Of a stretch of DNA of 64,000 nt, positions 1-64,000 are shown piece after piece. Below the pieces are notes generated by a model. It made no database searches, was not told the DNA's origin, and saw only the letters and a program-made list of their open reading frames with translations. This DNA comes from Olleya namhaensis (GTDB taxonomy: Bacteria; Bacteroidota; Bacteroidia; Flavobacteriales; Flavobacteriaceae), in the NCBI RefSeq assembly GCF_900114005.1, contig NZ_FORM01000001.1, positions 434,001-498,000 of the forward strand, read 5' to 3'. A program made the translations under genes and the position numbers. Each line of letters begins with the position of its first letter. Within the stretch, counting starts at the first letter, position 1.

Positions 1-108
1 CGAAGGCTTTATCAATCTCTATTTGTTGTAATACAAAAACAGTTCCAAAGTATCAAAAACGCTAAAATCAAGTGCAAATCACAAGTTAGCAGCTTAAATA
101 AACTGTTT

Positions 109-1656
109 TTAACCGTGTAAAGCTAGATATTTCTCTTTTACAATCTGACCTACCGGTCTATTACTAATTTTACTCTCAAGCCAAGAGATTACGTCTAAAT
201 ACAAAAATGCACGACGCTCAAATGGATGATCTTCAAAAGGTTTTAAGACTTCTAAAAGTTTCTTAAACTCCTTTTTAATATCCTGAGGGTAAATATCCTG
301 AAGCCCTCTAATAAACTTTATCATTTCTTTTTGCACCTCGTGCAAATCATTCATCTTTATTAAAAACTTATAAGTACTACGCAATAAGGTTTCTAAATGA
401 TAATCTAAACCAGCCTCATAATGCGCAACTAAATTTAAAACTCGAGAAAAGCATAATAAGTCCTCTCGCATAGATAAAGACTTGTTTGATATAATTTTAT
501 CCAAATATCTAATACACTCCTTATTATTACCCGCTCCAAAATGCAAACTGGCAAACTTATAATAAAAGACCATTTTATGGTGTGCATCAATCTTATTAGA
601 ATATACCATCAAATCAGCTTCTACCTCTGGAATTAAACCAAGACCATTTTCAAAGCTTCCATCTATAAAATGCTGATTTATTTTATGAAAATTACCATAT
701 AAAAACACCAAAGAAGCCACATTCTCATCCTTAGGAAAATCAGAACGCTCTACAATAGCATAAAAATCAGATAGCTTACCAACAAATTTAGGCTTGTTTT
801 TAATAAAATATAAAGCCTCTAACAAATAGTTATTTCCCTTTAAGAAGAATACTGGATTTAAACTAATCATGCTTGGGTTTTCATAGAACAAGTCCACCCA
901 TTTTAAAGCATACTTATAACAGTTTAAAAAATCCTGCATTAAAAAACTATACCATAAATGCGTTTTATAAAACCAAAGCTTTTCTCTAAATCCTAACTTA
1001 GCTACATCAACCTCAGGAAGCCTGTCTTCAAAATATTTGGTTACTGCTTTACTTTCTGCTTCGTTTTTAACATAACCTGTCTTTAATATTATGCTATATA
1101 ACTGTAAAGACAAATTAGACAACTTACTAGTTATTACATTTAATTCACTTAACTCCTTAGCCTGCACAGTTAACTGATCTGCACGACTACCTATACTTCT
1201 AGTAATATATTGTGATTCAATTATTTTCTCAAGTTCAACAATTTCAAATGCTAAGTTTTTTTCTTCATTTAAAATAGCCAATTCTTTTGCCTTATCTAAG
1301 ATCTTTAAACTTTGCTTATACAACCCTTTATGATACAGTATTGAAGCAAAATCTAATTGCTCTCTAATTTGAGAGCGTATATTTTGATGGGATGGGTTTA
1401 ATTTTAAACTAATCAAAACCTGCTTATACAAATGCGCCTTAACGTTTGCTAATTGCTGTTTTTTAACTACACCACTTTTAACAATAGCAGCTTCATCATA
1501 CACTTTAGACTTATCAAGAAGATTAAATAGGTTTAAAAATTTAGAATCAGAATTAACCCCAAGCCTTCCAACATACAGCTTAAACTGTCGCTTTTCGGAC
1601 TTAGTTAAAGACTTAACTAATAAAAACAAATTATCTTTTTGGGCTTTAGTCATCAA
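109..1656 (-). CDS. Conserved all-helical (TPR-like) protein of unknown function
   Basis: I do not recognise a characterised family. The 515-residue product has no signal peptide or membrane segment and is built of repeated amphipathic helices rich in Leu, Lys, Phe and Tyr, which resembles a tetratricopeptide-type solenoid. The N-terminus (TKAQKDNLFLLVKSLTKSEK) is a lysine-rich helix. The start has two consecutive Met codons, and either 1656 or 1653 could be used. It is divergent from the leu operon across a 146-bp gap, so the two may share a regulatory region, but no product feature links it to leucine synthesis. It is probably a cytoplasmic scaffold or interaction protein; that role is inference. 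Confidence 0.7.
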   Translation of the reverse strand: MMTKAQKDNLFLLVKSLTKSEKRQFKLYVGRLGVNSDSKFLNLFNLLDKSKVYDEAAIVKSGVVKKQQLANVKAHLYKQVLISLKLNPSHQNIRSQIREQLDFASILYHKGLYKQSLKILDKAKELAILNEEKNLAFEIVELEKIIESQYITRSIGSRADQLTVQAKELSELNVITSKLSNLSLQLYSIILKTGYVKNEAESKAVTKYFEDRLPEVDVAKLGFREKLWFYKTHLWYSFLMQDFLNCYKYALKWVDLFYENPSMISLNPVFFLKGNNYLLEALYFIKNKPKFVGKLSDFYAIVERSDFPKDENVASLVFLYGNFHKINQHFIDGSFENGLGLIPEVEADLMVYSNKIDAHHKMVFYYKFASLHFGAGNNKECIRYLDKIISNKSLSMREDLLCFSRVLNLVAHYEAGLDYHLETLLRSTYKFLIKMNDLHEVQKEMIKFIRGLQDIYPQDIKKEFKKLLEVLKPFEDHPFERRAFLYLDVISWLESKISNRPVGQIVKEKYLALHG

Positions 1657-1802
1657 CTAATTATTAATTTAAAACACTGATTATCAATTAATTAAGATTG
1701 TTTTCAAAGACTGAACATCGTAACATCACAAATAACAGACATCTATAACAGTTAACCAAAGTATACATTAGTAATTCAAAAGAAAAATAATTCTCTCTTA
1801 AA

Positions 1803-2978
1803 ATGTCAAAAAACTCAATTCAAATATTTGATACTACTCTACGTGATGGCGAACAAGTGCCAGGATGTAAGCTAAACACAGAGCAAAAGGTAATTATTGC
1901 TAAGCAATTGGACCAACTAGGTGTTAATGTAATCGAAGCAGGTTTTCCCGTCTCTAGTCCAGGTGACTTCAAATCGGTAGAAGAAATATCAAAAATCGTA
2001 AAAAATGCTACCGTTTGCGGCTTAACTAGAGCTGTAGAAAACGATATAAAAGTAGCTGCCGAAGCATTAAAACATGCTAAACACCCAAGAATCCACACAG
2101 GAATTGGCACATCAGACTCCCACATACTTCATAAATTTAAATCTAACAAAGCGGATATTATACAACGTGCTTACGATGCTGTAAAATATGCTAAATCCTT
2201 TGTTGAAGATGTCGAGTTTTACGCTGAAGATGCCGGACGTACAGACAACGAGTATTTAGCAAGAGTATGCGAAGCTGCAATAAAAGCCGGAGCAACAGTA
2301 CTAAATATACCAGATACTACAGGATACTGTTTACCTAGTGAGTATGGCGCAAAAATTAAATATTTAAAAGAGAACGTTAAAGGAATTGAAAAAGCCATTT
2401 TATCGTGTCATTGCCATAACGATTTAGGTCTAGCAACTGCCAACTCTATTGAAGGCGTTATTAACGGAGCAAGACAAATAGAATGTACCATAAACGGAAT
2501 TGGAGAGCGTGCTGGTAACACTGCGCTTGAAGAAGTAGTCATGGTTTTAAAACAGCATCCTTACCTAAACCTAGACACTAGTATAAAAACCGAAATGCTT
2601 TACGGACTTAGTCAATTAGTATCAGAAAGCATGGGGATTTACACGCAACCTAATAAAGCCATTGTTGGCGCTAATGCTTTTGCACATAGCTCAGGTATAC
2701 ATCAAGATGGTGTGATTAAAAACCGTGAAACATACGAGATAATCAATCCTAAAGATGTTGGTGTTACAGAATCTGCAATTGTTTTAACCGCCAGAAGTGG
2801 TCGTGCCGCTTTAGCATACAGAGCAAAAAATGTGGGTTACGAACTAACTAAGCTTCAATTAGATGATGTTTATGCCAACTTTTTAAATTTTGCCGATAGA
2901 AAAAAAGAAATAAATGATGGTGATATCCACCAGATTATTGAAACTAGCAAAATGTACCAACAAATAATTTCGGCATAA
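1803..2978 (+). CDS. leuA: 2-isopropylmalate synthase, short form without regulatory domain
   Basis: Catalyses the first committed step of leucine synthesis, acetyl-CoA plus 2-oxoisovalerate to 2-isopropylmalate. The TIM-barrel HMGL-like domain fills the protein. It starts with the [12 protein letters not shown] motif near residue 10 and carries the metal-ligand HCHNDLGLA motif near residues 202-210. At 391 residues it ends just after the linker segment [13 protein letters not shown], where long LeuA proteins (about 500 residues) continue into the allosteric LeuA dimer domain. Leucine feedback through that domain is therefore not expected. First gene of leuACDB, with leuC 2 bp downstream. Homocitrate or citramalate synthase activity is possible for the family, but the operon argues for LeuA. 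Confidence 0.93.
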
Positions 2979-2980
2979 TT

Positions 2981-4363
2981 ATGGGACAAACATTATTTGA
3001 CAAAGTTTGGGATGCTCACGTTGTAGAGACCATTAAAGACGGACCACAAGTATTATATATTGACAAACACCTAATACATGAGGTGACTAGTCCACAAGCT
3101 TTTAATGAGCTAGAAGAACGCAACATTCCTGTTTTTAGACCAAAACAAATTGTTGCCACTGCAGATCATAATACGCCAACACAAAACCAACACTTACCAG
3201 TTAAAGATTTATTGTCTAGAAATCAATTAGAACAACTATCTGAAAACTGCAAAAAAAACAATATCACACTTTACCAACTAGGACACCAATACAATGGGAT
3301 TGTCCATGTTATGGCTCCAGAATTAGGAATTACCCAACCAGGAATGACAATGGTTTGCGGAGATAGTCACACCTCAACACATGGTGCTTTTGGAACCATC
3401 GCTTTTGGTATTGGAACCAGTCAAGTGGCACAGGTTTTTGCTAGTCAATGCTTACTTTTAACTAAGCCAAAAAGCTTAAGAGTGACTGTTAACGGTAAAC
3501 TTAAAAATGGCGTATTACCAAAAGATGTTATTTTATACATCATTGCCAAATTAGGCACAAACTCAGGCACAGGTTACTTCTGCGAATATGCGGGAGATGT
3601 TTTTGAAAACATGTCCATGGAAGGCAGAATGACCGTTTGTAATATGAGTATTGAAATGGGCGCTCGAGGCGGAATGATTGCCCCAGACCAAACCACTTTT
3701 GACTATGTAAAGGATAAAGAATTTGCACCAAAAGGAGATGCTTTTGACAAAAAAGTAGCCTATTGGAAAACTCTACCAACGGATGCAGATGCTGTTTTTG
3801 ATAAAGAATATGCTTTTGACGCGGAAGATATAGAACCTATGGTAACTTATGGTACCAACCCAGGAATGGGAATTAAAGTGACTGAAAACATACCAACTAT
3901 AGACGATGCTTCTTTTGAAAAATCTTTACAATACATGGATTTCAAAAAAGGAGAATCTTTAATCAATAAACCTATTAACTATGTCTTTATTGGAAGCTGT
4001 ACCAACTCTAGAATTGAAGATTTTAGAGTAGCTGCAAACTACATAAAAGGAAAACAAAAAGCTGATAATGTTACCGCTTGGTTAGTTCCTGGTAGTAAAC
4101 AAGTAGAAGCTCAAATTATAAAAGAAGGTCTTAAAGATGTATTTGACGCAGCTGGCTTTGAGCTAAGACAACCGGGTTGTTCCGCTTGCTTAGCTATGAA
4201 CGACGATAAGATTCCGCAAGGCGAATATTGTGTTTCAACATCAAACCGAAACTTTGAAGGAAGACAAGGACAAGGCTCCAGAACTATTTTAGCCAGTCCT
4301 TTAGTTGCAGCTGCAACAGCTATTGAAGGCAAAATTGTGGACATAACAAAACAACTAAATTAA
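2981..4363 (+). CDS. leuC: 3-isopropylmalate dehydratase large subunit
   Basis: Aconitase-family large subunit that, with LeuD, isomerises 2- to 3-isopropylmalate. Visible marks are the [12 protein letters not shown] motif near residue 128, a first cluster cysteine in FIGSCTNSR, and the pair in [11 protein letters not shown] near the C-terminus. These three cysteines ligate the [4Fe-4S] cluster in the family. The length of 460 residues is normal for LeuC. It is translated 2 bp after leuA and ends 1 bp before leuD, so expression is tightly coupled. Confidence 0.97.
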
Positions 4364-4364
4364 G

Positions 4365-4955
4365 ATGGAAAAGTTTACAACATTACAATCTCAAGCTATT
4401 CCGTTAGCAATAGAAAACATAGATACAGATCAGATAATTCCTGCTAGATTTTTAAAAGCAACAGACCGAAAAGGCTTTGGAGACAACCTTTTTAAAGATT
4501 GGAGATTTAATAAAGATGATTCAGTAAATGAGTCTTTCTCTTTAAACAACCCTAAATACTCAGGAAGCATTTTAGTTGCGGGAGATAATTTTGGTTGCGG
4601 CTCTAGTCGCGAACACGCAGCTTGGGCTTTAAGTGATTACGGCTTTAAAGTTATTGTTTCAAGTTTTTTTGCGGATATTTTTAAAGGAAACGCCTTAAAT
4701 AATGGGCTATTACCTGTTCAAGTTTCAGCAGAATTTTTAAAAGTACTACTAGACGTTACCACAGAAAATCCAGAGACTATTTTACAAGTTAATCTTGAAG
4801 AGCAAATTATCTCCGTAAAAGGCACTTCTTTCAAGGAAGCTTTTGACATTGATGCTTACAAAAAAACTTGTATGATTAATGGTTATGATGATATTGACTA
4901 TCTATTAAGTAAAAAAGAAACTATTTCGGCTTTTGAAGCCAAAAAAACATACTAA
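4365..4955 (+). CDS. leuD: 3-isopropylmalate dehydratase small subunit
   Basis: Swivelling domain partner of LeuC. The N-terminal part has the [15 protein letters not shown] segment and the central [14 protein letters not shown] motif (around residues 77-90), both diagnostic for LeuD and the aconitase small domain. The length (196 residues) is typical. The start lies 1 bp after the leuC stop, and leuB follows after 10 bp. No unusual residues seen. Confidence 0.97.
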
Positions 4956-4965
4956 TAATTATACT

Positions 4966-6084
4966 ATGAAATTAAACATAGCAGTTTTACCTGGTGACGG
5001 TATAGGTCCAGAAGTGACTAATCAAGCAATCAAAGTTTTAAAAGCTATTGCTTTAGAATTTGATCACACCTTTTTATTTAAAGAAGCTCCTGTTGGCGCA
5101 GTGGCAATTGACAAACACAACAACCCATTACCTGACAATACCTTAGATTTGTGCAAATCTAGTGATGCTATTTTGTTTGGAGCTATTGGAGACCCTAAAT
5201 ACGATAATGATCCAACAGCAAAAGTTAGACCAGAACAAGGCTTACTAAAACTTAGAAAAGAACTTGGTTTGTACGCAAACATAAGACCTGTAAAAGCGTA
5301 TGATATGCTTTTAGATAAATCACCTCTAAAACAACACATTATAGAGGGAACAGATATTAGTATTTACAGAGAATTGACAGGCGGAATTTACTTTGGTAAA
5401 AAATATTTAAGTGAAGACGGAAATACAGCGTCTGATTTATGCGAATATTCTAAATACGAAATAGAACGTATCGCACATTTAGCATTTAAAAACGCGCAAA
5501 GCAGAAAGAAAAAGGTAACACTAGTAGATAAAGCTAATGTTTTAGAAACATCTAGATTATGGCGCAAAGTCGTTACCGATTTAGCAAAGGACTACCCAGA
5601 TGTAACCTTAGATTTTTTATTTGTTGATAATGCTGCCATGCAAATGATTTTAAACCCAAAACAGTTTGATGTTATTTTAACCGAAAACTTATTTGGAGAC
5701 GTTATAAGTGACGAAGCTAGTGTAATTGGCGGTTCTATTGGATTACTGGCATCAGCCTCCATTGGTGACAAATATGCAATGTTTGAACCTATACATGGAT
5801 CATACCCGCAAGCAACAGGAAAAGGGATTGCAAACCCAATTGCATCTATATTAAGCGCAGCAATGCTTTTAGAGCATTTTGACCTTCACGAAGAAGCCAA
5901 TCTAATTAAAGAAGGTGTTGAAAAATCTTTAAAACTAGAAATTACAACACCAGATTTAAACGCATCCTACACTAATGTCTCTACCTCTAAGGTTGGAGAT
6001 TTTATTGCCGATTTTATAAGTAACCCAAATGACACGAATATTAATTTCAATAATATTCACTTAGGACAATCTACGATTATTTAA
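4966..6084 (+). CDS. leuB: 3-isopropylmalate dehydrogenase
   Basis: Oxidatively decarboxylates 3-isopropylmalate to 2-oxoisocaproate using NAD+. The start chosen is ATG 4966 (MKLNIAVLPGDGIGPEV), because the GDGIGPEV motif then sits at the family-typical N-terminus. An in-frame ATG 33 bp upstream lies inside leuD and would add an unsupported extension. Substrate-site residues appear in LLKLRKELGLYANIRP (near residue 90), and the metal and NAD regions in NLFGDVISDEAS and EPIHGSYPQATGKG. 372 residues is a normal length. Last gene of leuACDB, followed by a hairpin terminator. Confidence 0.96.
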   Translation: MKLNIAVLPGDGIGPEVTNQAIKVLKAIALEFDHTFLFKEAPVGAVAIDKHNNPLPDNTLDLCKSSDAILFGAIGDPKYDNDPTAKVRPEQGLLKLRKELGLYANIRPVKAYDMLLDKSPLKQHIIEGTDISIYRELTGGIYFGKKYLSEDGNTASDLCEYSKYEIERIAHLAFKNAQSRKKKVTLVDKANVLETSRLWRKVVTDLAKDYPDVTLDFLFVDNAAMQMILNPKQFDVILTENLFGDVISDEASVIGGSIGLLASASIGDKYAMFEPIHGSYPQATGKGIANPIASILSAAMLLEHFDLHEEANLIKEGVEKSLKLEITTPDLNASYTNVSTSKVGDFIADFISNPNDTNINFNNIHLGQSTII

Positions 6085-6109
6085 CACTGTTTTTGTTAGT
6101 CTAAAACAT

Positions 6110-6140
6110 GCTCAGCAATTAAATTGCTGAGCTTTTTTTT
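6110..6140 (+). terminator. Intrinsic terminator of the leu operon
   Basis: A perfect inverted repeat (GCTCAGCAATT / AATTGCTGAGC) is followed by eight T residues, 25 bp after the leuB stop. Confidence 0.9.
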
Positions 6141-6167
6141 GCTTTATACTATTTAAAATTAGACATA

Positions 6168-6203
6168 AAAAAAAACCTGAAAACAAAATGTTTTCAGGTT
6201 TTT
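6168..6203 (-). terminator. Intrinsic terminator of the amt operon
   Basis: The stem AACCTGAAAAC / GTTTTCAGGTT has a 5-nt loop. On the minus strand it is followed by a long T tract, 20 bp beyond the amt stop. With the leu terminator it insulates two convergent operons. Confidence 0.88.
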
Positions 6204-6222
6204 CCAACAAATTAACTAAAGC

Positions 6223-7455
6223 TTAATGTTCATTTAATCTAAAGTCTGGATACGCATCCATACCATGCTCATGAGCATCAAGTCCTTCCAATTCCTCTTT
6301 TTCAGAAACTCTAATTCCAACTGTTTTCTTTAATGTATAAATAATTAAAAACGACGATACTATACACAAAACAGCATAAGAAACCACACCTATAAGCTGA
6401 CTTACAAACTGTGCACCACTAGCTAATTCCCCAAAAAGACCAACAGCTAAAGTCCCCCAGATACCGCATACTAAATGTACCGCGATAGCTCCAACAGGAT
6501 CATCTAACTTTAACCTATCAATTAAAGACACTGCAAACACAATAATTGCACCTGCCACTGCTCCAATAATTATAGCATCAGTAGGACTCATCTGATCTGC
6601 TCCCGCAGTAATCCCAACTAATCCTCCAAGAATTCCGTTTAAAAACATCGTTAAATCCAAGTTTTTAAACTTAAGTAAAGACACAAAAGCTGCAACAACA
6701 CCTCCACTGGCAGCTGCCAAACAAGTTGTTACTAAGGTTAATGATGTTAAAGACGGGTCTGCAGATAATACAGATCCTCCATTAAAACCAAACCAACCTA
6801 ACCAAAGTATTAACACACCAGCTGTAGCTAAAGGAATATTATGTCCTGGAATAGCTTGTATTTTTCCATTCTTAAATTTACCAATTCTAGACCCTAACAA
6901 ACACACCGCAACTAATGCAGCCCATCCACCAACAGAATGCACTAATGTAGATCCTGCAAAGTCATAAAAAGGAGTTTCTAGTGTTTGTAAAAATCCGCCA
7001 CCCCATTTCCATGAACCAGCAATTGGGTATATTAATCCAACATATATTATTGTAAAAATCATAAAAGGTCCAATCTTCATACGTTCTGCTACTGCTCCAG
7101 ACACAATAGTTGCTGCTGTTGCTGCAAACATCCCTTGAAATAAGAAATCTGTCCAATACGTATAACCTTCATTATATGCCAAATCTAAAGCACCTTCTGC
7201 TGTTACTGGCGCATCTAATCCAAAACCAGCAAATCCTATAAACCCATTAAATTCACCAGGATACATTAAATTAAATCCTACTAAACAGTAAAGCAATAGA
7301 CCTACCGTAATAATAAATATGTTTTTAAATAAAATGTTTAATGTGTTTTTTTGTCGTGTTAACCCAATCTCTAAAAATGCAAATCCTAAATGCATAAAGA
7401 AAACTAAGGCTGTACAGATCATCATCCATACATTGTTTATTGTAAGTAATTCCAT
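6223..7455 (-). CDS. amt: Ammonium transporter
   Basis: Inner-membrane Amt/Rh channel protein with about eleven hydrophobic segments over 410 residues. Family marks include the N-terminal FAFLEIGLTRQKN segment, GSTLVHSVGGWAAL with the first pore histidine, and AVHLVCGIWG with the second. Unlike many Gram-negative Amt proteins it has no obvious cleavable signal. The PII gene ends 6 bp upstream, and a PII trimer normally plugs Amt when nitrogen is plentiful. Third gene of porin-glnB-amt; a hairpin terminator follows. Identity as Amt is secure. The effect of PII on this protein is inferred from the family. Confidence 0.96.
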   Translation of the reverse strand: MELLTINNVWMMICTALVFFMHLGFAFLEIGLTRQKNTLNILFKNIFIITVGLLLYCLVGFNLMYPGEFNGFIGFAGFGLDAPVTAEGALDLAYNEGYTYWTDFLFQGMFAATAATIVSGAVAERMKIGPFMIFTIIYVGLIYPIAGSWKWGGGFLQTLETPFYDFAGSTLVHSVGGWAALVAVCLLGSRIGKFKNGKIQAIPGHNIPLATAGVLILWLGWFGFNGGSVLSADPSLTSLTLVTTCLAAASGGVVAAFVSLLKFKNLDLTMFLNGILGGLVGITAGADQMSPTDAIIIGAVAGAIIVFAVSLIDRLKLDDPVGAIAVHLVCGIWGTLAVGLFGELASGAQFVSQLIGVVSYAVLCIVSSFLIIYTLKKTVGIRVSEKEELEGLDAHEHGMDAYPDFRLNEH

Positions 7456-7461
7456 TGTTTT

Positions 7462-7800
7462 TTATTTTAAAGTGTTTCCGCCTTTTGCTCCTGTTCTTAT
7501 TCTATAGACCTCATCAATTTGTGAGACAAATATTTTACCATCACCAACCTCTCCAGTAGAACCTGATTCTAAAATGGCTTTTATGGTTACTTCTTCAAAA
7601 TCATCATTAACAACTATTGATAAATAGCGTCTTTGTATATCACTTGTACTATAAGAAACCCCTCTATAAACATGCCCCTCTTTTTCGTTACCTAAACCTG
7701 TAACATCCCAATAAGAGAAAAAATTTACGCCAACTTCATGCAATGCATTTTTAACTGCAGAAAATTTAGATTTTCTGATTATTGCTTCTACTTTTTTCAT
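7462..7800 (-). CDS. glnK: PII nitrogen regulatory protein (GlnK type by context)
   Basis: A 112-residue PII trimer-forming protein. The T-loop reads EGHVYRGVSY, with Tyr45 and Tyr50; Tyr50 aligns with the uridylylated Tyr51 of enterobacterial GlnB. The C-terminal signatures TGEVGDGKIFV and YRIRTGAKG correspond to the ATP/ADP and 2-oxoglutarate site. It sits between a porin gene (12 bp) and amt (6 bp), the usual place for the Amt-gating paralogue, hence GlnK rather than GlnB. Whether it is uridylylated here cannot be told, since no glnD is in the window. Confidence 0.9.
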   Translation of the reverse strand: MKKVEAIIRKSKFSAVKNALHEVGVNFFSYWDVTGLGNEKEGHVYRGVSYSTSDIQRRYLSIVVNDDFEEVTIKAILESGSTGEVGDGKIFVSQIDEVYRIRTGAKGGNTLK

Positions 7801-7812
7801 AATTAGTTTTTA

Positions 7813-8799
7813 TTAGAATTTATATATCGCTGCCAAAACAAAAGAACCTAAGCTTTTTGTTGCCATTAAATCTGTATCAATAAAATCGTCTTCAGAACTA
7901 CTATCAAGTCTAAATTCTGGTTTAATAATTAAATCTTCGTCAATAACCAAACTTCCAGTAAGCGTTAATCCAATAACACTTGGATCATCATCTACAGATT
8001 CGCTTTGTGTTTGAAAATATTCCCCTCTTAATCCTATAGTAAAGGTGTCACTAATACCATATTGAGGATACAAATCCACGCCATAAAATCCTTCACCATC
8101 ATTATCCGCATACGCTGCATTGATCCCAACAAAAAAGTCTTCTGAGGCATCAAAACCTCCAGTATAATCTACTTCAAAACCTAAACCGGCAGCATCATAT
8201 AATAAGTTTAAATACTGACCATCATATCCTAGTTGCGCACCTACTGCATAACTTCCGTCTGGATTAAACTCCGTAACATCCGTTTGATTAAACACTCCTA
8301 ACATTAAGCTAAAATCTTCTGACAAAGTAAAGTCTGCTTTCAAACCCGTATGAGAGAATGGTCCATTAGAAAACAAATAAGAAGTACTATAATTAAAGTT
8401 TCCTGCTGGCGCAATAACTTCGTAACCTAAAAACGTATTAAACTTACCTAAGGTTAATTTTGTGTTTTCGCTAATGTTATAAAAAGCAAACAACTGATTT
8501 AATACTGTTGCACTTGCAGCTTCACCTCTTGGACCAAAGACTAAATCCGCAACAGCTCCAACACGTCCTTTTTCGTAGGATGCAATAATATTTCCCATTC
8601 CTAAAGAAAATCCACCCGTATCAGCAAAAGATGTTGCAGGTGCAATTTGATTTTCATCATTTGGCGCTGTTAAATTGGTTCTGTAGTATGCATCCACACT
8701 ACCTTCAAAAGCAAACTTTTTTTCTGGTGTATTAGCATCCTCTTGAGCAAACAAAGTTGTTGCAACCAAAAGAAGCGATAGGGTCAGTAATTGTTTCAT
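7813..8799 (-). CDS. Outer-membrane beta-barrel porin, ammonium-operon associated
   Basis: A 328-residue protein with a clear signal peptide (MKQLLTLSLLLVATTLFAQ). Alternating beta strands follow, rich in Gly, Tyr, Phe and Asp, and the last residues FVLAAIYKF end in Phe as for BAM substrates. It resembles the putative beta-barrel porin-2 (OmpL-like) group. It heads the operon with PII and Amt, so it probably lets ammonium or small nitrogen compounds through the outer membrane; that substrate is inferred from position. A -7 promoter box lies 33 bp upstream and two dyad operators stand behind it. Confidence 0.8.
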   Translation of the reverse strand: MKQLLTLSLLLVATTLFAQEDANTPEKKFAFEGSVDAYYRTNLTAPNDENQIAPATSFADTGGFSLGMGNIIASYEKGRVGAVADLVFGPRGEAASATVLNQLFAFYNISENTKLTLGKFNTFLGYEVIAPAGNFNYSTSYLFSNGPFSHTGLKADFTLSEDFSLMLGVFNQTDVTEFNPDGSYAVGAQLGYDGQYLNLLYDAAGLGFEVDYTGGFDASEDFFVGINAAYADNDGEGFYGVDLYPQYGISDTFTIGLRGEYFQTQSESVDDDPSVIGLTLTGSLVIDEDLIIKPEFRLDSSSEDDFIDTDLMATKSLGSFVLAAIYKF

Positions 8800-8831
8800 A
8801 AAAATTGGTGTTAAAATGGTTGGTTAATATC

Positions 8832-8839
8832 CCAAATCT
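8832..8839 (-). promoter_or_regulatory. -7 promoter box for the porin-glnK-amt operon
   Basis: On the minus strand the sequence is TAGATTTG, an exact match to the Bacteroidota -7 consensus TAnnTTTG, placed to give a 5' UTR of about 30 nt. No TTG is present at the expected -33 position. Instead an inverted repeat occupies that position, which suggests activation by a DNA-binding protein. Confidence 0.55.
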
Positions 8840-8856
8840 ATGTTAAAATATATTTA

Positions 8857-8928
8857 ACCCCTAAAAAAGATAGGGTTCTAGACTCATTTTTATTATAATT
8901 TTATTTTATACCCTATTTTTTATAGGGT
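8857..8928. promoter_or_regulatory. Two phased operator-like dyads
   Basis: Dyad 1 is CCCCTA-N7-TAGGGT at 8857-8875 and dyad 2 is ACCCTA-N7-TAGGGT at 8910-8928. The half-sites and the 7-bp spacer length are the same in both, and the centres are 53 bp apart, about five helical turns. Relative to the predicted porin start, the centres lie near -38 and -91. This geometry fits an activator bound at two places on one DNA face. The protein is unknown. Confidence 0.5.
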
Positions 8929-8929
8929 A

Positions 8930-9244
8930 TCATAAAATACCTATGCTTTTTTTACTAATCTCATATCTTTAATAATGAACAATTCTTATAAAAATCATGT
9001 TTTATTTAAATATTATTCAGTTTTTTATATTTTACGCAATCGTTTTCGCAACAAACAATCCTATTTACTGTGTTTTTTGCTTTGATGATTTGTTAGTTTA
9101 ATCAGTATAAAATTGTTTATAGTGTATTATATAATAGTCTAAATCAGAATTTCGGAAAAGTGTTTATACTTTTTTTAAATTCAATTACTAGCGTGTATCT
9201 TACAGTTGTAATAAGGCCCAAAAAGCCTTTAAAATTGACTTATT
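8930..9244. other. AT-rich upstream region of gltB
   Basis: A 315-bp stretch without a gene, rich in T runs. I find no exact TAnnTTTG box on the plus strand; TATCTTAC at about 9196 is the nearest. No leader peptide or riboswitch-like fold is evident. Confidence 0.4.
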
Positions 9245-12200
9245 ATGCTAAAAAAACAAGGACTTTATTTACCAGAATTTGAACACGATAATTGTGGTGC
9301 AGGATTTATATGTAGCTTAACGGGAAAACGATCTAACGACATCATCCATAAAGCACTTGAAATTTTAGTAAAATTAGAACACCGTGGTGCTGTAAGTTCA
9401 GACGGAGTAACAGGAGACGGCGCAGGTATATTAATTGATATTCCGCATAAATTCTTTAAGATTTTTTGTGAGTTTGATTTACCTGAAGCTGGAGAATACG
9501 CAGTTAGTAATGTATTTCTTCCTAAAAAAGAAAACCAACGTCAATATTGTATTGATGTTTTTGAAAAAGAAATCCAAAATCAAGGCCTTAAATTAATTGG
9601 CTGGAGAGACGTACCAGTTAATAGTACTGTTTTAGGTGAAATTGCAAAAGTAACAGAACCTTTTGTAAAGCAAATTTTTATCGGAAAGGCTAGCGATACC
9701 CAAACCGAAAGAGAATTCAACATAAAATTATATGCTGCACGAAAAATTGCAGAACACACTATATATGACTCTAAATTATCAGAATCACAATTCTTCTACC
9801 TACCAAGTCTATCTACTAAAATCATAATATTTAAAGGCTTATTAATGCCGGAACATATTAACGAATATTACTTAGACTTATTTAACTCGGCTTTAGACAC
9901 AAGATTAGCATTAGTACACCAACGTTTTTCTACCAACACATTTCCAACTTGGGATTTAGCACAACCTTTTAGATATATCTGTCATAACGGTGAAATAAAC
10001 ACCGTTAGAGGTAATGTATCTCGTATGTTTTCTCGTGAAGAAATTATGGAAAGCCCATTATTTGGAGATGATATTAAAAAAATAATTCCTACTATTTTAA
10101 GAGGGAAATCAGATTCTGCAACCCTAGACATGGTTGTTGAATTACTATTAATGACGGGACGTTCGCTTCCAGAAGCAATGATGATGTTAGTACCCGAAGC
10201 TTGGGAAAAAAACCCACACATGTCGGATTCTAAAAAAGCGTTTTACGAATACAACTCCTGCTTAATGGAACCTTGGGACGGACCAGCTTCTATCCCATTT
10301 ACTGACGGTAATTTTATAGGTGCTGTTTTAGATAGAAATGGATTACGCCCTTCAAGATATACCGTAACAAAACAAGGAAACGTTATTATGTCTTCCGAAA
10401 CTGGTGTTGTAGACATTGCTCCAGAAAACATAGAATTCCATGGTCGTTTAGAACCAGGAAAAATGTTTTTAGTAAACATGAGCGAAGGTCGTATTGTTAA
10501 TGATGAAGAAATCAAAGAAGAAATAGCAGCCAAACATCCTTACAGACAATGGTTAAACGAAAATTTGATACATCTTCGCGATATTGAAGCTAAAGAAGGC
10601 CATATTAAATATGATGAAATTGATCTTAAAAAACGTGAAGTTGTTTTTGGCTATACAGAAGAAGATTTAAATACTATTATTCGTCCGATGGCACAATTAG
10701 GAAAAGAACCTATTGGATCCATGGGAAGTGATACGCCAATTGCTATTTTATCAGAAAGACCACAATTAATTTATAACTACTTCAAACAGTTATTTGCTCA
10801 AGTTACCAATCCGCCTTTAGATGGAATTAGAGAAGAGTTAATTACAGATATAAGCTTAACGCTTGGTAGTGACGTCAATATATTTGATATCAATGCCGAA
10901 CATTGTAAAAAATTAAAAATTCAGAATCCGGTTATTTCTAAACACGATTTAGATAAGATTAGAGATTATGATACTAATCCTGATTTTAAAGTCGAATCCA
11001 TTTCCATGTTATACGAAGTAAATCGTGGATTAAATGAACTGGAAGTCGCACTTGAAAACTTAGTCACTAAAGCTTCTAAAGCTATTGACGAAGGTGCAAA
11101 CATCATTATTTTATCCGATCGATTTGTAGACGAAAACCACGCACCAATTCCTGCACTTTTAGCATGTTCATACCTAAATCATGCTTTACACAAATTAGAA
11201 AAACGCTCAAAAATTAGCCTTATAATTGAATCTGCAGAACCACGTGAAGTCCACCACTTTGCCTTATTATTTGGTTATGGCGCAAGTGCTGTAAACCCTT
11301 ACATTGTAAATGAAATTGTTCAACAACAAATCAACAATGCAGATCTTACAGATTTAGAATATTTAGCTGCCATTAAAAACTACAATAAAGCAGTTGGAAA
11401 AGGGATTTTAAAGGTGATGAACAAAATTGGGATTTCAACATTAAACTCGTACCGTGGCTCTCAATTATTTGAATGTATCGGAATTAAAACCTCGACAGTC
11501 GAAAAATACTTCCCAAATACACCAACACGTATTCAAGGTATTGGCCTAAGAGAAATTGAACAAGAAATTGTTAAACGTCACAAAAGGGCTTTTCATAAAA
11601 ATACAGAACCACAAATTGAAGTTGGTGGAGATTACAGATGGAGACGTGGACAAGAAAAACACATGTTTAATCCACTAACAGTTGCCAAACTTCAAGAATC
11701 GGTAAGAACCAATAAAGCATCTACCTTTAAGGAGTTTTCAGATTTAGTAAACGATCAATCTAAAAGTCTAATGACTATTAGAGGTTTGTTTGAGTTTGAT
11801 CAATTTGACCCCATTCCTTTAGAGGAAGTAGAACCTTGGACAGAAATAGTAAAACGTTTTAAAACCGGAGCCATGTCTTATGGTTCTATTAGTAAAGAAG
11901 CACATGAAAACCTGGCGGTTGCTATGAACAGAATTGGAGGGAAATCTAATTCTGGTGAAGGTGGAGAAGATCAAGAACGTTTCTACAAAAGCTCACAAGG
12001 AGACTGGAGAAACTCAGCAATCAAACAAGTCGCTTCAGGACGTTTTGGAGTCACTTCCAACTACTTAACAAGCGCAAGCGAAATTCAAATAAAAATAGCA
12101 CAAGGTGCAAAACCTGGAGAAGGTGGACAATTACCTGGACCAAAAGTGAATCCAGAAATTGCAAAAACAAGAAATTCAACACCCTATGTTGGTTTGATCT

Positions 12201-13741
12201 CACCACCACCACATCACGATATTTATTCTATTGAAGATTTATCGCAATTAATTTACGATGTAAAATCAGCAAATAGAGAAGCTAGAATTAATGTAAAACT
12301 AGTATCAGAAATTGGTGTTGGTACAGTAGCAGCAGGAGTTGCTAAAGCAAAAGCAGATGTTATTTTAATTGCTGGTTTTGATGGAGGAACAGGAGCCACG
12401 CCTTTAACTTCACAAAAACATACAGGTTTACCTTGGGAACTTGGTGTTGCAGAAGCACAGCAAACCTTAGTGATGAATGACCTTAGAAATCGTGTAGTTT
12501 TAGAATGTGACGGACAATTAAAAACAGGTCGCGATGTTGCTATTGCTTGTTTACTTGGTGCAGAAGAATTCGGTTTTGCAACAGCACCTTTAGTAGCTTC
12601 AGGATGTATTATGATGCGTGTGTGTCATTTAAACACATGCCCAGTCGGAATTGCAACTCAAAACCCAGACTTACGTAAAAAGTTTAAAGGAAAACCAGAA
12701 CACGTTGTTAACTACATGTATTTTGTAGCACAAGAATTACGTGAGATTATGGCTAAATTAGGATTTAGAACTATTAATGAAATGGTTGGACAATCTCAAA
12801 AACTAAATAGAAACAAAGCCATAGACCATTATAAATCTTCAGGAATTGACTTAACACCAATCTTACACAAAGTAGAAGTCGCAGAAGATGTACAACTATA
12901 CAACACATATTGTCAAGACCATAACTTGAATGTACACTTAGATTTTAAAATCATAAAACAGGCACATCAAGCTTTATTTAGAAGACAAAAAACAAACTTA
13001 GCTATGCCTATCACAAATATAGATAGAGCAGTTGGAGCAGTTATAAGTAACGAAATTTCGAAAATTTATGGAGCAGATGGCCTACCTGAAGACACTATAG
13101 ATATTGATTTCACAGGTTCTGCAGGACAAAGTTTTGGAGCCTTCGCAACCAAAGGTTTAAAATTTACCGTGCACGGAAACACAAATGATTACCTAGGTAA
13201 AGGGTTATCCGGAGCTAAATTAATTATTAAAGTGCCAGAAAAATGCGCCATTATTCCGGAAGACAATATCATTACAGGAAACGTAACACTGTATGGCGCG
13301 ACCTCTGGAGAAGTTTATATAAATGGTAAAGCTGGAGAGCGTTTTTGTGTTAGAAATTCAGGAGCACAAGCAGTAGTCGAAGGTATTGGAGATCATGGTT
13401 GTGAGTATATGACTGGTGGAGTTGCTGTTATTCTTGGTACTGTAGGTCGAAACTTTGGAGCAGGAATGAGCGGAGGAGTTGCTTATGTTTTAGACGACAA
13501 AGGAACGTTTAAACAGAATTGCAATTCGGAAGATTTAAACATCGATCCAATTGAAAACGAAGCGGATAGTCTTCAGCTAAAACAATTAATCGAAAATCAT
13601 TTTGAAGCAACAGGTAGTCCATTAGCAGCACGTATTCTAAAAGACTGGAACAACTACCTTCCAAAGTTTAAAAAAGTGTTACCAGAAGAGTACAGACAAG
13701 CCTTAGTGAGATTAGAACAAGAACAACTAGAATTAGCGTAA
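9245..13741 (+). CDS. gltB: Glutamate synthase, large (alpha) subunit
   Basis: Transfers the amide nitrogen of glutamine to 2-oxoglutarate. The 1498-residue protein has the full GltB layout: an N-terminal class II glutaminase whose nucleophile would be Cys17 (HDNCGAGFI) after removal of a 16-residue propeptide, a central domain, an FMN barrel ([13 protein letters not shown] and [10 protein letters not shown]), the 3Fe-4S cysteines in [15 protein letters not shown], and a C-terminal glycine-rich GXGXG-type beta-helix (residues about 1270-1440). The normal length and motifs suggest an active enzyme. gltD follows after 3 bp. It lies divergent from the ammonium transport operon, consistent with joint control by nitrogen. 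Confidence 0.97.
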
Positions 13742-13744
13742 ATT

Positions 13745-15211
13745 ATGGGAAAGATAACAGGATTTTTAGAGTTTAAGCGTGAGAACGAAAGTTATATAGC
13801 GCCAGAAAAACGCATAGAGAATTACAAAGAATTTACGGTTCCGTTACCAGAAGATCACCTGAAAGATCAAGGCGCTCGTTGTATGGATTGCGGAATTCCG
13901 TTTTGCCATAGTGGTTGTCCGCTTGGGAATTTAATTCCAGATTTTAATGATAAAGTTTATAAAGGAAAATGGAAAGAAGCTGCTGAAATTTTACACAAAA
14001 CCAACAACTTCCCAGAGTTTACAGGACGCTTATGTCCAGCACCTTGCGAAGAGGCTTGTGTACTTGGTATTAACGAAGACCCAGTAACCATAGAAAATAT
14101 TGAAAAAAACATAGTAGAAACCGCCTTTAATGAAGGTTGGATTGTAGCACAACCACCAAAAGTAAGAACCGAAAAAACAGTTGCTGTTATTGGTTCTGGA
14201 CCTGCTGGATTAGCTGCCGCACAACAATTAAATCGCGCAGGACATACCGTTACTGTTTTTGAACGTGACGAAAAAGTGGGTGGCTTATTACGCTATGGCA
14301 TTCCAGATTTTAAAATGGAAAAAACCGTGATTGACAGACGTGTTGCTGTTTTAGAAGAAGAAGGTATTATTTTTAAAACCAACGCTCATGTTGGTAAAAA
14401 CATAGACGCCAACCAGCTTAAAGACGACTTTGATGCTGTTGTTTTATGTGGTGGCGCAACCGTAAGAAGAAGCATTCCTATACCTGGAGCGGATTTAAAA
14501 GGGGTAACGCAAGCGATGGATTTCTTAAAACTAAACAACCAATACGTGGATGGTTTAGTGGATTTTAAAGACGTTATTTCTGCTAAAGGAAAAGACATTA
14601 TCGTAATTGGTGGTGGAGATACAGGAAGTGATTGTATTGGAACGTCCAATCGTCATGGCGCAACCTCTGTGACTAATTTTGAAATTTTAAGCAAACCTTC
14701 TGAAGGTCGCCCTGCAAATCAACCTTGGCCTTATTGGCCTATGAAATTAAAAACAACCTCATCGCACCAAGAAGGTGTCGAGCGTTTTTTTAGTATTTCT
14801 ACTAAAGCGTTTATTGGCGATAAAAAAGGAAACCTAAAAGGCTTAAAAACGGTTGAAGTAGAATGGATTTTTACACCAGGTGAAAGACCTCAACTTAAAG
14901 AGGTTCCAAATACTGAAAAAGAATGGAAATGCGACATCGCATTATTAGCACTTGGTTTTACAGGCGCTGAAAAAACACTAGCAGATCAATTTGGTTTAAA
15001 AATGGATTTTAGAAGTAATATTGAAGCAACAATAAAAGATTACAAAACAAACATCCCTGGTGTTTTTGCAGCTGGAGATATGCGTCGTGGACAATCGTTG
15101 ATTGTTTGGGCTATTTCAGAAGGTAGACAAGCAGCACATCATATTGACACCTATTTAATGGGAGAATCCTGTTTACCTTTAAAGGATGACAGCGATTTAC
15201 CTCGGGTTTAA
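13745..15211 (+). CDS. gltD: Glutamate synthase, small (beta) subunit
   Basis: NAD(P)H- and FAD-binding partner of GltB, 488 residues. The N-terminal domain has two cysteine groups for 4Fe-4S clusters, RCMDCGIPFCHSGCPLGN and LCPAPCEEAC. The Rossmann fold follows with GSGPAGLAAAQQLNRAG, then the second nucleotide-binding GGGDTGSDC and the closing GVFAAGDMRRGQSLIVWA. Spacing of 3 bp from gltB implies co-translation. The operon ends with a hairpin terminator about 155 bp downstream. Confidence 0.97.
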   Translation: MGKITGFLEFKRENESYIAPEKRIENYKEFTVPLPEDHLKDQGARCMDCGIPFCHSGCPLGNLIPDFNDKVYKGKWKEAAEILHKTNNFPEFTGRLCPAPCEEACVLGINEDPVTIENIEKNIVETAFNEGWIVAQPPKVRTEKTVAVIGSGPAGLAAAQQLNRAGHTVTVFERDEKVGGLLRYGIPDFKMEKTVIDRRVAVLEEEGIIFKTNAHVGKNIDANQLKDDFDAVVLCGGATVRRSIPIPGADLKGVTQAMDFLKLNNQYVDGLVDFKDVISAKGKDIIVIGGGDTGSDCIGTSNRHGATSVTNFEILSKPSEGRPANQPWPYWPMKLKTTSSHQEGVERFFSISTKAFIGDKKGNLKGLKTVEVEWIFTPGERPQLKEVPNTEKEWKCDIALLALGFTGAEKTLADQFGLKMDFRSNIEATIKDYKTNIPGVFAAGDMRRGQSLIVWAISEGRQAAHHIDTYLMGESCLPLKDDSDLPRV

Positions 15212-15229
15212 ACAAACACAACTCTTTGT

Positions 15230-15300
15230 CATATTGAGCACAGTCGAAATGCTATCTAAAATTAAACCTTAAGGTTTTCGACTGCGCTCAAACTGACAGT
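15230..15300. repeat. REP-like paired inverted repeat (family A)
   Basis: Arms TTGAGC-CAGTCGAAA and TTTCGACTGCGCTCAA face each other across about 35 bp, giving a long imperfect hairpin. The same TTCGACTGCGCTCA core recurs at about 15.43, 22.49, 23.69, 27.36 and, degenerate, 31.21 kb. Confidence 0.75.
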
Positions 15301-15363
15301 GATATAGCTAAAACACTTTCTTGTTTTGAACGACTATTCACAAAGGGGAATAAACTTAAATCA

Positions 15364-15388
15364 AATCCTACAGAAGTAGGATTTTTTC
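15364..15388 (+). terminator. Intrinsic terminator downstream of gltBD
   Basis: Stem AATCCTAC / GTAGGATT with loop AGAA, followed by a run of T. It lies between two family A repeat pairs. Confidence 0.8.
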
Positions 15389-15419
15389 AATTTCAAGAAT
15401 CAGTACAAAAACGAATGCC

Positions 15420-15491
15420 ACATTGAGCGCAGTCGAAATGCTATTAAAGCCTAAATCATAAGATTTTCGACTACGCTCAAATTGACAGTTA
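15420..15491. repeat. REP-like paired inverted repeat (family A), second copy
   Basis: Arms TTGAGCGCAGTCGAAA and TTTCGACTACGCTCAA are separated by about 35 bp. It lies just past the argH stop, and could act as a transcript end or mRNA-stabilising fold for the arg operon. Confidence 0.75.
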
Positions 15492-15504
15492 TAAGCCTAA
15501 AACG

Positions 15505-16779
15505 TTACTCAGGATACTTCCCTCTAATCCCATCCAAACACAAATTACCAATACTACCAACATGCGTGTGTTTTTTAGAGGTATCTGGTACATAAGTTCC
15601 ACTTTCCACTTCGCCTCCAATTTTTTGATACGCTTCTCTAAAAGGCATACCTCCCACAACCAATGTATTAATATTATCTACCGTAAATAAGTATTGATAT
15701 TTAGCATCATTCAAATCAATATCTTTTACAATGACTTGCTGAATGGCATAATTAAAAATATCTAATAAATCTTTTACATCTTCAATTGCTGCAATTATGT
15801 TTTCCTTTAACAACTGAAAATCTCTATGGTAACCACTTGGTAAATTATTAGTAATTAACACCATTTCAGTATGCAAAGCTTGAATCTTATTGGCCTTTCC
15901 ACGGATTAATTCAAACACATCTGGATTCTTTTTATGTGGCATAATACTACTCCCCGTCGTTAACTCATCCGGAAAGGCAATAAAGCCAAAATTCTGACTA
16001 TTATACACACAAATATCCATTGCAAAACGCGCTAAAGTATTACACACACTTCCTAAAGCTAAAGCGATTGTTCGTTCGCTTTTTCCTCTACTCATTTGCG
16101 CAGCAACAACGTTGTATTTTAAGGTTGAAAAATTTAATTCTTTAGTCGTTAATTCTCGATCAATAGGAAACGAACTTCCGTAACCCGCTGCAGAACCTAA
16201 CGGATTTTGATCTACGGTTTTCAAGGCTGCATTTAGCAAGTATACATCATCAATTAAAACCTCAGCATAAGCAGAAAACCACAATCCAAAGGAAGATGGC
16301 ATAGCTACTTGTAAATGCGTATAACCAGGAAGTAAAGCGTCTTTATGCGTTTCCGCCAAACCTAAAAGGGTCTCAAAAAACGTTTTTGTCTTCGTATTAA
16401 TTTCTTTTAAATTCTCCTTGTAATAAAGCTGAAGCGCAACTAAAACTTGATCGTTTCTAGAACGTGCGGTATGGATTTTCTTTCCGACATCTCCTAAGGT
16501 TTTAGTCAGCTCATATTCAATTTTAGAATGCACATCTTCAAAGGATTCTTCAATAACAAAGGTTCCGTTTTCTATAGTTTCCGCAATAACGTGCAAACCA
16601 TTTTTTAATTGTTGCAATTCTTCCGAAGAAATAATGCCAATAGACTCCAACATTATTGCATGCGCTAAAGACGCTTGCACATCGTACTTTGCAATATGCA
16701 TATCAATTTCTCTATCGTTTCCAACGGTAAATTGTTCTATTTTTTTATCGATACTTATTCCTTTGTCCCAGAGTTTCAT
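15505..16779 (-). CDS. argH: Argininosuccinate lyase
   Basis: Splits argininosuccinate into arginine and fumarate, the last step of the pathway. The fumarase/aspartase-superfamily signature GSSIMPHKKNPD is present near residue 270, with TARSRNDQV and PGYTHLQ upstream as in other ArgH proteins. 424 residues is slightly shorter than the common 450-470, because the C-terminal region is compact. It begins 9 bp after the ArgE-like gene and is the last gene of the arginine operon. Confidence 0.95.
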   Translation of the reverse strand: MKLWDKGISIDKKIEQFTVGNDREIDMHIAKYDVQASLAHAIMLESIGIISSEELQQLKNGLHVIAETIENGTFVIEESFEDVHSKIEYELTKTLGDVGKKIHTARSRNDQVLVALQLYYKENLKEINTKTKTFFETLLGLAETHKDALLPGYTHLQVAMPSSFGLWFSAYAEVLIDDVYLLNAALKTVDQNPLGSAAGYGSSFPIDRELTTKELNFSTLKYNVVAAQMSRGKSERTIALALGSVCNTLARFAMDICVYNSQNFGFIAFPDELTTGSSIMPHKKNPDVFELIRGKANKIQALHTEMVLITNNLPSGYHRDFQLLKENIIAAIEDVKDLLDIFNYAIQQVIVKDIDLNDAKYQYLFTVDNINTLVVGGMPFREAYQKIGGEVESGTYVPDTSKKHTHVGSIGNLCLDGIRGKYPE

Positions 16780-16788
16780 AATTTTATT

Positions 16789-17850
16789 TTAAAGTACTTT
16801 TTCTAATAATTCAATATATATTTTAATCCCTTCTTCAATCTCATTCACGTAAATAAACTCGTCAGCGGAATGCGATCGTGTGCTATCTCCTGGTCCTAGT
16901 TTTAAAGACGGACAACTCAACACCGCTTGATCAGATAATGTTGGCGAACCATAAGTGCTTCTACCAATTTCTATTCCTGCAATTACCAATGGATGATCGA
17001 TAGGAATGGACGACGAATTTAATTTTATGCTACGCGGAATAATACTATCACAAGGCGCTTCTTTCTGTAAAATATCGACAATGTCTTGGTTAGAATATTT
17101 ATCGTTTACACGTACATCAACCACTAATTTCACATCTGCAGGAACCGCATTATGCTGCTTTCCTGCATTTATTTGCGTAACAGTCAACTTTACCTCTCCT
17201 AAAGCTTCAGATGTTTTATTAAATGTGTAATTTTTAAACCATTCTAAAACTGGAATGGTATTATAAATCGCATTATCATGATTTGGATGCGCAGCATGAC
17301 TAGGCGTTCCTTTTACGATTGCATCAAACACAACTAAGCCTTTTTCAGCAACAGCTAAATTCATTAAAGTTGGTTCTCCAACAATAGCGACATCCACTTT
17401 TGGAATGACCGACAACATACTATTTAACCCATTTTCTCCACTGCTCTCTTCTTCAGCGGAAGCGACAATAACCAGATTATAATTAAGTTCATTTTTGTCG
17501 TAGAAATAGGCAAACGTTGCTAACAAACTCACCAAACATCCTCCAGCATCATTACTTCCTAAACCATATAATCTACCATCTTCAACAATGGCTTTAAAAG
17601 GATCTTTTGTATAACCATTATTTGGCTTTACAGTATCATGATGCGAGTTTAACAACAGCGTTGGTTTGCTCTCGTCAAAATATTTATTGGTTGCCCAAAC
17701 ATTATGATTGGTTCTTTTAAAAGGAATATCCTGCTGCACAAACCATTGCTCAATATGCGCTGCTGTTGGTCCTTCTTCTGAAGAAAACGACTGCGTTTCT
17801 ATTAATTGTTTTAATAAAGCAATTGCTCTTGCTGTTAGTTTTTCTATCAT
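16789..17850 (-). CDS. argE: M20 family deacylase, probable N-acyl-L-ornithine deacylase
   Basis: Releases ornithine or citrulline from its acyl group in linear arginine synthesis. The 353-residue M20 peptidase shows the metal motifs NSHHDTVKP (near residue 70), GSNDAGGCLVSL with the bridging Asp, and the general-base pair in SAEEESSGENG. The ATG overlaps the argB stop by 4 bp (ATGA). Because the operon contains an acyl-ornithine carbamoyltransferase, the natural substrate is probably acyl-citrulline rather than acyl-ornithine. Succinyl versus acetyl cannot be settled from sequence alone. DapE-like activity is less likely given the context. Confidence 0.85.
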   Translation of the reverse strand: MIEKLTARAIALLKQLIETQSFSSEEGPTAAHIEQWFVQQDIPFKRTNHNVWATNKYFDESKPTLLLNSHHDTVKPNNGYTKDPFKAIVEDGRLYGLGSNDAGGCLVSLLATFAYFYDKNELNYNLVIVASAEEESSGENGLNSMLSVIPKVDVAIVGEPTLMNLAVAEKGLVVFDAIVKGTPSHAAHPNHDNAIYNTIPVLEWFKNYTFNKTSEALGEVKLTVTQINAGKQHNAVPADVKLVVDVRVNDKYSNQDIVDILQKEAPCDSIIPRSIKLNSSSIPIDHPLVIAGIEIGRSTYGSPTLSDQAVLSCPSLKLGPGDSTRSHSADEFIYVNEIEEGIKIYIELLEKVL

Positions 17851-18623
17851 TTTGAAATGGTTGTGTGTTTATTATTTTTATCGAAAAGCATTTCTGATTT
17901 ACCAATACAAACTTTTTGTACTTGATTATTTACAGCATGAAAACAGTTATTTAATTTTGGCAGCATGCCTTCATAAATAATACCATTTTCAATTAACGGT
18001 TGGTAGCTTTTGGTGTTTATGTTTTCGATAACAGAATTGTCATTATTTACATTTTCTAAAACTCCGTTTTTTTCGAAGCAATAATATAATTCCGTTTTAT
18101 ATATTGAAGCAAAACCTATTGCTAATTCGGAAGCAATCGTATCTGCGTTTGTATTTAATAATTGTCCTTTTTTGTCATGTGTAATTGCGCAAAAAACAGG
18201 AGTAATTTCGTTATTTAAAAGAATTTCTAACGTTTCAGTATTTACCTTTTTGACGTCTCCAGCAAATCCATAATCGATAGGTTTTGATGGTCTTAAATCT
18301 GAAACTATCGTGTTGCCATCCGCTCCAGAAAAACCAATAGCATTACAATTGTGAGCTTGTAATTGTGCGACTATAGTTTTATTGATTTTTCCAGCATACA
18401 CCATTGTAATAATATCTAAAGTCACTTGATCGGTTACTCGTCTTCCGTCAATCATTTTAACCTCCACTTGCATTTGTTGTGCTAATTTGGTTGCTAATTT
18501 TCCACCACCATGCACTAGGATTTTAGGAGCATCTATAGTCGCAAATGCTTTTAGGAATTGCTTTAAGGCGTCATCATCATCGATGATATTTCCTCCAATT
18601 TTTATGATTTTTAGTGTTTTCAT
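17847..18623 (-). CDS. argB: N-acylglutamate kinase
   Basis: Phosphorylates N-acetyl- or N-succinylglutamate. The start at 18623 (MKTLKIIKIGGNIIDD) puts the KIGGN phosphate-binding motif at the N-terminus as in the family. A longer frame to 18686 translates repeat DNA and is rejected. HGGGKLATKLAQQM gives the glycine-rich loop near residue 40. At 258 residues it lacks the N-terminal helix of arginine-inhibited kinases, so direct arginine inhibition is not expected. It overlaps argE by 4 bp. A 332-bp repeat-filled gap separates it from argF'. Confidence 0.93.
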   Translation of the reverse strand: MKTLKIIKIGGNIIDDDDALKQFLKAFATIDAPKILVHGGGKLATKLAQQMQVEVKMIDGRRVTDQVTLDIITMVYAGKINKTIVAQLQAHNCNAIGFSGADGNTIVSDLRPSKPIDYGFAGDVKKVNTETLEILLNNEITPVFCAITHDKKGQLLNTNADTIASELAIGFASIYKTELYYCFEKNGVLENVNNDNSVIENINTKSYQPLIENGIIYEGMLPKLNNCFHAVNNQVQKVCIGKSEMLFDKNNKHTTISK

Positions 18624-18639
18624 GCTTATTCTTCTTTTG

Positions 18640-18953
18640 ATGTGATACTGAAATAAATTCAGTATGACGTGACGGGTTAACATCAACTTGTTACTTACTT
18701 TAAATCTTCAGTCGTCAAGCTGAACTTGTTTCAGGGTCTCATTATTTACTAGTTGTGTGATGCTGAAATACAATCAGTATGACGTGACGGGTTAACATCA
18801 ACTTATTACTTACTTTAAAACCTCAGTCGACAAGCTAAACTTGTTTCAGTGTCTCATTATTTAGTAGTTGTGTGACGCTGAAATGAATTCAGTATGACGA
18901 TGTAATCTGTTTCAATTAAAAGATTGCTTCAATCGTTCCTCATTCGCAATGAC
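18640..18953. repeat. 115-bp tandem repeat, 2.3 units, plus a family C repeat
   Basis: The segment AGTATGACGTGACGGGTTAAC recurs with a 115-bp period: the AGTATGACG element starts at 18661, 18776 and 18891. Each unit carries a short CTGAA-ATTCAG hairpin and a GTCAAGCTGAACTTGTTTCAG arm. At 18915-18953 a separate repeat, GATTGCTTCAATCGTTCCTC followed by CGCAATGACG, ends just before the argF' stop. There is no coding sequence in the gap. Confidence 0.85.
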
Positions 18954-18955
18954 GT

Positions 18956-19891
18956 TTATAATTCTTCCAAAATCTGCTTCAACACAATTTGCGCAGCAAA
19001 AGTCCTATTGTTTGCTTGCTGAATCACAACAGAATGCTCGCCATCCAAAACCGCATCTTCCACAACCACATTACGTCTTACAGGTAAGCAATGCATAAAT
19101 TTTGCATTACCCAACTTCGCTTTAGTCATCATCCAATTCTCGTCCTGACTCAGTACTTTTCCATAGTCTTTATAATTACTCCAGTTTTTCACATACACAA
19201 AATCGGCATCTTTCAAAGCGTCTTCTTGATTGTGATTTATTGGTGTGTTTTTCGTAATTGCTTCGCTTAATTCATAACCTTCAGGATGAGTAATTGTTAA
19301 ATCGACATCCATATTTTGCATCATTTCTACAAACGAATTTGCAACCGCTTGTGGCAATGCTTTTGGATGTGGCGCCCAAGACAAGACTACTTTTGGTTTC
19401 GCTTTTTTAGATAATTCAGTTATAGTAATAGCATCTGCCAATGCTTGTAAAGGATGCGCTGTTGCACTCTCCATATTTACAATTGGCACTGTTGCGTATT
19501 TTATAAAGCTGTTCATCACAAACTCACTTTCATCTTTTTTCTTATCTGTTAAACTTGGGAATGCTCTAACCGCAATCACATCTCCATACTGCGAAATCAC
19601 TTGTGCAGCCTCTTTAATGTGTTCTGACGTGTTTGCACTCATGATTGTTCCATCTTCAAATTCTAGGTTCCATGCGTCATTCACATTTAGGATCATCACA
19701 TCCATTCCTAGGTTCTTTGCTGCTTTTTCGGTACTTAATCGCGTTCGTAAACTGGAATTAAAAAACAGCATGACTAATGTTTTATGTTTTCCTAAATCTT
19801 CGAATTCAAAAGGATTATTTTTTAGTGAAATCGCGTCCTTTATAGTTTCTTGAAGATTTGATATGTCTTTTATTTCTGTATACTTTTTCAT
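18956..19891 (-). CDS. argF': N-acyl-L-ornithine carbamoyltransferase (ArgF')
   Basis: Transfers a carbamoyl group to N-acylated ornithine, the variant step known from Bacteroidota and Xanthomonas. The carbamoyl-phosphate motif FFNSSLRTRLSTEK starts at residue 43, followed by HPLQALAD and the C-terminal HCLPVRRNV. The short length (311) and HPLQ rather than HPTQ match the succinyl/acetyl-ornithine enzymes, not ordinary OTCase. The specificity loop reads ANTSEHIKEAA (residues 86-96), with Ser89 where I recall the Bacteroides succinyl enzyme has proline, so the acyl preference is open. It lies between two tandem-repeat gaps in the arg operon. Confidence 0.9.
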   Translation of the reverse strand: MKKYTEIKDISNLQETIKDAISLKNNPFEFEDLGKHKTLVMLFFNSSLRTRLSTEKAAKNLGMDVMILNVNDAWNLEFEDGTIMSANTSEHIKEAAQVISQYGDVIAVRAFPSLTDKKKDESEFVMNSFIKYATVPIVNMESATAHPLQALADAITITELSKKAKPKVVLSWAPHPKALPQAVANSFVEMMQNMDVDLTITHPEGYELSEAITKNTPINHNQEDALKDADFVYVKNWSNYKDYGKVLSQDENWMMTKAKLGNAKFMHCLPVRRNVVVEDAVLDGEHSVVIQQANNRTFAAQIVLKQILEEL

Positions 19892-19924
19892 CTATTTATT
19901 ACTTTAATCTTACTGAATTCATTT

Positions 19925-20417
19925 CAACTTCTCACTGTTATGTGATTCTGAAACTAGTTCAGAATGACGTTGCTATTTAATTCTTATTTCTAAGCCTTTA
20001 ATGCTCAATATAAATGCTATTACAAACACTTATTTTAATGTATCCACCATTCTCCTCAAGCTGAATTTACTTCAGCTTCTCACTGTTATGTGATTCTGAA
20101 ACTAGTTCAGAATGACGTTGCTATTTAATTCTTGTTTCTAAGCCTTTAATGCTCAATATAACTGCTATTACAAACACTTATTTTCATGTATCCACAACTC
20201 TCGTCAAGCTGAATTTACTTCAGTTTCTCACTGTTAAGCGATTCTGAAACTAGTTCAGAATGACGTTGCTACTTAGTTCTTATTTCTAAGCATTTAATAC
20301 TCAATATAAATGCTATTACAAACACTTATTTTTATGTATCCACAACCCTCGTCAAGCTGAATTTATTTCAGCTTCTCACTGTTATGCGATTCTGAAACTA
20401 GTTCAGAATGACGTTGC
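19925..20417. repeat. 148-bp tandem repeat, 3.3 units, between argF' and argD
   Basis: The hairpin GATTCTGAAACTAGTTCAGA (arms ATTCTGAA/TTCAGAAT, 5-nt loop) recurs at 19944, 20092, 20240 and 20388, exactly 148 bp apart. The intervening sequence is nearly identical among units. The pattern fills the 531-bp gap and holds no reading frame of note. It is unlike CRISPR because there are no variable spacers. It would be transcribed within the arg mRNA. Confidence 0.92.
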
Positions 20418-20422
20418 TCAGG

Positions 20423-21553
20423 CTACCCCTGCAACTCACTTTTTAAAGCCTCAAAAAGCAAATCAACATGTTCTTTTTTGATGGTTAAAGGCGGAAGAAT
20501 TCGTAATAAATTAGGATTCTTCGCACTTCCTGTAAATATTTTATGTTCAAAAATTAGCTTTTTACGTAGTTCAGAAATCGGAAAATCAAATTCCAATCCT
20601 AACATTAAACCACGTCCTTTTATGTTTTTAACTGCCGAAATTCCTTTTGCTTTTTCAATAAAATAAGCTGAGATGTCTTTAGCATTTTGCATTAAATGCT
20701 CTTCTTCAATTACTTCCAAAACAGTAGAAGATGCAACACATGCCAAGTGGTTTCCACCAAAAGTGGTTCCTAACAAACCAAAGGAAGCTTTAATATTTGG
20801 ATGAATTAAAATCCCACCAATCGGAAACCCATTTCCCATACCTTTGGCAATCGAAATAATATCTGGAGTCACATTATATTTCTGAAACGCGAAGAAATCG
20901 CCAGTTCTTCCAAAACCAGATTGCACCTCATCTGCAATAAAACAGGTATTGTATTTTTTACATAATACATCGACACCTTCGTAAAACGCTGCAGTACTTT
21001 CGTCTAAACCTCCAACACCCTGAATACACTCAATAATTACTGCACAAACATCGTTTTTAGCTAGTGCTTTTTCTACAGCTTCTAAGTCTCCTAATTCTAG
21101 AATCTCAACCTCTTGTTGTGCGTTAATTGGCGCAATAATCTTCGTATTATCTGTTGCCGCAACTGCTGCTGATGTACGACCATGAAAGCCATTTTTAAAA
21201 GCAACTACTTTTTTCTTTCCGTTATGGAATGACGCCAGTTTTAAAGCATTTTCATTGGCTTCTGCTCCAGAATTACACAAAAACAATTCATAGTCTGTAC
21301 AACCTGACAATTGCTCTAACTTGTCGGCTAATTGTACTTGTAACGGGTTCTGAATCGAGTTGCTATAAAACCCTAATTTGGCTACTTGATCAGAAATGGC
21401 AGCCACATATTTTGGATGCGAATGCCCAATAGAAATCACAGCATGTCCACCATATAAATCTAAATATTTGGTGTTATTTTCATCGTAAACAAAGACATCT
21501 ACAGCTTTTACTGGTGTGATATCGAATAATGGATAGACGTTAAATAAACTCAT
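20423..21553 (-). CDS. argD: N-acylornithine aminotransferase
   Basis: PLP-dependent class III aminotransferase that makes N-acylornithine from the semialdehyde and glutamate. The PLP lysine is Lys237 in SIAKGMGNGFPIGG. FIADEVQSGFGRTG supplies the cofactor aspartate, and NSGAEANENALK the phosphate contacts. 376 residues is slightly short for the family but the fold looks complete. The start overlaps the proC stop by 4 bp, showing translational coupling. The paralogous ornithine aminotransferase is less likely given its neighbours. Confidence 0.93.
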   Translation of the reverse strand: MSLFNVYPLFDITPVKAVDVFVYDENNTKYLDLYGGHAVISIGHSHPKYVAAISDQVAKLGFYSNSIQNPLQVQLADKLEQLSGCTDYELFLCNSGAEANENALKLASFHNGKKKVVAFKNGFHGRTSAAVAATDNTKIIAPINAQQEVEILELGDLEAVEKALAKNDVCAVIIECIQGVGGLDESTAAFYEGVDVLCKKYNTCFIADEVQSGFGRTGDFFAFQKYNVTPDIISIAKGMGNGFPIGGILIHPNIKASFGLLGTTFGGNHLACVASSTVLEVIEEEHLMQNAKDISAYFIEKAKGISAVKNIKGRGLMLGLEFDFPISELRKKLIFEHKIFTGSAKNPNLLRILPPLTIKKEHVDLLFEALKSELQG

Positions 21554-22350
21554 ATCTGCTCTTCTTTAATGTTACTAATCTTGTTAAACGAGGCAATCAT
21601 ACCTTGTATTAAAGAGGAACTCAATCCTTTGTGCTCCATCTCATTCAAACCTTCAATCGTACACCCTTTTGGAGTCGTTACACGATCTATTTCCTCTTCC
21701 GGATGATTCCCGTTGGTAATCAATAAGCTCGCAGCACCTTCACTGGTATACATCGCTAATTCTTGCGCTTCTTTAGCATCAAACCCTAACTGAATAGCAG
21801 CTTGTGTTGTCGCTCTAATTAAACGCATCCAAAACGCAACACCACTTGCGCAAACCACAGTGGCTGCTTGCATTTGACTCTCCGGAATACTCAACGAATG
21901 TCCTAAACGGTTAAAAATAGCCTCAGCGATTTTAATACGTTTCGCTCCTTGCACATTACTACACAAACACGTCATGGATTTACCAACTGCAATTGCTGTG
22001 TTTGGCATCGCACGAATGATAAATTTATCGGCACCAACTTGCGCTTCAATCTTAGGAATTAAAAAACCAGTAATGGTCGAAATCAAGACGTGCTTCTCTG
22101 TTAACTCCGGCTTAATGTAATTCAATATTTGCTCAAAATGCGCTGGTTGCACTGCAAAAATGATGATATCAGATTGCCTTACAGCTTCGGTATTATCCGT
22201 TGTTAAATGCACATTTTTATAACCATCAAATTCTTGAATGTCTTCCAAATTCCGTTTGGTTAAATACAAACTAGTAATGGCATTGTTGGTTATCAATCCT
22301 TTTGCGATGGACTTTCCTAAGTTTCCTGTTCCTATAATTGCTATTTTCAT
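21550..22350 (-). CDS. proC: Pyrroline-5-carboxylate reductase
   Basis: Reduces pyrroline-5-carboxylate to proline with NAD(P)H. The N-terminal GTGNLGKSIAKGL Rossmann motif and the C-terminal segment GATSLL-like TSEGAASLLITNGNHPEEEIDRV match P5CR; 266 residues is normal. The short connector KGCTIEGLNEME replaces the usual PGGTT motif with PKGCT, a mild variation. Its place inside the arginine operon, overlapping argD, suggests a link between arginine and proline metabolism, or a carry-over of ancestral clustering, rather than a step of arginine synthesis itself. Confidence 0.9.
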   Translation of the reverse strand: MKIAIIGTGNLGKSIAKGLITNNAITSLYLTKRNLEDIQEFDGYKNVHLTTDNTEAVRQSDIIIFAVQPAHFEQILNYIKPELTEKHVLISTITGFLIPKIEAQVGADKFIIRAMPNTAIAVGKSMTCLCSNVQGAKRIKIAEAIFNRLGHSLSIPESQMQAATVVCASGVAFWMRLIRATTQAAIQLGFDAKEAQELAMYTSEGAASLLITNGNHPEEEIDRVTTPKGCTIEGLNEMEHKGLSSSLIQGMIASFNKISNIKEEQI

Positions 22351-22359
22351 TTGTTCGTT

Positions 22360-22513
22360 TTTTTGTCATTACGAAGAAAGAATGACTGAAGTAATCTCTT
22401 TAAACAGATTGCTTCAGGTTTACTTCGTTCACTCGTAAAGCTCGCACTAACTATTATCTTTTTAATTAAACTTTCTTTTTACTAAGACCTTTCGACTGCG
22501 CTCAAGGTGACAT
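22360..22513. repeat. Short dispersed repeats (families C and A)
   Basis: At 22366-22440 a GTCATTACGAAGAAAGAATG element pairs with GATTGCTTCAGGTTTACTTC, the same family as at 18915-18953. TTTCGACTGCGCTCAAGGTG at about 22488 is a family A core. Confidence 0.65.
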
Positions 22514-22525
22514 CTTTTTATTATT

Positions 22526-22652
22526 TGGGCGTTACCACAAGGGTCGCGTTTTCCGTTATATCTTTTTTGCCTTGTTCTCGATACAAATTTGCTCATGCTT
22601 CACAAATTCACTCGAACTGACGTCAAAAAAGGATGCCACTTCAACCGCTAAC
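22526..22652. repeat. Dispersed ~130-bp repeat (family D), copy 1
   Basis: Runs from GGGCGTTACCACAAGGGTCG to CGCTAACGC, and is closely matched in inverse orientation at 39588-39715. It ends 15 bp beyond the argC stop. Conserved inner blocks include GTTCTCGATACAA, GCTCATGCTTCACAAA and CTCGAACTGACGTC. No reading frame. Confidence 0.85.
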
Positions 22653-22667
22653 GCAGCAGCAGTACTT

Positions 22668-23651
22668 TTAAAAATAAGTTGCTTTTAGTTTTAAACCTTC
22701 TGTTTCATCAAAACCAAACATTAAGTTCATGTTTTGAACAGCTTGTCCCGAAGCGCCTTTTAGTAAATTATCAATAATGCTTGTCACCAATAATTTGTCT
22801 TCATGTTTATGCAAATGAAGAATACACTTATTGGTATTTACTACTTGTTTTAAATGAATCTCATCATCCGAAACCACAGTAAATGCAGCATCTTTATAAA
22901 ATTCGCTATACAATGCTTTTGCGTCTTCCAAGCTTCCTTTAAAATTAGTGTACATGGTTGCGAAAATTCCTCTAGAAAAATCACCGCGATTTGGCATAAA
23001 GTTGATGTCTGACTTAAAGTTAGATTGCAATAGTTTCACCGATTGATTAATCTCTCCTAAATGCTGATGCGTAAAAGCTTTATAATGCGAAAAGTTATTA
23101 TCTCGCCACGTAAAATGAGTAGTTGCAGATAATGATGTTCCTGCTCCTGTTGCTCCTGTAACTGCATTAACGTGTACATCATTTTGCAAAACTTCAGCTT
23201 TAGCTAAAGGCAACAATGCTAACTGAATAGCAGATGCAAAACACCCTGGATTTGCAATGTAATTCGCTTTTTTTATCGCTTCTTTATTTAATTCAGGCAA
23301 ACCATAAACAAACGTTTTTCCTTCAAAAATGGCGTCTTTAGTTAATCTAAAATCATTACTTAAATCAATAATTTTAGTTTCAGCAGAAAATGAATTGTTC
23401 TCTAAAAATGCTTTAGAATTTCCGTGACCTAAACACAAAAACAACACGTCTACTTTTGGGTTAATTTTACTTGAAAATTCCAAATCTGTACTACCAATTA
23501 AATCTTGGTGTACTTTATATATCTTATTTCCAGCATTAGAGGTACTGTAAATAAAATTGATGTTAGCTTTTGGATGATTTAACAACAATCTAATAAGTTC
23601 TCCAGCTGTATAACCTGCTCCTCCAATGATTCCTATTTCTAATTTTTTCAT
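22668..23651 (-). CDS. argC: N-acyl-gamma-glutamyl-phosphate reductase
   Basis: NADPH-dependent reduction of acylglutamyl phosphate to the semialdehyde. IGGAGYTAGELIRLL at the N-terminus binds the cofactor, and the catalytic cysteine is Cys137 in NYIANPGCFASAIQ. The later HQHLGEI motif holds a conserved histidine. 327 residues is typical of the short ArgC form. It is 317 bp before proC and 122 bp after argG, both gaps filled with REP-like elements. Confidence 0.95.
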   Translation of the reverse strand: MKKLEIGIIGGAGYTAGELIRLLLNHPKANINFIYSTSNAGNKIYKVHQDLIGSTDLEFSSKINPKVDVLFLCLGHGNSKAFLENNSFSAETKIIDLSNDFRLTKDAIFEGKTFVYGLPELNKEAIKKANYIANPGCFASAIQLALLPLAKAEVLQNDVHVNAVTGATGAGTSLSATTHFTWRDNNFSHYKAFTHQHLGEINQSVKLLQSNFKSDINFMPNRGDFSRGIFATMYTNFKGSLEDAKALYSEFYKDAAFTVVSDDEIHLKQVVNTNKCILHLHKHEDKLLVTSIIDNLLKGASGQAVQNMNLMFGFDETEGLKLKATYF

Positions 23652-23680
23652 TTTGATTCTTTTACTTTACCATTCTTCGT

Positions 23681-23770
23681 TTAACACTTCGACTGCGCTC
23701 AGTGTGACACAGAATAATAATTTGCTTTAATTATCATTTTTGAGATACTGAAACACGTTCAGCATGACTA
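23681..23770. repeat. REP-like elements (families A and B) between argG and argC
   Basis: CACTTCGACTGCGCTCAGTG is followed at about 23741 by GATACTGAAACACGTTCAGC, a CTGAA-TTCAG hairpin of the type repeated in the argF' flanking gaps. Confidence 0.7.
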
Positions 23771-23773
23771 AAA

Positions 23774-25015
23774 TCAAGAATTTACTTGTTGATAAATCTT
23801 ATTTTGGTTTCCTACAATTTTGATAAACCCTTTTGCTTCTTCAGCAGTCCAACCTTTATTTTCTTCGCCATAACTTCCAAACTTTGCATTCATTAAATCA
23901 TGTTTAGAGCTGATTCCGTCTACAGTAAAATAGTATGGTTTTAAGGTCACAAAAACATCTCCCGACACTTTGTCTTGGCTGCTTTGCAAAAAGGCTTCCA
24001 TGTCACGCATTACAGGATCTAAATACTGACCTTCATGCAAATGCATTCCGTAGAAATTTGACATATAATCTTTGTGCTGTAATTGCCATTTTGTTAGTGT
24101 ATGCTTTTCTAATAAATGGTGTGCTTTTATTATCACCAAAGCAGCAGCAGCTTCAAAACCAACACGTCCTTTAATACCAACTATTGTATCTCCAACGTGA
24201 ATATCTCTACCAATTGCATACGCAGACGCCAGATTGTTTAACACTTCAATATTTACGTCTGATGCATTTTCAACTCCATTAACAGCAACCAATTCTCCTT
24301 TTAAAAAGGTTAATGTCACTTTTTCATCCTCAGTACGTTTTAATTGCGAAGGATAAGCACTTTCTGGTAATGGTTTTTCTGATGTTAATGTTTCTTCTCC
24401 ACCAACACTGGTTCCCCAAAGTCCTTTATTAACAGAATATTTTGCCTTTTCCCAAGATGCTTCGATACCGTTTTCTTTTAAGTAATCAATTTCTTGTTGT
24501 CTGCTTAAACTTCCATCTCTAATGGGCGTGATAATTTTAATATGTGGCGCTAACGTTTGAAAAATCATATCAAAACGCACTTGATCGTTTCCTGCTCCTG
24601 TGCTTCCGTGTGCGATATATTCGGCATCAATACTTTTTGCATATTCGATAATTTCGATTGCCTGAATAATACGCTCTGCACTTACAGATAAAGGATAGGT
24701 GTTATTCTTCAAAACATTTCCGAAGATTAAATACTTAATCACTTTATCATAATACGAGGCAATTGCGTCAATGTTTTTATAAGTTGACACACCCATTTTA
24801 TACGCATTAGCTTCAATGGTTTGAATTTCTTCATCAGAAAAGCCACCCGTATTTACACTTACTGCATGCACATCGTAACCTGCTTTACTTAAACTTACTG
24901 CGCAATAGGATGTATCTAATCCACCACTATATGCTATTACTAATTTTCCCTTTCTGTCACTTTGTGACATCTTTCCCGAAGGGAAAACATCATCGGATTT
25001 ATTCGTTTTTTTCAT
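23774..25015 (-). CDS. argG: Argininosuccinate synthase with repeat-derived N-terminal extension
   Basis: ATP-dependent condensation of citrulline and aspartate. KLVIAYSGGLDTSYCAVSL is the PP-loop, and SVNTGGFSDEE, STGAGNDQVRFD and the SVNKGLWG segment follow as in the family. The expected family start would give MKKLVIAYSGG directly. Here about 20 extra residues (KSDDVFPSGKMSQSDRKG) lie between MKK and LVIAY and are encoded by a double-hairpin repeat. The first ATG (25015) overlaps the upstream GNAT gene by 17 bp; an internal ATG at 24970 could also serve. Length 413 against about 394 expected. Function is not in doubt. Confidence 0.93.
   Translation of the reverse strand: MKKTNKSDDVFPSGKMSQSDRKGKLVIAYSGGLDTSYCAVSLSKAGYDVHAVSVNTGGFSDEEIQTIEANAYKMGVSTYKNIDAIASYYDKVIKYLIFGNVLKNNTYPLSVSAERIIQAIEIIEYAKSIDAEYIAHGSTGAGNDQVRFDMIFQTLAPHIKIITPIRDGSLSRQQEIDYLKENGIEASWEKAKYSVNKGLWGTSVGGEETLTSEKPLPESAYPSQLKRTEDEKVTLTFLKGELVAVNGVENASDVNIEVLNNLASAYAIGRDIHVGDTIVGIKGRVGFEAAAALVIIKAHHLLEKHTLTKWQLQHKDYMSNFYGMHLHEGQYLDPVMRDMEAFLQSSQDKVSGDVFVTLKPYYFTVDGISSKHDLMNAKFGSYGEENKGWTAEEAKGFIKIVGNQNKIYQQVNS
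24950..24994. repeat. Double-hairpin repeat inside the argG start region (family E)
   Basis: On the argG sense strand, TTTCCC-TTC-GGGAAA and GTCAC-AAA-GTGAC are adjacent perfect hairpins. They lie in frame within the first 22 codons of argG. Confidence 0.7.
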
Positions 25016-25634
25016 TCTTTTCTTTTTTAAGGAACATGGATTGCTTAATGTTTTTCAATCTGGTCCATACTTTTTTATCATGATTATTTGCTGCTGGTTT
25101 TGCTGCTTCCTTTTTAGAAGGATCATACAACATACCTGTACATAAGCACATTTTTTGCTCTGTTCTTGTTAAAACATCAAAGTTTTTGCAGGTCTGACAG
25201 CCATTCCAAAAGGATTGATCGTCTGTTAATTCTGAAAACGTCACAGGTTTATAACCTAAATCACTATTCATTTTCATAACTGCTAAACCTGTAGTAATAC
25301 TAAATACTTTAGCCTCCGGAAACTTGGTTCTAGAATGCTCGAATATTTTCTGTTTGATCTGTTTAGCTAAGCCAATGTTTCTAAAATCTGGATGTACAAT
25401 TAATCCAGAATTGGCTACAAATTTGCCATGACCCCATTGTTCGATATAACAAAAGCCTGCAAATTTATCGCCCTCTAAAGCAATAACAGCATTACCATTT
25501 TCCATTTTGGTAATGATGTATTCAGGCTTGCGTTTTGCAATACCAGTTCCTCTAACTTGAGCAGCATCAGCAATAGTGTTACAAATAATATCTGCGTAAA
25601 TACTATGCGATTTATCAGCAATAACAATTTCCAT
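24999..25634 (-). CDS. GNAT acyltransferase with C4 tail, candidate N-acylglutamate synthase
   Basis: First structural gene of the arginine operon. The GNAT fold is shown by the acyl-CoA motif VHPDFRNIGLAKQI (residues 80-93, R-x-x-G-x-A). A GNAT-unlike C-terminal tail follows with four cysteines, CQTC (146, 149) and CLC (163, 165), a possible zinc or iron knuckle, then a lysine-rich end. The operon lacks argA and argJ, so the acyl donor reaction on glutamate has no other enzyme here. I infer that this protein makes N-acetyl- or N-succinylglutamate. A regulatory or unrelated acyltransferase role is possible. Its 3' end overlaps argG by 17 bp. Confidence 0.75.
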   Translation of the reverse strand: MEIVIADKSHSIYADIICNTIADAAQVRGTGIAKRKPEYIITKMENGNAVIALEGDKFAGFCYIEQWGHGKFVANSGLIVHPDFRNIGLAKQIKQKIFEHSRTKFPEAKVFSITTGLAVMKMNSDLGYKPVTFSELTDDQSFWNGCQTCKNFDVLTRTEQKMCLCTGMLYDPSKKEAAKPAANNHDKKVWTRLKNIKQSMFLKKEKNEKNE

Positions 25635-25635
25635 T

Positions 25636-25869
25636 GTAATTGAATTTTAAATTAAAAAATGTGATAATTTTTGTTTTTGAAAGCAGAACCGGACTCACCT
25701 TAGTTCTATAAATAGAAGTACACCCTAAGGGCGACGACGGAAAATTGGACGTAGGGTTATCCTGTTATTATTTCTAATAACTGTATTTAAAAAAGGAAAT
25801 ATTTGTGTTGAATTGTTCACTGTCTGAAAAAAAATAAAAACTATTAACTAAAAGCTTGAAGTATGCGTA
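25636..25869 (-). promoter_or_regulatory. arg operon leader region downstream of the leader peptide
   Basis: About 230 nt of transcribed leader. A T-rich tract (minus strand, about 25828-25846) follows the peptide stop. The distal CCGTCGTCGC (minus, 25731-25740) is complementary to the Arg-codon stretch GACGACG of the leader peptide. Local folds include TTCTA-TTTA-TAGAA at about 25706-25719 and AACCCTA/TTAGGGT. No single strong intrinsic terminator is obvious, so the decision could be Rho-dependent or at the level of mRNA folding. Confidence 0.4.
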
Positions 25870-25935
25870 TTAGCGACGTCGTCTGCGTAATAGCAAACTT
25901 GTGGGTCTTTCGTTTTTATTTAGTGTTGTAAACAT
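25870..25935 (-). CDS. Arginine-codon leader peptide (attenuation candidate)
   Basis: A 21-codon open frame on the minus strand, ATG at 25935 and TAA ending at 25870. The peptide starts MFTTLNKNERPT and finishes SLLL followed by five arginines (CGC AGA CGA CGT CGC) directly before the stop; one more Arg codon lies at position 10. An Arg-codon run directly upstream of an arginine biosynthesis operon is the classic mark of attenuation by ribosome stalling. The ATG is only 4 nt from the -7 box TACGTTTG, so the mRNA is likely leaderless or nearly so. There is no Shine-Dalgarno. The frame and run are directly visible; the regulatory role is inference. Confidence 0.8.
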   Translation of the reverse strand: MFTTLNKNERPTSLLLRRRRR

Positions 25936-25939
25936 GGTA

Positions 25940-25978
25940 CAAACGTATAATTTAATTTGATACAAAAGTTGATTTTGT
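25940..25978 (-). promoter_or_regulatory. Promoter and possible operator of the arg operon
   Basis: The minus-strand -7 box TACGTTTG (25940-25947) matches TAnnTTTG. A TTTTG at 25963-25967 could be the -33 element, though the 15-bp gap is short. It is embedded in a perfect inverted repeat ACAAAA-N5-TTTTGT (25962-25978), which might bind a regulator. Confidence 0.5.
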
Positions 25979-26035
25979 GTCATTTTTGATGAATTTTTAC
26001 GAATTTGAAAGTATTTAAGGTCATAATTATCAAAA

Positions 26036-27304
26036 TCACACTAAAAACTGAAATAAATCAGGCTTATCATTTAGATAATCTCCATAAAAATTATGACGCT
26101 TCATTTTAGTAATTAATGGCTCTAAATCGTTTGGAGATTTCAACTCAATTCCAACCACAGCAACATCATTTTCGCGGTTTGCTTTTTTAGTATATTCAAA
26201 ATGAGTAATATCATCTGTATCACCTAAAATATCAACAACAAAATCTCTTAATGCTCCTGAACGCTGTGGAAACTTAACAATAAAATAGTGCTTTAAATCG
26301 GCATGTAATAGCGCACGTTCTTTAATTTCTGCCGTACGCGTGATATCATTATTACTTCCGCTTATAACACAAACTACATTTTTACCTTTAATTTCTTCTT
26401 TAAAATACTCTAAAGCAGATAAACTTAAAACCCCTGCAGGCTCTGCCACAATCGCTTCTTTATTGTATAAATCTAAAATGGTTTGACAAATCTTACCTTC
26501 ATCTACAGTAACCACACGATGTAATGTCTCTTTACAAATAGCGAAATTTAAATCACCAACACGCTTAACCGCAGCACCATCTACAAAACTATCAATCTCT
26601 TCTAACTCGGTGTTTTTGTTATTTCTTATTGACGTTAACATCGAAGGTGCGCCTTTTGGCTCTACACCTATAATTTTTGTCTGTGGTGATAACAACTTAA
26701 AAACAGAGGATAATCCTGAAGACAAACCTCCACCTCCAATAGGTACAAAAACGTAATCTATTGGGTGAAACTCCGTTTGATCTATAATCTCTAAACCAAC
26801 TGTTGCTTGACCTTCAATAACTTTTTTATCATTAAATGGATGGATAAACGCTTTGATTAAACGCTCGCAATCTTCCATTGCTGCATGATAAGCATCATCA
26901 AACGTATCGCCTACTAAAACCACCTCTATATAATCTTCTCCAAACATTTTAACCTGTTCCACCTTTTGATTTGGTGTTGGAGAAGGCATAAAAATGGTGC
27001 CTTTTATTTTTAACAATTTACAAGATAAGGCCACTCCTTGTGCATGGTTTCCAGCACTTGCACATACAATTCCTTTTTCAGCTTCAGCTTCAGTTAAAGA
27101 TGACATTTTATTGTAAGCACCTCTAATTTTATAGGAACGTACTTGCTGTAAGTCTTCCCGTTTAAACATGATGTTTGCTTCAAATTGCTTTGAATATCGC
27201 ATGTTTGAAATTAAAGGAGTTACAGTTGCAACTCCTCTTAATTTTTCGGCAGCAGCCTCAACAGCTTCTATAGTAGGCCTGTATGTTGTTTTGGTTTCTT
27301 CCAT
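26036..27304 (-). CDS. ilvA: Threonine dehydratase (biosynthetic)
   Basis: PLP enzyme converting threonine to 2-oxobutyrate for isoleucine. The PLP lysine lies in VRSYKIRGAYNKM near residue 63. The serine/threonine dehydratase core runs to about residue 320, and the GGGGLSSG loop binds the phosphate. The C-terminal 90 residues (HYFIVKFPQRSGALRDFV...) form a single ACT-like regulatory domain, consistent with isoleucine control. 422 residues. Last gene of ilvDBNCA, 84 bp after ilvC across a REP-containing gap. The arg promoter begins shortly beyond its stop. Confidence 0.94.
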   Translation of the reverse strand: MEETKTTYRPTIEAVEAAAEKLRGVATVTPLISNMRYSKQFEANIMFKREDLQQVRSYKIRGAYNKMSSLTEAEAEKGIVCASAGNHAQGVALSCKLLKIKGTIFMPSPTPNQKVEQVKMFGEDYIEVVLVGDTFDDAYHAAMEDCERLIKAFIHPFNDKKVIEGQATVGLEIIDQTEFHPIDYVFVPIGGGGLSSGLSSVFKLLSPQTKIIGVEPKGAPSMLTSIRNNKNTELEEIDSFVDGAAVKRVGDLNFAICKETLHRVVTVDEGKICQTILDLYNKEAIVAEPAGVLSLSALEYFKEEIKGKNVVCVISGSNNDITRTAEIKERALLHADLKHYFIVKFPQRSGALRDFVVDILGDTDDITHFEYTKKANRENDVAVVGIELKSPNDLEPLITKMKRHNFYGDYLNDKPDLFQFLV

Positions 27305-27305
27305 G

Positions 27306-27376
27306 TTTATTTCCCACGACAGTGGAAATATTTTTGTGTTATAAATGAGACGCTTCGACTCCGCTCAGTGTGACAA
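27306..27376. repeat. Short hairpin and REP family A element between ilvC and ilvA
   Basis: TTTCCCACGACAGTGGAAA forms a small hairpin close to the ilvA start, and CGCTTCGACTCCGCTCAGTG is a family A core. Confidence 0.65.
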
Positions 27377-27388
27377 GCTAATTAGCTA

Positions 27389-28891
27389 TTATACTAAAAC
27401 TGAAGCTGCTGTCTTAACGTCTGATTTTATAATCTTCATTGCTGTCATCGCAGCTCTTAATCGTTTTCCAACTGCTTCGATTGGATGATTTCTAATCGCA
27501 TCGTTTACTGCTATTAATTCGATGTTATCAACTCCCGTTGTTGCAGAAAATGATTTACCAATTATATCTGTTTTAACCGTTTTCATAAAATCAGTTAATA
27601 GCGGTTTACAAGCATGGTCAAATAAATAACATCCGTATTCTGCAGTATCCGAAATGACTCTGTTCATTTCAAATAATTTTTTTCTAGCAATTGTATTCGC
27701 TATTAATGGCAACTCATGAAGCGACTCGTAATACGCAGAATCTTCAATAATCCCAGCACTTACCATAGTTTCGTAAGCTAATTCTACACCAGACTTTACA
27801 AATGCTACTAATAACGTACCGTGATCAAAATACTCTTGCTCAGAAATGTGATCTGGTGTTAATGCTGTTTTCTCAAAAGCAGTTTCGCCTGTTGCAGCTC
27901 TCCATTTTAAAAGATTTACATCATCATTTGCCCAATCTTCCATCATTGTTTCTGAGAAATGACCAGAGATAATATCATCCATATGCTTTTCAAACAAAGG
28001 ACGCATGATATCTTTTAATTCTTCAGATAATTGGTATGCTTTTACTTTTGCTGGATTAGACAAACGGTCCATCATGTTTGTAATTCCACCATGTTTTAAC
28101 GCTTCAGTAATTGTTTCCCAACCAAACTGGATTAATTTTCCAGCATAACCAGGTTCAATACCTTCTGCAACCATTTTATCGAATGATAAAATAGCACCTG
28201 TTTGAAGTAAACCACATAAGATAGTTTGCTCTCCCATTAAATCACTTTTTACCTCAGCAACAAAAGACGATTCTAACACACCTGCACGATGCCCTCCAGT
28301 AGCAGCAGCATAAGCTTTTGCCTGAGCCCAACCTTTATTTTCTGGATCGTTTTCTGGATGCACAGCAATTAATGTTGGCACACCAAAACCACGTTTATAT
28401 TCTTCTCTAACCTCTGTTCCTGGACACTTTGGAGCGACCATAATAACAGTAATATCCTCTCTTACCTGAGTCCCTTCTTCAACAATATTAAATCCGTGAG
28501 AATAACTTAATGTCGCGCCTTTTTTCATTAAAGGCATTATCGCTTTTACTACGTTTGTATGTTGCTTATCTGGTGTTAAATTCAATACTAAATCTGCAGT
28601 AGGAATTAACTCGTCATAAGTCCCAACAGTAAATCCGTTAGAATTTGCGTTTTTAAAAGACTCGCGTTGCTCATCAATTGCAACCTGTCTTAATGTGTAC
28701 GAAATATCTAAACCAGAATCTCTCATGTTTAAACCTTGGTTTAAACCTTGTGCGCCGCAACCAACAATTACAATTTTTTTCCCTTTTAATGCATTTACAC
28801 CATCTTCAAACTCTGAAGCATCCATGAATCTACATTTACCTAATTGATCTAATTGATTTCTTAATGATAATGTGTTAAAGTAATTTGACAT
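27389..28891 (-). CDS. ilvC: Ketol-acid reductoisomerase, class II (long form)
   Basis: Rearranges and reduces acetolactate to dihydroxyisovalerate (NADPH, Mg2+). The N-terminal Rossmann fold has [19 protein letters not shown]. Two knotted C-terminal repeats follow, as expected for the 490-500 residue class II enzymes found in plants, E. coli and Bacteroidota. Metal residues lie in [11 protein letters not shown] near residue 217. Length 500 is normal. Starts 12 bp after ilvN. Confidence 0.96.
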
Positions 28892-28903
28892 TGTCTTGTT
28901 TTT

Positions 28904-29434
28904 TTAATGTTGGAATGCTTCTAGCATTGTTGATATTTTCATTTCTTCTTTAGATACTGCAATACGTCCTGAACGTGTAAATTGCATGATTCCAAAAGCA
29001 CTTAACTCTCTATGTAGTAATTCGATTTCTTCTTTACGTCCTGATTTTTCAATCACAAAAAAATCGCGATTTACCGTTACAATTCTTGCGTTGCTTTCTT
29101 TGATTATATTCTGAATTGAACGCTCGTCAAATAACAAAGCTGATCTCATTTTAAAGATGCAAGACTCTTGGTAAATAATCTCATCTTCTGTATGATAATA
29201 GGCTTTAATAACCTCGACTTGCTTTTCTATCTGACCAATAATTTTCTTGATATTATCTTCGGACATATTTACTACTATAGTAAATCTAGACACGCCCTCA
29301 ATTTCTGAAGGAGACGTGTTTAAGCTCTCTATATTAATATGTCTTCTTTGGAATATTGCTGAAATCCTATTCAACAACCCTATATTGTTTTCAGTATAAA
29401 CAGATACTGTATATAATTGTTTTTCTGTGCTCAT
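28904..29434 (-). CDS. ilvN: Acetolactate synthase, regulatory small subunit
   Basis: ACT-domain subunit that activates IlvB and carries valine sensitivity. YTVSVYTENNIGLLNRISAI at residue 8 begins the ACT domain, with IESLNTSPSEIEG after it. The C-terminal domain runs from about residue 85. 176 residues fits the IlvH/IlvN family. A gap of 1 bp separates it from ilvB, which indicates stoichiometric co-expression. Confidence 0.93.
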   Translation of the reverse strand: MSTEKQLYTVSVYTENNIGLLNRISAIFQRRHINIESLNTSPSEIEGVSRFTIVVNMSEDNIKKIIGQIEKQVEVIKAYYHTEDEIIYQESCIFKMRSALLFDERSIQNIIKESNARIVTVNRDFFVIEKSGRKEEIELLHRELSAFGIMQFTRSGRIAVSKEEMKISTMLEAFQH

Positions 29435-29435
29435 A

Positions 29436-31169
29436 TTACTCTAATCTTACGTCTGAAACTGATGCTCCTGTTGGTATCATTGGGAATACATTTCCTTCTT
29501 TTTCTACACAAACTTCTAAAAAATAAGGCCCATCGGTGCTTATCATTTTAGCAACTGCGTCCCTTAAATCTTCTCGTTTTGTTACTTTCTCTGCTGGTAT
29601 AGAATAACCTTTAGCAATAGCAACAAAGTCTGGATTTGTCATTTCGGTTGAGGCATAACGTTTATCAAAAAACAGTTGTTGCCACTGTCTAACCATACCT
29701 AAAAACTCATTATTTAAAACCACTATTTTAACACCTGCTTTTTGCTGAAAAATAGTACCTAATTCTTGAATGGTCATTTGATAACCACCATCTCCTGAGA
29801 TTGAAATTACCTCACGATCCGGAGCTGCCATTTTTGCTCCAATTGCAGCAGGTAAGCCAAAGCCCATTGTCCCTAAGCCTCCGGATGTAATGTTACTTCT
29901 GGTTTTGTTGAAATTAGCATATCTACAAGCAATCATTTGATGCTGACCAACGTCTGTCACAATGGCTGCATCACCTTTAGTTTGACTATTAATTTCTTTT
30001 AACACCTCTGCCATCGTTAATCCTTCCTTTGTAGGATATAAGTCATGTTTTATTACTTTTTCATATTCAATAGCATATAAATCCTTGAATTTTTGATGCC
30101 ATTCTGGATATGTTTTTTCTTCTAAAAGCGGTAATAAGGCAGCTAAACTTTCTTTAGAATCACCTAAAACAGCTACTTCTGTTTTTACATTTTTATCTAT
30201 TTCGGCAGGATCAATTTCAAAATGAATCACTTTTGCCTGTTTAGCATACGTAGATAAACTTCCGGTTACACGATCGTCAAATCGCATTCCGATTGCAATT
30301 AACACATCACAGTCGTTAGTTAACACATTTGGCGCATAATTACCGTGCATACCAACCATACCAATGTTTAAAGGATGAGCGGTGGGAATTGCTCCTGCGC
30401 CTAAAATAGTCCAAGCCGAAGGGATTCCTGCTTTTTCTACTACAGCTTTAAATTCGGCTTCAGCCTGACCTAAAGACACGCCTTGCCCCCAAACAATCAT
30501 TGGTTTTTTTGCTGCATTAATTAATTTAGCAGCAGCTTCAACTGAAGCTATATTTAATTCTGGAACAGGAATATAACTTCTGACCCCTTTACATTTTTCG
30601 TATTTAAAATCGAACTCTTCAAACTGAGCATCCTTTGTAATATCTATCAAAACAGGTCCTGGACGTCCACTTCTTGCAATATAAAAGGCTTTAGCCATTG
30701 CTTCTGGAATCTGAGAGGCTTTGGTAACCTGACAATTCCATTTTGTAACTGGAGTAGATATACCCACGATATCCGTCTCCTGAAACGCATCACTACCTAA
30801 TAAATGCGAAGCTACTTGACCGGTAATACAGACCATTGGTGTGCTATCTATTTGTGCATCTGCGATACCTGTAATTAAGTTTGTAGCTCCTGGTCCCGAC
30901 GTTGCAATTGCAACACCAACTTTACCAGAAATACGCGCATAACCTTGTGCTGAATGTGTTGCACCTTGCTCATGTCGTGTTAATACATGATGAATTTTGT
31001 CCTGGTATTTATAAAGCTCATCATAAACAGGCATGATTGCCCCTCCAGGATAACCGTAAAGGATATCAACCCCTTCAGCTAACAAACATCTGATAACTGC
31101 TTCACTACCAGAAATACGCTCTGTAGTTTGCGTTGTGTTTGTTTCTTTTTTTATTGTTTTTGTATCCAT
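29436..31169 (-). CDS. ilvB: Acetolactate synthase, catalytic large subunit
   Basis: TPP-dependent carboligase for acetolactate and acetohydroxybutyrate. The catalytic glutamate lies in LTRHEQGATHSAQGYAR, and the TPP motif GDGGYQMTIQELGT...NNEFLGMVRQWQ is complete near the C-terminal third. 577 residues is the usual size. The N-terminal polar stretch (DTKTIKKETNTTQTTER) precedes the fold. It follows ilvD by 111 bp. Confidence 0.95.
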   Translation of the reverse strand: MDTKTIKKETNTTQTTERISGSEAVIRCLLAEGVDILYGYPGGAIMPVYDELYKYQDKIHHVLTRHEQGATHSAQGYARISGKVGVAIATSGPGATNLITGIADAQIDSTPMVCITGQVASHLLGSDAFQETDIVGISTPVTKWNCQVTKASQIPEAMAKAFYIARSGRPGPVLIDITKDAQFEEFDFKYEKCKGVRSYIPVPELNIASVEAAAKLINAAKKPMIVWGQGVSLGQAEAEFKAVVEKAGIPSAWTILGAGAIPTAHPLNIGMVGMHGNYAPNVLTNDCDVLIAIGMRFDDRVTGSLSTYAKQAKVIHFEIDPAEIDKNVKTEVAVLGDSKESLAALLPLLEEKTYPEWHQKFKDLYAIEYEKVIKHDLYPTKEGLTMAEVLKEINSQTKGDAAIVTDVGQHQMIACRYANFNKTRSNITSGGLGTMGFGLPAAIGAKMAAPDREVISISGDGGYQMTIQELGTIFQQKAGVKIVVLNNEFLGMVRQWQQLFFDKRYASTEMTNPDFVAIAKGYSIPAEKVTKREDLRDAVAKMISTDGPYFLEVCVEKEGNVFPMIPTGASVSDVRLE

Positions 31170-31204
31170 ATTAATCTTGTTAGGATCATTATATTTTTCT
31201 ATAC

Positions 31205-31262
31205 AGAGACTCTTCGATACTTAATCTGCGCTAAACACAGGCTTACTCAGAGTGACATCTTG
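31205..31262. repeat. Degenerate REP-like element between ilvD and ilvB
   Basis: CTTCGATACTTAATCTGCGC with ACTCAGAGTGACATC resembles a split family A element. Confidence 0.45.
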
Positions 31263-31280
31263 TTTTCAATTGTGTTCTAT

Positions 31281-32957
31281 CTAAAACTCGTCAGTCACAC
31301 ATCCTTTTGATGCAGACGAAACGGTTTTAGCATATTTATACAACACCCCTCTTTTAAATTTTAAATCTGGTGCTTTCCATGATTGTCTTCTTTTTTGTAA
31401 TTCTTCTTCTGAAACTTCCAAAACAATACTGTTTGTTTCTGCATCGATAGTAATCATATCGCCATCTTTTACAAAAGCGATAGTTCCACCTTCTTGTGCT
31501 TCAGGCGTAATATGTCCAACAACAAAACCATGTGTCCCTCCAGAAAAACGTCCATCTGTAATTAATGCCACATCTTTACCCAAACCTGCTCCCATAATTG
31601 CAGCAGTTGGTTTTAACATTTCTGGCATTCCTGGACCTCCTTTTGGACCTTCGTATCTTATGACGACAACGTCTCCTTTTTCTACTAACCCATCTCTTAT
31701 TCCATCATTTGCAGCATATTCGCCTTCAAATACTTTGGCTTTACCAATAAAACTTAGGCCTTCTTTTCCTGTGATTTTAGCAACACTTCCTTCCGTTGCT
31801 AGATTACCATAAAGCATACGTAAATGTCCAGAGATTTTAATAGGTTTTTCGATTGGTTTTATAACGTCTTGACCTTCTTTTAAGTCAGCAACATCTAATA
31901 AGTTTTCTGCAATTGTTTTTCCTGTAACGGTTAAACAATCTCCATGAATTAAACCTTTCTTTAAAAGGTATTTTAATACTGCAGGAATTCCGCCAACAGC
32001 GTGTACATCTTCCATTAAGTATTTTCCGCTAGGTTTTAAATCTGCTAAAAATGGTGTAGTATCACTTATTTTTTGAAAATCTTTTAAAGTGAAATCAATA
32101 TCTGCAGCTCTTGCAATTGCTAAAAAGTGAAGCACTGCATTTGTAGAACCTCCTAAAATAGTAACTAATCTAACCGCGTTTTCAAGAGATTTACGAGTAA
32201 TAATATCTGATGGCTTGATGTCTTTTTCTAACAACACACGCATCGCTTCTCCTGCTTTTACAGATTCGGCTTTTTTAGCATCGCTTAATGCTGGGTTAGA
32301 CGAGTTAAAAGGCAAGGTCATCCCTAAAGCTTCAATAGCCGAAGCCATTGTGTTTGCGGTGTACATCCCACCACAAGCTCCTGCTCCAGGACACGCTTTT
32401 TCAACAATGCTTTGGTATTCCGTCTCTTCCATAGTTCCGGCAACCTTACTTCCCCAAGCTTCAAAAGCAGAGACGACATCTAGTTTTTGTCCGTTATGAC
32501 AACCAGAATCTATTGTACCACCGTATACTAAAATACTTGGGCGATTTAATCTAATCATTGCAATTAATGCACCTGGCATATTCTTATCGCAACCGACAAC
32601 TGTAATTAAACCATCATAACTCATTGCTTGTACTACAGTTTCCATAGAATCTGCAATAATATCTCGAGATGGTAATGAGTAGCGCATACCTGGTGTCCCC
32701 ATAGAAATACCGTCACTAACACCGATAGTATTAAAAATAAGACCAATAATGTCTTCGTTTTTAGTCCCTTCTTTTGTCAATTTTGCTAAATCATTTAAAT
32801 GCATATTACAAGGATTACCTTCGTAACCTGTGCTTGCAATACCAATGATTGGCTTAAAAAAATCTTCTTTAGTTAATCCAATAGCGTGCAACATAGCTTG
32901 AGCAGCTGGCTGCGTTGGATCTTGAGTGACTGTTTTACTGTATTTGTTTAATTCCAT
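31281..32957 (-). CDS. ilvD: Dihydroxy-acid dehydratase
   Basis: Fe-S dehydratase that forms the 2-oxo acid precursors of valine and isoleucine. Cluster cysteines appear in [30 protein letters not shown] and, C-terminal, in the [11 protein letters not shown] domain region. 558 residues matches the family. First gene of ilvDBNCA. Its upstream gap of 223 bp contains no leader peptide but does contain a strong inverted repeat (33015-33039). Confidence 0.96.
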
Positions 32958-33014
32958 TTATGGTCTACTTCTATTTAAATAATAATCTAAAGTAGAGGTT
33001 TGACCTTTTATAGC

Positions 33015-33039
33015 TAGTCTGTTTTTAAAATACAGACTA
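33015..33039 (-). promoter_or_regulatory. Inverted repeat in the ilvD upstream region
   Basis: TAGTCTGT / ACAGACTA, 8-bp arms around a 9-bp AT loop, about 60-80 bp before the ilvD start. No T tract follows on the sense strand, so it is not an intrinsic terminator. It could be an operator or a 5' UTR fold. Confidence 0.4.
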
Positions 33040-33180
33040 AATTCAGGTTACGAAATAACAGATTAATTAATTGATAATCAACACTTTAAACAGTGTTTAT
33101 TATGACACCCAAGATGTTTAATTTTATTCAATTTCTATAAAAAAGTATTTATAGATCTTGAGGATAATAAAAAAAATGAA

Positions 33181-34401
33181 TTAATTGCTTAATAAAACCT
33201 TTTTTTCGAGTGTTACAGTTAATTGCTTTGTATCCCTTTGGATGACAAGTTTAACCTTGTCAGGACGATTAGTACTTAGAATCTCACACCATTTTTGATC
33301 CGTCACTTTTGCAAAATCTACATCGTTTACACTTAAAATTTTATCATTAATTTTAAGACCTTTTTCTTCCGCTTCTGAATTTTCAGAAATTGAACTGATA
33401 AAAACGGATTCATTTTCAAGTCTAATTCCGTAACCATGACCACTAAATATAATTTGGTCATCTGCTATCTTATTTTCAATAAACCATGCTTTACGATCTT
33501 TCCAACTTAAAACCACTCTGTAATTTTTTAAAAATCCGGCACCGATAGTCCTTGATCCAAATTGCCCAAAAGACATCAGGGTACTTGGTACCTTAAAATC
33601 ACCTGTTTTAAAACTATCAACAATTGCTTTATAAGTAGTTGACGTTTTTATATCTCCGTATACTCCAGCTACAGTACTTCCACCATTAGATTTGACATAT
33701 TTAATATCAGCATTTTCTTCTCTTAGTTTTTTAAAATCGTACGAAAAAAGAGAAATACCACCACCATAACCATAGTCTATCATAGTACTATATAATTTTT
33801 CGTTACCTAAATAAGCTGTTATTGCAGGGGTCCCATCGTAACCAATAAAGATTTTAGCGTGAGGCGTATCCTCAGGAATACTAATAGCGTCAATAGTATT
33901 TGTAAATGTAATCTCGTGCTTTACCATATCTACTTCCCAAACAGCATTCCGCATAAAGTTAGCACCTAAAAAGCCATCTATTCCTGTGCACTTAAAATCT
34001 TTTACTGCTTCAATATCAAGTACAGCTGCTCCGGTATCAAAAAAATTAATTCCATTTAAATTTATAGTATCCATTTTAACAAAATTTAAATTTTTAGAGG
34101 TGTTTCCTAAATCATAAACCTCCTCTTTACCTACAATCTCTAAATTTAATTCCTCTACCATTCTAGGTGAAACTGCAGTAACTGCTCCAGTATCAAATAA
34201 TAAACGGTACGTTTTACCTTTAATTAACACCTTAACAAAAATAGCATTACCGTAAGGCTCATATTTAAATGTTGATTTAAACACTTTATCTTCAATACTA
34301 CCTTTTTTTAGTAGCTTTTTAATATTCTGAGAAGTACATAAAAAAGAAGATAGAAACACTACAAATAAAACAAAAACGAACTTGATACTTTTAAGATACA
34401 T
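33181..34401 (-). CDS. Secreted retropepsin-like aspartic protease with PDZ domain
   Basis: A 406-residue envelope protein. An N-terminal hydrophobic signal (KFVFVLFVVFLSSFLCTSQ) precedes a retropepsin-like fold with the catalytic triad motif DTGAVTAVS (Asp70-Thr71-Gly72) and a matching DYGYGGG segment near residue 210, where the second Asp would be in a two-lobed enzyme. The C-terminus (from about 318, GYGIRLENESVFISSISENS) is a PDZ domain. Similar proteins are common in Bacteroidota, mostly uncharacterised. Substrate unknown. It stands alone between the ilv operon and a tRNA. Confidence 0.82.
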   Translation of the reverse strand: MYLKSIKFVFVLFVVFLSSFLCTSQNIKKLLKKGSIEDKVFKSTFKYEPYGNAIFVKVLIKGKTYRLLFDTGAVTAVSPRMVEELNLEIVGKEEVYDLGNTSKNLNFVKMDTINLNGINFFDTGAAVLDIEAVKDFKCTGIDGFLGANFMRNAVWEVDMVKHEITFTNTIDAISIPEDTPHAKIFIGYDGTPAITAYLGNEKLYSTMIDYGYGGGISLFSYDFKKLREENADIKYVKSNGGSTVAGVYGDIKTSTTYKAIVDSFKTGDFKVPSTLMSFGQFGSRTIGAGFLKNYRVVLSWKDRKAWFIENKIADDQIIFSGHGYGIRLENESVFISSISENSEAEEKGLKINDKILSVNDVDFAKVTDQKWCEILSTNRPDKVKLVIQRDTKQLTVTLEKKVLLSN

Positions 34402-34530
34402 ATGCTAACTAGTGTTTAAATCTAATTGAATATTAATAAAATCACCTGACTTGTAATCAATTAGAGTAATTGTTTGGTATGTAAAAAAAAACATTAAAAA
34501 TGGATAGAAGAAACCCTTTAACATATATAA

Positions 34531-34566
34531 AACAAAAAAACCGATTCAAATTAATGAATCGGTTTT
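34531..34566 (-). terminator. Terminator of the tRNA gene
   Basis: Perfect stem AAAACCGATTCA / TGAATCGGTTTT with a 6-nt loop and a T tract on the minus strand. It starts 2 bp beyond the tRNA 3' end. Confidence 0.9.
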
Positions 34567-34568
34567 GA

Positions 34569-34645
34569 TGGTGGTCCCACCTGGGCTCGAACCAGGGACT
34601 TTCTGATTATGAGTCAGATACTCTAACCAGCTGAGTTATAGGACC
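34569..34645 (-). tRNA. tRNA with CAT anticodon (elongator Met or Ile2)
   Basis: Full cloverleaf of 77 nt on the minus strand: acceptor GGTCCTA/TGGGACC, D-stem ACTC/GAGT, anticodon loop CTCATAA on a TCTGA/TCAGA stem, T-arm CCTGG-TTCGAGC-CCAGG. A73 and a genome-encoded CCA end are present. The CAT anticodon fits elongator Met or a lysidine-modified Ile2. The acceptor pairs C4-G69 and C5-G68 are those recognised by TilS in Ile2 tRNAs, which leans towards Ile2, but the call is not certain. Confidence 0.95.
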
Positions 34646-34701
34646 CGAAATCGGATTGCAATATTACTACTTATTTTAAAGTCTTGCAAACCTTTTTTTA
34701 A

Positions 34702-35103
34702 TTAGTTGTCTTCTTGGCACAACTCTATCAGTACACCGTTTGATGATTTTGGATGTAAAAAAGCGACTAACTTATTGTCTGCGCCCTTTTTAGGTGTTTC
34801 ATTTAGCACAACAAAACCTTCTGATTTTAATCGTAAAATTTCTTTTTTAATATCTGTAACAGCAAAAGCAATGTGATGGATCCCCTCTCCTTTTTTCTCT
34901 AAAAACTTCGCAATTGGACTTTCAGGGGTTGTTGCTTCTAGCAATTCGACCTTATTTGGACCTACTTTAAAAAAAGAAGTGTTTACACCTTCACTCTCTA
35001 CAGATTCAATTTTATAATGAGGTTTGCCAAAAAGCTTCGCAAAAAGGGCATTAGATTCCTCTAAATTTTTGACTGCGATACCTATATGTTCTATTTTTTT
35101 CAT
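34702..35103 (-). CDS. mce: Methylmalonyl-CoA epimerase
   Basis: VOC-fold metalloenzyme interconverting the (R) and (S) forms of methylmalonyl-CoA in propionate metabolism. MKKIEHIGIAVKNLEES begins with the first metal His. GEGIHHIAFAV gives the second, and GVLIELCQE the glutamate ligand. 133 residues is the standard length. It is divergent from rbfA with an 83-bp gap. No mutase genes are in the window. Confidence 0.92.
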   Translation of the reverse strand: MKKIEHIGIAVKNLEESNALFAKLFGKPHYKIESVESEGVNTSFFKVGPNKVELLEATTPESPIAKFLEKKGEGIHHIAFAVTDIKKEILRLKSEGFVVLNETPKKGADNKLVAFLHPKSSNGVLIELCQEDN

Positions 35104-35174
35104 TTTTTATATAATTTAAGGTACAAAAATTGCTTAATTATGCCTTAAAAGTAATATATTCTTGTAATAACAAC

Positions 35175-35182
35175 TATTTTTG
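35175..35182 (+). promoter_or_regulatory. -7 promoter box of rbfA, giving a near-leaderless mRNA
   Basis: TATTTTTG matches TAnnTTTG and is followed by CACC and then the ATG. The predicted start of transcription falls on or next to the start codon. There is no convincing -33 TTG. Confidence 0.5.
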
Positions 35183-35186
35183 CACC

Positions 35187-35582
35187 ATGGAAGAAAGTCA
35201 AAGACAAAAAAAAATAGCTTCGGTTTTACAACGTGACTTAGTAGATATCCTTCAGGGAGCTGCTACACAAGGTGGAATGCGCGGTATAATTATATCTGTA
35301 TCTAAAGTTAGAGTAACTGCAGATTTAACAGATGCTAAGGTTTATTTAAGCATATTCCCTAATAACAAAGCAAAGGTGCTTTTAGAAGGGATTAGAGCTA
35401 ACAAACCAATGATCAGACATGAGCTAGCACAACGTACAAAAAACCAACTACGCAGAATGCCTGTATTAGAGTTTTATGTGGACGACAGTTTAGAGCATAT
35501 TGATAAAATTGAAAAATCACTTAAAGGGGAAGATAACCCAATCCAAAATCCTGATTTATTAGATAATCGTAAAAAAGGATAA
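35187..35582 (+). CDS. rbfA: Ribosome-binding factor A
   Basis: KH-fold 30S maturation factor. The start ATG 35187 gives MEESQRQKKIASVLQRDLVD, the usual RbfA opening; an upstream TTG frame would run through the promoter and is rejected. The core motifs are ISVSKVRVTADLTDAKVYLS and RHELAQRTKNQLRRMPVLEFY. 131 residues. Its stop codon is followed with no gap by the TTG start of a permease gene. Confidence 0.95.
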   Translation: MEESQRQKKIASVLQRDLVDILQGAATQGGMRGIIISVSKVRVTADLTDAKVYLSIFPNNKAKVLLEGIRANKPMIRHELAQRTKNQLRRMPVLEFYVDDSLEHIDKIEKSLKGEDNPIQNPDLLDNRKKG

Positions 35583-36788
35583 TTGAATTTTCCGTTATAC
35601 ATAGCAAAACGCTACATACGCAGTAAAAGCAGTAATAATGCCATTAACTTTATAACAATAATTGCTATTGTTGGTATTGTTTTAGGTGCTGCATCATTGT
35701 TTATTGTATTGTCGGGTTTTGCTGGTTTACGTGATTTTACATTAGAATTTACCAGCATTATCGATCCCGATTTAAAAGTCGAAACCACCATAGGTAAATC
35801 TTTTACTTTAAACGATAATCAAGACAAACAACTACACGCTATTGATGGCGTAGTTAACTTTTCTAGAACAATAGAAGAACGCGTTATTGCCTCTTCAGAG
35901 GGAAACAATCATCCCGCTTACATCAAAGGTGTAGATGAAAACTACAACAAAATAACAGCCATAGACTCCATAATTCCTTATGGTACGTGGCTGTATCAAG
36001 ACACCCCACAAATTGTACTTGGTTGGGCAATATCCAATCGGTTATCAGCTTTTGTAAACGATTACGGAAAAACCATTACCCTATCCGTACCAAAACCAGG
36101 AAAAGGTCAAATAAGCTCGCAAAGTCAAGCCTTAAATCAGGTTAATACCATTAACGTTGGTATTTATGATATTAACGAAGAGCTAAACAATAAATACATT
36201 TTTGCATCTATCGCCACTGCACGTCAGTTATTAAATTACGAGCCTAATCAAATTACCAGCTTAGAATTTAAATTAACAGAAGATGCAGACCAGGATGCTA
36301 TAAAAGATAAAATTAAAACTATAATTGGTCAAAACGTTATTGTCAAAAACAAAGACCAACTTAACGACGCGATATACAAAATGCTAAACACAGAGAATTT
36401 AGCGGTCTATCTAATCTTTACCTTAGTATTAATTATTGCTTTATTTAACGTTATAGGCTCCATTGTCATGATGATTTTGGATAAAAAGAAAACCCTAAGC
36501 ACCCTTTACAACATCGGTGCTACAGTAAAAGACATTAGAAACATCTTTTTTTACCAAGGGATTTTAATGACTATTGTTGGTGGATTTTTAGGACTAGTAA
36601 TTGGTTATATAATCGTGCAATTACAGTCTAGCTTTAACCTGATTATGATCACACCAAGCCTACCTTATCCTGTAGCTATTCACTTTAAAAACTTTGTGAT
36701 AGTCATGCTTACAATCTCTGTTTTAGGGATAATTGCTTCAAAAATTGCAGCCTCTAGAATTACACAAAACTTAGTTAAGACTAGTTAA
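35583..36788 (+). CDS. FtsX/LolCE-type ABC transporter permease
   Basis: Inner-membrane protein of 401 residues. The N-terminal MNFPLYIAKRYIRSKSSNNA is followed by one membrane helix (residues about 24-46), a large periplasmic domain, and three C-terminal helices (about 270-390). This is the MacB/LolC/LolE type of permease. The start is TTG at 35583, supported by the conserved MNFPLYIAKRYI opening and the lack of an alternative; it abuts the rbfA stop directly. The ATPase partner is not adjacent. Lipoprotein export is the likely role, by family resemblance. Confidence 0.85.
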   Translation: MNFPLYIAKRYIRSKSSNNAINFITIIAIVGIVLGAASLFIVLSGFAGLRDFTLEFTSIIDPDLKVETTIGKSFTLNDNQDKQLHAIDGVVNFSRTIEERVIASSEGNNHPAYIKGVDENYNKITAIDSIIPYGTWLYQDTPQIVLGWAISNRLSAFVNDYGKTITLSVPKPGKGQISSQSQALNQVNTINVGIYDINEELNNKYIFASIATARQLLNYEPNQITSLEFKLTEDADQDAIKDKIKTIIGQNVIVKNKDQLNDAIYKMLNTENLAVYLIFTLVLIIALFNVIGSIVMMILDKKKTLSTLYNIGATVKDIRNIFFYQGILMTIVGGFLGLVIGYIIVQLQSSFNLIMITPSLPYPVAIHFKNFVIVMLTISVLGIIASKIAASRITQNLVKTS

Positions 36789-36794
36789 TTTTGG

Positions 36795-36915
36795 CCAAGT
36801 TGCCTTAGCAGGCAAACAGGCTCGCGCAACTCGCTCTCTTCGAGGAGCTCAGACACATTGCTTCATCCTTCTTGCGCTTACTGTTGTGCTTAGTTAGCGC
36901 TTTGCTTAACTAAAT
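36795..36915. repeat. GC-rich hairpin element in the permease-dusB gap
   Basis: Clearly richer in G+C than its surroundings. It contains TTGCCT-TAGC-AGGCAA and TTAGTTAGC/GCTTAACTAA hairpins and a GAGGAGCTC segment. No reading frame. It may be a degenerate dispersed element. Confidence 0.4.
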
Positions 36916-36958
36916 AGATGCATTGTAATTTACAAACCAAACACTTTAGACTACAAAT

Positions 36959-36994
36959 AAAAGCACCTCTCTTTTACTAAAGAGAGGTGCTTTT
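36959..36994. terminator. Bidirectional terminator between the permease and dusB
   Basis: AAAAGCACCTCTCTTT / AAAGAGAGGTGCTTTT, perfect 16-bp arms around TACT. T tracts on both strands serve the convergent genes. Confidence 0.93.
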
Positions 36995-37030
36995 ATAATA
37001 TATATAAATAAGATTTAAAATTCGATTTTA

Positions 37031-38026
37031 CTACTCAGTAAACTCAAAGTCTCCAAACTTTTCTAAAACCTCATCAAAAGCAGCAAATACATCTATAGAT
37101 GCATCACTAGTCACCATTTTCATGCGGTGTTCTTTAAAATGCGGAATACCTTTAAAGTAATTTGTATAATGACGTCTGGTTTCAAAAACACCAAGAATTT
37201 CTCCTTTCCAGTCAATAGACATTTGTAAGTGTCTTCTAGCTGCTTCTACACGCTCCTGCATAGTAATTGGTCTGTAATGCGCTCCGGTTTCAAAAAAGTG
37301 TTTTACTTGCTTAAAAAACCAAGGATTACCAATGGTTGCACGACCAATCATACAGCCATCTAAGCCATATTGGTCACGCATTTCCATCGCGCGTTCTGGT
37401 GTAGTAACATCTCCATTTCCAAACACAGGAATGTTCATACGTGGGTTATTTTTTACCTGTGCAATTGGTTTCCAATCCGCATCACCTTTATACATTTGCG
37501 CTCTGGTACGACCATGTATTGCTATAGCTTTACAACCTACATCTTGAAGTCGTTCTGCTACCTCAACAATTCTAATAGAATCGTGATCCCAACCTAAACG
37601 TGTTTTTACAGTTATAGGGATATTGGTACGTTTAACCATCTCTGCAGTTAGTTGCTCCATTAAACAGATGTCTTTTAAGATTCCTGCTCCTGCACCTTTA
37701 CTAACAACTTTTTTAACAGGACATCCAAAATTAATATCAATAATATCTGGTTTTGACTCTGCTACAATATCAATGGTTTGTAACATACTATCCAAATTAG
37801 CTCCAAAGATTTGGATACCAACAGGACGTTCTTTTTCGTAAATATCTAATTTCATAACGCTTTTTGCTGCGTTACGTATTAAACCTTCGCTACTTACAAA
37901 CTCTGTATACACCACATCTGCACCTTGCTCTTTACACAACGCTCTAAATGGTGGATCTGACACATCTTCCATTGGTGCTAACAACAACGGGAAGTCTGGA
38001 AGTTCTATATTACCTATTTTTACCAC
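37031..38026 (-). CDS. dusB: tRNA-dihydrouridine synthase
   Basis: FMN enzyme that reduces uridines in the tRNA D-loop. FPLLLAPMEDVSDPPFRALC near the start, INFGCPVKKVVSKGAGAG with the catalytic cysteine, and IAIHGRTRAQMYKGDADW are family signatures. The start is GTG 38026 (MVKIGNIELPDFP). A TTG six codons upstream lies inside the -7 promoter box and so is unlikely to be in the mRNA. About 331 residues, normal length. Convergent with the permease gene. Confidence 0.93.
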   Translation of the reverse strand: MVKIGNIELPDFPLLLAPMEDVSDPPFRALCKEQGADVVYTEFVSSEGLIRNAAKSVMKLDIYEKERPVGIQIFGANLDSMLQTIDIVAESKPDIIDINFGCPVKKVVSKGAGAGILKDICLMEQLTAEMVKRTNIPITVKTRLGWDHDSIRIVEVAERLQDVGCKAIAIHGRTRAQMYKGDADWKPIAQVKNNPRMNIPVFGNGDVTTPERAMEMRDQYGLDGCMIGRATIGNPWFFKQVKHFFETGAHYRPITMQERVEAARRHLQMSIDWKGEILGVFETRRHYTNYFKGIPHFKEHRMKMVTSDASIDVFAAFDEVLEKFGDFEFTE

Positions 38027-38041
38027 GATACAATTTTGGTG

Positions 38042-38049
38042 CAAAATTA
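38042..38049 (-). promoter_or_regulatory. -7 promoter box of dusB
   Basis: Minus strand TAATTTTG followed by CACC, the same arrangement as at rbfA. It gives a very short 5' UTR before the GTG start. Confidence 0.6.
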
Positions 38050-38096
38050 GTGTTTTTTAGGTAATTGTGTATATTTAACTAATAATCTATCATTAT

Positions 38097-38138
38097 TTGG
38101 ACCTACCCTTCAACCCTGAGCTTTTGTGTTGCAAATAA
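38097..38138 (+). pseudogene. Duplicated 5' fragment of the Lgt-like gene
   Basis: TTG at 38097 opens a 13-codon frame reading MDLPFNPELLCCK. It matches the start of the downstream Lgt-family gene, MQIPFNPELF, at both DNA and protein level (CCCTTCAA and CCTGAGCTTTT are identical). It breaks off after PFNPEL. The lipoprotein gene lies between the two copies, which suggests insertion with a duplicated junction. Confidence 0.7.
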
Positions 38139-38300
38139 ATAGTCTTCGTAAATGAAAATCTTAAATTTTGAATTTTTTCCCTAAAAACTACAAAAAAATG
38201 GGTAACATAATCTTTTTTTTCAGAACTTATCATAATAAACCAATCTGTAATAAGACTATTTTTTACTGATAAAATAATTCAAACCTTAAAAAACTATTTA

Positions 38301-38840
38301 ATGAAAAAATTTATACATTTAGCTATACTAGTTGCTTTAATTTCAAGCTGTGGAACTCAAAAAACTAGTCCACAATTAAAAAAATATAAAACAAAAGATT
38401 TTATCGTTAGTTACCCTAATACTTGGATGAAACATGTGAAATTTAATCATGTTGACTTTTTCCCAAAAGAATTTAAAATAAATCCTGAAAATGAATTAAA
38501 CCGACTTGCATTAAACAATAGTAAACTTAATTTAGAAAACCTTGATGAAGTTGAAAAGACAATAATTGAATTTAGTGAGTTTTCATATAAATGGCAAAAA
38601 AATAAAACTAGCGAAATAACTAAAATCAATAATGATTCAAAATTCCTTTACAAAATAGAATCTCTTTTTGAAACTAATTTTGACAAGAACGTTTATAAAA
38701 AAGTTGAGTATTTTTATGCAACAAAAAACAATAAATCTATTAAATATATAATATTTCAGATGCAAAAAGATCTATTTGATAAGTATATAAATGACGCCAT
38801 GATTATCATTAATTCTTTTCATAATAAAGAAAACAATTAG
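38301..38840 (+). CDS. AT-rich lipoprotein of unknown function
   Basis: A 179-residue predicted lipoprotein with lipobox ALISSC (Cys17) after MKKFIHLAILV. The mature part contains KTKDFIVSYPNTWMKHVKF, reminiscent of PsbP-like domains of short periplasmic proteins, and is rich in Lys, Asn and Phe. I do not recognise a family. Composition is more AT-rich than the neighbours. It is bracketed by a duplicated 5' end of the following Lgt-like gene, consistent with recent insertion. Confidence 0.75.
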   Translation: MKKFIHLAILVALISSCGTQKTSPQLKKYKTKDFIVSYPNTWMKHVKFNHVDFFPKEFKINPENELNRLALNNSKLNLENLDEVEKTIIEFSEFSYKWQKNKTSEITKINNDSKFLYKIESLFETNFDKNVYKKVEYFYATKNNKSIKYIIFQMQKDLFDKYINDAMIIINSFHNKENN

Positions 38841-38843
38841 CTT

Positions 38844-39593
38844 TTGCAAATCCCCTTCAATCCTGAGCTTTTTGGCATTAACATAAACACACATCTTGTG
38901 TTAGAATATCTCGCCTTTTTTATAGCGTATAGATATTATGTGTTTTTAAGAAAACGCAATACAGATGTTATTACAAGTAACAATAGATTGTCTATAATTC
39001 TAGGTGCAACTTTAGGTGCTTTAGCTGGCTCAAGATTGGTTGGGTTTCTAGAAAATCCTTTAATTGAATTTACATTAAATAATGCCATTACATTACTAAA
39101 CACAAAAACCATAATGGGTGGTTTATTTGGCGGTTTACTTGGTGTGGAATTGGCAAAGAAAATAATTAACGAAAAGCACTCGTCTGGAGATTTATTTGTC
39201 TTCCCTATAATTTTAGGAATTTTTATTGGTCGTATTGGATGTTTCTTATCTGGTACTAACGAGTTTACTTATGGCAAAGTCACTACTTCTACTTTTGGAA
39301 TGGATTTAGGTGATGGCTTACTTCGACATCCCACCTCTTTATATGAGTTGTTTTTTTTAATCTTTTTATTTATAGCTTTAAAAACTGTAAACAATAGATT
39401 ACAGTTAAAAAACGGAGATTTGTTTAAGATTTTTATGCTCAGTTATTTTGGCTTTAGGTTTTGTATCGAGTTTTTAAAACCTAATGTGTTTTATACTTTT
39501 GGTTTAAGTAGTATTCAAATATTATGTGTAATTTGTTGGTTGTATTACAGCAAATTTATTGCTAGTCTTTTACTTACCAAACACCCGCGTTAG
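38844..39593 (+). CDS. Prolipoprotein diacylglyceryl transferase-family membrane protein
   Basis: About seven hydrophobic segments over 249 residues. Lgt-like marks are GRIGCFLSG (129-137; canonical Lgt has GRIGNF, so the conserved Asn is Cys133), HPTSLYE (162-168, canonical HPSQLYE) and FRFCIEFLKP near 204. These show a diverged Lgt fold, probably not the housekeeping enzyme. The start is TTG 38844, forced by the reading frame. The last codon and stop are supplied by a dispersed repeat. It is followed by a Tes-like radical SAM gene, and a joint role in lipid modification is inferred. Confidence 0.8.
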   Translation: MQIPFNPELFGININTHLVLEYLAFFIAYRYYVFLRKRNTDVITSNNRLSIILGATLGALAGSRLVGFLENPLIEFTLNNAITLLNTKTIMGGLFGGLLGVELAKKIINEKHSSGDLFVFPIILGIFIGRIGCFLSGTNEFTYGKVTTSTFGMDLGDGLLRHPTSLYELFFLIFLFIALKTVNNRLQLKNGDLFKIFMLSYFGFRFCIEFLKPNVFYTFGLSSIQILCVICWLYYSKFIASLLLTKHPR

Positions 39594-39715
39594 CGATAGA
39601 AACGGTATCCTTTTTTACGTCAGTTCGAGTATTTTGTGAAGCATGAGCAAAATGTATCGAGAACAAGTAAAAAAGATTTAGTGGATAGCGCGACCCTTGT
39701 GGTAACGCCAAAATA
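39588..39715. repeat. Dispersed ~130-bp repeat (family D), copy 2
   Basis: Inverse copy of the element at 22526-22652. Shared blocks are ACGTCAGTTCGAGT, TTGTGAAGCATGAGCAAA, GTATCGAGAACAAG and CGCGACCCTTGTGGTAACGC. It forms the end of the upstream reading frame and nearly the whole gap to the radical SAM gene. Confidence 0.85.
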
Positions 39716-39731
39716 ACATAAATTACAGAAA

Positions 39732-41123
39732 ATGCCAGTTAGAAATTATACCTATTACGACTTTACATTAAGCTTGTGTCCTGAGTGTTTAAAACGTGTG
39801 GATGCTAAAATTGTCTTTGAAGATGATAATGTTTACATGTTAAAACGTTGCAAGGAACATGGCAATAGCAAGGTGTTAATTGCTGATGATATTGAGTATT
39901 ATAAAAACATACGCAACTACAATAAGCCTAGCGAAACACCTTATACTTTTAACACTAAAACAGATTACGGTTGTCCTTACGATTGTGGTTTGTGTCCAGA
40001 CCACGAGCAGCACAGTTGTTTGACGGTTGTTGAGGTGACGGACCGCTGTAATTTGACTTGTCCGACGTGCTATGCGGGCTCATCACCAACCTATGGCAGA
40101 CATCGTACTTTGGACGAAGTTAAGGCCATGTTGGACACTATTGTTAAAAATGAAAAGGAACCTGATGTGGTACAAATATCTGGTGGAGAGCCAACCATAC
40201 ATCCCCAGTTTTGGGAAATTATGGACTATGCCAAAACGTTACCGATTAGGCATTTAATGTTGAATACTAATGGGATTAAAATTGCTAAAGATTTCGCTTT
40301 CGCGGAAAGACTAAAAACCTACGCTCCTGACTTTGAAATTTATTTACAATTTGATTCGTTTGAAAACAGTGTGTTGCGCGAGCTTCGCGGTGCCGATTTA
40401 AATGATATCCGTAAACAGGCTATTGAAAACCTAAACAAATTAAACCTATCAACAACTTTAGTGGTCACACTACAAAAGGGATTAAATGATGGCGAGATTG
40501 GTAAAATTATTGACTACGCTTTAAAACAAAAATGTGTTAGAGGTGTGACCTTACAACCAACTCAAATTGCTGGTCGATTAGATAATTTTAATCCAGAAAC
40601 GGATCGGATGACCATTACTGAGGTACGTCGAAAAATAATGGAACAAACCACTATTTTTAATGCTGACGATTTACTTCCTGTACCTTGTAATCCTGATGCT
40701 CTGGTTATGGGTTACGCACTTAAACTAGGCGATGAAGTGTTTCCGTTAACGCGTTATATTAATCCAAACGATTTATTAGATAATAGCAAAAACACTATTA
40801 TTTACGAGCAAGATGAAGCACTGCAAGGTAAAATGGTAGAGTTATTTAGCACAGGAAACTCGGTTGAGGTTGCAGAAGAAAATCTAAAATCTATAATGTG
40901 TTGCTTACCAAATATTGATGCTCCAGAATTAGGGTATGACAACTTATTTAGAGTGATTATTATGCAGTTTATAGATGCTTACAACTTTGATGTTAGAGCT
41001 ATTAAAAAATCGTGTGTGCATATTGTAGATAAAGACAATAAAATTATCCCTTTTGAAACCATGAATTTATTTTATCGTGATGACAAAAAAGCACGCTTAG
41101 AACAACTTAGAAACGAGCTATAA
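39732..41123 (+). CDS. Radical SAM protein resembling tetraether synthase (Tes/MJ0619 type)
   Basis: 463 residues. An N-terminal rubredoxin-like site (CPEC, Cys16/19, and Cys40) is followed by a cysteine group CPYDCGLCPDHEQHSC (81, 85, 88, 96), the radical SAM cluster CNLTCPTC (106, 110, 113), the SAM motif SGGEP at 150-154, and late cysteines 268, 319, 390, 391 and 428 with IPFETMNLFYRD. This series of metal sites is that of archaeal Tes, which joins lipid chains by a C-C bond. The bacterial substrate is unknown. It follows an Lgt-like membrane protein, hence a lipid role is inferred. Start ATG 39732. Confidence 0.82.
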   Translation: MPVRNYTYYDFTLSLCPECLKRVDAKIVFEDDNVYMLKRCKEHGNSKVLIADDIEYYKNIRNYNKPSETPYTFNTKTDYGCPYDCGLCPDHEQHSCLTVVEVTDRCNLTCPTCYAGSSPTYGRHRTLDEVKAMLDTIVKNEKEPDVVQISGGEPTIHPQFWEIMDYAKTLPIRHLMLNTNGIKIAKDFAFAERLKTYAPDFEIYLQFDSFENSVLRELRGADLNDIRKQAIENLNKLNLSTTLVVTLQKGLNDGEIGKIIDYALKQKCVRGVTLQPTQIAGRLDNFNPETDRMTITEVRRKIMEQTTIFNADDLLPVPCNPDALVMGYALKLGDEVFPLTRYINPNDLLDNSKNTIIYEQDEALQGKMVELFSTGNSVEVAEENLKSIMCCLPNIDAPELGYDNLFRVIIMQFIDAYNFDVRAIKKSCVHIVDKDNKIIPFETMNLFYRDDKKARLEQLRNEL

Positions 41124-41185
41124 TTACTAAGTACAAATAAAAATAGAGTTATGCCACTACAATTTTTGATCATAAAAAATAAAAT

Positions 41186-41380
41186 ATGCTTCAAGTAATG
41201 ATTTTGAATATTAGCGGAAGTACTATATTACTGCTGCTTTTTATCTTTTATGGTGTTCCAATAATTGCAACAATTATTGCGTTATCTTTAAGACACAAAA
41301 AGCGAAAAACAGCTAAAGTTATTGGTATTTTAACTGCTGTTTATGTATTAATTAGCTTAGGCTATTGCGGAATTTTATGA
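41186..41380 (+). CDS. Small membrane protein, tandem paralogue 1
   Basis: 64 residues with two hydrophobic helices, about 9-35 and 44-63, joined by a basic turn (RHKKRKTAK). Its C-terminal half resembles the next gene (KTAKVIGILTAVYVLISLGYC against KAAKVLFILAAVYVIVSLGIC), so the two are tandem paralogues. The stop overlaps the following ATG by 4 bp. Function unknown; it lies 62 bp after the radical SAM gene. Confidence 0.7.
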   Translation: MLQVMILNISGSTILLLLFIFYGVPIIATIIALSLRHKKRKTAKVIGILTAVYVLISLGYCGIL

Positions 41381-41595
41381 ATACATTTTTTTTAATAGAA
41401 GCTACTGGAGGAGGTGGAAATTACGACGGAATAGTCTTATTTTTTGCTGCTATTATGTTTGGACCAGCTATTTTATTAGCTATTATTGGTTTGGCGTTAC
41501 TTAAAAAAAACAAAAAAGCAGCTAAAGTATTATTTATACTAGCTGCTGTTTATGTAATTGTTAGTTTAGGTATTTGTGGTAGTATGATGGCTTAG
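41377..41595 (+). CDS. Small membrane protein, tandem paralogue 2
   Basis: 72 residues from ATG 41377, which overlaps the previous stop as ATGA; a TTG frame 12 bp upstream is not needed. There is a glycine-rich stretch (ATGGGGNYDG), then two helices separated by LKKNKKAAK. Coupled translation suggests the two paralogues act together, perhaps as a hetero-oligomer. The last 30 bp overlap the convergent DUF4345 gene. Function unknown. Confidence 0.7.
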   Translation: MNTFFLIEATGGGGNYDGIVLFFAAIMFGPAILLAIIGLALLKKNKKAAKVLFILAAVYVIVSLGICGSMMA

Positions 41596-41964
41596 CAATA
41601 CCCACAATCCATAAAACCCTAAAAATAGCTCTGCAAAAGTCCCGAATTGATAACCAAAGGTTGGGACACCATCTAATGTTAAACTTAGTACTCTTCCAAA
41701 ACCTAAACCCAGCATAAATATCATATTGGTTACTAATGCTATTTTAAGATAATTAACTTTAAATACACCTAAAATCCATAGTGTAGAAAACCCTAAATAC
41801 AGCCCCATAATGGCCTTAAAAAAATTATGCTCGTCTATGGTGTCTAAATGAATATCAAACTCTGAACTTGGATTAAAACCATAAAAAAAAGAAACCGGAA
41901 CAACAATACATACAGATATGATTAAGTGTATTTTTGTTATTATGTTTTGGTTAGTGATTTTCAT
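41566..41964 (-). CDS. DUF4345-type small integral membrane protein
   Basis: A 132-residue protein with four hydrophobic segments. The pattern FFYGFNPSSEF near residue 27, FFKAIMGLYLGFSTLWILG and LGFGRVLSLTLDGVPTFGY matches DUF4345 proteins. No function is known. It converges on the small membrane pair with a 30-bp overlap of the 3' ends. Confidence 0.8.
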   Translation of the reverse strand: MKITNQNIITKIHLIISVCIVVPVSFFYGFNPSSEFDIHLDTIDEHNFFKAIMGLYLGFSTLWILGVFKVNYLKIALVTNMIFMLGLGFGRVLSLTLDGVPTFGYQFGTFAELFLGFYGLWVLLSHHTTTNT

Positions 41965-42232
41965 CTAAAATTAAAGTATCTAACACTACAGGCTCTTTTT
42001 ATTTACTGACCTTTTTGCTTTACCATTTCTAATAAATTTTTCTAAAAACTTCAAGTAACTATTCATGTCTAAAAAGCATAGGGTATTTATTACACCTAAC
42101 CTAATTTTAAAACGTGGAACTTATTAGTTTTCGTTTCTTAATGCAAAATGCTTTGGCGTAATAAACTTCTACAATAAAAGATTTGTAATCACCTGTTTTT
42201 GATACAATAAAATTAATACGTTAGAATCTATT

Positions 42233-44635
42233 TTACATGCCTAGACGCTCGCGCTCTTTTAGTGATTTAGTACGCTCATTGGTCTGCAAAGTCGTGTTTC
42301 CAAACTTATAACTAAAGCCTAGTTTAAAGTAACGGTTATCTATATTATGATAACTGTAATTGTTTTGGTTTGCAAATTTGGATCTTGCGCCAAAGTCTTG
42401 TTGGTTAAATAAATCTGCAAACATTAAGCTAACAACTCCTTTATTATTTAGGACTTTTTTACTTAAACTTAGGTTAGAATTTAAAATAGATTCGCCTAAA
42501 ATAGTCCCTTGTAAAAACTTACTTGTATATGCAACCGTTAGGTTTACAGCTAAACTATTATCTTTTAACATATTAAAACTACTGCTTATTTGAGAGAAGT
42601 TAGACCATTGGTTAAAATTATAGCTCTGATTATTAAAATTAATATCAAAATCGTGGTTAAAAAAGCTTGTCAGAAAAAAAACTGAATACTTGTTTGAGAT
42701 ATATAAGTCTGTTAAAAAATCTAGTCCATATTCTCTAACATTTTTAATATTGCTTTGAGAGTATATTAAAAAATTATTAGCGTTGTCTTGTATTGGTAAC
42801 TCATTAATTTGATTAGAAACAGTCTTGTAATAAGCTTCAATAGTAAAACTATCATTTATTGACGTCCCAATTGTAGAATAGGTAGTTATTGATGGTTTTA
42901 AATTAGGATTACCAGTAACAATAATATTGTCGTTTAAAAAGAAATTAAATGGGTTTAAATCTGTATAATCCGGACGTTCTATATATTTATTAAATCCTAC
43001 ATATAAGTTTGCCTTTTCAAAAGCTTGCCAAGTAACATTAAACGTTGGAAACCAATCCAAATAATCCTGACCAGTATTTAAATTACTAACCGGAGAAAAA
43101 CCATCAATATTGGTTTGCTCTAGTCGTAAACCAACTACAACACTCCATTTATCCCAACTTTTATCATAATTAATATAACCTGCAAAGACAGACTCGTCAT
43201 AATTAAAAACATCTGTATTAGCATTGTTAATAGTTTGACTGCCTGTAGATTGATCAACATCAAATTGTACAACATCACTATCTGTATTTATATTTGATGT
43301 TTTTATACCTAATGCTAAGTTAGACGTGTCATTAATTGGTAATTGATAATCCAATTTAACCGAAAAAATATCTGTTGATTGATTATTAACCGTATTAAAA
43401 CCTGTGCTGAAATTTGAAGCACTATTCTGGAAAAAATAATCTGAATTAACCGCTTGTCCCCTATTATAATCATAAGTCGTATAATGGGTATTTACTAAAA
43501 ACTGGGCTCCGTTTTTAAAACTATGTTTATAGTCTAAATCAGTACCTATGTTATGTTTTTTATCTTCAGAAAAGTTAAACGAGTTAAAGTTATAGTCGTC
43601 TACGCCTTGTAAATCTTTTACAAACGTATTTCCTTTAGTTTTATAATTGTAAAAAGGTAAATACAATACATTAGACGACAAACTTAAGGTGTTATTATCA
43701 TTGATATAATAATCAAAATTTAAATTGGCATTATGCGTCTTTGTAGTTGTGTTTCTATCTAAATCTGTTCTCCAAAATTCTGTTGCAATATTATTTTCTT
43801 GATAATTAATTTCATCAAGATTATTTCTATTTACTTTACTATGTTTATAACTATAATTAAGATTAAGGTTTATTTTATTTGTTTTATAAAACTGACTTAA
43901 ACCACCATCATACCTTGGGTAAACACCTTGTGTATATTTAGCCAAAACAGACCCTCTATAACCCATAATTAGATTTTTAGTCATCACAATTTTTAAAACT
44001 ATTCCACTGGAGGCATCGTAGATAGCAGATGGACTTGTAATAACTTCTATTTTTTGAATGGAATTAGCCGAAGAAGCATCTAGTAACATTGCTAATTCTG
44101 AGGCTGATAAATTAACTTTTCTATCATTAATATAAACGGTTGGGCTACTATTTTTAACCATAATATTATCATCCAAAACCAAGACGCCTGGTGTGCTTTT
44201 TAAAACATCAAGCATTGACCCCTCTACTAAAGCTGTGTTGGCCACATTAAAGATCATACGATCCGCTTGTTTAGTAAACTTTGGTTTTTTGGAGTTAACG
44301 GTTACTTCACCAAGGGTTTCAGAAGCTATTTTTAAAATTATTACTCCAACATCGGTTGTTTTGGTCAGAGAGATTGGTGTACTAACAGATTCAAAACCTA
44401 TAAAAGATAGCTTTACAACATACTCTCCTAAGGCTAAATTACCAATACTAAATTGACCTTCGTCATTAGTGCTTGATCCATTTATAACTTTGGATTCGTC
44501 AGAAGTATACAATACAGCGTTGGCATATGGGATGGGTTGATTTGCATCATCTACAACTGTCCCAGAAATGGTTAAATCCTGAGCGTAACTAGTTACAGAT
44601 AAACAAAAGACAATTAAAAAATTAAAGCGATTCAT
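42233..44635 (-). CDS. TonB-dependent receptor-like outer membrane protein
   Basis: 800 residues. Signal peptide MNRFNFLIVFCLSVTSYAQ, an N-terminal carboxypeptidase-regulatory-like beta sandwich (ISGTVVDDANQPIPYANAVL, residues about 23-105), a plug-like segment with DVLKSTPGVLVLDDNIMVKN, and a long beta barrel of the OMP_b-brl_3 group. The C-terminal residues SLKERERLGM do not end in an aromatic residue, so the barrel stops before a short charged tail. No SusD partner adjoins. Substrate unknown; it acts in the outer membrane. Alone between convergent or divergent neighbours. Confidence 0.85.
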   Translation of the reverse strand: MNRFNFLIVFCLSVTSYAQDLTISGTVVDDANQPIPYANAVLYTSDESKVINGSSTNDEGQFSIGNLALGEYVVKLSFIGFESVSTPISLTKTTDVGVIILKIASETLGEVTVNSKKPKFTKQADRMIFNVANTALVEGSMLDVLKSTPGVLVLDDNIMVKNSSPTVYINDRKVNLSASELAMLLDASSANSIQKIEVITSPSAIYDASSGIVLKIVMTKNLIMGYRGSVLAKYTQGVYPRYDGGLSQFYKTNKINLNLNYSYKHSKVNRNNLDEINYQENNIATEFWRTDLDRNTTTKTHNANLNFDYYINDNNTLSLSSNVLYLPFYNYKTKGNTFVKDLQGVDDYNFNSFNFSEDKKHNIGTDLDYKHSFKNGAQFLVNTHYTTYDYNRGQAVNSDYFFQNSASNFSTGFNTVNNQSTDIFSVKLDYQLPINDTSNLALGIKTSNINTDSDVVQFDVDQSTGSQTINNANTDVFNYDESVFAGYINYDKSWDKWSVVVGLRLEQTNIDGFSPVSNLNTGQDYLDWFPTFNVTWQAFEKANLYVGFNKYIERPDYTDLNPFNFFLNDNIIVTGNPNLKPSITTYSTIGTSINDSFTIEAYYKTVSNQINELPIQDNANNFLIYSQSNIKNVREYGLDFLTDLYISNKYSVFFLTSFFNHDFDINFNNQSYNFNQWSNFSQISSSFNMLKDNSLAVNLTVAYTSKFLQGTILGESILNSNLSLSKKVLNNKGVVSLMFADLFNQQDFGARSKFANQNNYSYHNIDNRYFKLGFSYKFGNTTLQTNERTKSLKERERLGM

Positions 44636-44754
44636 TTATAATAGGTTAAGCGCGCAATATAATAATAACTAAACACTTTCAGTTGTGGTAAAAACCACAA
44701 ATTTGGTCAAATTTGGTTTCCAAAGAAAAAAGAAAAAAAGCCCGATAATTACTT

Positions 44755-44762
44755 TATATTTG
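44755..44762 (+). promoter_or_regulatory. -7 promoter box of lepA
   Basis: TATATTTG followed by CAAC, an exact TAnnTTTG match 31 bp before the ATG. No TTG at the expected -33 position. Confidence 0.55.
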
Positions 44763-44793
44763 CAACAACCTTGATTTATAAGGTGATTTGACT

Positions 44794-46590
44794 ATGAAAA
44801 ACATTAGAAACTTTTGCATAATTGCACATATTGACCACGGAAAAAGTACACTTGCTGACCGTTTATTAGATACTACAGGTTCTGTAACTGCTAGAGAACA
44901 ACAAGCTCAGTTATTAGACAGTATGGATTTAGAGCGCGAACGTGGTATTACCATTAAGTCGCATGCCATCCAAATGGACTATACCTTTGAAGGTGAGGAC
45001 TATATTTTAAACTTAATTGATACTCCTGGTCACGTAGATTTCTCTTATGAAGTGTCAAGATCTATTGCTGCTTGCGAAGGTGCCTTACTAATTGTAGATG
45101 CTGCTCAAAGTATACAAGCACAAACAATATCTAACTTATATCTAGCATTAGAGAATGATTTAGAAATTATTCCTGTACTTAACAAAGTAGATTTACCAAG
45201 TGCAAACCCAGAAGAAGTTACTGATGATATTGTCGAATTATTAGGATGTGATCCTTCTGAAGTGATTCATGCTAGTGGAAAAACTGGATTTGGTGCAGAA
45301 GACATATTAAAGGCAATTATAGAACGTATTCCAGCTCCAAAAGGAGATCCAGACGCGCCATTACAAGCATTAATATTTGACTCGGTTTACAATACCTTTA
45401 GAGGAATTGAAACTTATTTTAGAGTCTTTAATGGTGAAATAAAAAAAGGACAGAAAATTAAATTTGTCGCTACAGGTAAAGAATATAATGCAGACGAAGT
45501 TGGAACACTAAAGTTAACACAAGTTGCAAAACAAAGCGTTAAAACTGGAGATGTAGGATACTTAATTACAGGTATTAAAACGGCTAAAGAAGTAAAAGTA
45601 GGAGATACAATTACTGATTTTGTAAATCCAACAACTAATATTGTAGAAGGTTTTGAAGATGTTAAACCTATGGTATTTGCTGGTATTTATCCAGTAGACA
45701 CAGAGGATTACGAAGAGCTTAGAAACAGTATGGAAAAGCTACAACTTAACGATGCTTCTCTTGTTTTTGCACCAGAAAGTTCTGCTGCGTTAGGTTTTGG
45801 ATTCCGTTGTGGGTTTTTAGGAATGTTACACATGGAAATTATCCAAGAGCGTTTAGAGCGTGAGTTTGATATGACTGTAATTACTACAGTACCTAACGTA
45901 TCATACAATGCCTACACAAATAAGCATCCAGACAAAGCATTTATTGTAAATAACCCGTCAGATTTACCAGATCCGTCAACAGTAAATCGTGTGGAAGAGC
46001 CTTTTATTAAAGCAACCATAATTACTAAATCAGACTTTGTTGGTAACGTTATGAGTTTGTGTATTGAAAAGCGTGGTATGATTGTTAATCAAAACTATTT
46101 AACACCAGAACGTGTTGAGCTAACTTTTGAAATGCCATTAGCCGAAATTGTATTTGATTTTTACGACCGATTAAAAACCGTGTCTAAAGGTTATGCTTCT
46201 TTTGATTACCATCCTTTAGGAATGAAAACATCAAAATTAGTACGTTTAGACGTCTTATTAAATGCGCAGCCAGTAGATGCACTTTCTGCCTTAATACATG
46301 CAGATAACGCACATAACATTGGTAAAAAGATGTGTGAGAAATTAAAAGAACTTATTCCACGTCAACAATTTGATATTCCAATCCAAGCAGCTATTGGAGC
46401 AAAAATTATAGCTAGAGAAACTGTAAAAGCATTACGTAAAGATGTAACTGCAAAATGTTATGGTGGAGATATTTCGCGTAAGCGTAAATTATTAGAAAAG
46501 CAGAAAAAAGGTAAAAAACGTATGCGTCAAGTAGGTAACGTAGAGATACCTCAGCAAGCATTTATGGCTGTTTTAAAGTTGAATGATTAA
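44794..46590 (+). CDS. lepA: Elongation factor 4 (LepA)
   Basis: Ribosome-associated GTPase that acts on back-translocation and initiation. The G1 motif [16 protein letters not shown]2/G3 with [15 protein letters not shown], and [11 protein letters not shown] for G4 are intact. The C-terminal LepA-specific domain runs from about residue 480 ([20 protein letters not shown]). The start ATG 44794 gives [19 protein letters not shown]; a TTG two codons upstream is rejected. 598 residues, normal. Ends before a bidirectional terminator. Confidence 0.97.
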
Positions 46591-46614
46591 TTAGATAATT
46601 ATAATTTTTAATAT

Positions 46615-46650
46615 AAAAAAACCTTCATTTTATAAATGAAGGTTTTTTTT
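46615..46650. terminator. Bidirectional terminator between lepA and the antiporter
   Basis: ACCTTCATTT-AT-AAATGAAGGT, perfect arms with A and T runs on both sides, between convergent genes. Confidence 0.9.
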
Positions 46651-46667
46651 ATGCGTTATACTTTTAG

Positions 46668-48512
46668 TTATACCGTATCCACTTTTTCCACATCTAAAGG
46701 TTTACCTAAATACACTAAATAACTCCCCTCTTCTATGTCTTCAAAATTAGTATTGTAAGACGATATGATATGTAGTTCTCCTTCTTCATCTTTAATAAAA
46801 AGCGGAATAATATCCTTATCCTTTATGGTTGTGTTTATTAAGTCTAACAAGTGGTCTTTATCAATAATTTCAATTTCTTGAATACTTGGAAACTTTCTAG
46901 TTACTTCAGATAAGGTTGTAAAATCATCAGTATGAGAAAATAAACCTTCATGTGGATTATTGTTTTCATCCAACATTTCTTCAGTAGATACTAATCTAAA
47001 CGCCCCATTTTCTCCAAATTGTTTAGAAAACTTAGTGATAGCATACTTATTAATATCATTATTACCAGTAAGTGCCATTAAATATCCCACATCGTTAAGC
47101 TCTATATTATCCGTTAATGTTTCAGAATAGATATTAGCATTTAAGGCATCTAAGCCTAGATCTTTTGCTTTGTTTATATTGTTTTGGTTACTATCAATCA
47201 ACACAACATGTCTACCATGAGACTCTAAATAATGTCCAATTAATCTTGATGTTTTAGAAGCACCAACAATTAAAATACCGTTAGATTGTGTTAAAAACAC
47301 ACCCACTAATTTTGCAAAAAGTCTCGCAGTTGTTGCATTTAAAAGTACTGTTCCCAAAACTATTACAAACACTAAAGGTGTAATATATTCTGCGCCGGTA
47401 ATACCTTTACTTGCTAATTTTAAACCAAAAAGAGAAGCAATACCCGCAGCAACAATACCACGTGGTCCAACCCAACTAATAAACAGTTTTTCGTTAAATT
47501 TAAGTTTAGAACCATGTGTACTTAAAAAGACACCTACAGGTCTAACAATTAAGATAATTACAGCAAAAAGGGCTACAGTTTCCCAATTATAAATTAATAG
47601 TAATTCACTATAGTTAATATTTGCTGCAAGCAATATAAATAATATCGAAATTAACAAGACACTCAACGATTCTTTAAAGTATAATAAGTCTTTTAAATAT
47701 GGCGAGTTAGAGTTACCTAAAACCATACCCATAACCACTACTGCAAGTAATCCCGACTCATGCGCAAACGCGTCAGACAGCACAAACACACCTAATACCG
47801 CTGCTAATGCAAACACATTTAATAAGTAATGTGGCACCCATTTTTTATTGATAATAAAATTCATAGCATGTGCAAACGTAAAACCAAAAGTGGCTCCAAA
47901 TAATACAATTTTACCAAACTCTATTAGTGCTGTTTTAGTAAACTCGCCTCCTGCATCTACACTAATAAATTCAAACACTAATACTGCTACTAAAGCACCA
48001 ATAGGATCAATTAAAATCCCTTCCCATTTTAAAACGGTAGAGATATCTTTTTTTAAAGGTATATTTCTTAAAATAGGCGTAATTACAGTTGGTCCCGTTA
48101 CAATTATTAGTCCTGAAAATAAATATGAAATCTCCCAAGTCAATCCAAAAATATAATGTGCAGCTACACCAGCTCCAAAAAAGGTAACCAAAGAGCCTAA
48201 AGATATAAGCTTAGTTATAACTGGTCCTACATTTTTTATCTCGCTCATTTTTAAGGTTAGTCCACCTTCAAAAAGAATGATACTTATGGCCAAGGATACA
48301 AAATAGAACAAGCTTTCGCCAGGAAACAACCCTTCTTCTCCATTCCAAATTGGTTCTATCCATTTGGTGCCATCTTCACTTAAAAATTCGGCAGCAATTG
48401 GTCCAACTAATAACCCAATTAATATTAAAGGTAAAATTGCGGGTATTTTTAATTTCCATGCTACCCATTGTGCTAGTATCCCTAAAATAATGATTCCTCC
48501 TAATTCTAACAT
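46668..48512 (-). CDS. Cation/proton antiporter with RCK domain
   Basis: 614 residues. The N-terminal ~400 residues form a CPA-type transporter with about 12 helices (GPTVITPILRNIPLKKD and DPIGALVAVLVFEF carry the transport aspartates). A Rossmann TrkA-N/RCK part follows (GILIVGASKTSRLIGHYLE, about residue 415) with a short TrkA-C-like end. It exchanges K+ or Na+ for H+ in the inner membrane, controlled by nucleotide. A minus-strand -7 box at 48571-48578 would give a 5' UTR of about 50 nt. Divergent from the USP-SulP pair. Confidence 0.9.
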   Translation of the reverse strand: MLELGGIIILGILAQWVAWKLKIPAILPLILIGLLVGPIAAEFLSEDGTKWIEPIWNGEEGLFPGESLFYFVSLAISIILFEGGLTLKMSEIKNVGPVITKLISLGSLVTFFGAGVAAHYIFGLTWEISYLFSGLIIVTGPTVITPILRNIPLKKDISTVLKWEGILIDPIGALVAVLVFEFISVDAGGEFTKTALIEFGKIVLFGATFGFTFAHAMNFIINKKWVPHYLLNVFALAAVLGVFVLSDAFAHESGLLAVVVMGMVLGNSNSPYLKDLLYFKESLSVLLISILFILLAANINYSELLLIYNWETVALFAVIILIVRPVGVFLSTHGSKLKFNEKLFISWVGPRGIVAAGIASLFGLKLASKGITGAEYITPLVFVIVLGTVLLNATTARLFAKLVGVFLTQSNGILIVGASKTSRLIGHYLESHGRHVVLIDSNQNNINKAKDLGLDALNANIYSETLTDNIELNDVGYLMALTGNNDINKYAITKFSKQFGENGAFRLVSTEEMLDENNNPHEGLFSHTDDFTTLSEVTRKFPSIQEIEIIDKDHLLDLINTTIKDKDIIPLFIKDEEGELHIISSYNTNFEDIEEGSYLVYLGKPLDVEKVDTV

Positions 48513-48570
48513 TTAGTTTACGTTTTTTGTGAAAATACTAATTCTTTAATTTTTGAACTATGTTTTAGGT

Positions 48571-48578
48571 CAAATTTA
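48571..48578 (-). promoter_or_regulatory. -7 promoter box of the antiporter gene
   Basis: Minus strand TAAATTTG, exact TAnnTTTG match, in the divergent 168-bp gap. No clear -33 TTG. Confidence 0.4.
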
Positions 48579-48680
48579 GCGTAAAAAGCTTAGTTTATTT
48601 ACATAAAGTCTTTAGTTTCAGCATTTTTTTAAACTTAAAAAAAGAGTATCTTTCAACTTTTCAGAAAAACAACTAACTAA

Positions 48681-49529
48681 GTGCCTTTAAAACCCTTTAA
48701 AACAATCGGAATTGGTGTGGCGTTCTCGCCCAACCTAAAAGCTAACCTTTATGAGGCTGCTAGACTATCCCTTTATTTTGAGGCTAAATTGGTGATGATT
48801 CATATTGGTGAGCAATCTGAAGAAAAATTAAATAAATTAAAACTTATTTTAAGCGCTTTCAATAAAGATAATCTTGAGTACGAAGTGGTTTTTAAATCAG
48901 GAAACCCTGTAGATGCAATATTAAGTACCGCTAAAGAAAAAAGCTTTGACTTGCTAATTATTGGTGCAGCCAAACGTGAAAACTTTGTAAAATACTATGT
49001 AGGTTCTATTGCTAGAAAAATTACGAGACAAGCTAAATGTAGTTTGTTATTGTTGATAAACCCTTCTATTGAAAGATTACCATGTCGCCATATTGTAGTT
49101 AACGGGTTGGAAGATCCTAGAACAGAACAGACCATTGCTTCTGCTTTTTATGTGGCTTCCAAATTAAATGCCGAACAGCTTACTATTGTTGAAGAAATTA
49201 AGCAAAATCAAATTGATATTAAAGTCGATGATGACAAATCATTAAGACATGCAAACATTATAAAAGCAAGAATTAGTAATCGTGAAACTTCAAGAATTAA
49301 CCATATTATTGAAGAGCTACCAAAAGAACATACTAACAATATTGTAATAAAATCGCAACCCATTTTTGGAACTCAAGGATATTCCATTGGTCACTATGCA
49401 CAAATTAAACGCGCGGATTTATTAGTGATGAATGCACCAACAAAAATGACCTTTTGGGACCGTTTATTCCCACACGATATAGAACATATTTTAACCGAAC
49501 TTCCAACAGACGTCTTAATTATTCAATGA
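48681..49529 (+). CDS. Tandem universal stress protein
   Basis: 282 residues with two USP folds. The first (PFKTIGIGVAFSPNLKANLY...) ends near residue 128 and contains LLIIGAAKRENFVKYYVGSIA, the ATP-loop position. The second begins at CRHIVVNGLEDPRTEQ and ends DVLIIQ. The start is GTG 48681 and is not confirmed by a ribosome site. The stop overlaps the SulP start (ATGA). The pairing suggests that USP senses or regulates the anion carrier; this is inference. Confidence 0.87.
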   Translation: MPLKPFKTIGIGVAFSPNLKANLYEAARLSLYFEAKLVMIHIGEQSEEKLNKLKLILSAFNKDNLEYEVVFKSGNPVDAILSTAKEKSFDLLIIGAAKRENFVKYYVGSIARKITRQAKCSLLLLINPSIERLPCRHIVVNGLEDPRTEQTIASAFYVASKLNAEQLTIVEEIKQNQIDIKVDDDKSLRHANIIKARISNRETSRINHIIEELPKEHTNNIVIKSQPIFGTQGYSIGHYAQIKRADLLVMNAPTKMTFWDRLFPHDIEHILTELPTDVLIIQ

Positions 49530-51712
49530 GTCCAAAACAGAATAACATAAAGACCTTTTTTAAAGCATTACCTAAAAATATTTTTTCTGGTTTTGTGGTC
49601 AGTCTTATCGCTTTACCTTTAGGTTTAGGATTAGCTATGGCTAGTGATGCGCCTCCAATTTCTGGTGTAATTGCGGCTGTAATTGGTGGTGTTGTAGTTT
49701 CTATTTTAGGAGGTAGTAATGTTACTATTGCTGGTCCCGGAAATGGATTAGTAGGTGTGCTTTTAGGGACTATAGCTACTTTAGGGTTAGAAAGTGCTTA
49801 TGCGGCAATAATCTGTTCTGGAGCCTTACTCTTAGTTTTAGGATTTTTAAGATTAGGTAAATTAGCAGATTTCTTTCCATCCTCTGCAATACAAGGGATG
49901 TTGGCTGCTATTGGTCTTATTATTTTAGGAAAACAGTTTCATATTATGCTAGCGCATAGGATAAAACGCGAAGATACTATTGACTACCTTTTTGAGATTC
50001 CGTTTACTATAAACGATGCCATTCATTACCAAAATACAGGCTTAATTTATGCGGCTTTAGCTGGTGTAATCAGTTTTTTAATAATGATATTTTATTCTAA
50101 AATCAGAAATAAATATCTACAACTTATTCCGGCACCAATGTGGATTGTTATTCTATCTATTGGTTTTAGTTATTATTTTGAATTAGTAGCGCACGAAGCT
50201 AACCCAATTGCCCTTAAATACATGATCTCTGGTATACCAGAATTTTCAGAAATCGTATCTCAAATTCCAACTGTTAACTTTGGTAAAATAGGGACTTTAC
50301 CCTTTTGGACAAGTGTATTAGCGCTAACACTTATTGCTAGTATAGAGTCTTTATTAAGTATCAAAGCAGTAGATAAATTAGATCCAGAAAAACGTAGAAG
50401 TAATGTTAATCGCGATTTAAAAGCATTAGGATTAGCAACTGTAGGAAGTGGTTTTTTAGGCGGTCTTAATGTGGTAACTGTTATTGCAAGAAGCTCTGTT
50501 AATGTCAATAATGGCGGTAGTAACAGGTCTTCTAACTTTTTTCATGCGTTATTTTTAGTAATCTTTATTGTACTATTTAGCACGCAATTAACACGTATAC
50601 CGTTACCCGCTTTGATGGCTATATTGGTTTACACAGGTTATAAATTAGCCTCTCCAGAAAATATTAGAAAGATTTTTAAAATTGGTAAAGAGCAATTAAT
50701 TATCTTTTTTGTAACACTAATTGTTACGCTTAAAATTGGATTAATTTCAGGTATTTTATCAGGGGTGTTTATTACGTTTATTATACATATTGTTATTAAC
50801 AAAAATGTCACTTTATTTGCTAAAAACTGGCTAAAACCAAATGTTTTAATGTTCCAGGAAGACACACATTATTACGTTAGTGTTAAACATTTTTGTAGCT
50901 TTTTAAACTTCTATAAGTTAAAAGAAAAACTAGATGCTATTCCAGAAAACGAAGATGTGATTTTAGACTTCTCGTTATGTCAATTTGTAGATCATACGGT
51001 AATGGAAAATCTAAATAATTACCAAGAATTATTTACCAAACGTGGTGGTCATTTTGAAGTGTTAGGATTAGATTTACATGATACTGAGTCTGAACATCCT
51101 TTTGCACTGCGTCGCTTACTGCCAGTACCAAAACTTATTAAAAATAGCTTAACACGTCGACAAACAACTATTGAAGAGTTGACTACCGATTTTGATTTGA
51201 ATTACGATTCTAAAAAAGAACGTGACACCTTATTTTTAAATAATTTTTTGTTTTTTAGAACTAAGCAAATCAACTACATATACAACCAAATACATAATAA
51301 AGACAACTCTTTAAATCTATTTGATATCGAGTTTTCTGAAGGCGAATTTATTGCCAAAGAAGTGGTCCGTAGTACCATGCTACATATTAAATTAGATAAA
51401 GATATTCCCGAATTTACTTTAGACCAAGAAGGGTTTTTAGAAAAAGTCTATGCTTTTGCTGGATTTAAAGATATTCCTATTAAAAATCATACAGATTTCT
51501 CTAATCGTTTTTATTTATTAGGCGAAGATACTGAAGCTATACAACGCTTTTTTACAGATCAAATCACTCACTTTTTTGAAAGTAATCCGTATTTTCATAT
51601 CGAGTCTAACGGTAAAGATTTACTAATTTTTGGACGTGAGCGTCTGGCTAGTATAAAAGAAATTAAAGCGCTTTATGACTTCGGTAAACGACTTAAAGAA
51701 GTGATTTCTTAA
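49526..51712 (+). CDS. SulP-family inorganic anion transporter with novel C-terminal domain
   Basis: 728 residues. ATG 49526 overlaps the USP stop by 4 bp; the longer frame inside the USP gene is rejected. The SulP core (IFSGFVVSLIALPLGLGLAM to about residue 450) has about 10-12 membrane helices, and IQGMLAAIGLIILGKQF is a family segment. A STAS-like region follows (VILDFSLCQFVDHTVMENL). The last ~200 residues (SKKERDTLFLNNFLFFR onward) form a domain I do not recognise. Likely cargo is sulfate or bicarbonate. Co-translated with USP. Confidence 0.88.
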   Translation: MSPKQNNIKTFFKALPKNIFSGFVVSLIALPLGLGLAMASDAPPISGVIAAVIGGVVVSILGGSNVTIAGPGNGLVGVLLGTIATLGLESAYAAIICSGALLLVLGFLRLGKLADFFPSSAIQGMLAAIGLIILGKQFHIMLAHRIKREDTIDYLFEIPFTINDAIHYQNTGLIYAALAGVISFLIMIFYSKIRNKYLQLIPAPMWIVILSIGFSYYFELVAHEANPIALKYMISGIPEFSEIVSQIPTVNFGKIGTLPFWTSVLALTLIASIESLLSIKAVDKLDPEKRRSNVNRDLKALGLATVGSGFLGGLNVVTVIARSSVNVNNGGSNRSSNFFHALFLVIFIVLFSTQLTRIPLPALMAILVYTGYKLASPENIRKIFKIGKEQLIIFFVTLIVTLKIGLISGILSGVFITFIIHIVINKNVTLFAKNWLKPNVLMFQEDTHYYVSVKHFCSFLNFYKLKEKLDAIPENEDVILDFSLCQFVDHTVMENLNNYQELFTKRGGHFEVLGLDLHDTESEHPFALRRLLPVPKLIKNSLTRRQTTIEELTTDFDLNYDSKKERDTLFLNNFLFFRTKQINYIYNQIHNKDNSLNLFDIEFSEGEFIAKEVVRSTMLHIKLDKDIPEFTLDQEGFLEKVYAFAGFKDIPIKNHTDFSNRFYLLGEDTEAIQRFFTDQITHFFESNPYFHIESNGKDLLIFGRERLASIKEIKALYDFGKRLKEVIS

Positions 51713-51784
51713 TAAAACCTTAATATTACAAACCATCTCTTGGTTATTTAGTAATTTGCAGAGTCTTTTAAAATTCAATTTATA

Positions 51785-52645
51785 ATGAAGTTACACCCAA
51801 TACAAGCAGGTCATTTTAAATTAGATGGCGGTGCCATGTTTGGTGTTGTCCCTAAATCTTTGTGGACCAGAACCAACCCAGCGGATGCCAATAACATGAT
51901 AGATATTGCAGCACGCTGTTTATTAATAGAGGACGGTAACCGTCTGACACTAATAGATACAGGTATGGGAACCAAGCAAAGTGATAAATTTTACGGGTAT
52001 TATAATTTATATGGAGATGACACATTAGAAAAATCTTTAAATACTGCAGGGTTTTCTTCAAATGATGTCACAGATGTCTTTTTAACACATCTTCATTTTG
52101 ACCATTCAGGTGGTGCTTTTAATTATAATAAAGACCGTACAAAATTAGAATCAGCCTTTAAAAACGCACATTTCTGGAGTAATAAAGACCACTGGAAATG
52201 GGCAACAGAGCCTAACCGTCGTGAAGTCGCATCGTTTTTAGAAGAAAACATACTTCCAATGGAACAAAGTGGGCGTTTAAAATTTACAGATATTCCGCAG
52301 GGTGATATTTTAAAAAATTCAGCACTCGGTTTCGATATCTTTTATGCTAATGGACATACAGACAAACAAATGATTCCAATGATCAATTACGATGGAAAAA
52401 CCATTTGTTTTATGGCAGATTTATTACCAACTGCTGGGCATTTACCATTACCCTTTGTTATGGGTTATGACACCAGACCGCTTTTAACGCTAAACGAGAA
52501 AGAAAAATTTCTCAATTTAGCAGCAGATAACAATTATTACTTATTTTTGGAACACGACGCACACAATCAAATTATTACTGTGCAACATACCGATAAAGGT
52601 GTCCGATTAAAGGACACTTATACTTGCAACGAAATTTTTAATTAA
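51785..52645 (+). CDS. Metallo-beta-lactamase fold hydrolase
   Basis: 286 residues, cytoplasmic by absence of a signal. The metal motif THLHFDHSGG begins near residue 97, with VFLTHLHFDHSGGAF as the core. A later His lies in LFLEHDAHNQ near 258 and Asp in CFMADLLPTAG. The family includes lactonases and related esterases. The true substrate is unknown. It lies 19 bp before the S8 peptidase gene, and I see no further link. Confidence 0.85.
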   Translation: MKLHPIQAGHFKLDGGAMFGVVPKSLWTRTNPADANNMIDIAARCLLIEDGNRLTLIDTGMGTKQSDKFYGYYNLYGDDTLEKSLNTAGFSSNDVTDVFLTHLHFDHSGGAFNYNKDRTKLESAFKNAHFWSNKDHWKWATEPNRREVASFLEENILPMEQSGRLKFTDIPQGDILKNSALGFDIFYANGHTDKQMIPMINYDGKTICFMADLLPTAGHLPLPFVMGYDTRPLLTLNEKEKFLNLAADNNYYLFLEHDAHNQIITVQHTDKGVRLKDTYTCNEIFN

Positions 52646-52664
52646 CAACTCAAAAAAATTTATA

Positions 52665-54281
52665 ATGAAAATTAACTTTAAGCCTATTTTATATTCAGCT
52701 TTTGCTGCAATAGCGTTATCAAGTTGTGGTGGTGGTGCACCAATATTATCTACTCCAATAGAAAATATAGACAATACACCTATTAAAGAATCTGACTTAA
52801 CAGAAACTGAAGCTCATAATTGGGGACATTTAGATTTATCTAAAGATACTATTCCTGGAATGAGTGTTGATAAGGCTTACGCCGAAATAATAAAAGGTAA
52901 AAAAGGACAGCAAATTATTGTTGCAGTAATCGATTCTGGAATAGATATTACACACGAAGATTTAGATGGTGTAATTTGGACAAATCCAAAAGAAATTGCA
53001 GGAAACGGAATAGATGATGATAAAAACGGATACATCGATGATATCCATGGTTGGAACTTTTTAGGTGATGCTTATGATGAGCAATTAGAAATGACACGTA
53101 TTGCTGCTACCTTGGATACAAGTATTCCAAGATATGCTGAAGCTAATGCACAATTAGAAGAAGCGTATCAAAAAGCGTTAAGCGGTAAACAACGTTACGA
53201 TCAAATTTATGCTCAGATATCTAGTGCAAACAAAGTATTAACTGCACATTTTAAAAAGTCTGATTATACACCTGCAGAAGTAAATGCTTTAACGCCGGCA
53301 GAAGGATCAGAATTAGCAACAGCAGTGGCTACTGCTAAATATATGTATGCTAACGGGATGACTTCTATTCCTGAAGCTGAAGAGCAAATTAAAGGTGGTG
53401 TAGAGTATTTTACAGACCAACTGAATGCAAACCTTAACAAAGAGTTTAAAGGTCGTAAAACAGGAGATGATCCAAACGATTTTAATGACAAGCCAGGTTA
53501 TGGTAATGCTAATGTGATGCCAACAAAAAAATCTGAAAGTCATGGAACGCACGTTGCAGGTATTATTGCTGCAGAGCGTAACAACGGTTTAGGAGCAAAT
53601 GGTGTTGCTAATAATGTAAAAATTATGGCTATTCGTGCAGTACCTAATGGTGACGAGTATGACAAAGATGTTGCAAAAGCTATTAGATATGCAGTAGATA
53701 ATGGTGCAAAAGTAATTAATGGTAGTTTTGGTAAAAGTTTCTCTATGCACCCAGAATGGGTAAGAGATGCTATCAAATACGCAAGTGATAAAGGGGTGAT
53801 TTTTGTACATGCTGCTGGAAACGATAGCAAAAATGTTGATACAGAACCTAACTTCCCGGATGATAATGTAGACTATGTAGAAGTTTCAAATACTTATATT
53901 AGAGTAGGATCTTTAGCGCCAAGTTATGGTACTAAATTAGTCTCTGGTTTTTCTAACTACGGAAAACAAAACGTAGATGTATTTGCTCCAGGATCTGAAG
54001 TGTACTCAACAACTCCAGAAAACGAATACAAAGCAATGGGAGGAACAAGTATGGCATCTCCTGCTGTAGCTGGTGTTGCTGCTTTAGTTTGGTCTCAGTA
54101 TCCAAAACTAAAAGCATCTCAGGTTAAACAAATCATTATGGATTCTGGTTTAGCTATTCCTGCTAAAGTAGTTGTTGGTGGTGATGCTTCTAACGTTCAG
54201 CCATTTGCTAATTTAAGTAAATCAGCTAAAATTGTAAATGCTTACAATGCTTTAATTGTGGCTTCACAAATTTCTAAATAA
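52665..54281 (+). CDS. Subtilisin-like (S8) lipoprotein peptidase with long insertion
   Basis: 538 residues, lipoprotein with lipobox ALSSC (Cys21). Catalytic residues are Asp90 (VIDSGID), His293 (ESHGTHVAGI), Asn385 in AAGND and Ser462 (GGTSMASPAVAG). The distance from Asp to His is about 200 residues against a usual 40 or so. Residues about 135-280 (alanine- and glutamine-rich helices) are an insertion, perhaps a lid or prodomain-like element. It acts at the cell envelope. Followed by a hairpin terminator. Confidence 0.92.
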   Translation: MKINFKPILYSAFAAIALSSCGGGAPILSTPIENIDNTPIKESDLTETEAHNWGHLDLSKDTIPGMSVDKAYAEIIKGKKGQQIIVAVIDSGIDITHEDLDGVIWTNPKEIAGNGIDDDKNGYIDDIHGWNFLGDAYDEQLEMTRIAATLDTSIPRYAEANAQLEEAYQKALSGKQRYDQIYAQISSANKVLTAHFKKSDYTPAEVNALTPAEGSELATAVATAKYMYANGMTSIPEAEEQIKGGVEYFTDQLNANLNKEFKGRKTGDDPNDFNDKPGYGNANVMPTKKSESHGTHVAGIIAAERNNGLGANGVANNVKIMAIRAVPNGDEYDKDVAKAIRYAVDNGAKVINGSFGKSFSMHPEWVRDAIKYASDKGVIFVHAAGNDSKNVDTEPNFPDDNVDYVEVSNTYIRVGSLAPSYGTKLVSGFSNYGKQNVDVFAPGSEVYSTTPENEYKAMGGTSMASPAVAGVAALVWSQYPKLKASQVKQIIMDSGLAIPAKVVVGGDASNVQPFANLSKSAKIVNAYNALIVASQISK

Positions 54282-54293
54282 CAATTCAATAAT

Positions 54294-54331
54294 AAAAAAA
54301 GCCTCAACCTATTTTAGTTGAGGCTTTTTTA
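54294..54331 (+). terminator. Intrinsic terminator after the S8 peptidase
   Basis: GCCTCAAC / GTTGAGGC with an 8-nt loop, flanked by A and T runs. Confidence 0.92.
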
Positions 54332-54348
54332 TTTCAATTTAAATACCA

Positions 54349-56172
54349 ATGAAAAAACTACTACTTTTAATTACTGCTTTTGGTGTGCTTACAGGTTGTA
54401 AGTCTACCAAACAAATGGCAGCTTCAGCAACCAATCAAAGCAAAACACAATCTACATATTGGCAGCAACATGTGGATTATAAAATGGATATTGATATGGA
54501 TGTAAAATCGTATCAATACAAAGGAAAACAAACCTTAGTGTACACTAATAACTCGCCAGACGTTTTAGGTCGTGTGTATTACCATTTATATTTTAATGCC
54601 TTCCAACCAGGTAGCGAAATGGATGTACGTTCTCGTACTATTGCAGATCCAGACAGACGTGTTGGAGACCGTATTAGTAAACTTAAACCTAATGAGATTG
54701 GTTACATAAAAGTAAACAGCCTAAAACAAAACGGTAAAGCATTAAACCATGAAACGGTTGGGACTGTTTTAGAAGTAGATTTAGCAAAACCAATCCAACC
54801 AGGAGAAAGTGTAACATTTACTATGGATTTTGATGCACAAGTACCACAACAAATTAGACGTTCTGGTCGTGATAATGCAGAAGGTGTAGCATTATCTATG
54901 ACACAATGGTATCCAAAATTAGCTGAATATGATTTTGAAGGATGGCATGCTGATCCATACATTGGACGCGAGTTTCATGGTGTTTGGGGAGACTTTGAAG
55001 TTAACTTAACCATTGACAAAAACTACATTGTTGGAGGTACAGGTTACCAACAAGGAGACGCTGAAATAAAAGGAAACAAAAAAACATTACGTTTTAAAGC
55101 ACCAAGAGTACATGACTTTACGTGGGCTGCAGATCCTGATTATATTCACGATACTATGCAAGTACCAAATGGTCCAATGCTAAACTTTTACTACAAAAAA
55201 GATTTACCTGCAGAAAACTTACAATATTGGAAAGACTTACAACCTAAAACAGTACAGTTAATGCAATATTTTTCTGAAAATGTTGGTAAATATCCTTACG
55301 ATCAATACTCTGTTATTCAAGGAGGAGATGGTGGTATGGAGTACGCAATGTGTACTTTAATTACAGGAAAACGTAGTTTTGGAAGTTTAGTTGGTGTTAC
55401 CGCACATGAGATGGCACATACTTGGTTTCAGTTTTTATTAGCCTCTAACGAAGCTAAACATGAGTGGATGGACGAAGGATTTACAAGTTACATTAGCGAT
55501 TATGCAATGGACGCTGTTAATAATTCTAAGCTTAAAAACCCTGCTGCTGGTGCTTACAACGGATATTATTATTTAGTAAAATCAGGAAAAGAAAAACCAC
55601 AAACAACGCATGCCGATCGTTATGATACTAACATGGCGTATGGTATTACTGCTTATAATAAAGGATCAGTATTTTTATCTCAATTAGGTTATATTATTGG
55701 CGCTGATAATTTAAAACTAACGCTTAAAAAATATTTTAACGACTTTGCTTTTAAACATCCAACACCAATTGATATTATTCGTACTGCCGAAAAAGTTTCA
55801 GGTTTAGAGCTTAACTGGTACCTAACAGACTGGACACAGACAACTAATACCGTTGATTATGCTGTTACTTCAACAGAAGAAAATAATAGCATTACAACCG
55901 TTAATTTAGAGCGTATAGGATTAATGCCAATGCCTTTAGATATTGAAGTAGAATATACAGACGGAACAACAGCGCAATTTTACGTACCATTACAAATGAT
56001 GCGTGGCGAAAAGCCAGTAGCTACAACTACTAAAGTATTAAACGACTGGGCTTGGGCAATGCCAACGTACAGTTTTAGTATTAACAAATCTAAAAGTATG
56101 ATTAAGTCTATAACAATAGATCCAAATCAATTAATGGCTGATATAGATAAAAAGAATAATGTTTTAAACTAA
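54349..56172 (+). CDS. M1-family aminopeptidase, lipoprotein
   Basis: 607 residues. Lipobox VLTGC at Cys17. Zinc site HEMAH (His353, His357) with Glu354, and the third ligand Glu376 in WMDEGF, 18 residues further on. The substrate-binding motif GGMEYAM occurs at 328-334. The N-terminal beta domain covers about residues 35-280. It probably digests peptides outside the inner membrane. It sits between two hairpin terminators, so it is likely monocistronic. No missing catalytic residues seen. Confidence 0.94.
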   Translation: MKKLLLLITAFGVLTGCKSTKQMAASATNQSKTQSTYWQQHVDYKMDIDMDVKSYQYKGKQTLVYTNNSPDVLGRVYYHLYFNAFQPGSEMDVRSRTIADPDRRVGDRISKLKPNEIGYIKVNSLKQNGKALNHETVGTVLEVDLAKPIQPGESVTFTMDFDAQVPQQIRRSGRDNAEGVALSMTQWYPKLAEYDFEGWHADPYIGREFHGVWGDFEVNLTIDKNYIVGGTGYQQGDAEIKGNKKTLRFKAPRVHDFTWAADPDYIHDTMQVPNGPMLNFYYKKDLPAENLQYWKDLQPKTVQLMQYFSENVGKYPYDQYSVIQGGDGGMEYAMCTLITGKRSFGSLVGVTAHEMAHTWFQFLLASNEAKHEWMDEGFTSYISDYAMDAVNNSKLKNPAAGAYNGYYYLVKSGKEKPQTTHADRYDTNMAYGITAYNKGSVFLSQLGYIIGADNLKLTLKKYFNDFAFKHPTPIDIIRTAEKVSGLELNWYLTDWTQTTNTVDYAVTSTEENNSITTVNLERIGLMPMPLDIEVEYTDGTTAQFYVPLQMMRGEKPVATTTKVLNDWAWAMPTYSFSINKSKSMIKSITIDPNQLMADIDKKNNVLN

Positions 56173-56194
56173 CATTCCTTTTTTAATAAATTCT

Positions 56195-56225
56195 AAAAGC
56201 TGCAACTTAGGTTGCGGCTTTTTTG
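56195..56225 (+). terminator. Intrinsic terminator after the M1 peptidase
   Basis: AAAAGCTGCAAC / GTTGCGGCTTTT with one wobble pair, a 4-nt loop and a T run. Confidence 0.88.
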
Positions 56226-56238
56226 TTTTAGAAACGAT

Positions 56239-56246
56239 TATATTTG
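56239..56246 (+). promoter_or_regulatory. -7 promoter box before the 56.3 kb lipoprotein
   Basis: TATATTTG, an exact match to TAnnTTTG, 27 bp before the ATG. Confidence 0.5.
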
Positions 56247-56273
56247 AAAAGACTCACATTAAAATCATACCAC

Positions 56274-56774
56274 ATGAAACGTATCACCATGGCATTAATT
56301 TGTATCCTAATTTTAGGTTGCAAAGAAGACCCTAAAGCAAAAAAATTAGATAATAATTCAAAAACTGAAACAACTAATAACACAGTAAATACGGCTAAAA
56401 AAAGTACTAATACTACTTCTATTGCATTTTTAGAAAATATTAAAAATCTAGAAAAAGACACCTCTAATAATCCAATAGACAGTTTTAAAAAAGAAGCAAC
56501 TCCTATCGCAAAAAAGGTTATTAACATCAGTAAAACTAATATTAAAGATGCTTTAACAACAGCTAAAAACTATAAACATGCTGTAATTACTGTGGAAGAT
56601 CATACCATAGTAACATTAGATTTAGAAGATTGTAAACCTTCAGGAGCATGGGGCGCTTGTATGCCAAAAGCAGAAGGTTATATTAAAAAAGGAACGTTAC
56701 AATATCAAAACGATTATGCTAATAATATCATTGGATTACCAGATGGTCAAGAGCGTTTGTTGTTTTTGTTTTAA
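56274..56774 (+). CDS. Small lipoprotein of unknown function
   Basis: 166 residues from ATG 56274; a TTG frame from 56244 lies in the promoter box and is rejected. Lipobox LILGC follows MKRITMALIC. A low-complexity Thr/Asn/Lys linker (about 25-60) leads to a compact domain with HTIVTLDLEDCKPSGAWGAC and ending in LPDGQERLLFLF. The two cysteines in DCKPSGAWGAC may form a disulphide. I do not recognise the family. Confidence 0.75.
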   Translation: MKRITMALICILILGCKEDPKAKKLDNNSKTETTNNTVNTAKKSTNTTSIAFLENIKNLEKDTSNNPIDSFKKEATPIAKKVINISKTNIKDALTTAKNYKHAVITVEDHTIVTLDLEDCKPSGAWGACMPKAEGYIKKGTLQYQNDYANNIIGLPDGQERLLFLF

Positions 56775-56911
56775 ACCGTACAATTTATAATTTTTTATAT
56801 TGTGTATATTCGCACTTTAATTGGGTTTGAAGATATTTACATCTCAAATTACACTAAATATTAGTGCTAAAAACTAATAAAAGCTGTGACAAAAAAGCCT
56901 TAATACATTAA

Positions 56912-57292
56912 ATGACAATGCGTCTTACCTATAACAAGCATGAAAAGCTTAAAAGCCAAAAGGCAATCGAAAAATTATTCGTGGCCGGAAAATCAGTTTC
57001 GGCATATCCTTTGCGACTGGTTTATTTAAAAAACGATGACGCTTTAAAAGTTGGCGTTTCTGTAAGTAAGCGTAATTTTAAATTAGCAGTACATAGAATT
57101 CGTATAAAACGATTACTAAGAGAAGGTTACAGACTTAATAAAACTATGTTAATAGACTATAATATTGAGTCTTACACGCTAATGATTTTATATATTGGTA
57201 AAGAAATGCCTGATTTTGTAACCATTGACAAAAAAATGAAAGCGTTATTTACTAAGTTTAATGACCAAATTTCTAAACAAGACCATAAATAA
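56912..57292 (+). CDS. rnpA: Ribonuclease P protein component
   Basis: Basic 126-residue protein. The RNR-like motif KLAVHRIRIKRLLREGYRLNK is the conserved RNA-contact helix, here with HRIRIKRLLRE, and GVSVSKRNF precedes it. The start may be ATG 56912 or ATG 56918; the second gives MRLTYNKHEKLKSQ, closer to the family opening. rpmH, often next to rnpA, is absent here. The downstream gap of 36 bp to the S41 gene suggests co-transcription. Confidence 0.94.
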   Translation: MTMRLTYNKHEKLKSQKAIEKLFVAGKSVSAYPLRLVYLKNDDALKVGVSVSKRNFKLAVHRIRIKRLLREGYRLNKTMLIDYNIESYTLMILYIGKEMPDFVTIDKKMKALFTKFNDQISKQDHK

Positions 57293-57328
57293 TTTGGTTT
57301 ATTTTTAGATAGAATAAATACACACACC

Positions 57329-58963
57329 ATGAAAAACATATTTAAACGACGCATTTTAATTCCGGTTTTTGCTGTTGTTATACTAATTACAGGATCCTCT
57401 TTTAAAAACGATTTTTTTGAAATTGCTAAGCAAATAGAAATATTTACAACGCTTTTTAAAGAGTTAAATATGAACTATGTTGACGAGACTAATCCAGCTG
57501 AGTTAATGGATAATGCCATTAAAAATATGCTTAACGATTTGGATCCGTACACCAAATTTTATAATGAGCAGGATGTAGAAGCAGAACGTATACGTCGTAC
57601 TGGAGATTACACTGGTGTTGGTGCACGTATTAGAACATTAAAAGATAAATTAGTAGTTGTAGAGCCTTATAAAGATTACCCAGCAGATAAAGCAGGATTA
57701 AAAGCCGGAGATCAAATTACAGCTATAGATGGTGTGTCTGTTGCTGGTTATGATGGTGACGCTTCAAACCTTTTAAAAGGAGCACCAAACTCAGCATTAA
57801 TAGTAACCTACACACGTCAAGGTAAATCAAATACTACTTCTGTAACACGATCAGAAATAGAGATAGATGCAGTACCTCATTTTTCTATGATAGATGAGCA
57901 AACAGGTTATATTGTATTACAAAAATTTAATGCCAAAGCATCCTCTCAAACAGGTTATGCTTTAAAAGATTTAAAAGCGCAAGGTGCTAAAAAAATTATT
58001 TTAGACCTAAGAGGTAATCCAGGTGGGTTACTAAACGAAGCCGTAAACGTAGTTAACCTATTTGTACCAAAAGGACAGCTAGTAGTTACCACAAAATCTA
58101 AAGTCAAAAAATACAACAAAACGTATTACACAAAAAAAGAACCAATAGATATTAACATACCTGTTGTAGTGTTAATAAATGGACGTAGTGCATCAGCCTC
58201 AGAAATTGTTTCTGGTACACTTCAAGATTTAGACAGAGCAGTAGTTGTTGGGTCTAGAAGTTTTGGAAAAGGACTAGTGCAACGCCCAAAAAAATTGACT
58301 TACGGTACCCAATTAAAAGTAACTATCTCTAGATATTATACGCCATCAGGACGTTGTATACAAGCTTTAGATTATTGGAATAGGGACGATAGTGGAAATG
58401 CTGTCCGTGTAAAACAAGAAAATTACAACGTCTTTAAAACCAAAAATGGTAGAAAAGTATTTGATGGTGGCGGTGTTTTTCCTGACGAAGCAATTGAAGT
58501 CACAAAAAATACAGCAATTACAGATGCTATTCTAAGCAGTCAGAGTGTCTTTGACTTTGCTACAACATACTACTACGATCATAAGATTGAAGATATTAAC
58601 AACTTTAAGTTAACAGACGCAGATTTTAATGCCTTTAAAAGCTATTTAAACACTAGTGGTTTTGAGTTTGAAACAGAAACAGAAAAGGCACTAAAAAAAG
58701 CATTAGAAGTCTCTAAAACAGAGAATTTAGATGATGACATTAGTAAAGATTATAAAACATTAATTACTAATTTAGACAACTCTAAAGCAAAAGCTGTACA
58801 GGATAATAAAAAGCTACTTATTAACTTATTAACAGACGAGATTGTTAAACGTTACGTCTACAGAGAAGGTTTGTATGAATATTACAAAACTAACAATGAA
58901 GAGATAAAAAAAGCAACCGAAATTTTAGCAAATACGTCTCAGTATAACCGCTATTTAAACTAA
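57329..58963 (+). CDS. S41 carboxyl-terminal processing protease
   Basis: 544 residues. N-terminal membrane anchor (RRILIPVFAVVILITG, about 7-22), PDZ domain (TGVGARIRTLKDKLVVVEPY, about 95-165), and tail-specific protease core. The nucleophile is probably Ser289 in GRSASASEIVSG and the general base Lys314 in SFGKGLVQ, 25 residues apart as in Prc/CtpA. The C-terminal extension, residues about 395-544, is helical and lysine-rich. It degrades or trims periplasmic proteins. Follows rnpA directly. Confidence 0.92.
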   Translation: MKNIFKRRILIPVFAVVILITGSSFKNDFFEIAKQIEIFTTLFKELNMNYVDETNPAELMDNAIKNMLNDLDPYTKFYNEQDVEAERIRRTGDYTGVGARIRTLKDKLVVVEPYKDYPADKAGLKAGDQITAIDGVSVAGYDGDASNLLKGAPNSALIVTYTRQGKSNTTSVTRSEIEIDAVPHFSMIDEQTGYIVLQKFNAKASSQTGYALKDLKAQGAKKIILDLRGNPGGLLNEAVNVVNLFVPKGQLVVTTKSKVKKYNKTYYTKKEPIDINIPVVVLINGRSASASEIVSGTLQDLDRAVVVGSRSFGKGLVQRPKKLTYGTQLKVTISRYYTPSGRCIQALDYWNRDDSGNAVRVKQENYNVFKTKNGRKVFDGGGVFPDEAIEVTKNTAITDAILSSQSVFDFATTYYYDHKIEDINNFKLTDADFNAFKSYLNTSGFEFETETEKALKKALEVSKTENLDDDISKDYKTLITNLDNSKAKAVQDNKKLLINLLTDEIVKRYVYREGLYEYYKTNNEEIKKATEILANTSQYNRYLN

Positions 58964-59023
58964 AAACAACCAATAAATTTTAACATATTTAATTTTTGGT
59001 ATATTTAATGCTAGTTTAAAGAT

Positions 59024-59914
59024 ATGAAACACCTATTACTTTTTATATGGTTTAGTACCACTATGGTTTTTTCGCAAAGCGAATTAAAGCATGATGTGTA
59101 CTTTAATACAGACGAATATGACGTGCCATTAACAGAAGAAAATCGCATACTATTATTTATATCTAACTTAGACAGTATTCCTATTCAAAAAATATCCATT
59201 TACGGATTTACAGATGATAGGGGTAGTAATGACTATAATTTAGAGTTATCACAAAACCGAGCAAATACTATAAAAGAACTATTTTCTGGTTACGGAATTG
59301 ACGAAAATCTAATAACCAACGTTAACGGTAAAGGAGAAATTTTACTTAAGGTTTTAAACGAAGACGAAGTCCATAAAATAAGAGGATTAAATCGTAAAGT
59401 AGAAATTATTGTTACGCCAAAACAACCTGAAATTATAGTAGAAGAGCAGCCTGAAGAAACGCCTGAAGTTGTAGAAATAGTAGAAGAAGCACAACCTATA
59501 ATAGATGGTCCAAAAACTACGGACGATATTGCTAATGGGACAATAAAAAAAGGGGATAAGATAACCCTAGATAAAATATATTTTAAGACTAGTTACAGCT
59601 ACGTTACTTCAGACTCCAAGAAAACTTTAGAGGATTTAGCCAAGCTAATGTTAGATAAAAAGAATCTTTATTTTACCATTCAGGGTCACGTTTGTTGTAC
59701 ACAAATGAGTCGTGATGCAGTAGATAAAAAGACTAAAAAGCGTAATTTATCCGTAGCCAGAGCAAAATATATCTACGATTATTTAGCCCGAAAAGGCGTA
59801 GATAAAAAACGAATGAAATACGTTGGTATGCGTCGTAAATTTCCATTAGGTGGTGCACCAGAATTGGATAGACGTGTAGAAATTTTAATTACTTATGTTG
59901 GTAAAGCAGAGTAA
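59024..59914 (+). CDS. Protein with two OmpA-like domains
   Basis: 296 residues. Signal peptide ending at FSQ near residue 18. Domain 1, about residues 23-130, has YGFTDDRGSNDYNLELSQNR, a peptidoglycan-binding OmpA motif. An acidic proline-rich linker (135-160) follows, and domain 2, about 175-290, has IQGHVCCTQMSRDAV and VARAKYIYDYLARKGV. Two peptidoglycan-binding domains in tandem are less usual than one. No beta barrel, so it is likely periplasmic. Gliding or cell-envelope scaffolding is possible. Confidence 0.85.
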   Translation: MKHLLLFIWFSTTMVFSQSELKHDVYFNTDEYDVPLTEENRILLFISNLDSIPIQKISIYGFTDDRGSNDYNLELSQNRANTIKELFSGYGIDENLITNVNGKGEILLKVLNEDEVHKIRGLNRKVEIIVTPKQPEIIVEEQPEETPEVVEIVEEAQPIIDGPKTTDDIANGTIKKGDKITLDKIYFKTSYSYVTSDSKKTLEDLAKLMLDKKNLYFTIQGHVCCTQMSRDAVDKKTKKRNLSVARAKYIYDYLARKGVDKKRMKYVGMRRKFPLGGAPELDRRVEILITYVGKAE

Positions 59915-59936
59915 AACATAAATCTTAGATTATCAT

Positions 59937-59966
59937 AAAAGAGCTTTATTTAGGGCTCTTTTTTTA
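59937..59966 (+). terminator. Intrinsic terminator after the double-OmpA gene
   Basis: AAAAGAGC / GCTCTTTTTT with a 10-nt loop. Confidence 0.8.
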
Positions 59967-60223
59967 TGTATATATATAAAATACACCTTAAAAAAGTTAT
60001 TAAATATACAGTACAATACAACCGTTAATCCTAAGATATTACTGCTTATCCTAAGCTTTGCTTTTAAACCTAAAATAAGTGAAATTAAACAGAGAACTTT
60101 TAATAAACACAAACTGTATTGTATGTTTGCCTTCCAATAAAAAATAGCTTAACTAAAATTTAGTTAAGCTATTAATAAGACTTATTTCTAAGTAAGGTTA
60201 GAGTAGTTAGTTAACCTTCTTAT
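59967..60223. other. Structured intergenic region with a perfect 15-bp palindrome
   Basis: No reading frame. At 60143-60173, AATAGCTTAACTAAA and its exact complement are separated by one base, with a T tract on the minus strand, like a minus-strand terminator. A second hairpin AAGGTTA/TTAACCTT lies at about 60194-60217. It may hold a small RNA; nothing decides this. Confidence 0.4.
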
Positions 60224-60253
60224 AAAACCGCTTCGTGCCGAAGCGGTTTTTTT
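60224..60253. terminator. Bidirectional terminator after the ElaA-like gene
   Basis: AAAACCGCTTCG-TGC-CGAAGCGGTTTT, perfect arms, T run on the plus strand and shorter T run on the minus strand. Confidence 0.9.
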
Positions 60254-60698
60254 ATTTTTTATATATCATCCCGATATGCGGAATACCATCTTCAAGATAC
60301 TCGTCACCAACTTCTTTAAATCCTAGATTACCGTAAAAACGTTTTAAATAACACTGTGCAGAAATTTTAATTTCGGTTTTGTTATAGTGTGTTTTAACTG
60401 CTTCAATAGACGCATTCATTATATCATAACCATACTTATATTGTCGTTGCGCTTGACTAACAATAACACGTCCAATACTTGCTAATTCAAAATAATCACC
60501 AGGTTTAAAAAGGCGTGTGTAAGCCACTATTTTCTGATCTTTAAAACCAATTACATGTAATGCTTTTTGATCTTTACCATCAATATCTTGATATACACAA
60601 TCTTGCTCAACCACAAATACCTCGCTTCGTAATTGCAGTATATCATACAACTGTTGTGTTGTTAATTCTTGAAAGGTTTTTACTTTAATTTCTATCAT
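60252..60698 (-). CDS. ElaA-like GNAT acetyltransferase
   Basis: 148 residues. ELTTQQLYDILQLRSEVFVVEQDC at the start and GRVIVSQAQRQYKYGYDIM at the acetyl-CoA loop fit the ElaA family of the GNAT superfamily, with the arginine replaced in part (QRQYKYG). Substrate unknown. It begins 22 bp after the CDF transporter gene and is the last gene of rpiB-CDF-GNAT. Confidence 0.85.
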   Translation of the reverse strand: MIEIKVKTFQELTTQQLYDILQLRSEVFVVEQDCVYQDIDGKDQKALHVIGFKDQKIVAYTRLFKPGDYFELASIGRVIVSQAQRQYKYGYDIMNASIEAVKTHYNKTEIKISAQCYLKRFYGNLGFKEVGDEYLEDGIPHIGMIYKK

Positions 60699-60720
60699 GT
60701 TTACTAATTAGTCTATACTT

Positions 60721-61632
60721 TTAATCCTGTACAATAACATCTTTTACATCATCTTTTCCGTATTCTGGTTGGATGTTAACATGGTTAATTTCAAATTTAT
60801 TAAGCAATAAATCTTCCACTTTATGTAATATTTTATCAAACTGTGTTAATGTAATATCATGTTCAAAATCTATATGCGCTTCAAAATGAGTTTCATTTTC
60901 ATTTAATTGCCATACATGTATATGGTGCACGTTTTTAATTTCCGCGAAAGCGTTAATCTCTTTTACAATCTGATCTATAGGTATTGTATCTGGTGTAAAT
61001 AACATTAATACTTTAGTAGATTCTTTTAATAAATCAAAGCCCATCCAAATTAGATAAATAGCTATGGCTAAGGTTAATGCACTATCTACCCAATATAACT
61101 GATAAAATTTCATTAATAAACCACCAATCAAAACAGCAACACTTGCTAACATATCTGTTAATAAGTGTAAATAAGCACTACGCATGTTCATATTTGCCTG
61201 GCTATCTTTTTTTAATAGCAAGACACTAAAACCATTAGCTAAAATACCTAAAATAGATAACCATATAACTAAGTTACTTTGTACTATTTGTGGATCTTGA
61301 ATACGCTTAGCCGCCTCTATTATTAACAAAATAGCAACTATTATTAAGGTAGAAGCATTAATAAAAGCTGCTAAAATCTCAGCGCGTTTAAAACCAAACG
61401 TCCTTTGTAAAGACGCTTCTTTTTTTGATAACCTATTAGCTATATAGCTTACAATTAAAGAGAGTACATCACTAAAATTATGTAACGCATCACTTAACAA
61501 TGCCAGACTTCCGGATACTAATCCTCCAATAACCTGAGCTACAGTAATTAATATATTTAAAAGTATGGATATAACTAGATTACGACCTTTTAGATCGTTA
61601 TGATTATGGTTATGTACGTGATCATGCCCCAT
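60721..61632 (-). CDS. Cation diffusion facilitator (zinc efflux) transporter
   Basis: 303 residues with six membrane helices. The N-terminus is histidine-rich (MGHDHVHNHNHND), likely a metal-binding tail. The transport site motif LSDALHNFSDVLSL near residue 45 and LHLLTDMLASVAVLIGG near 153 supply the His/Asp pairs. The C-terminal cytoplasmic domain has HHIHVWQLNENE. CzcD/ZitB-type export of Zn2+ (or Co2+, Cd2+) is likely. The gene starts 2 bp after rpiB. Confidence 0.92.
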   Translation of the reverse strand: MGHDHVHNHNHNDLKGRNLVISILLNILITVAQVIGGLVSGSLALLSDALHNFSDVLSLIVSYIANRLSKKEASLQRTFGFKRAEILAAFINASTLIIVAILLIIEAAKRIQDPQIVQSNLVIWLSILGILANGFSVLLLKKDSQANMNMRSAYLHLLTDMLASVAVLIGGLLMKFYQLYWVDSALTLAIAIYLIWMGFDLLKESTKVLMLFTPDTIPIDQIVKEINAFAEIKNVHHIHVWQLNENETHFEAHIDFEHDITLTQFDKILHKVEDLLLNKFEINHVNIQPEYGKDDVKDVIVQD

Positions 61633-61634
61633 TA

Positions 61635-62069
61635 TTAACAGCCAACAGGGATCTTATCAACACGGTTTTGATGACGTCCACCTTCAAATTTAGTTCCTAA
61701 AAAGGTATCTACCATGGCTACTGCTTGTTGTACTGACGTATAACGTGCAGGGATACATATAATGTTAGCATTATTATGTTGTCTTGTTAACGCTGTTATT
61801 TCTTTTGTCCAACAAACACCAGCTCTAACTTTTTGATGTTTATTAGCAGTCATAGCAACACCATTGGCGCTACCACAAATTAAAATCCCAAAATCAACTT
61901 TATTATTAGCCACATCTTCTGCAACTGGGTGTACAAAATCTGGATAATCTACGCTGTCATTTTTATCCGTTCCATAGTTATTAACAATATAACCCTTTGA
62001 TTCTAAATGTTTAAGGATTGTAAACTTGTAGTCTGTACCTGCATGATCGTTTCCGATTGATATTTTCAT
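61635..62069 (-). CDS. rpiB: Ribose-5-phosphate isomerase B
   Basis: 144 residues. MKISIGNDHAGTDYKFTI opens the LacAB/RpiB fold. The catalytic Cys is in ILICGSANGVAMTANK, a slight variation of CGTGIGMS, and NNANIICIPAR is conserved. It isomerises ribose-5-phosphate and ribulose-5-phosphate. First gene of rpiB-CDF-GNAT. Its promoter lies about 30 bp upstream. Confidence 0.93.
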   Translation of the reverse strand: MKISIGNDHAGTDYKFTILKHLESKGYIVNNYGTDKNDSVDYPDFVHPVAEDVANNKVDFGILICGSANGVAMTANKHQKVRAGVCWTKEITALTRQHNNANIICIPARYTSVQQAVAMVDTFLGTKFEGGRHQNRVDKIPVGC

Positions 62070-62097
62070 AGTAGTAGTGTGTTGTTTATTAAAGTTT

Positions 62098-62105
62098 CAA
62101 AGTTA
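62098..62105 (-). promoter_or_regulatory. -7 promoter box of rpiB
   Basis: Minus strand TAACTTTG, an exact match to TAnnTTTG, 29 bp before the ATG. Confidence 0.5.
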
Positions 62106-62194
62106 ATAATTGATTACAAGTAATAATAAGTAATAGGTATTAACTTATTGATAAAATTTAATTTCGTCTTTATTTTAAAAATGAAGACGTTACA

Positions 62195-62670
62195 ATCAAT
62201 TGTTAACTACTCGTGTTTAATTATTAATTACTTGTTAATAACATCTGATTGTTTTTTAAAACTTTTGTTAGGATTATCCAGATAATTTTCCAAACCAAAA
62301 TTGGTTATTAACAACCAAAAAAGTTAGCACTTTTTTTTTGGAGACTTATCATTAAAAAAAAGACACATACCAACATGAAAAAATTAAATACTTATTAAAA
62401 ATACATTGTCAACATACGTTGTTAACAGTTGTTAATAACCTAAGTATTTTGTTTATTATCAATTACTTTAACCTTTTAATAACTTGTTAATAGAGTGCTT
62501 TAGTAAACAAATCAAATCAAAACCTTAAAAAGTTATACCGCTATTAACAAGCAATAATAATCACTATTTTTTTTTTAAATTTTAAAAGAAAATAAATGAT
62601 ATATAGTATATATGTGGATAACTCTAAAAAAGAGATTTAATATTAGTTTAATATTAGTTTAATATTAAAA
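62195..62670. other. Candidate replication origin (oriC-like repeats)
   Basis: AT-rich region between divergent rpiB and rnr, without reading frames. It has a perfect DnaA box, TGTGGATAA, at 62613-62621, a one-mismatch box TTATCCAGA at 62274, and five exact copies of TTGTTAATA or its complement (62232, 62306, 62429, 62484, 62542), three of which extend to TTATTAACA, one mismatch from TTATNCACA. Three tandem 11-mers TTTAATATTAG (62636-62666) start 15 bp after the perfect box, like an unwinding element. No dnaA gene is near. The motif cluster is clear; identity as oriC is inference. Confidence 0.5.
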
Positions 62671-62714
62671 ACGTAGCTTTGTATAAACTTAATAACCAAT
62701 CTTCTCCTTGTATT

Positions 62715-62722
62715 AAGTTTGA
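62715..62722 (+). promoter_or_regulatory. -7 promoter box of rnr
   Basis: TAAGTTTG matches TAnnTTTG, 49 bp before the ATG. A second match, TAGCTTTG, lies at 62674-62681. Confidence 0.45.
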
Positions 62723-62771
62723 ACATAACAGAATTTCGAGTAACTTAGAGATTCAATAGATTACAAATTAC

Positions 62772-64000
62772 ATGACAAAAAAAAAACATAGGAAACCTTC
62801 AAACAATAAGATTTCCAACCTTACAAATACAATTCTTAGTATTTTAAAAAAAGAGAGAAACCAAAGCTTTAACTATAAGCAAATTGCTGCCAAAATAGGA
62901 GTTAATGATGCTAGTAGTAGAAATCAAATTATAAAAAAGCTTGCTAAACTTAAGGCTAATGCCGAAATAGAAGAGGTAGAACGCGGTAAGTTTAAAGCGA
63001 TACTTAATAACGAATATCATATTGGTATTTTTGATGCTGCACAGCGTGGTAACGGTTACGTTATTTGTGATGCTTTTGAAAATGATATATACATAGCCTC
63101 TAATAATGTTAACAAAGCATTAAACGGTGACGAAGTAGAATTATACGTTTATAAACGCAGAAAACAAGGTAAACTAGAAGGTGAGATTACCAATATTATT
63201 AAACGTGCTAAAACAGAGTATGTTGGTATTATTCAAATCCACGAAAAGAAAAACTTTGCTTTTGTAGTAGTAGATGGTAATAAAATGAAAACTGACATTT
63301 TTGTGCCTATTAACAAAACACTTAAAGCCGAAGATGGTGATAAAGTGGTTGTTACTATGGAGGAATGGCCAGATAAGGCAGACTCTCCAAATGGGCGTGT
63401 GATTAAAGTTTTAGGAAAAGCAGGTGAGCATAATACAGAAATACATTCCATTTTAGCAGAATATGGTTTACCATATGAGTTTCCGGAAGAAGTAGAAGCG
63501 TATGCTAATAACATTGATTTAAAAATTCAGCCAGAAGAAATAGCAAAACGTCGTGACATGCGTAAAGATTTAACCTTTACAATTGATCCAAGAGATGCTA
63601 AAGATTTTGATGATGCCTTATCATTTACCGTTTTAGATGACGGTTTATTTGAAATCGGGATTCATATTGCAGATGTATCGCATTATTTAAAAGAAGGTAC
63701 CGTTTTAGATGACGAGGCTTATGAGCGTGCAACATCCGTGTATTTAGTAGATCGTGTCGTACCTATGTTACCAGAGATTTTATCTAACGGAGCATGTTCT
63801 TTACGTCCACATGAAGAAAAATATACGTTTTCTGCAGTGTTTAAAATAAATGAAAAAGCCGAAATTAAAGACCAATGGTTTGGTCGTACAGTAACGTACA
63901 GTGATGCACGTTTTGCTTATGAAGAAGCTCAGGCAATTATAGAAAATAATATTGCGTTTAATAAAGCTGAAACTATTTCTAATCCAGAAAAGATTGATAC
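62772..64000 (+). CDS. rnr: Ribonuclease R, 5' part (cut by the window)
   Basis: The first 409 codons are present and open to the window end. The N-terminal winged-helix-like segment (LTNTILSILKKERNQSFNYK) is followed by cold-shock domains (HIGIFDAAQRGNGYVI and TDIFVPINKTLKAEDGDKV) and the start of the RNB domain with IDPRDAKDFDDALSF, which carries catalytic aspartates, then HIADVSHYL. These are RNase R/II hallmarks of a 3'-5' exoribonuclease. The start codon is followed by ACA and nine A, a ten-A run in total. Divergent from rpiB across the candidate origin. Confidence 0.95.
   Translation, partial: MTKKKHRKPSNNKISNLTNTILSILKKERNQSFNYKQIAAKIGVNDASSRNQIIKKLAKLKANAEIEEVERGKFKAILNNEYHIGIFDAAQRGNGYVICDAFENDIYIASNNVNKALNGDEVELYVYKRRKQGKLEGEITNIIKRAKTEYVGIIQIHEKKNFAFVVVDGNKMKTDIFVPINKTLKAEDGDKVVVTMEEWPDKADSPNGRVIKVLGKAGEHNTEIHSILAEYGLPYEFPEEVEAYANNIDLKIQPEEIAKRRDMRKDLTFTIDPRDAKDFDDALSFTVLDDGLFEIGIHIADVSHYLKEGTVLDDEAYERATSVYLVDRVVPMLPEILSNGACSLRPHEEKYTFSAVFKINEKAEIKDQWFGRTVTYSDARFAYEEAQAIIENNIAFNKAETISNPEKID

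What the first reader, a model, noticed from the sequence alone, without database searches (positions are those of the whole stretch)
25870..25935. Leader peptide with five consecutive arginine codons before the arginine operon
Directly visible on the minus strand: a 21-codon frame ending SLLL plus five Arg codons (CGC AGA CGA CGT CGC) and TAA, 236 bp upstream of the first arg operon gene. Arg-codon runs of this kind are the established signature of ribosome-mediated attenuation. The distal leader contains CCGTCGTCGC (25731-25740, minus), complementary to the GACGACG of the codon run, so alternative pairings are possible. No strong intrinsic terminator is seen, so the mechanism may differ from the enterobacterial type.
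Basis: partly seen in the sequence, partly recalled or inferred. Interest (0 to 1): 0.8.

Follow-up and report, generated by a model that had tools for sequence, protein, structure and literature searches.

The report
Double arginine leader before arg operon
Upstream of its arginine-making genes this bacterium carries two tiny arginine-rich reading frames and a conserved RNA hairpin that look like an arginine-starvation sensor, but without the strong stop signal that its own histidine and phenylalanine leaders have.

Summary
In detail: MFTTLNKNERPTSLLLRRRRR* (LP1, 25870-25935, -) lies 235 nt before the arg operon, and such frames recur there in relatives. The "complementary" CCGTCGTCGC is the Arg-codon run of a second leader frame (LP2, 25725-25820, GTG start...RPIFRRRP*), followed by hairpin H1, a U-rich spacer of about 12 nt and hairpin H2, whose stem covaries under a conserved tip AGGUGNGUCC. 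LP2-H1-H2 looks like the older core: model R2 finds it in 122 of 199 genomes of the family; LP1 is in a subgroup. Outside the family Arg-rich leaders precede the same gene in 40 of 76 loci, shuffles averaging 6.1. The same genome has His and Phe leader peptides with strong terminators; the arg leader has no comparable one, only short H1. ArgR was not found. Best reading: ribosomes stalling on Arg codons switch the operon on through H1/H2. The sensing step is well supported by comparison; the output step is unknown; nothing was tested by experiment. New variant of a known kind.

The parts
25940..25947 (-). -7 promoter box TACGTTTG; it ends 4 nt before the LP1 ATG, so the predicted +1 is the A of that ATG (leaderless)
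   Evidence: Sequence. TAnnTTTG lies at -12 to -5 in F. psychrophilum (PMC9723704 section 15). In 71 of 101 LP1 leaders the best box (at least 5 of 6 matches) ends exactly 4 nt before ATG. No transcription start was measured.
25870..25935 (-). LP1 leader ORF MFTTLNKNERPTSLLLRRRRR* (the finding); Arg run 25873-25887
   Evidence: LP1-type frame in 101 of 202 leaders
25881..25898 (-). H0, possible hairpin GTTTGC..GCAGAC overlapping the LP1 Arg run
   Evidence: modest covariation (column pairs 0.70-0.83 paired); probability 0.03 in the full window leader; weak
25725..25820 (-). LP2 leader ORF VNNSTQIFPFLNTVIRNNNRITLRPIFRRRP* (GTG start); Arg run 25731-25739
   Evidence: frame open for 20 or more codons before the Arg-Pro anchor in 178 of 178 anchored leaders, against 23% and 19% in the other two frames; 3 or more Arg (anchor Arg counted) in the last 8 codons in 158 of 178
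25764..25781 (-). HL, hairpin inside LP2 (GTTATT AGAAAT AATAAC)
   Evidence: covarying column pairs 0.68-0.92 paired in the 90 leaders that have both ORFs, weaker in LP2-only leaders; probability 0.99 in the window
25721..25733 (-). H1, hairpin CGCCC-UUA-GGGUG; its 5' arm is the last Arg and Pro codons and the LP2 stop lies in and next to the loop
   Evidence: mostly unvarying, rare compensated forms such as CGCAC/GUGCG (L147)
25684..25708 (-). H2, hairpin with covarying stem and conserved tip AGG-UGNGU-CC (25691-25700)
   Evidence: exact tip in 171 of 202 leaders; stem score 5.84 against 3.76 +/- 0.11 when flanks are re-paired between leaders
25679..25742 (-). LP2 end + H1 + spacer + H2, the unit modelled as R2
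   Evidence: model; one significant hit in the genome; 122 of 199 family genomes
24999..25634 (-). GNAT acetyltransferase, lead gene of the arg operon
   Evidence: Pfam PF00583
15505..25015 (-). argG (23774-25015), argC (22668-23651), proC (21550-22350), argD-like (20423-21553), N-acetylornithine carbamoyltransferase (18956-19891), argB (17847-18686), argE/dapE-like (16789-17850), argH (15505-16779)
   Evidence: NCBIfam/Pfam: argC, proC, argB, argH and the carbamoyltransferase pass an NCBIfam cut-off; argG passes Pfam cut-offs only; argD and argE lie below their NCBIfam cut-offs. That they form one transcript is inferred from order and strand.

Best explanation
It is an arginine-responsive leader of the arg operon. 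Transcription starts at, or within a few nucleotides of, a leader start codon. Ribosomes read short peptides that end in runs of arginine codons: LP2 in the core form, LP1 plus LP2 here. When charged arginine tRNA is scarce the ribosome stalls on the run, lying over the 5' arm of H1 and a fixed distance before H2; when arginine is plentiful it finishes, leaves, and H1 and H2 form undisturbed. The H1 - U-rich spacer - H2 zone then decides whether the operon is expressed. Supported by comparison: the ORFs, the Arg runs, the H2 stem and tip, the fixed spacing, the link to arg genes. Inferred: translation, stalling, the direction (ON at low arginine), and the output, which I think is most likely premature termination or pausing of RNA polymerase at H1/H2, helped by a factor because no strong intrinsic terminator is present (this output step alone about 0.35).
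For: LP1 in 101 of 202 leaders. LP2 frame open for 20+ codons in 178 of 178 anchored leaders against 23% and 19% in the other frames; 158 of 178 have 3+ Arg in the last 8 codons, anchor Arg included. R1, built from 78 nearer leaders, hits 95 of 100 more distant leaders at E <= 0.1, 92 of them at E < 0.003. H2 stem covaries: re-pairing control; 6 of 8 H2 pairs with both-side changes, covariation score of the H1+H2 structure 0.219 against 0.136 +/- 0.007, 0 of 500 shuffles. Arg-Pro anchor to H2 tip 30-36 nt in all 178, 32-35 in 170. R2 in 122 of 199 family genomes, one copy each apart from two weak extras; 120 of the 122 also have the acetyltransferase hit, and in the other two (G084, G152) another gene leads but argG and argC follow, so the leader goes with the operon. 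CGC makes 54% and 47% of Arg codons in LP1 and LP2 against 5% in the acetyltransferase genes. No ArgR match in the genome, 9 of 14 control genomes ringing. His and Phe leader peptides with terminators in the same genome suggest that ribosome-mediated attenuation is used here. Outer families: Arg leader 40 of 76 loci, 18 of 27 families; shuffles mean 6.1, maximum 11.
Against: No expression, TSS or ribosome data. 19 of 202 leaders failed the H2 test (5 of them have a compensated tip AGAUGNGUUC) and 5 of the other 183 could not be anchored. In one search two other measures were less extreme: pairs with both-side changes 10 of 500 shuffles, further pair types 17 of 500. H1 passes a loose terminator scan and 46 of 163 distinct leaders have 5+ T in the 8 nt after it, so a weak intrinsic terminator is not excluded. 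36 of 76 outer loci have no Arg leader by the test; four loci of genus g128, same family, show neither leader nor H2. H2 is only moderately stable (z -1.4, 21 of 200 shuffles fold as well; mean ensemble probability 0.51). CGC bias is partly forced by H1. Loci are related, so counts are not independent, and R2 was trained on some of the genomes counted.
Confidence: 0.72

Rival explanations
1. Classical trp/his-type attenuator: leader-peptide stalling switches between mutually exclusive hairpins, one of them an intrinsic terminator.
Against: 6 or more T in the first 8 nt after H1 in 12 of 163 distinct leaders and after H2 in 3 of 163 (5 or more: 46 and 20). LP1-LP2 pairing no better than cross-pairing. 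Averaged ensembles show HL, H1 and H2 but no strong competing helix.
Confidence: 0.12
2. Arginine-dependent mRNA decay: ribosome pausing decides whether H1/H2 are seen by a nuclease, as described for Salmonella speF.
For: In speF, pausing at two Arg codons of orf34 gives an mRNA form resistant to RNase G (PMC6386406 abstract); the arg leader too has structured RNA and no strong terminator.
Against: No nuclease-site signature was tested; nothing here separates it from a transcriptional output.
Confidence: 0.2
3. H2 is a binding site for a protein or a small ligand (possibly arginine itself), so that the leader senses twice.
For: Conserved tip on a covarying stem; hairpins tipped CCUNNGYGG in 9 of 76 outer-family leaders, 0 in 20 shuffled sets, with a pattern made after seeing these leaders; R2 has one significant hit per genome in most genomes.
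Against: No binder identified; no Rfam match at gathering score; the tip could serve a general factor.
Confidence: 0.2
4. LP2 is an arrest peptide of the TnaC/SpeFL kind, sensing free arginine at its Arg-Pro-stop end.
For: The Arg-Pro-stop end resembles TnaC's end as I recall it; Arg also precedes the anchor in 154 of 178.
Against: Arg-Pro itself was my anchor, so its presence in the 178 is by construction; in 33 of 178 the stop is not directly after it and upstream residues vary widely; the same codons are the 5' arm of H1.
Confidence: 0.08

Closest known systems
Ribosome-mediated attenuators of amino-acid operons (hisL, pheL, trpL type)
   Same: Short ORF with a run of the product's codons before the biosynthetic operon; look-alikes in this same genome
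   Different: No strong intrinsic terminator, no detected antiterminator, conserved-tip hairpin H2, two leader ORFs here
Salmonella orf34-speF leader
   Same: Arg codons in a leader ORF set mRNA fate (abstract of PMC6386406)
   Different: Ornithine decarboxylase gene; Rho, RNase G and RBS occlusion; no sequence relation tested
Cys leaders of Mycobacterium cys operons
   Same: Regulatory codon run near the stop and no conserved terminator hairpin (passages of PMC1262725)
   Different: No conserved hairpin in those upstream regions; other amino acid, other phylum
S. aureus rbfL
   Same: Leader peptide that senses arginine limitation (passages of PMC13009471)
   Different: Blocks the RBS of a regulator gene; not before arginine genes
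ermBL/ermBL2
   Same: Two leader peptides in one leader (abstract of PMC8274638)
   Different: Macrolide-induced translational attenuation
Structured 5' regions of F. psychrophilum and sORFs in long 5' UTRs of B. thetaiotaomicron
   Same: 'Strong clues' for leader-peptide attenuation before amino-acid operons (PMC9723704 section 19); sORFs reminiscent of leader peptides (passage of PMC7366714)
   Different: No arg leader named in what I saw (section 19; passages); supplements were not readable here

Membership tests
Ribosome-mediated transcription attenuator (his/trp type) | Leader ORF with a run of cognate codons | tested here: met
   ORFs and codon runs conserved; translation itself not shown
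Ribosome-mediated transcription attenuator (his/trp type) | Intrinsic terminator hairpin plus U run before the first gene | tested here: inconclusive
   No strong one; only H1 passes a loose scan, while the same scan finds 12- and 13-pair terminators at the His and Phe leaders
Ribosome-mediated transcription attenuator (his/trp type) | Mutually exclusive antiterminator pairing | tested here: not met
   no conserved competing helix; pseudoknots not modelled, LP1 and gene start outside the stretch
Ribosome-mediated transcription attenuator (his/trp type) | Amino-acid-dependent readthrough | not testable with these tools
   needs expression data
Known Rfam family (T-box, riboswitches and others) | Match at the gathering score | tested here: not met
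   Window and 16 relatives' loci: nothing at gathering score over the arg leader
ArgR repressor control | ArgR gene in the genome | tested here: not met
   PF01316: 0 matches in the genome, 9 of 14 controls ring
Arrest peptide (TnaC/SpeFL kind) | Conserved nascent-chain residues and fixed stall site | tested here: inconclusive
   Arg before the anchor in 154 of 178; stop displaced in 33 of 178; Arg-Pro fixed by construction

The most novel reading that the evidence does not exclude
LP2-H1-H2 is one version of an old arginine switch spread over the class (Bacteroidia, name recalled): an arginine-codon ribosome sensor coupled at fixed distance to a specific hairpin (tip GG-UGNGU-CC in Flavobacteriaceae, CC-UACGY-GG-like in several other families) that is read by an unidentified factor, standing in for both ArgR and the strong intrinsic terminator of ordinary attenuators; one subgroup has added a second, leaderless Arg peptide in front.
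Probability: 0.35. Interest if true: 0.8.

Novelty: new variant of a known kind. Interest (0 to 1): 0.62.

Why it matters
If right, many members of a large bacterial family sense arginine by a leader whose output is neither a strong intrinsic terminator nor ArgR, and the conserved H2 tip points to an unknown RNA-recognition step. His and Phe leaders in the same genome make a built-in control, and the predicted leaderless start codons make leader translation directly testable in a phylum said to lack Shine-Dalgarno sequences (abstract of PMC6847099).

Tried and rejected
Chance ORF: rejected. LP1-LP2 alternative pairing: rejected. H2 as intrinsic terminator: rejected. Pairing of the H2 tip with the 16S rRNA 3' end: considered from memory; the variable tip base is A, T or C and never G in 171 exact tips, which does not fit; not pursued. 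R1 hit L119 and R2 hit L238 outside the family: no arg gene seen by eye among the listed ORFs, taken as chance. Two weak extra R2 hits in the family (E 7e-4 and 9e-4): G075's lies antisense inside another ORF; near G104's no arg gene was found by tblastn; taken as chance. RNAalifold on the plain MAFFT alignment A1 gave only 4 pairs, I think because the H2 bulge varies in length; I then named the structure myself. H0 in LP1: weak, kept as possible only. An own promoter for LP2 in leaders with both ORFs: 73 of 90 have a 5-of-6 -7 box within 9 nt but none is perfect; unresolved, the tract is T-rich. ilvD leader of the window: no leader peptide seen by eye. Papers: eight searches; among the rows listed (several lists were capped, e.g. 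20 of 60, 10 of 112) I saw no paper on an arg leader in Bacteroidota. Two older surveys of attenuation (Vitreschak 2004, recalled; Lopatovskaya 2010, seen only as a reference) could not be read.

Full report
What is there. On the minus strand, 235 nt before the arg operon, window 25870-25935 encodes MFTTLNKNERPTSLLLRRRRR*. The operon is led by a GNAT acetyltransferase, followed by argG, argC, proC, an argD-like gene, N-acetylornithine carbamoyltransferase, argB, an argE/dapE-like gene and argH. A TACGTTTG box ends exactly 4 nt before the ATG. In F. psychrophilum the TAnnTTTG box spans -12 to -5 (PMC9723704 section 15), so the ATG itself should be +1. In 71 of 101 LP1 leaders the best box (5 or 6 of 6 matches) ends exactly 4 nt before the ATG. 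In 61 LP2-only leaders with an ATG start there are 27 perfect boxes within 19 nt, 20 of them at exactly 7 nt, a predicted 5' UTR of about 3 nt.

Relatives. It was found in 130 of 199 family genomes, 30 of which came as loci. With 100 further stretches fetched this gives 210 leaders, 202 distinct. The alignment of the first 102 distinct ones showed conserved blocks far beyond LP1.

The second peptide. Anchoring on that Arg-Pro (so these two residues are fixed by construction), the frame is open for at least 20 codons in 178 of 178 leaders, against 23% and 19% in the other frames; 158 of 178 have 3 or more Arg, the anchor counted, in the last 8 codons; start codons picked by my rule are ATG 81, TTG 56, GTG 41; the stop follows directly in 145 of 178. 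In the window LP2 is VNNSTQIFPFLNTVIRNNNRITLRPIFRRRP* at 25725-25820. LP1 is present in 101 of 202 leaders, but in only 19 of the 100 more distant ones, whereas model R1, trained on nearer leaders only, hits 95 of these 100. So LP2 with its hairpins looks like the core and LP1 an addition; loss elsewhere is not excluded, as no tree was built. My LP1 test is conservative: L005, read by eye, has the frame but too few Arg at its end.

The hairpins. HL lies inside LP2 and covaries in the 90 leaders with both ORFs. H1 joins the last Arg-Pro codons to GGGUG; 86% of its cells pair in A2, with one of five pairs changed on both sides, so the case for it is mostly consistency plus rare compensated forms. 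H2 is the strong one. It was sought with up to 2 mismatches in the tip and found in 183 of 202 leaders; the tip AGGUGNGUCC is exact in 171, and 5 of the 19 others have a compensated tip AGAUGNGUUC. Stem score is 5.84 against 3.76 +/- 0.11 when 5' and 3' flanks are re-paired between 166 distinct leaders, maximum 4.0 in 200 trials (leaders had been picked for some stem). Six of eight H2 pairs have changes on both sides; for H1+H2 together 0 of 500 shuffles reach the covariation score or the share of paired cells, but 10 and 17 of 500 reach the number of doubly changed pairs and of further pair types. From Arg-Pro to the H2 tip is 30-36 nt in 178 leaders, 32-35 in 170. The H1-H2 spacer is 9-16 nt, 56% U and 6% G.

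What it is tied to. Model R2 (LP2 end, H1, H2) has one significant hit in the window's genome and hits 122 of 199 family genomes at E <= 0.001. Of these 120 also have the acetyltransferase hit; 10 genomes with the acetyltransferase have no R2 hit. In G084 and G152 another gene leads, with no tblastn match to the acetyltransferase, but argG and argC follow, so the leader belongs to the operon. Over 395 genomes of the phylum R2 at E <= 0.01 finds 17, of which 16 belong to the family and one (L238) I take as chance. R2 was trained on some of these genomes, and the stricter filters lose weak matches.

Beyond the family. The acetyltransferase occurs in 83 of 247 genomes of the class at E <= 1e-10. 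Of 76 leaders outside the family (27 families), 40 have an Arg-rich leader ORF, shuffles mean 6.1 and maximum 11; 9 have a hairpin tipped CCUNNGYGG, shuffles 0 in 20 sets; 19 have any UNNGY-tipped hairpin, shuffles mean 5.0 and maximum 9; 5 have both an Arg leader and the CCUNNGYGG hairpin. The hairpin pattern was made after seeing these leaders, so its control is not a blind test. All loci tested of families f7 (3), f17 (5) and f33 (5) lack an Arg leader, and so do four loci of genus g128 within the window's own family. I read this as common descent of an Arg leader with drifting hairpins, but convergence is not excluded.

Internal control. In the same genome hisG is preceded by MNFIQLHHHHFHTSTQAS* and a 12-pair terminator-like hairpin with a T-rich tail, and the prephenate dehydratase gene by MSTINTTYFSWYYFFFNKRNETLYM* and a 13-pair one. 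In the arg leader the same scan finds only H1, 5 pairs. 6 or more T in the first 8 nt follow H1 in 12 of 163 distinct leaders and H2 in 3 of 163; 5 or more in 46 and 20. So H2 is no terminator, and H1 at best a weak one. ArgR is not found in the genome.

How it may work. Arg codons in the leaders are CGC far more often than in genes (54% and 47% against 5%); part of this is forced by H1. Peptide sequence outside the run varies, which favours codon-based stalling over an arrest peptide. A stalled ribosome would lie on H1's 5' arm and just before H2; a released one would leave both free (inference). Averaged ensembles show no strong competing helix, so the classical switch is not seen. I commit, with low certainty for this step, to termination or pausing at H1/H2, probably factor-assisted; decay in the manner of speF (PMC6386406 abstract) is the main rival.

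Known or new. No Rfam match at gathering score over the leader. Transcriptome work in F. psychrophilum reported strong clues for leader-peptide attenuation before amino-acid operons (PMC9723704 section 19), so the general idea is in print; its supplement was not readable here. Eight searches of the held library showed no paper on an arg leader in this phylum among the rows listed; several lists were capped and subscription papers are mostly missing.

Limits. No expression data; loci are related; the 80 named loci are the nearest ones; 19 of 202 leaders without H2 and 5 unanchored ones were left out of later counts; pseudoknots were not modelled.

Noticed in passing
L320 2248-2304 (own genome, G000:C13 about 215.5 kb, -): His leader peptide MNFIQLHHHHFHTSTQAS* with a terminator-like hairpin before hisG.
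   Followed up: partly
L321 2160-2237 (own genome, G000:C19 about 266.9 kb, -): Phe/Tyr-rich leader MSTINTTYFSWYYFFFNKRNETLYM* with a terminator-like hairpin before prephenate dehydratase; by eye ACGAGAC in the ORF is complementary to the hairpin arm.
   Followed up: partly
window 32958-33090 (-): Two inverted repeats (around AGTCTG..CAGACT and GGTC..GACC) just before ilvD, the latter close to the start codon; no leader peptide seen by eye.
   Followed up: no
window 39579-39699 (+): Flavo-1 RNA (RF01705, 49.5 bits), function unknown.
   Followed up: no
L322 654-1238, L323 755-1348: In two genomes a different gene of about 195 codons stands at the head of the arg operon, with the leader kept.
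   Followed up: partly
L246, L247, L249, L269, L277 (family f13): Leaders with a strongly conserved block around CAAATTACC..GACCCC..GGGG; in L247 an ORF MFLKTKHIANKLPSFTRPNRPSRRPHGGIC* can be read by eye that my Arg test missed.
   Followed up: partly
L240-L242, L306 (genus g128): This genus has the acetyltransferase but neither Arg leader nor H2 in the four loci tested, so it may regulate arg genes otherwise.
   Followed up: no
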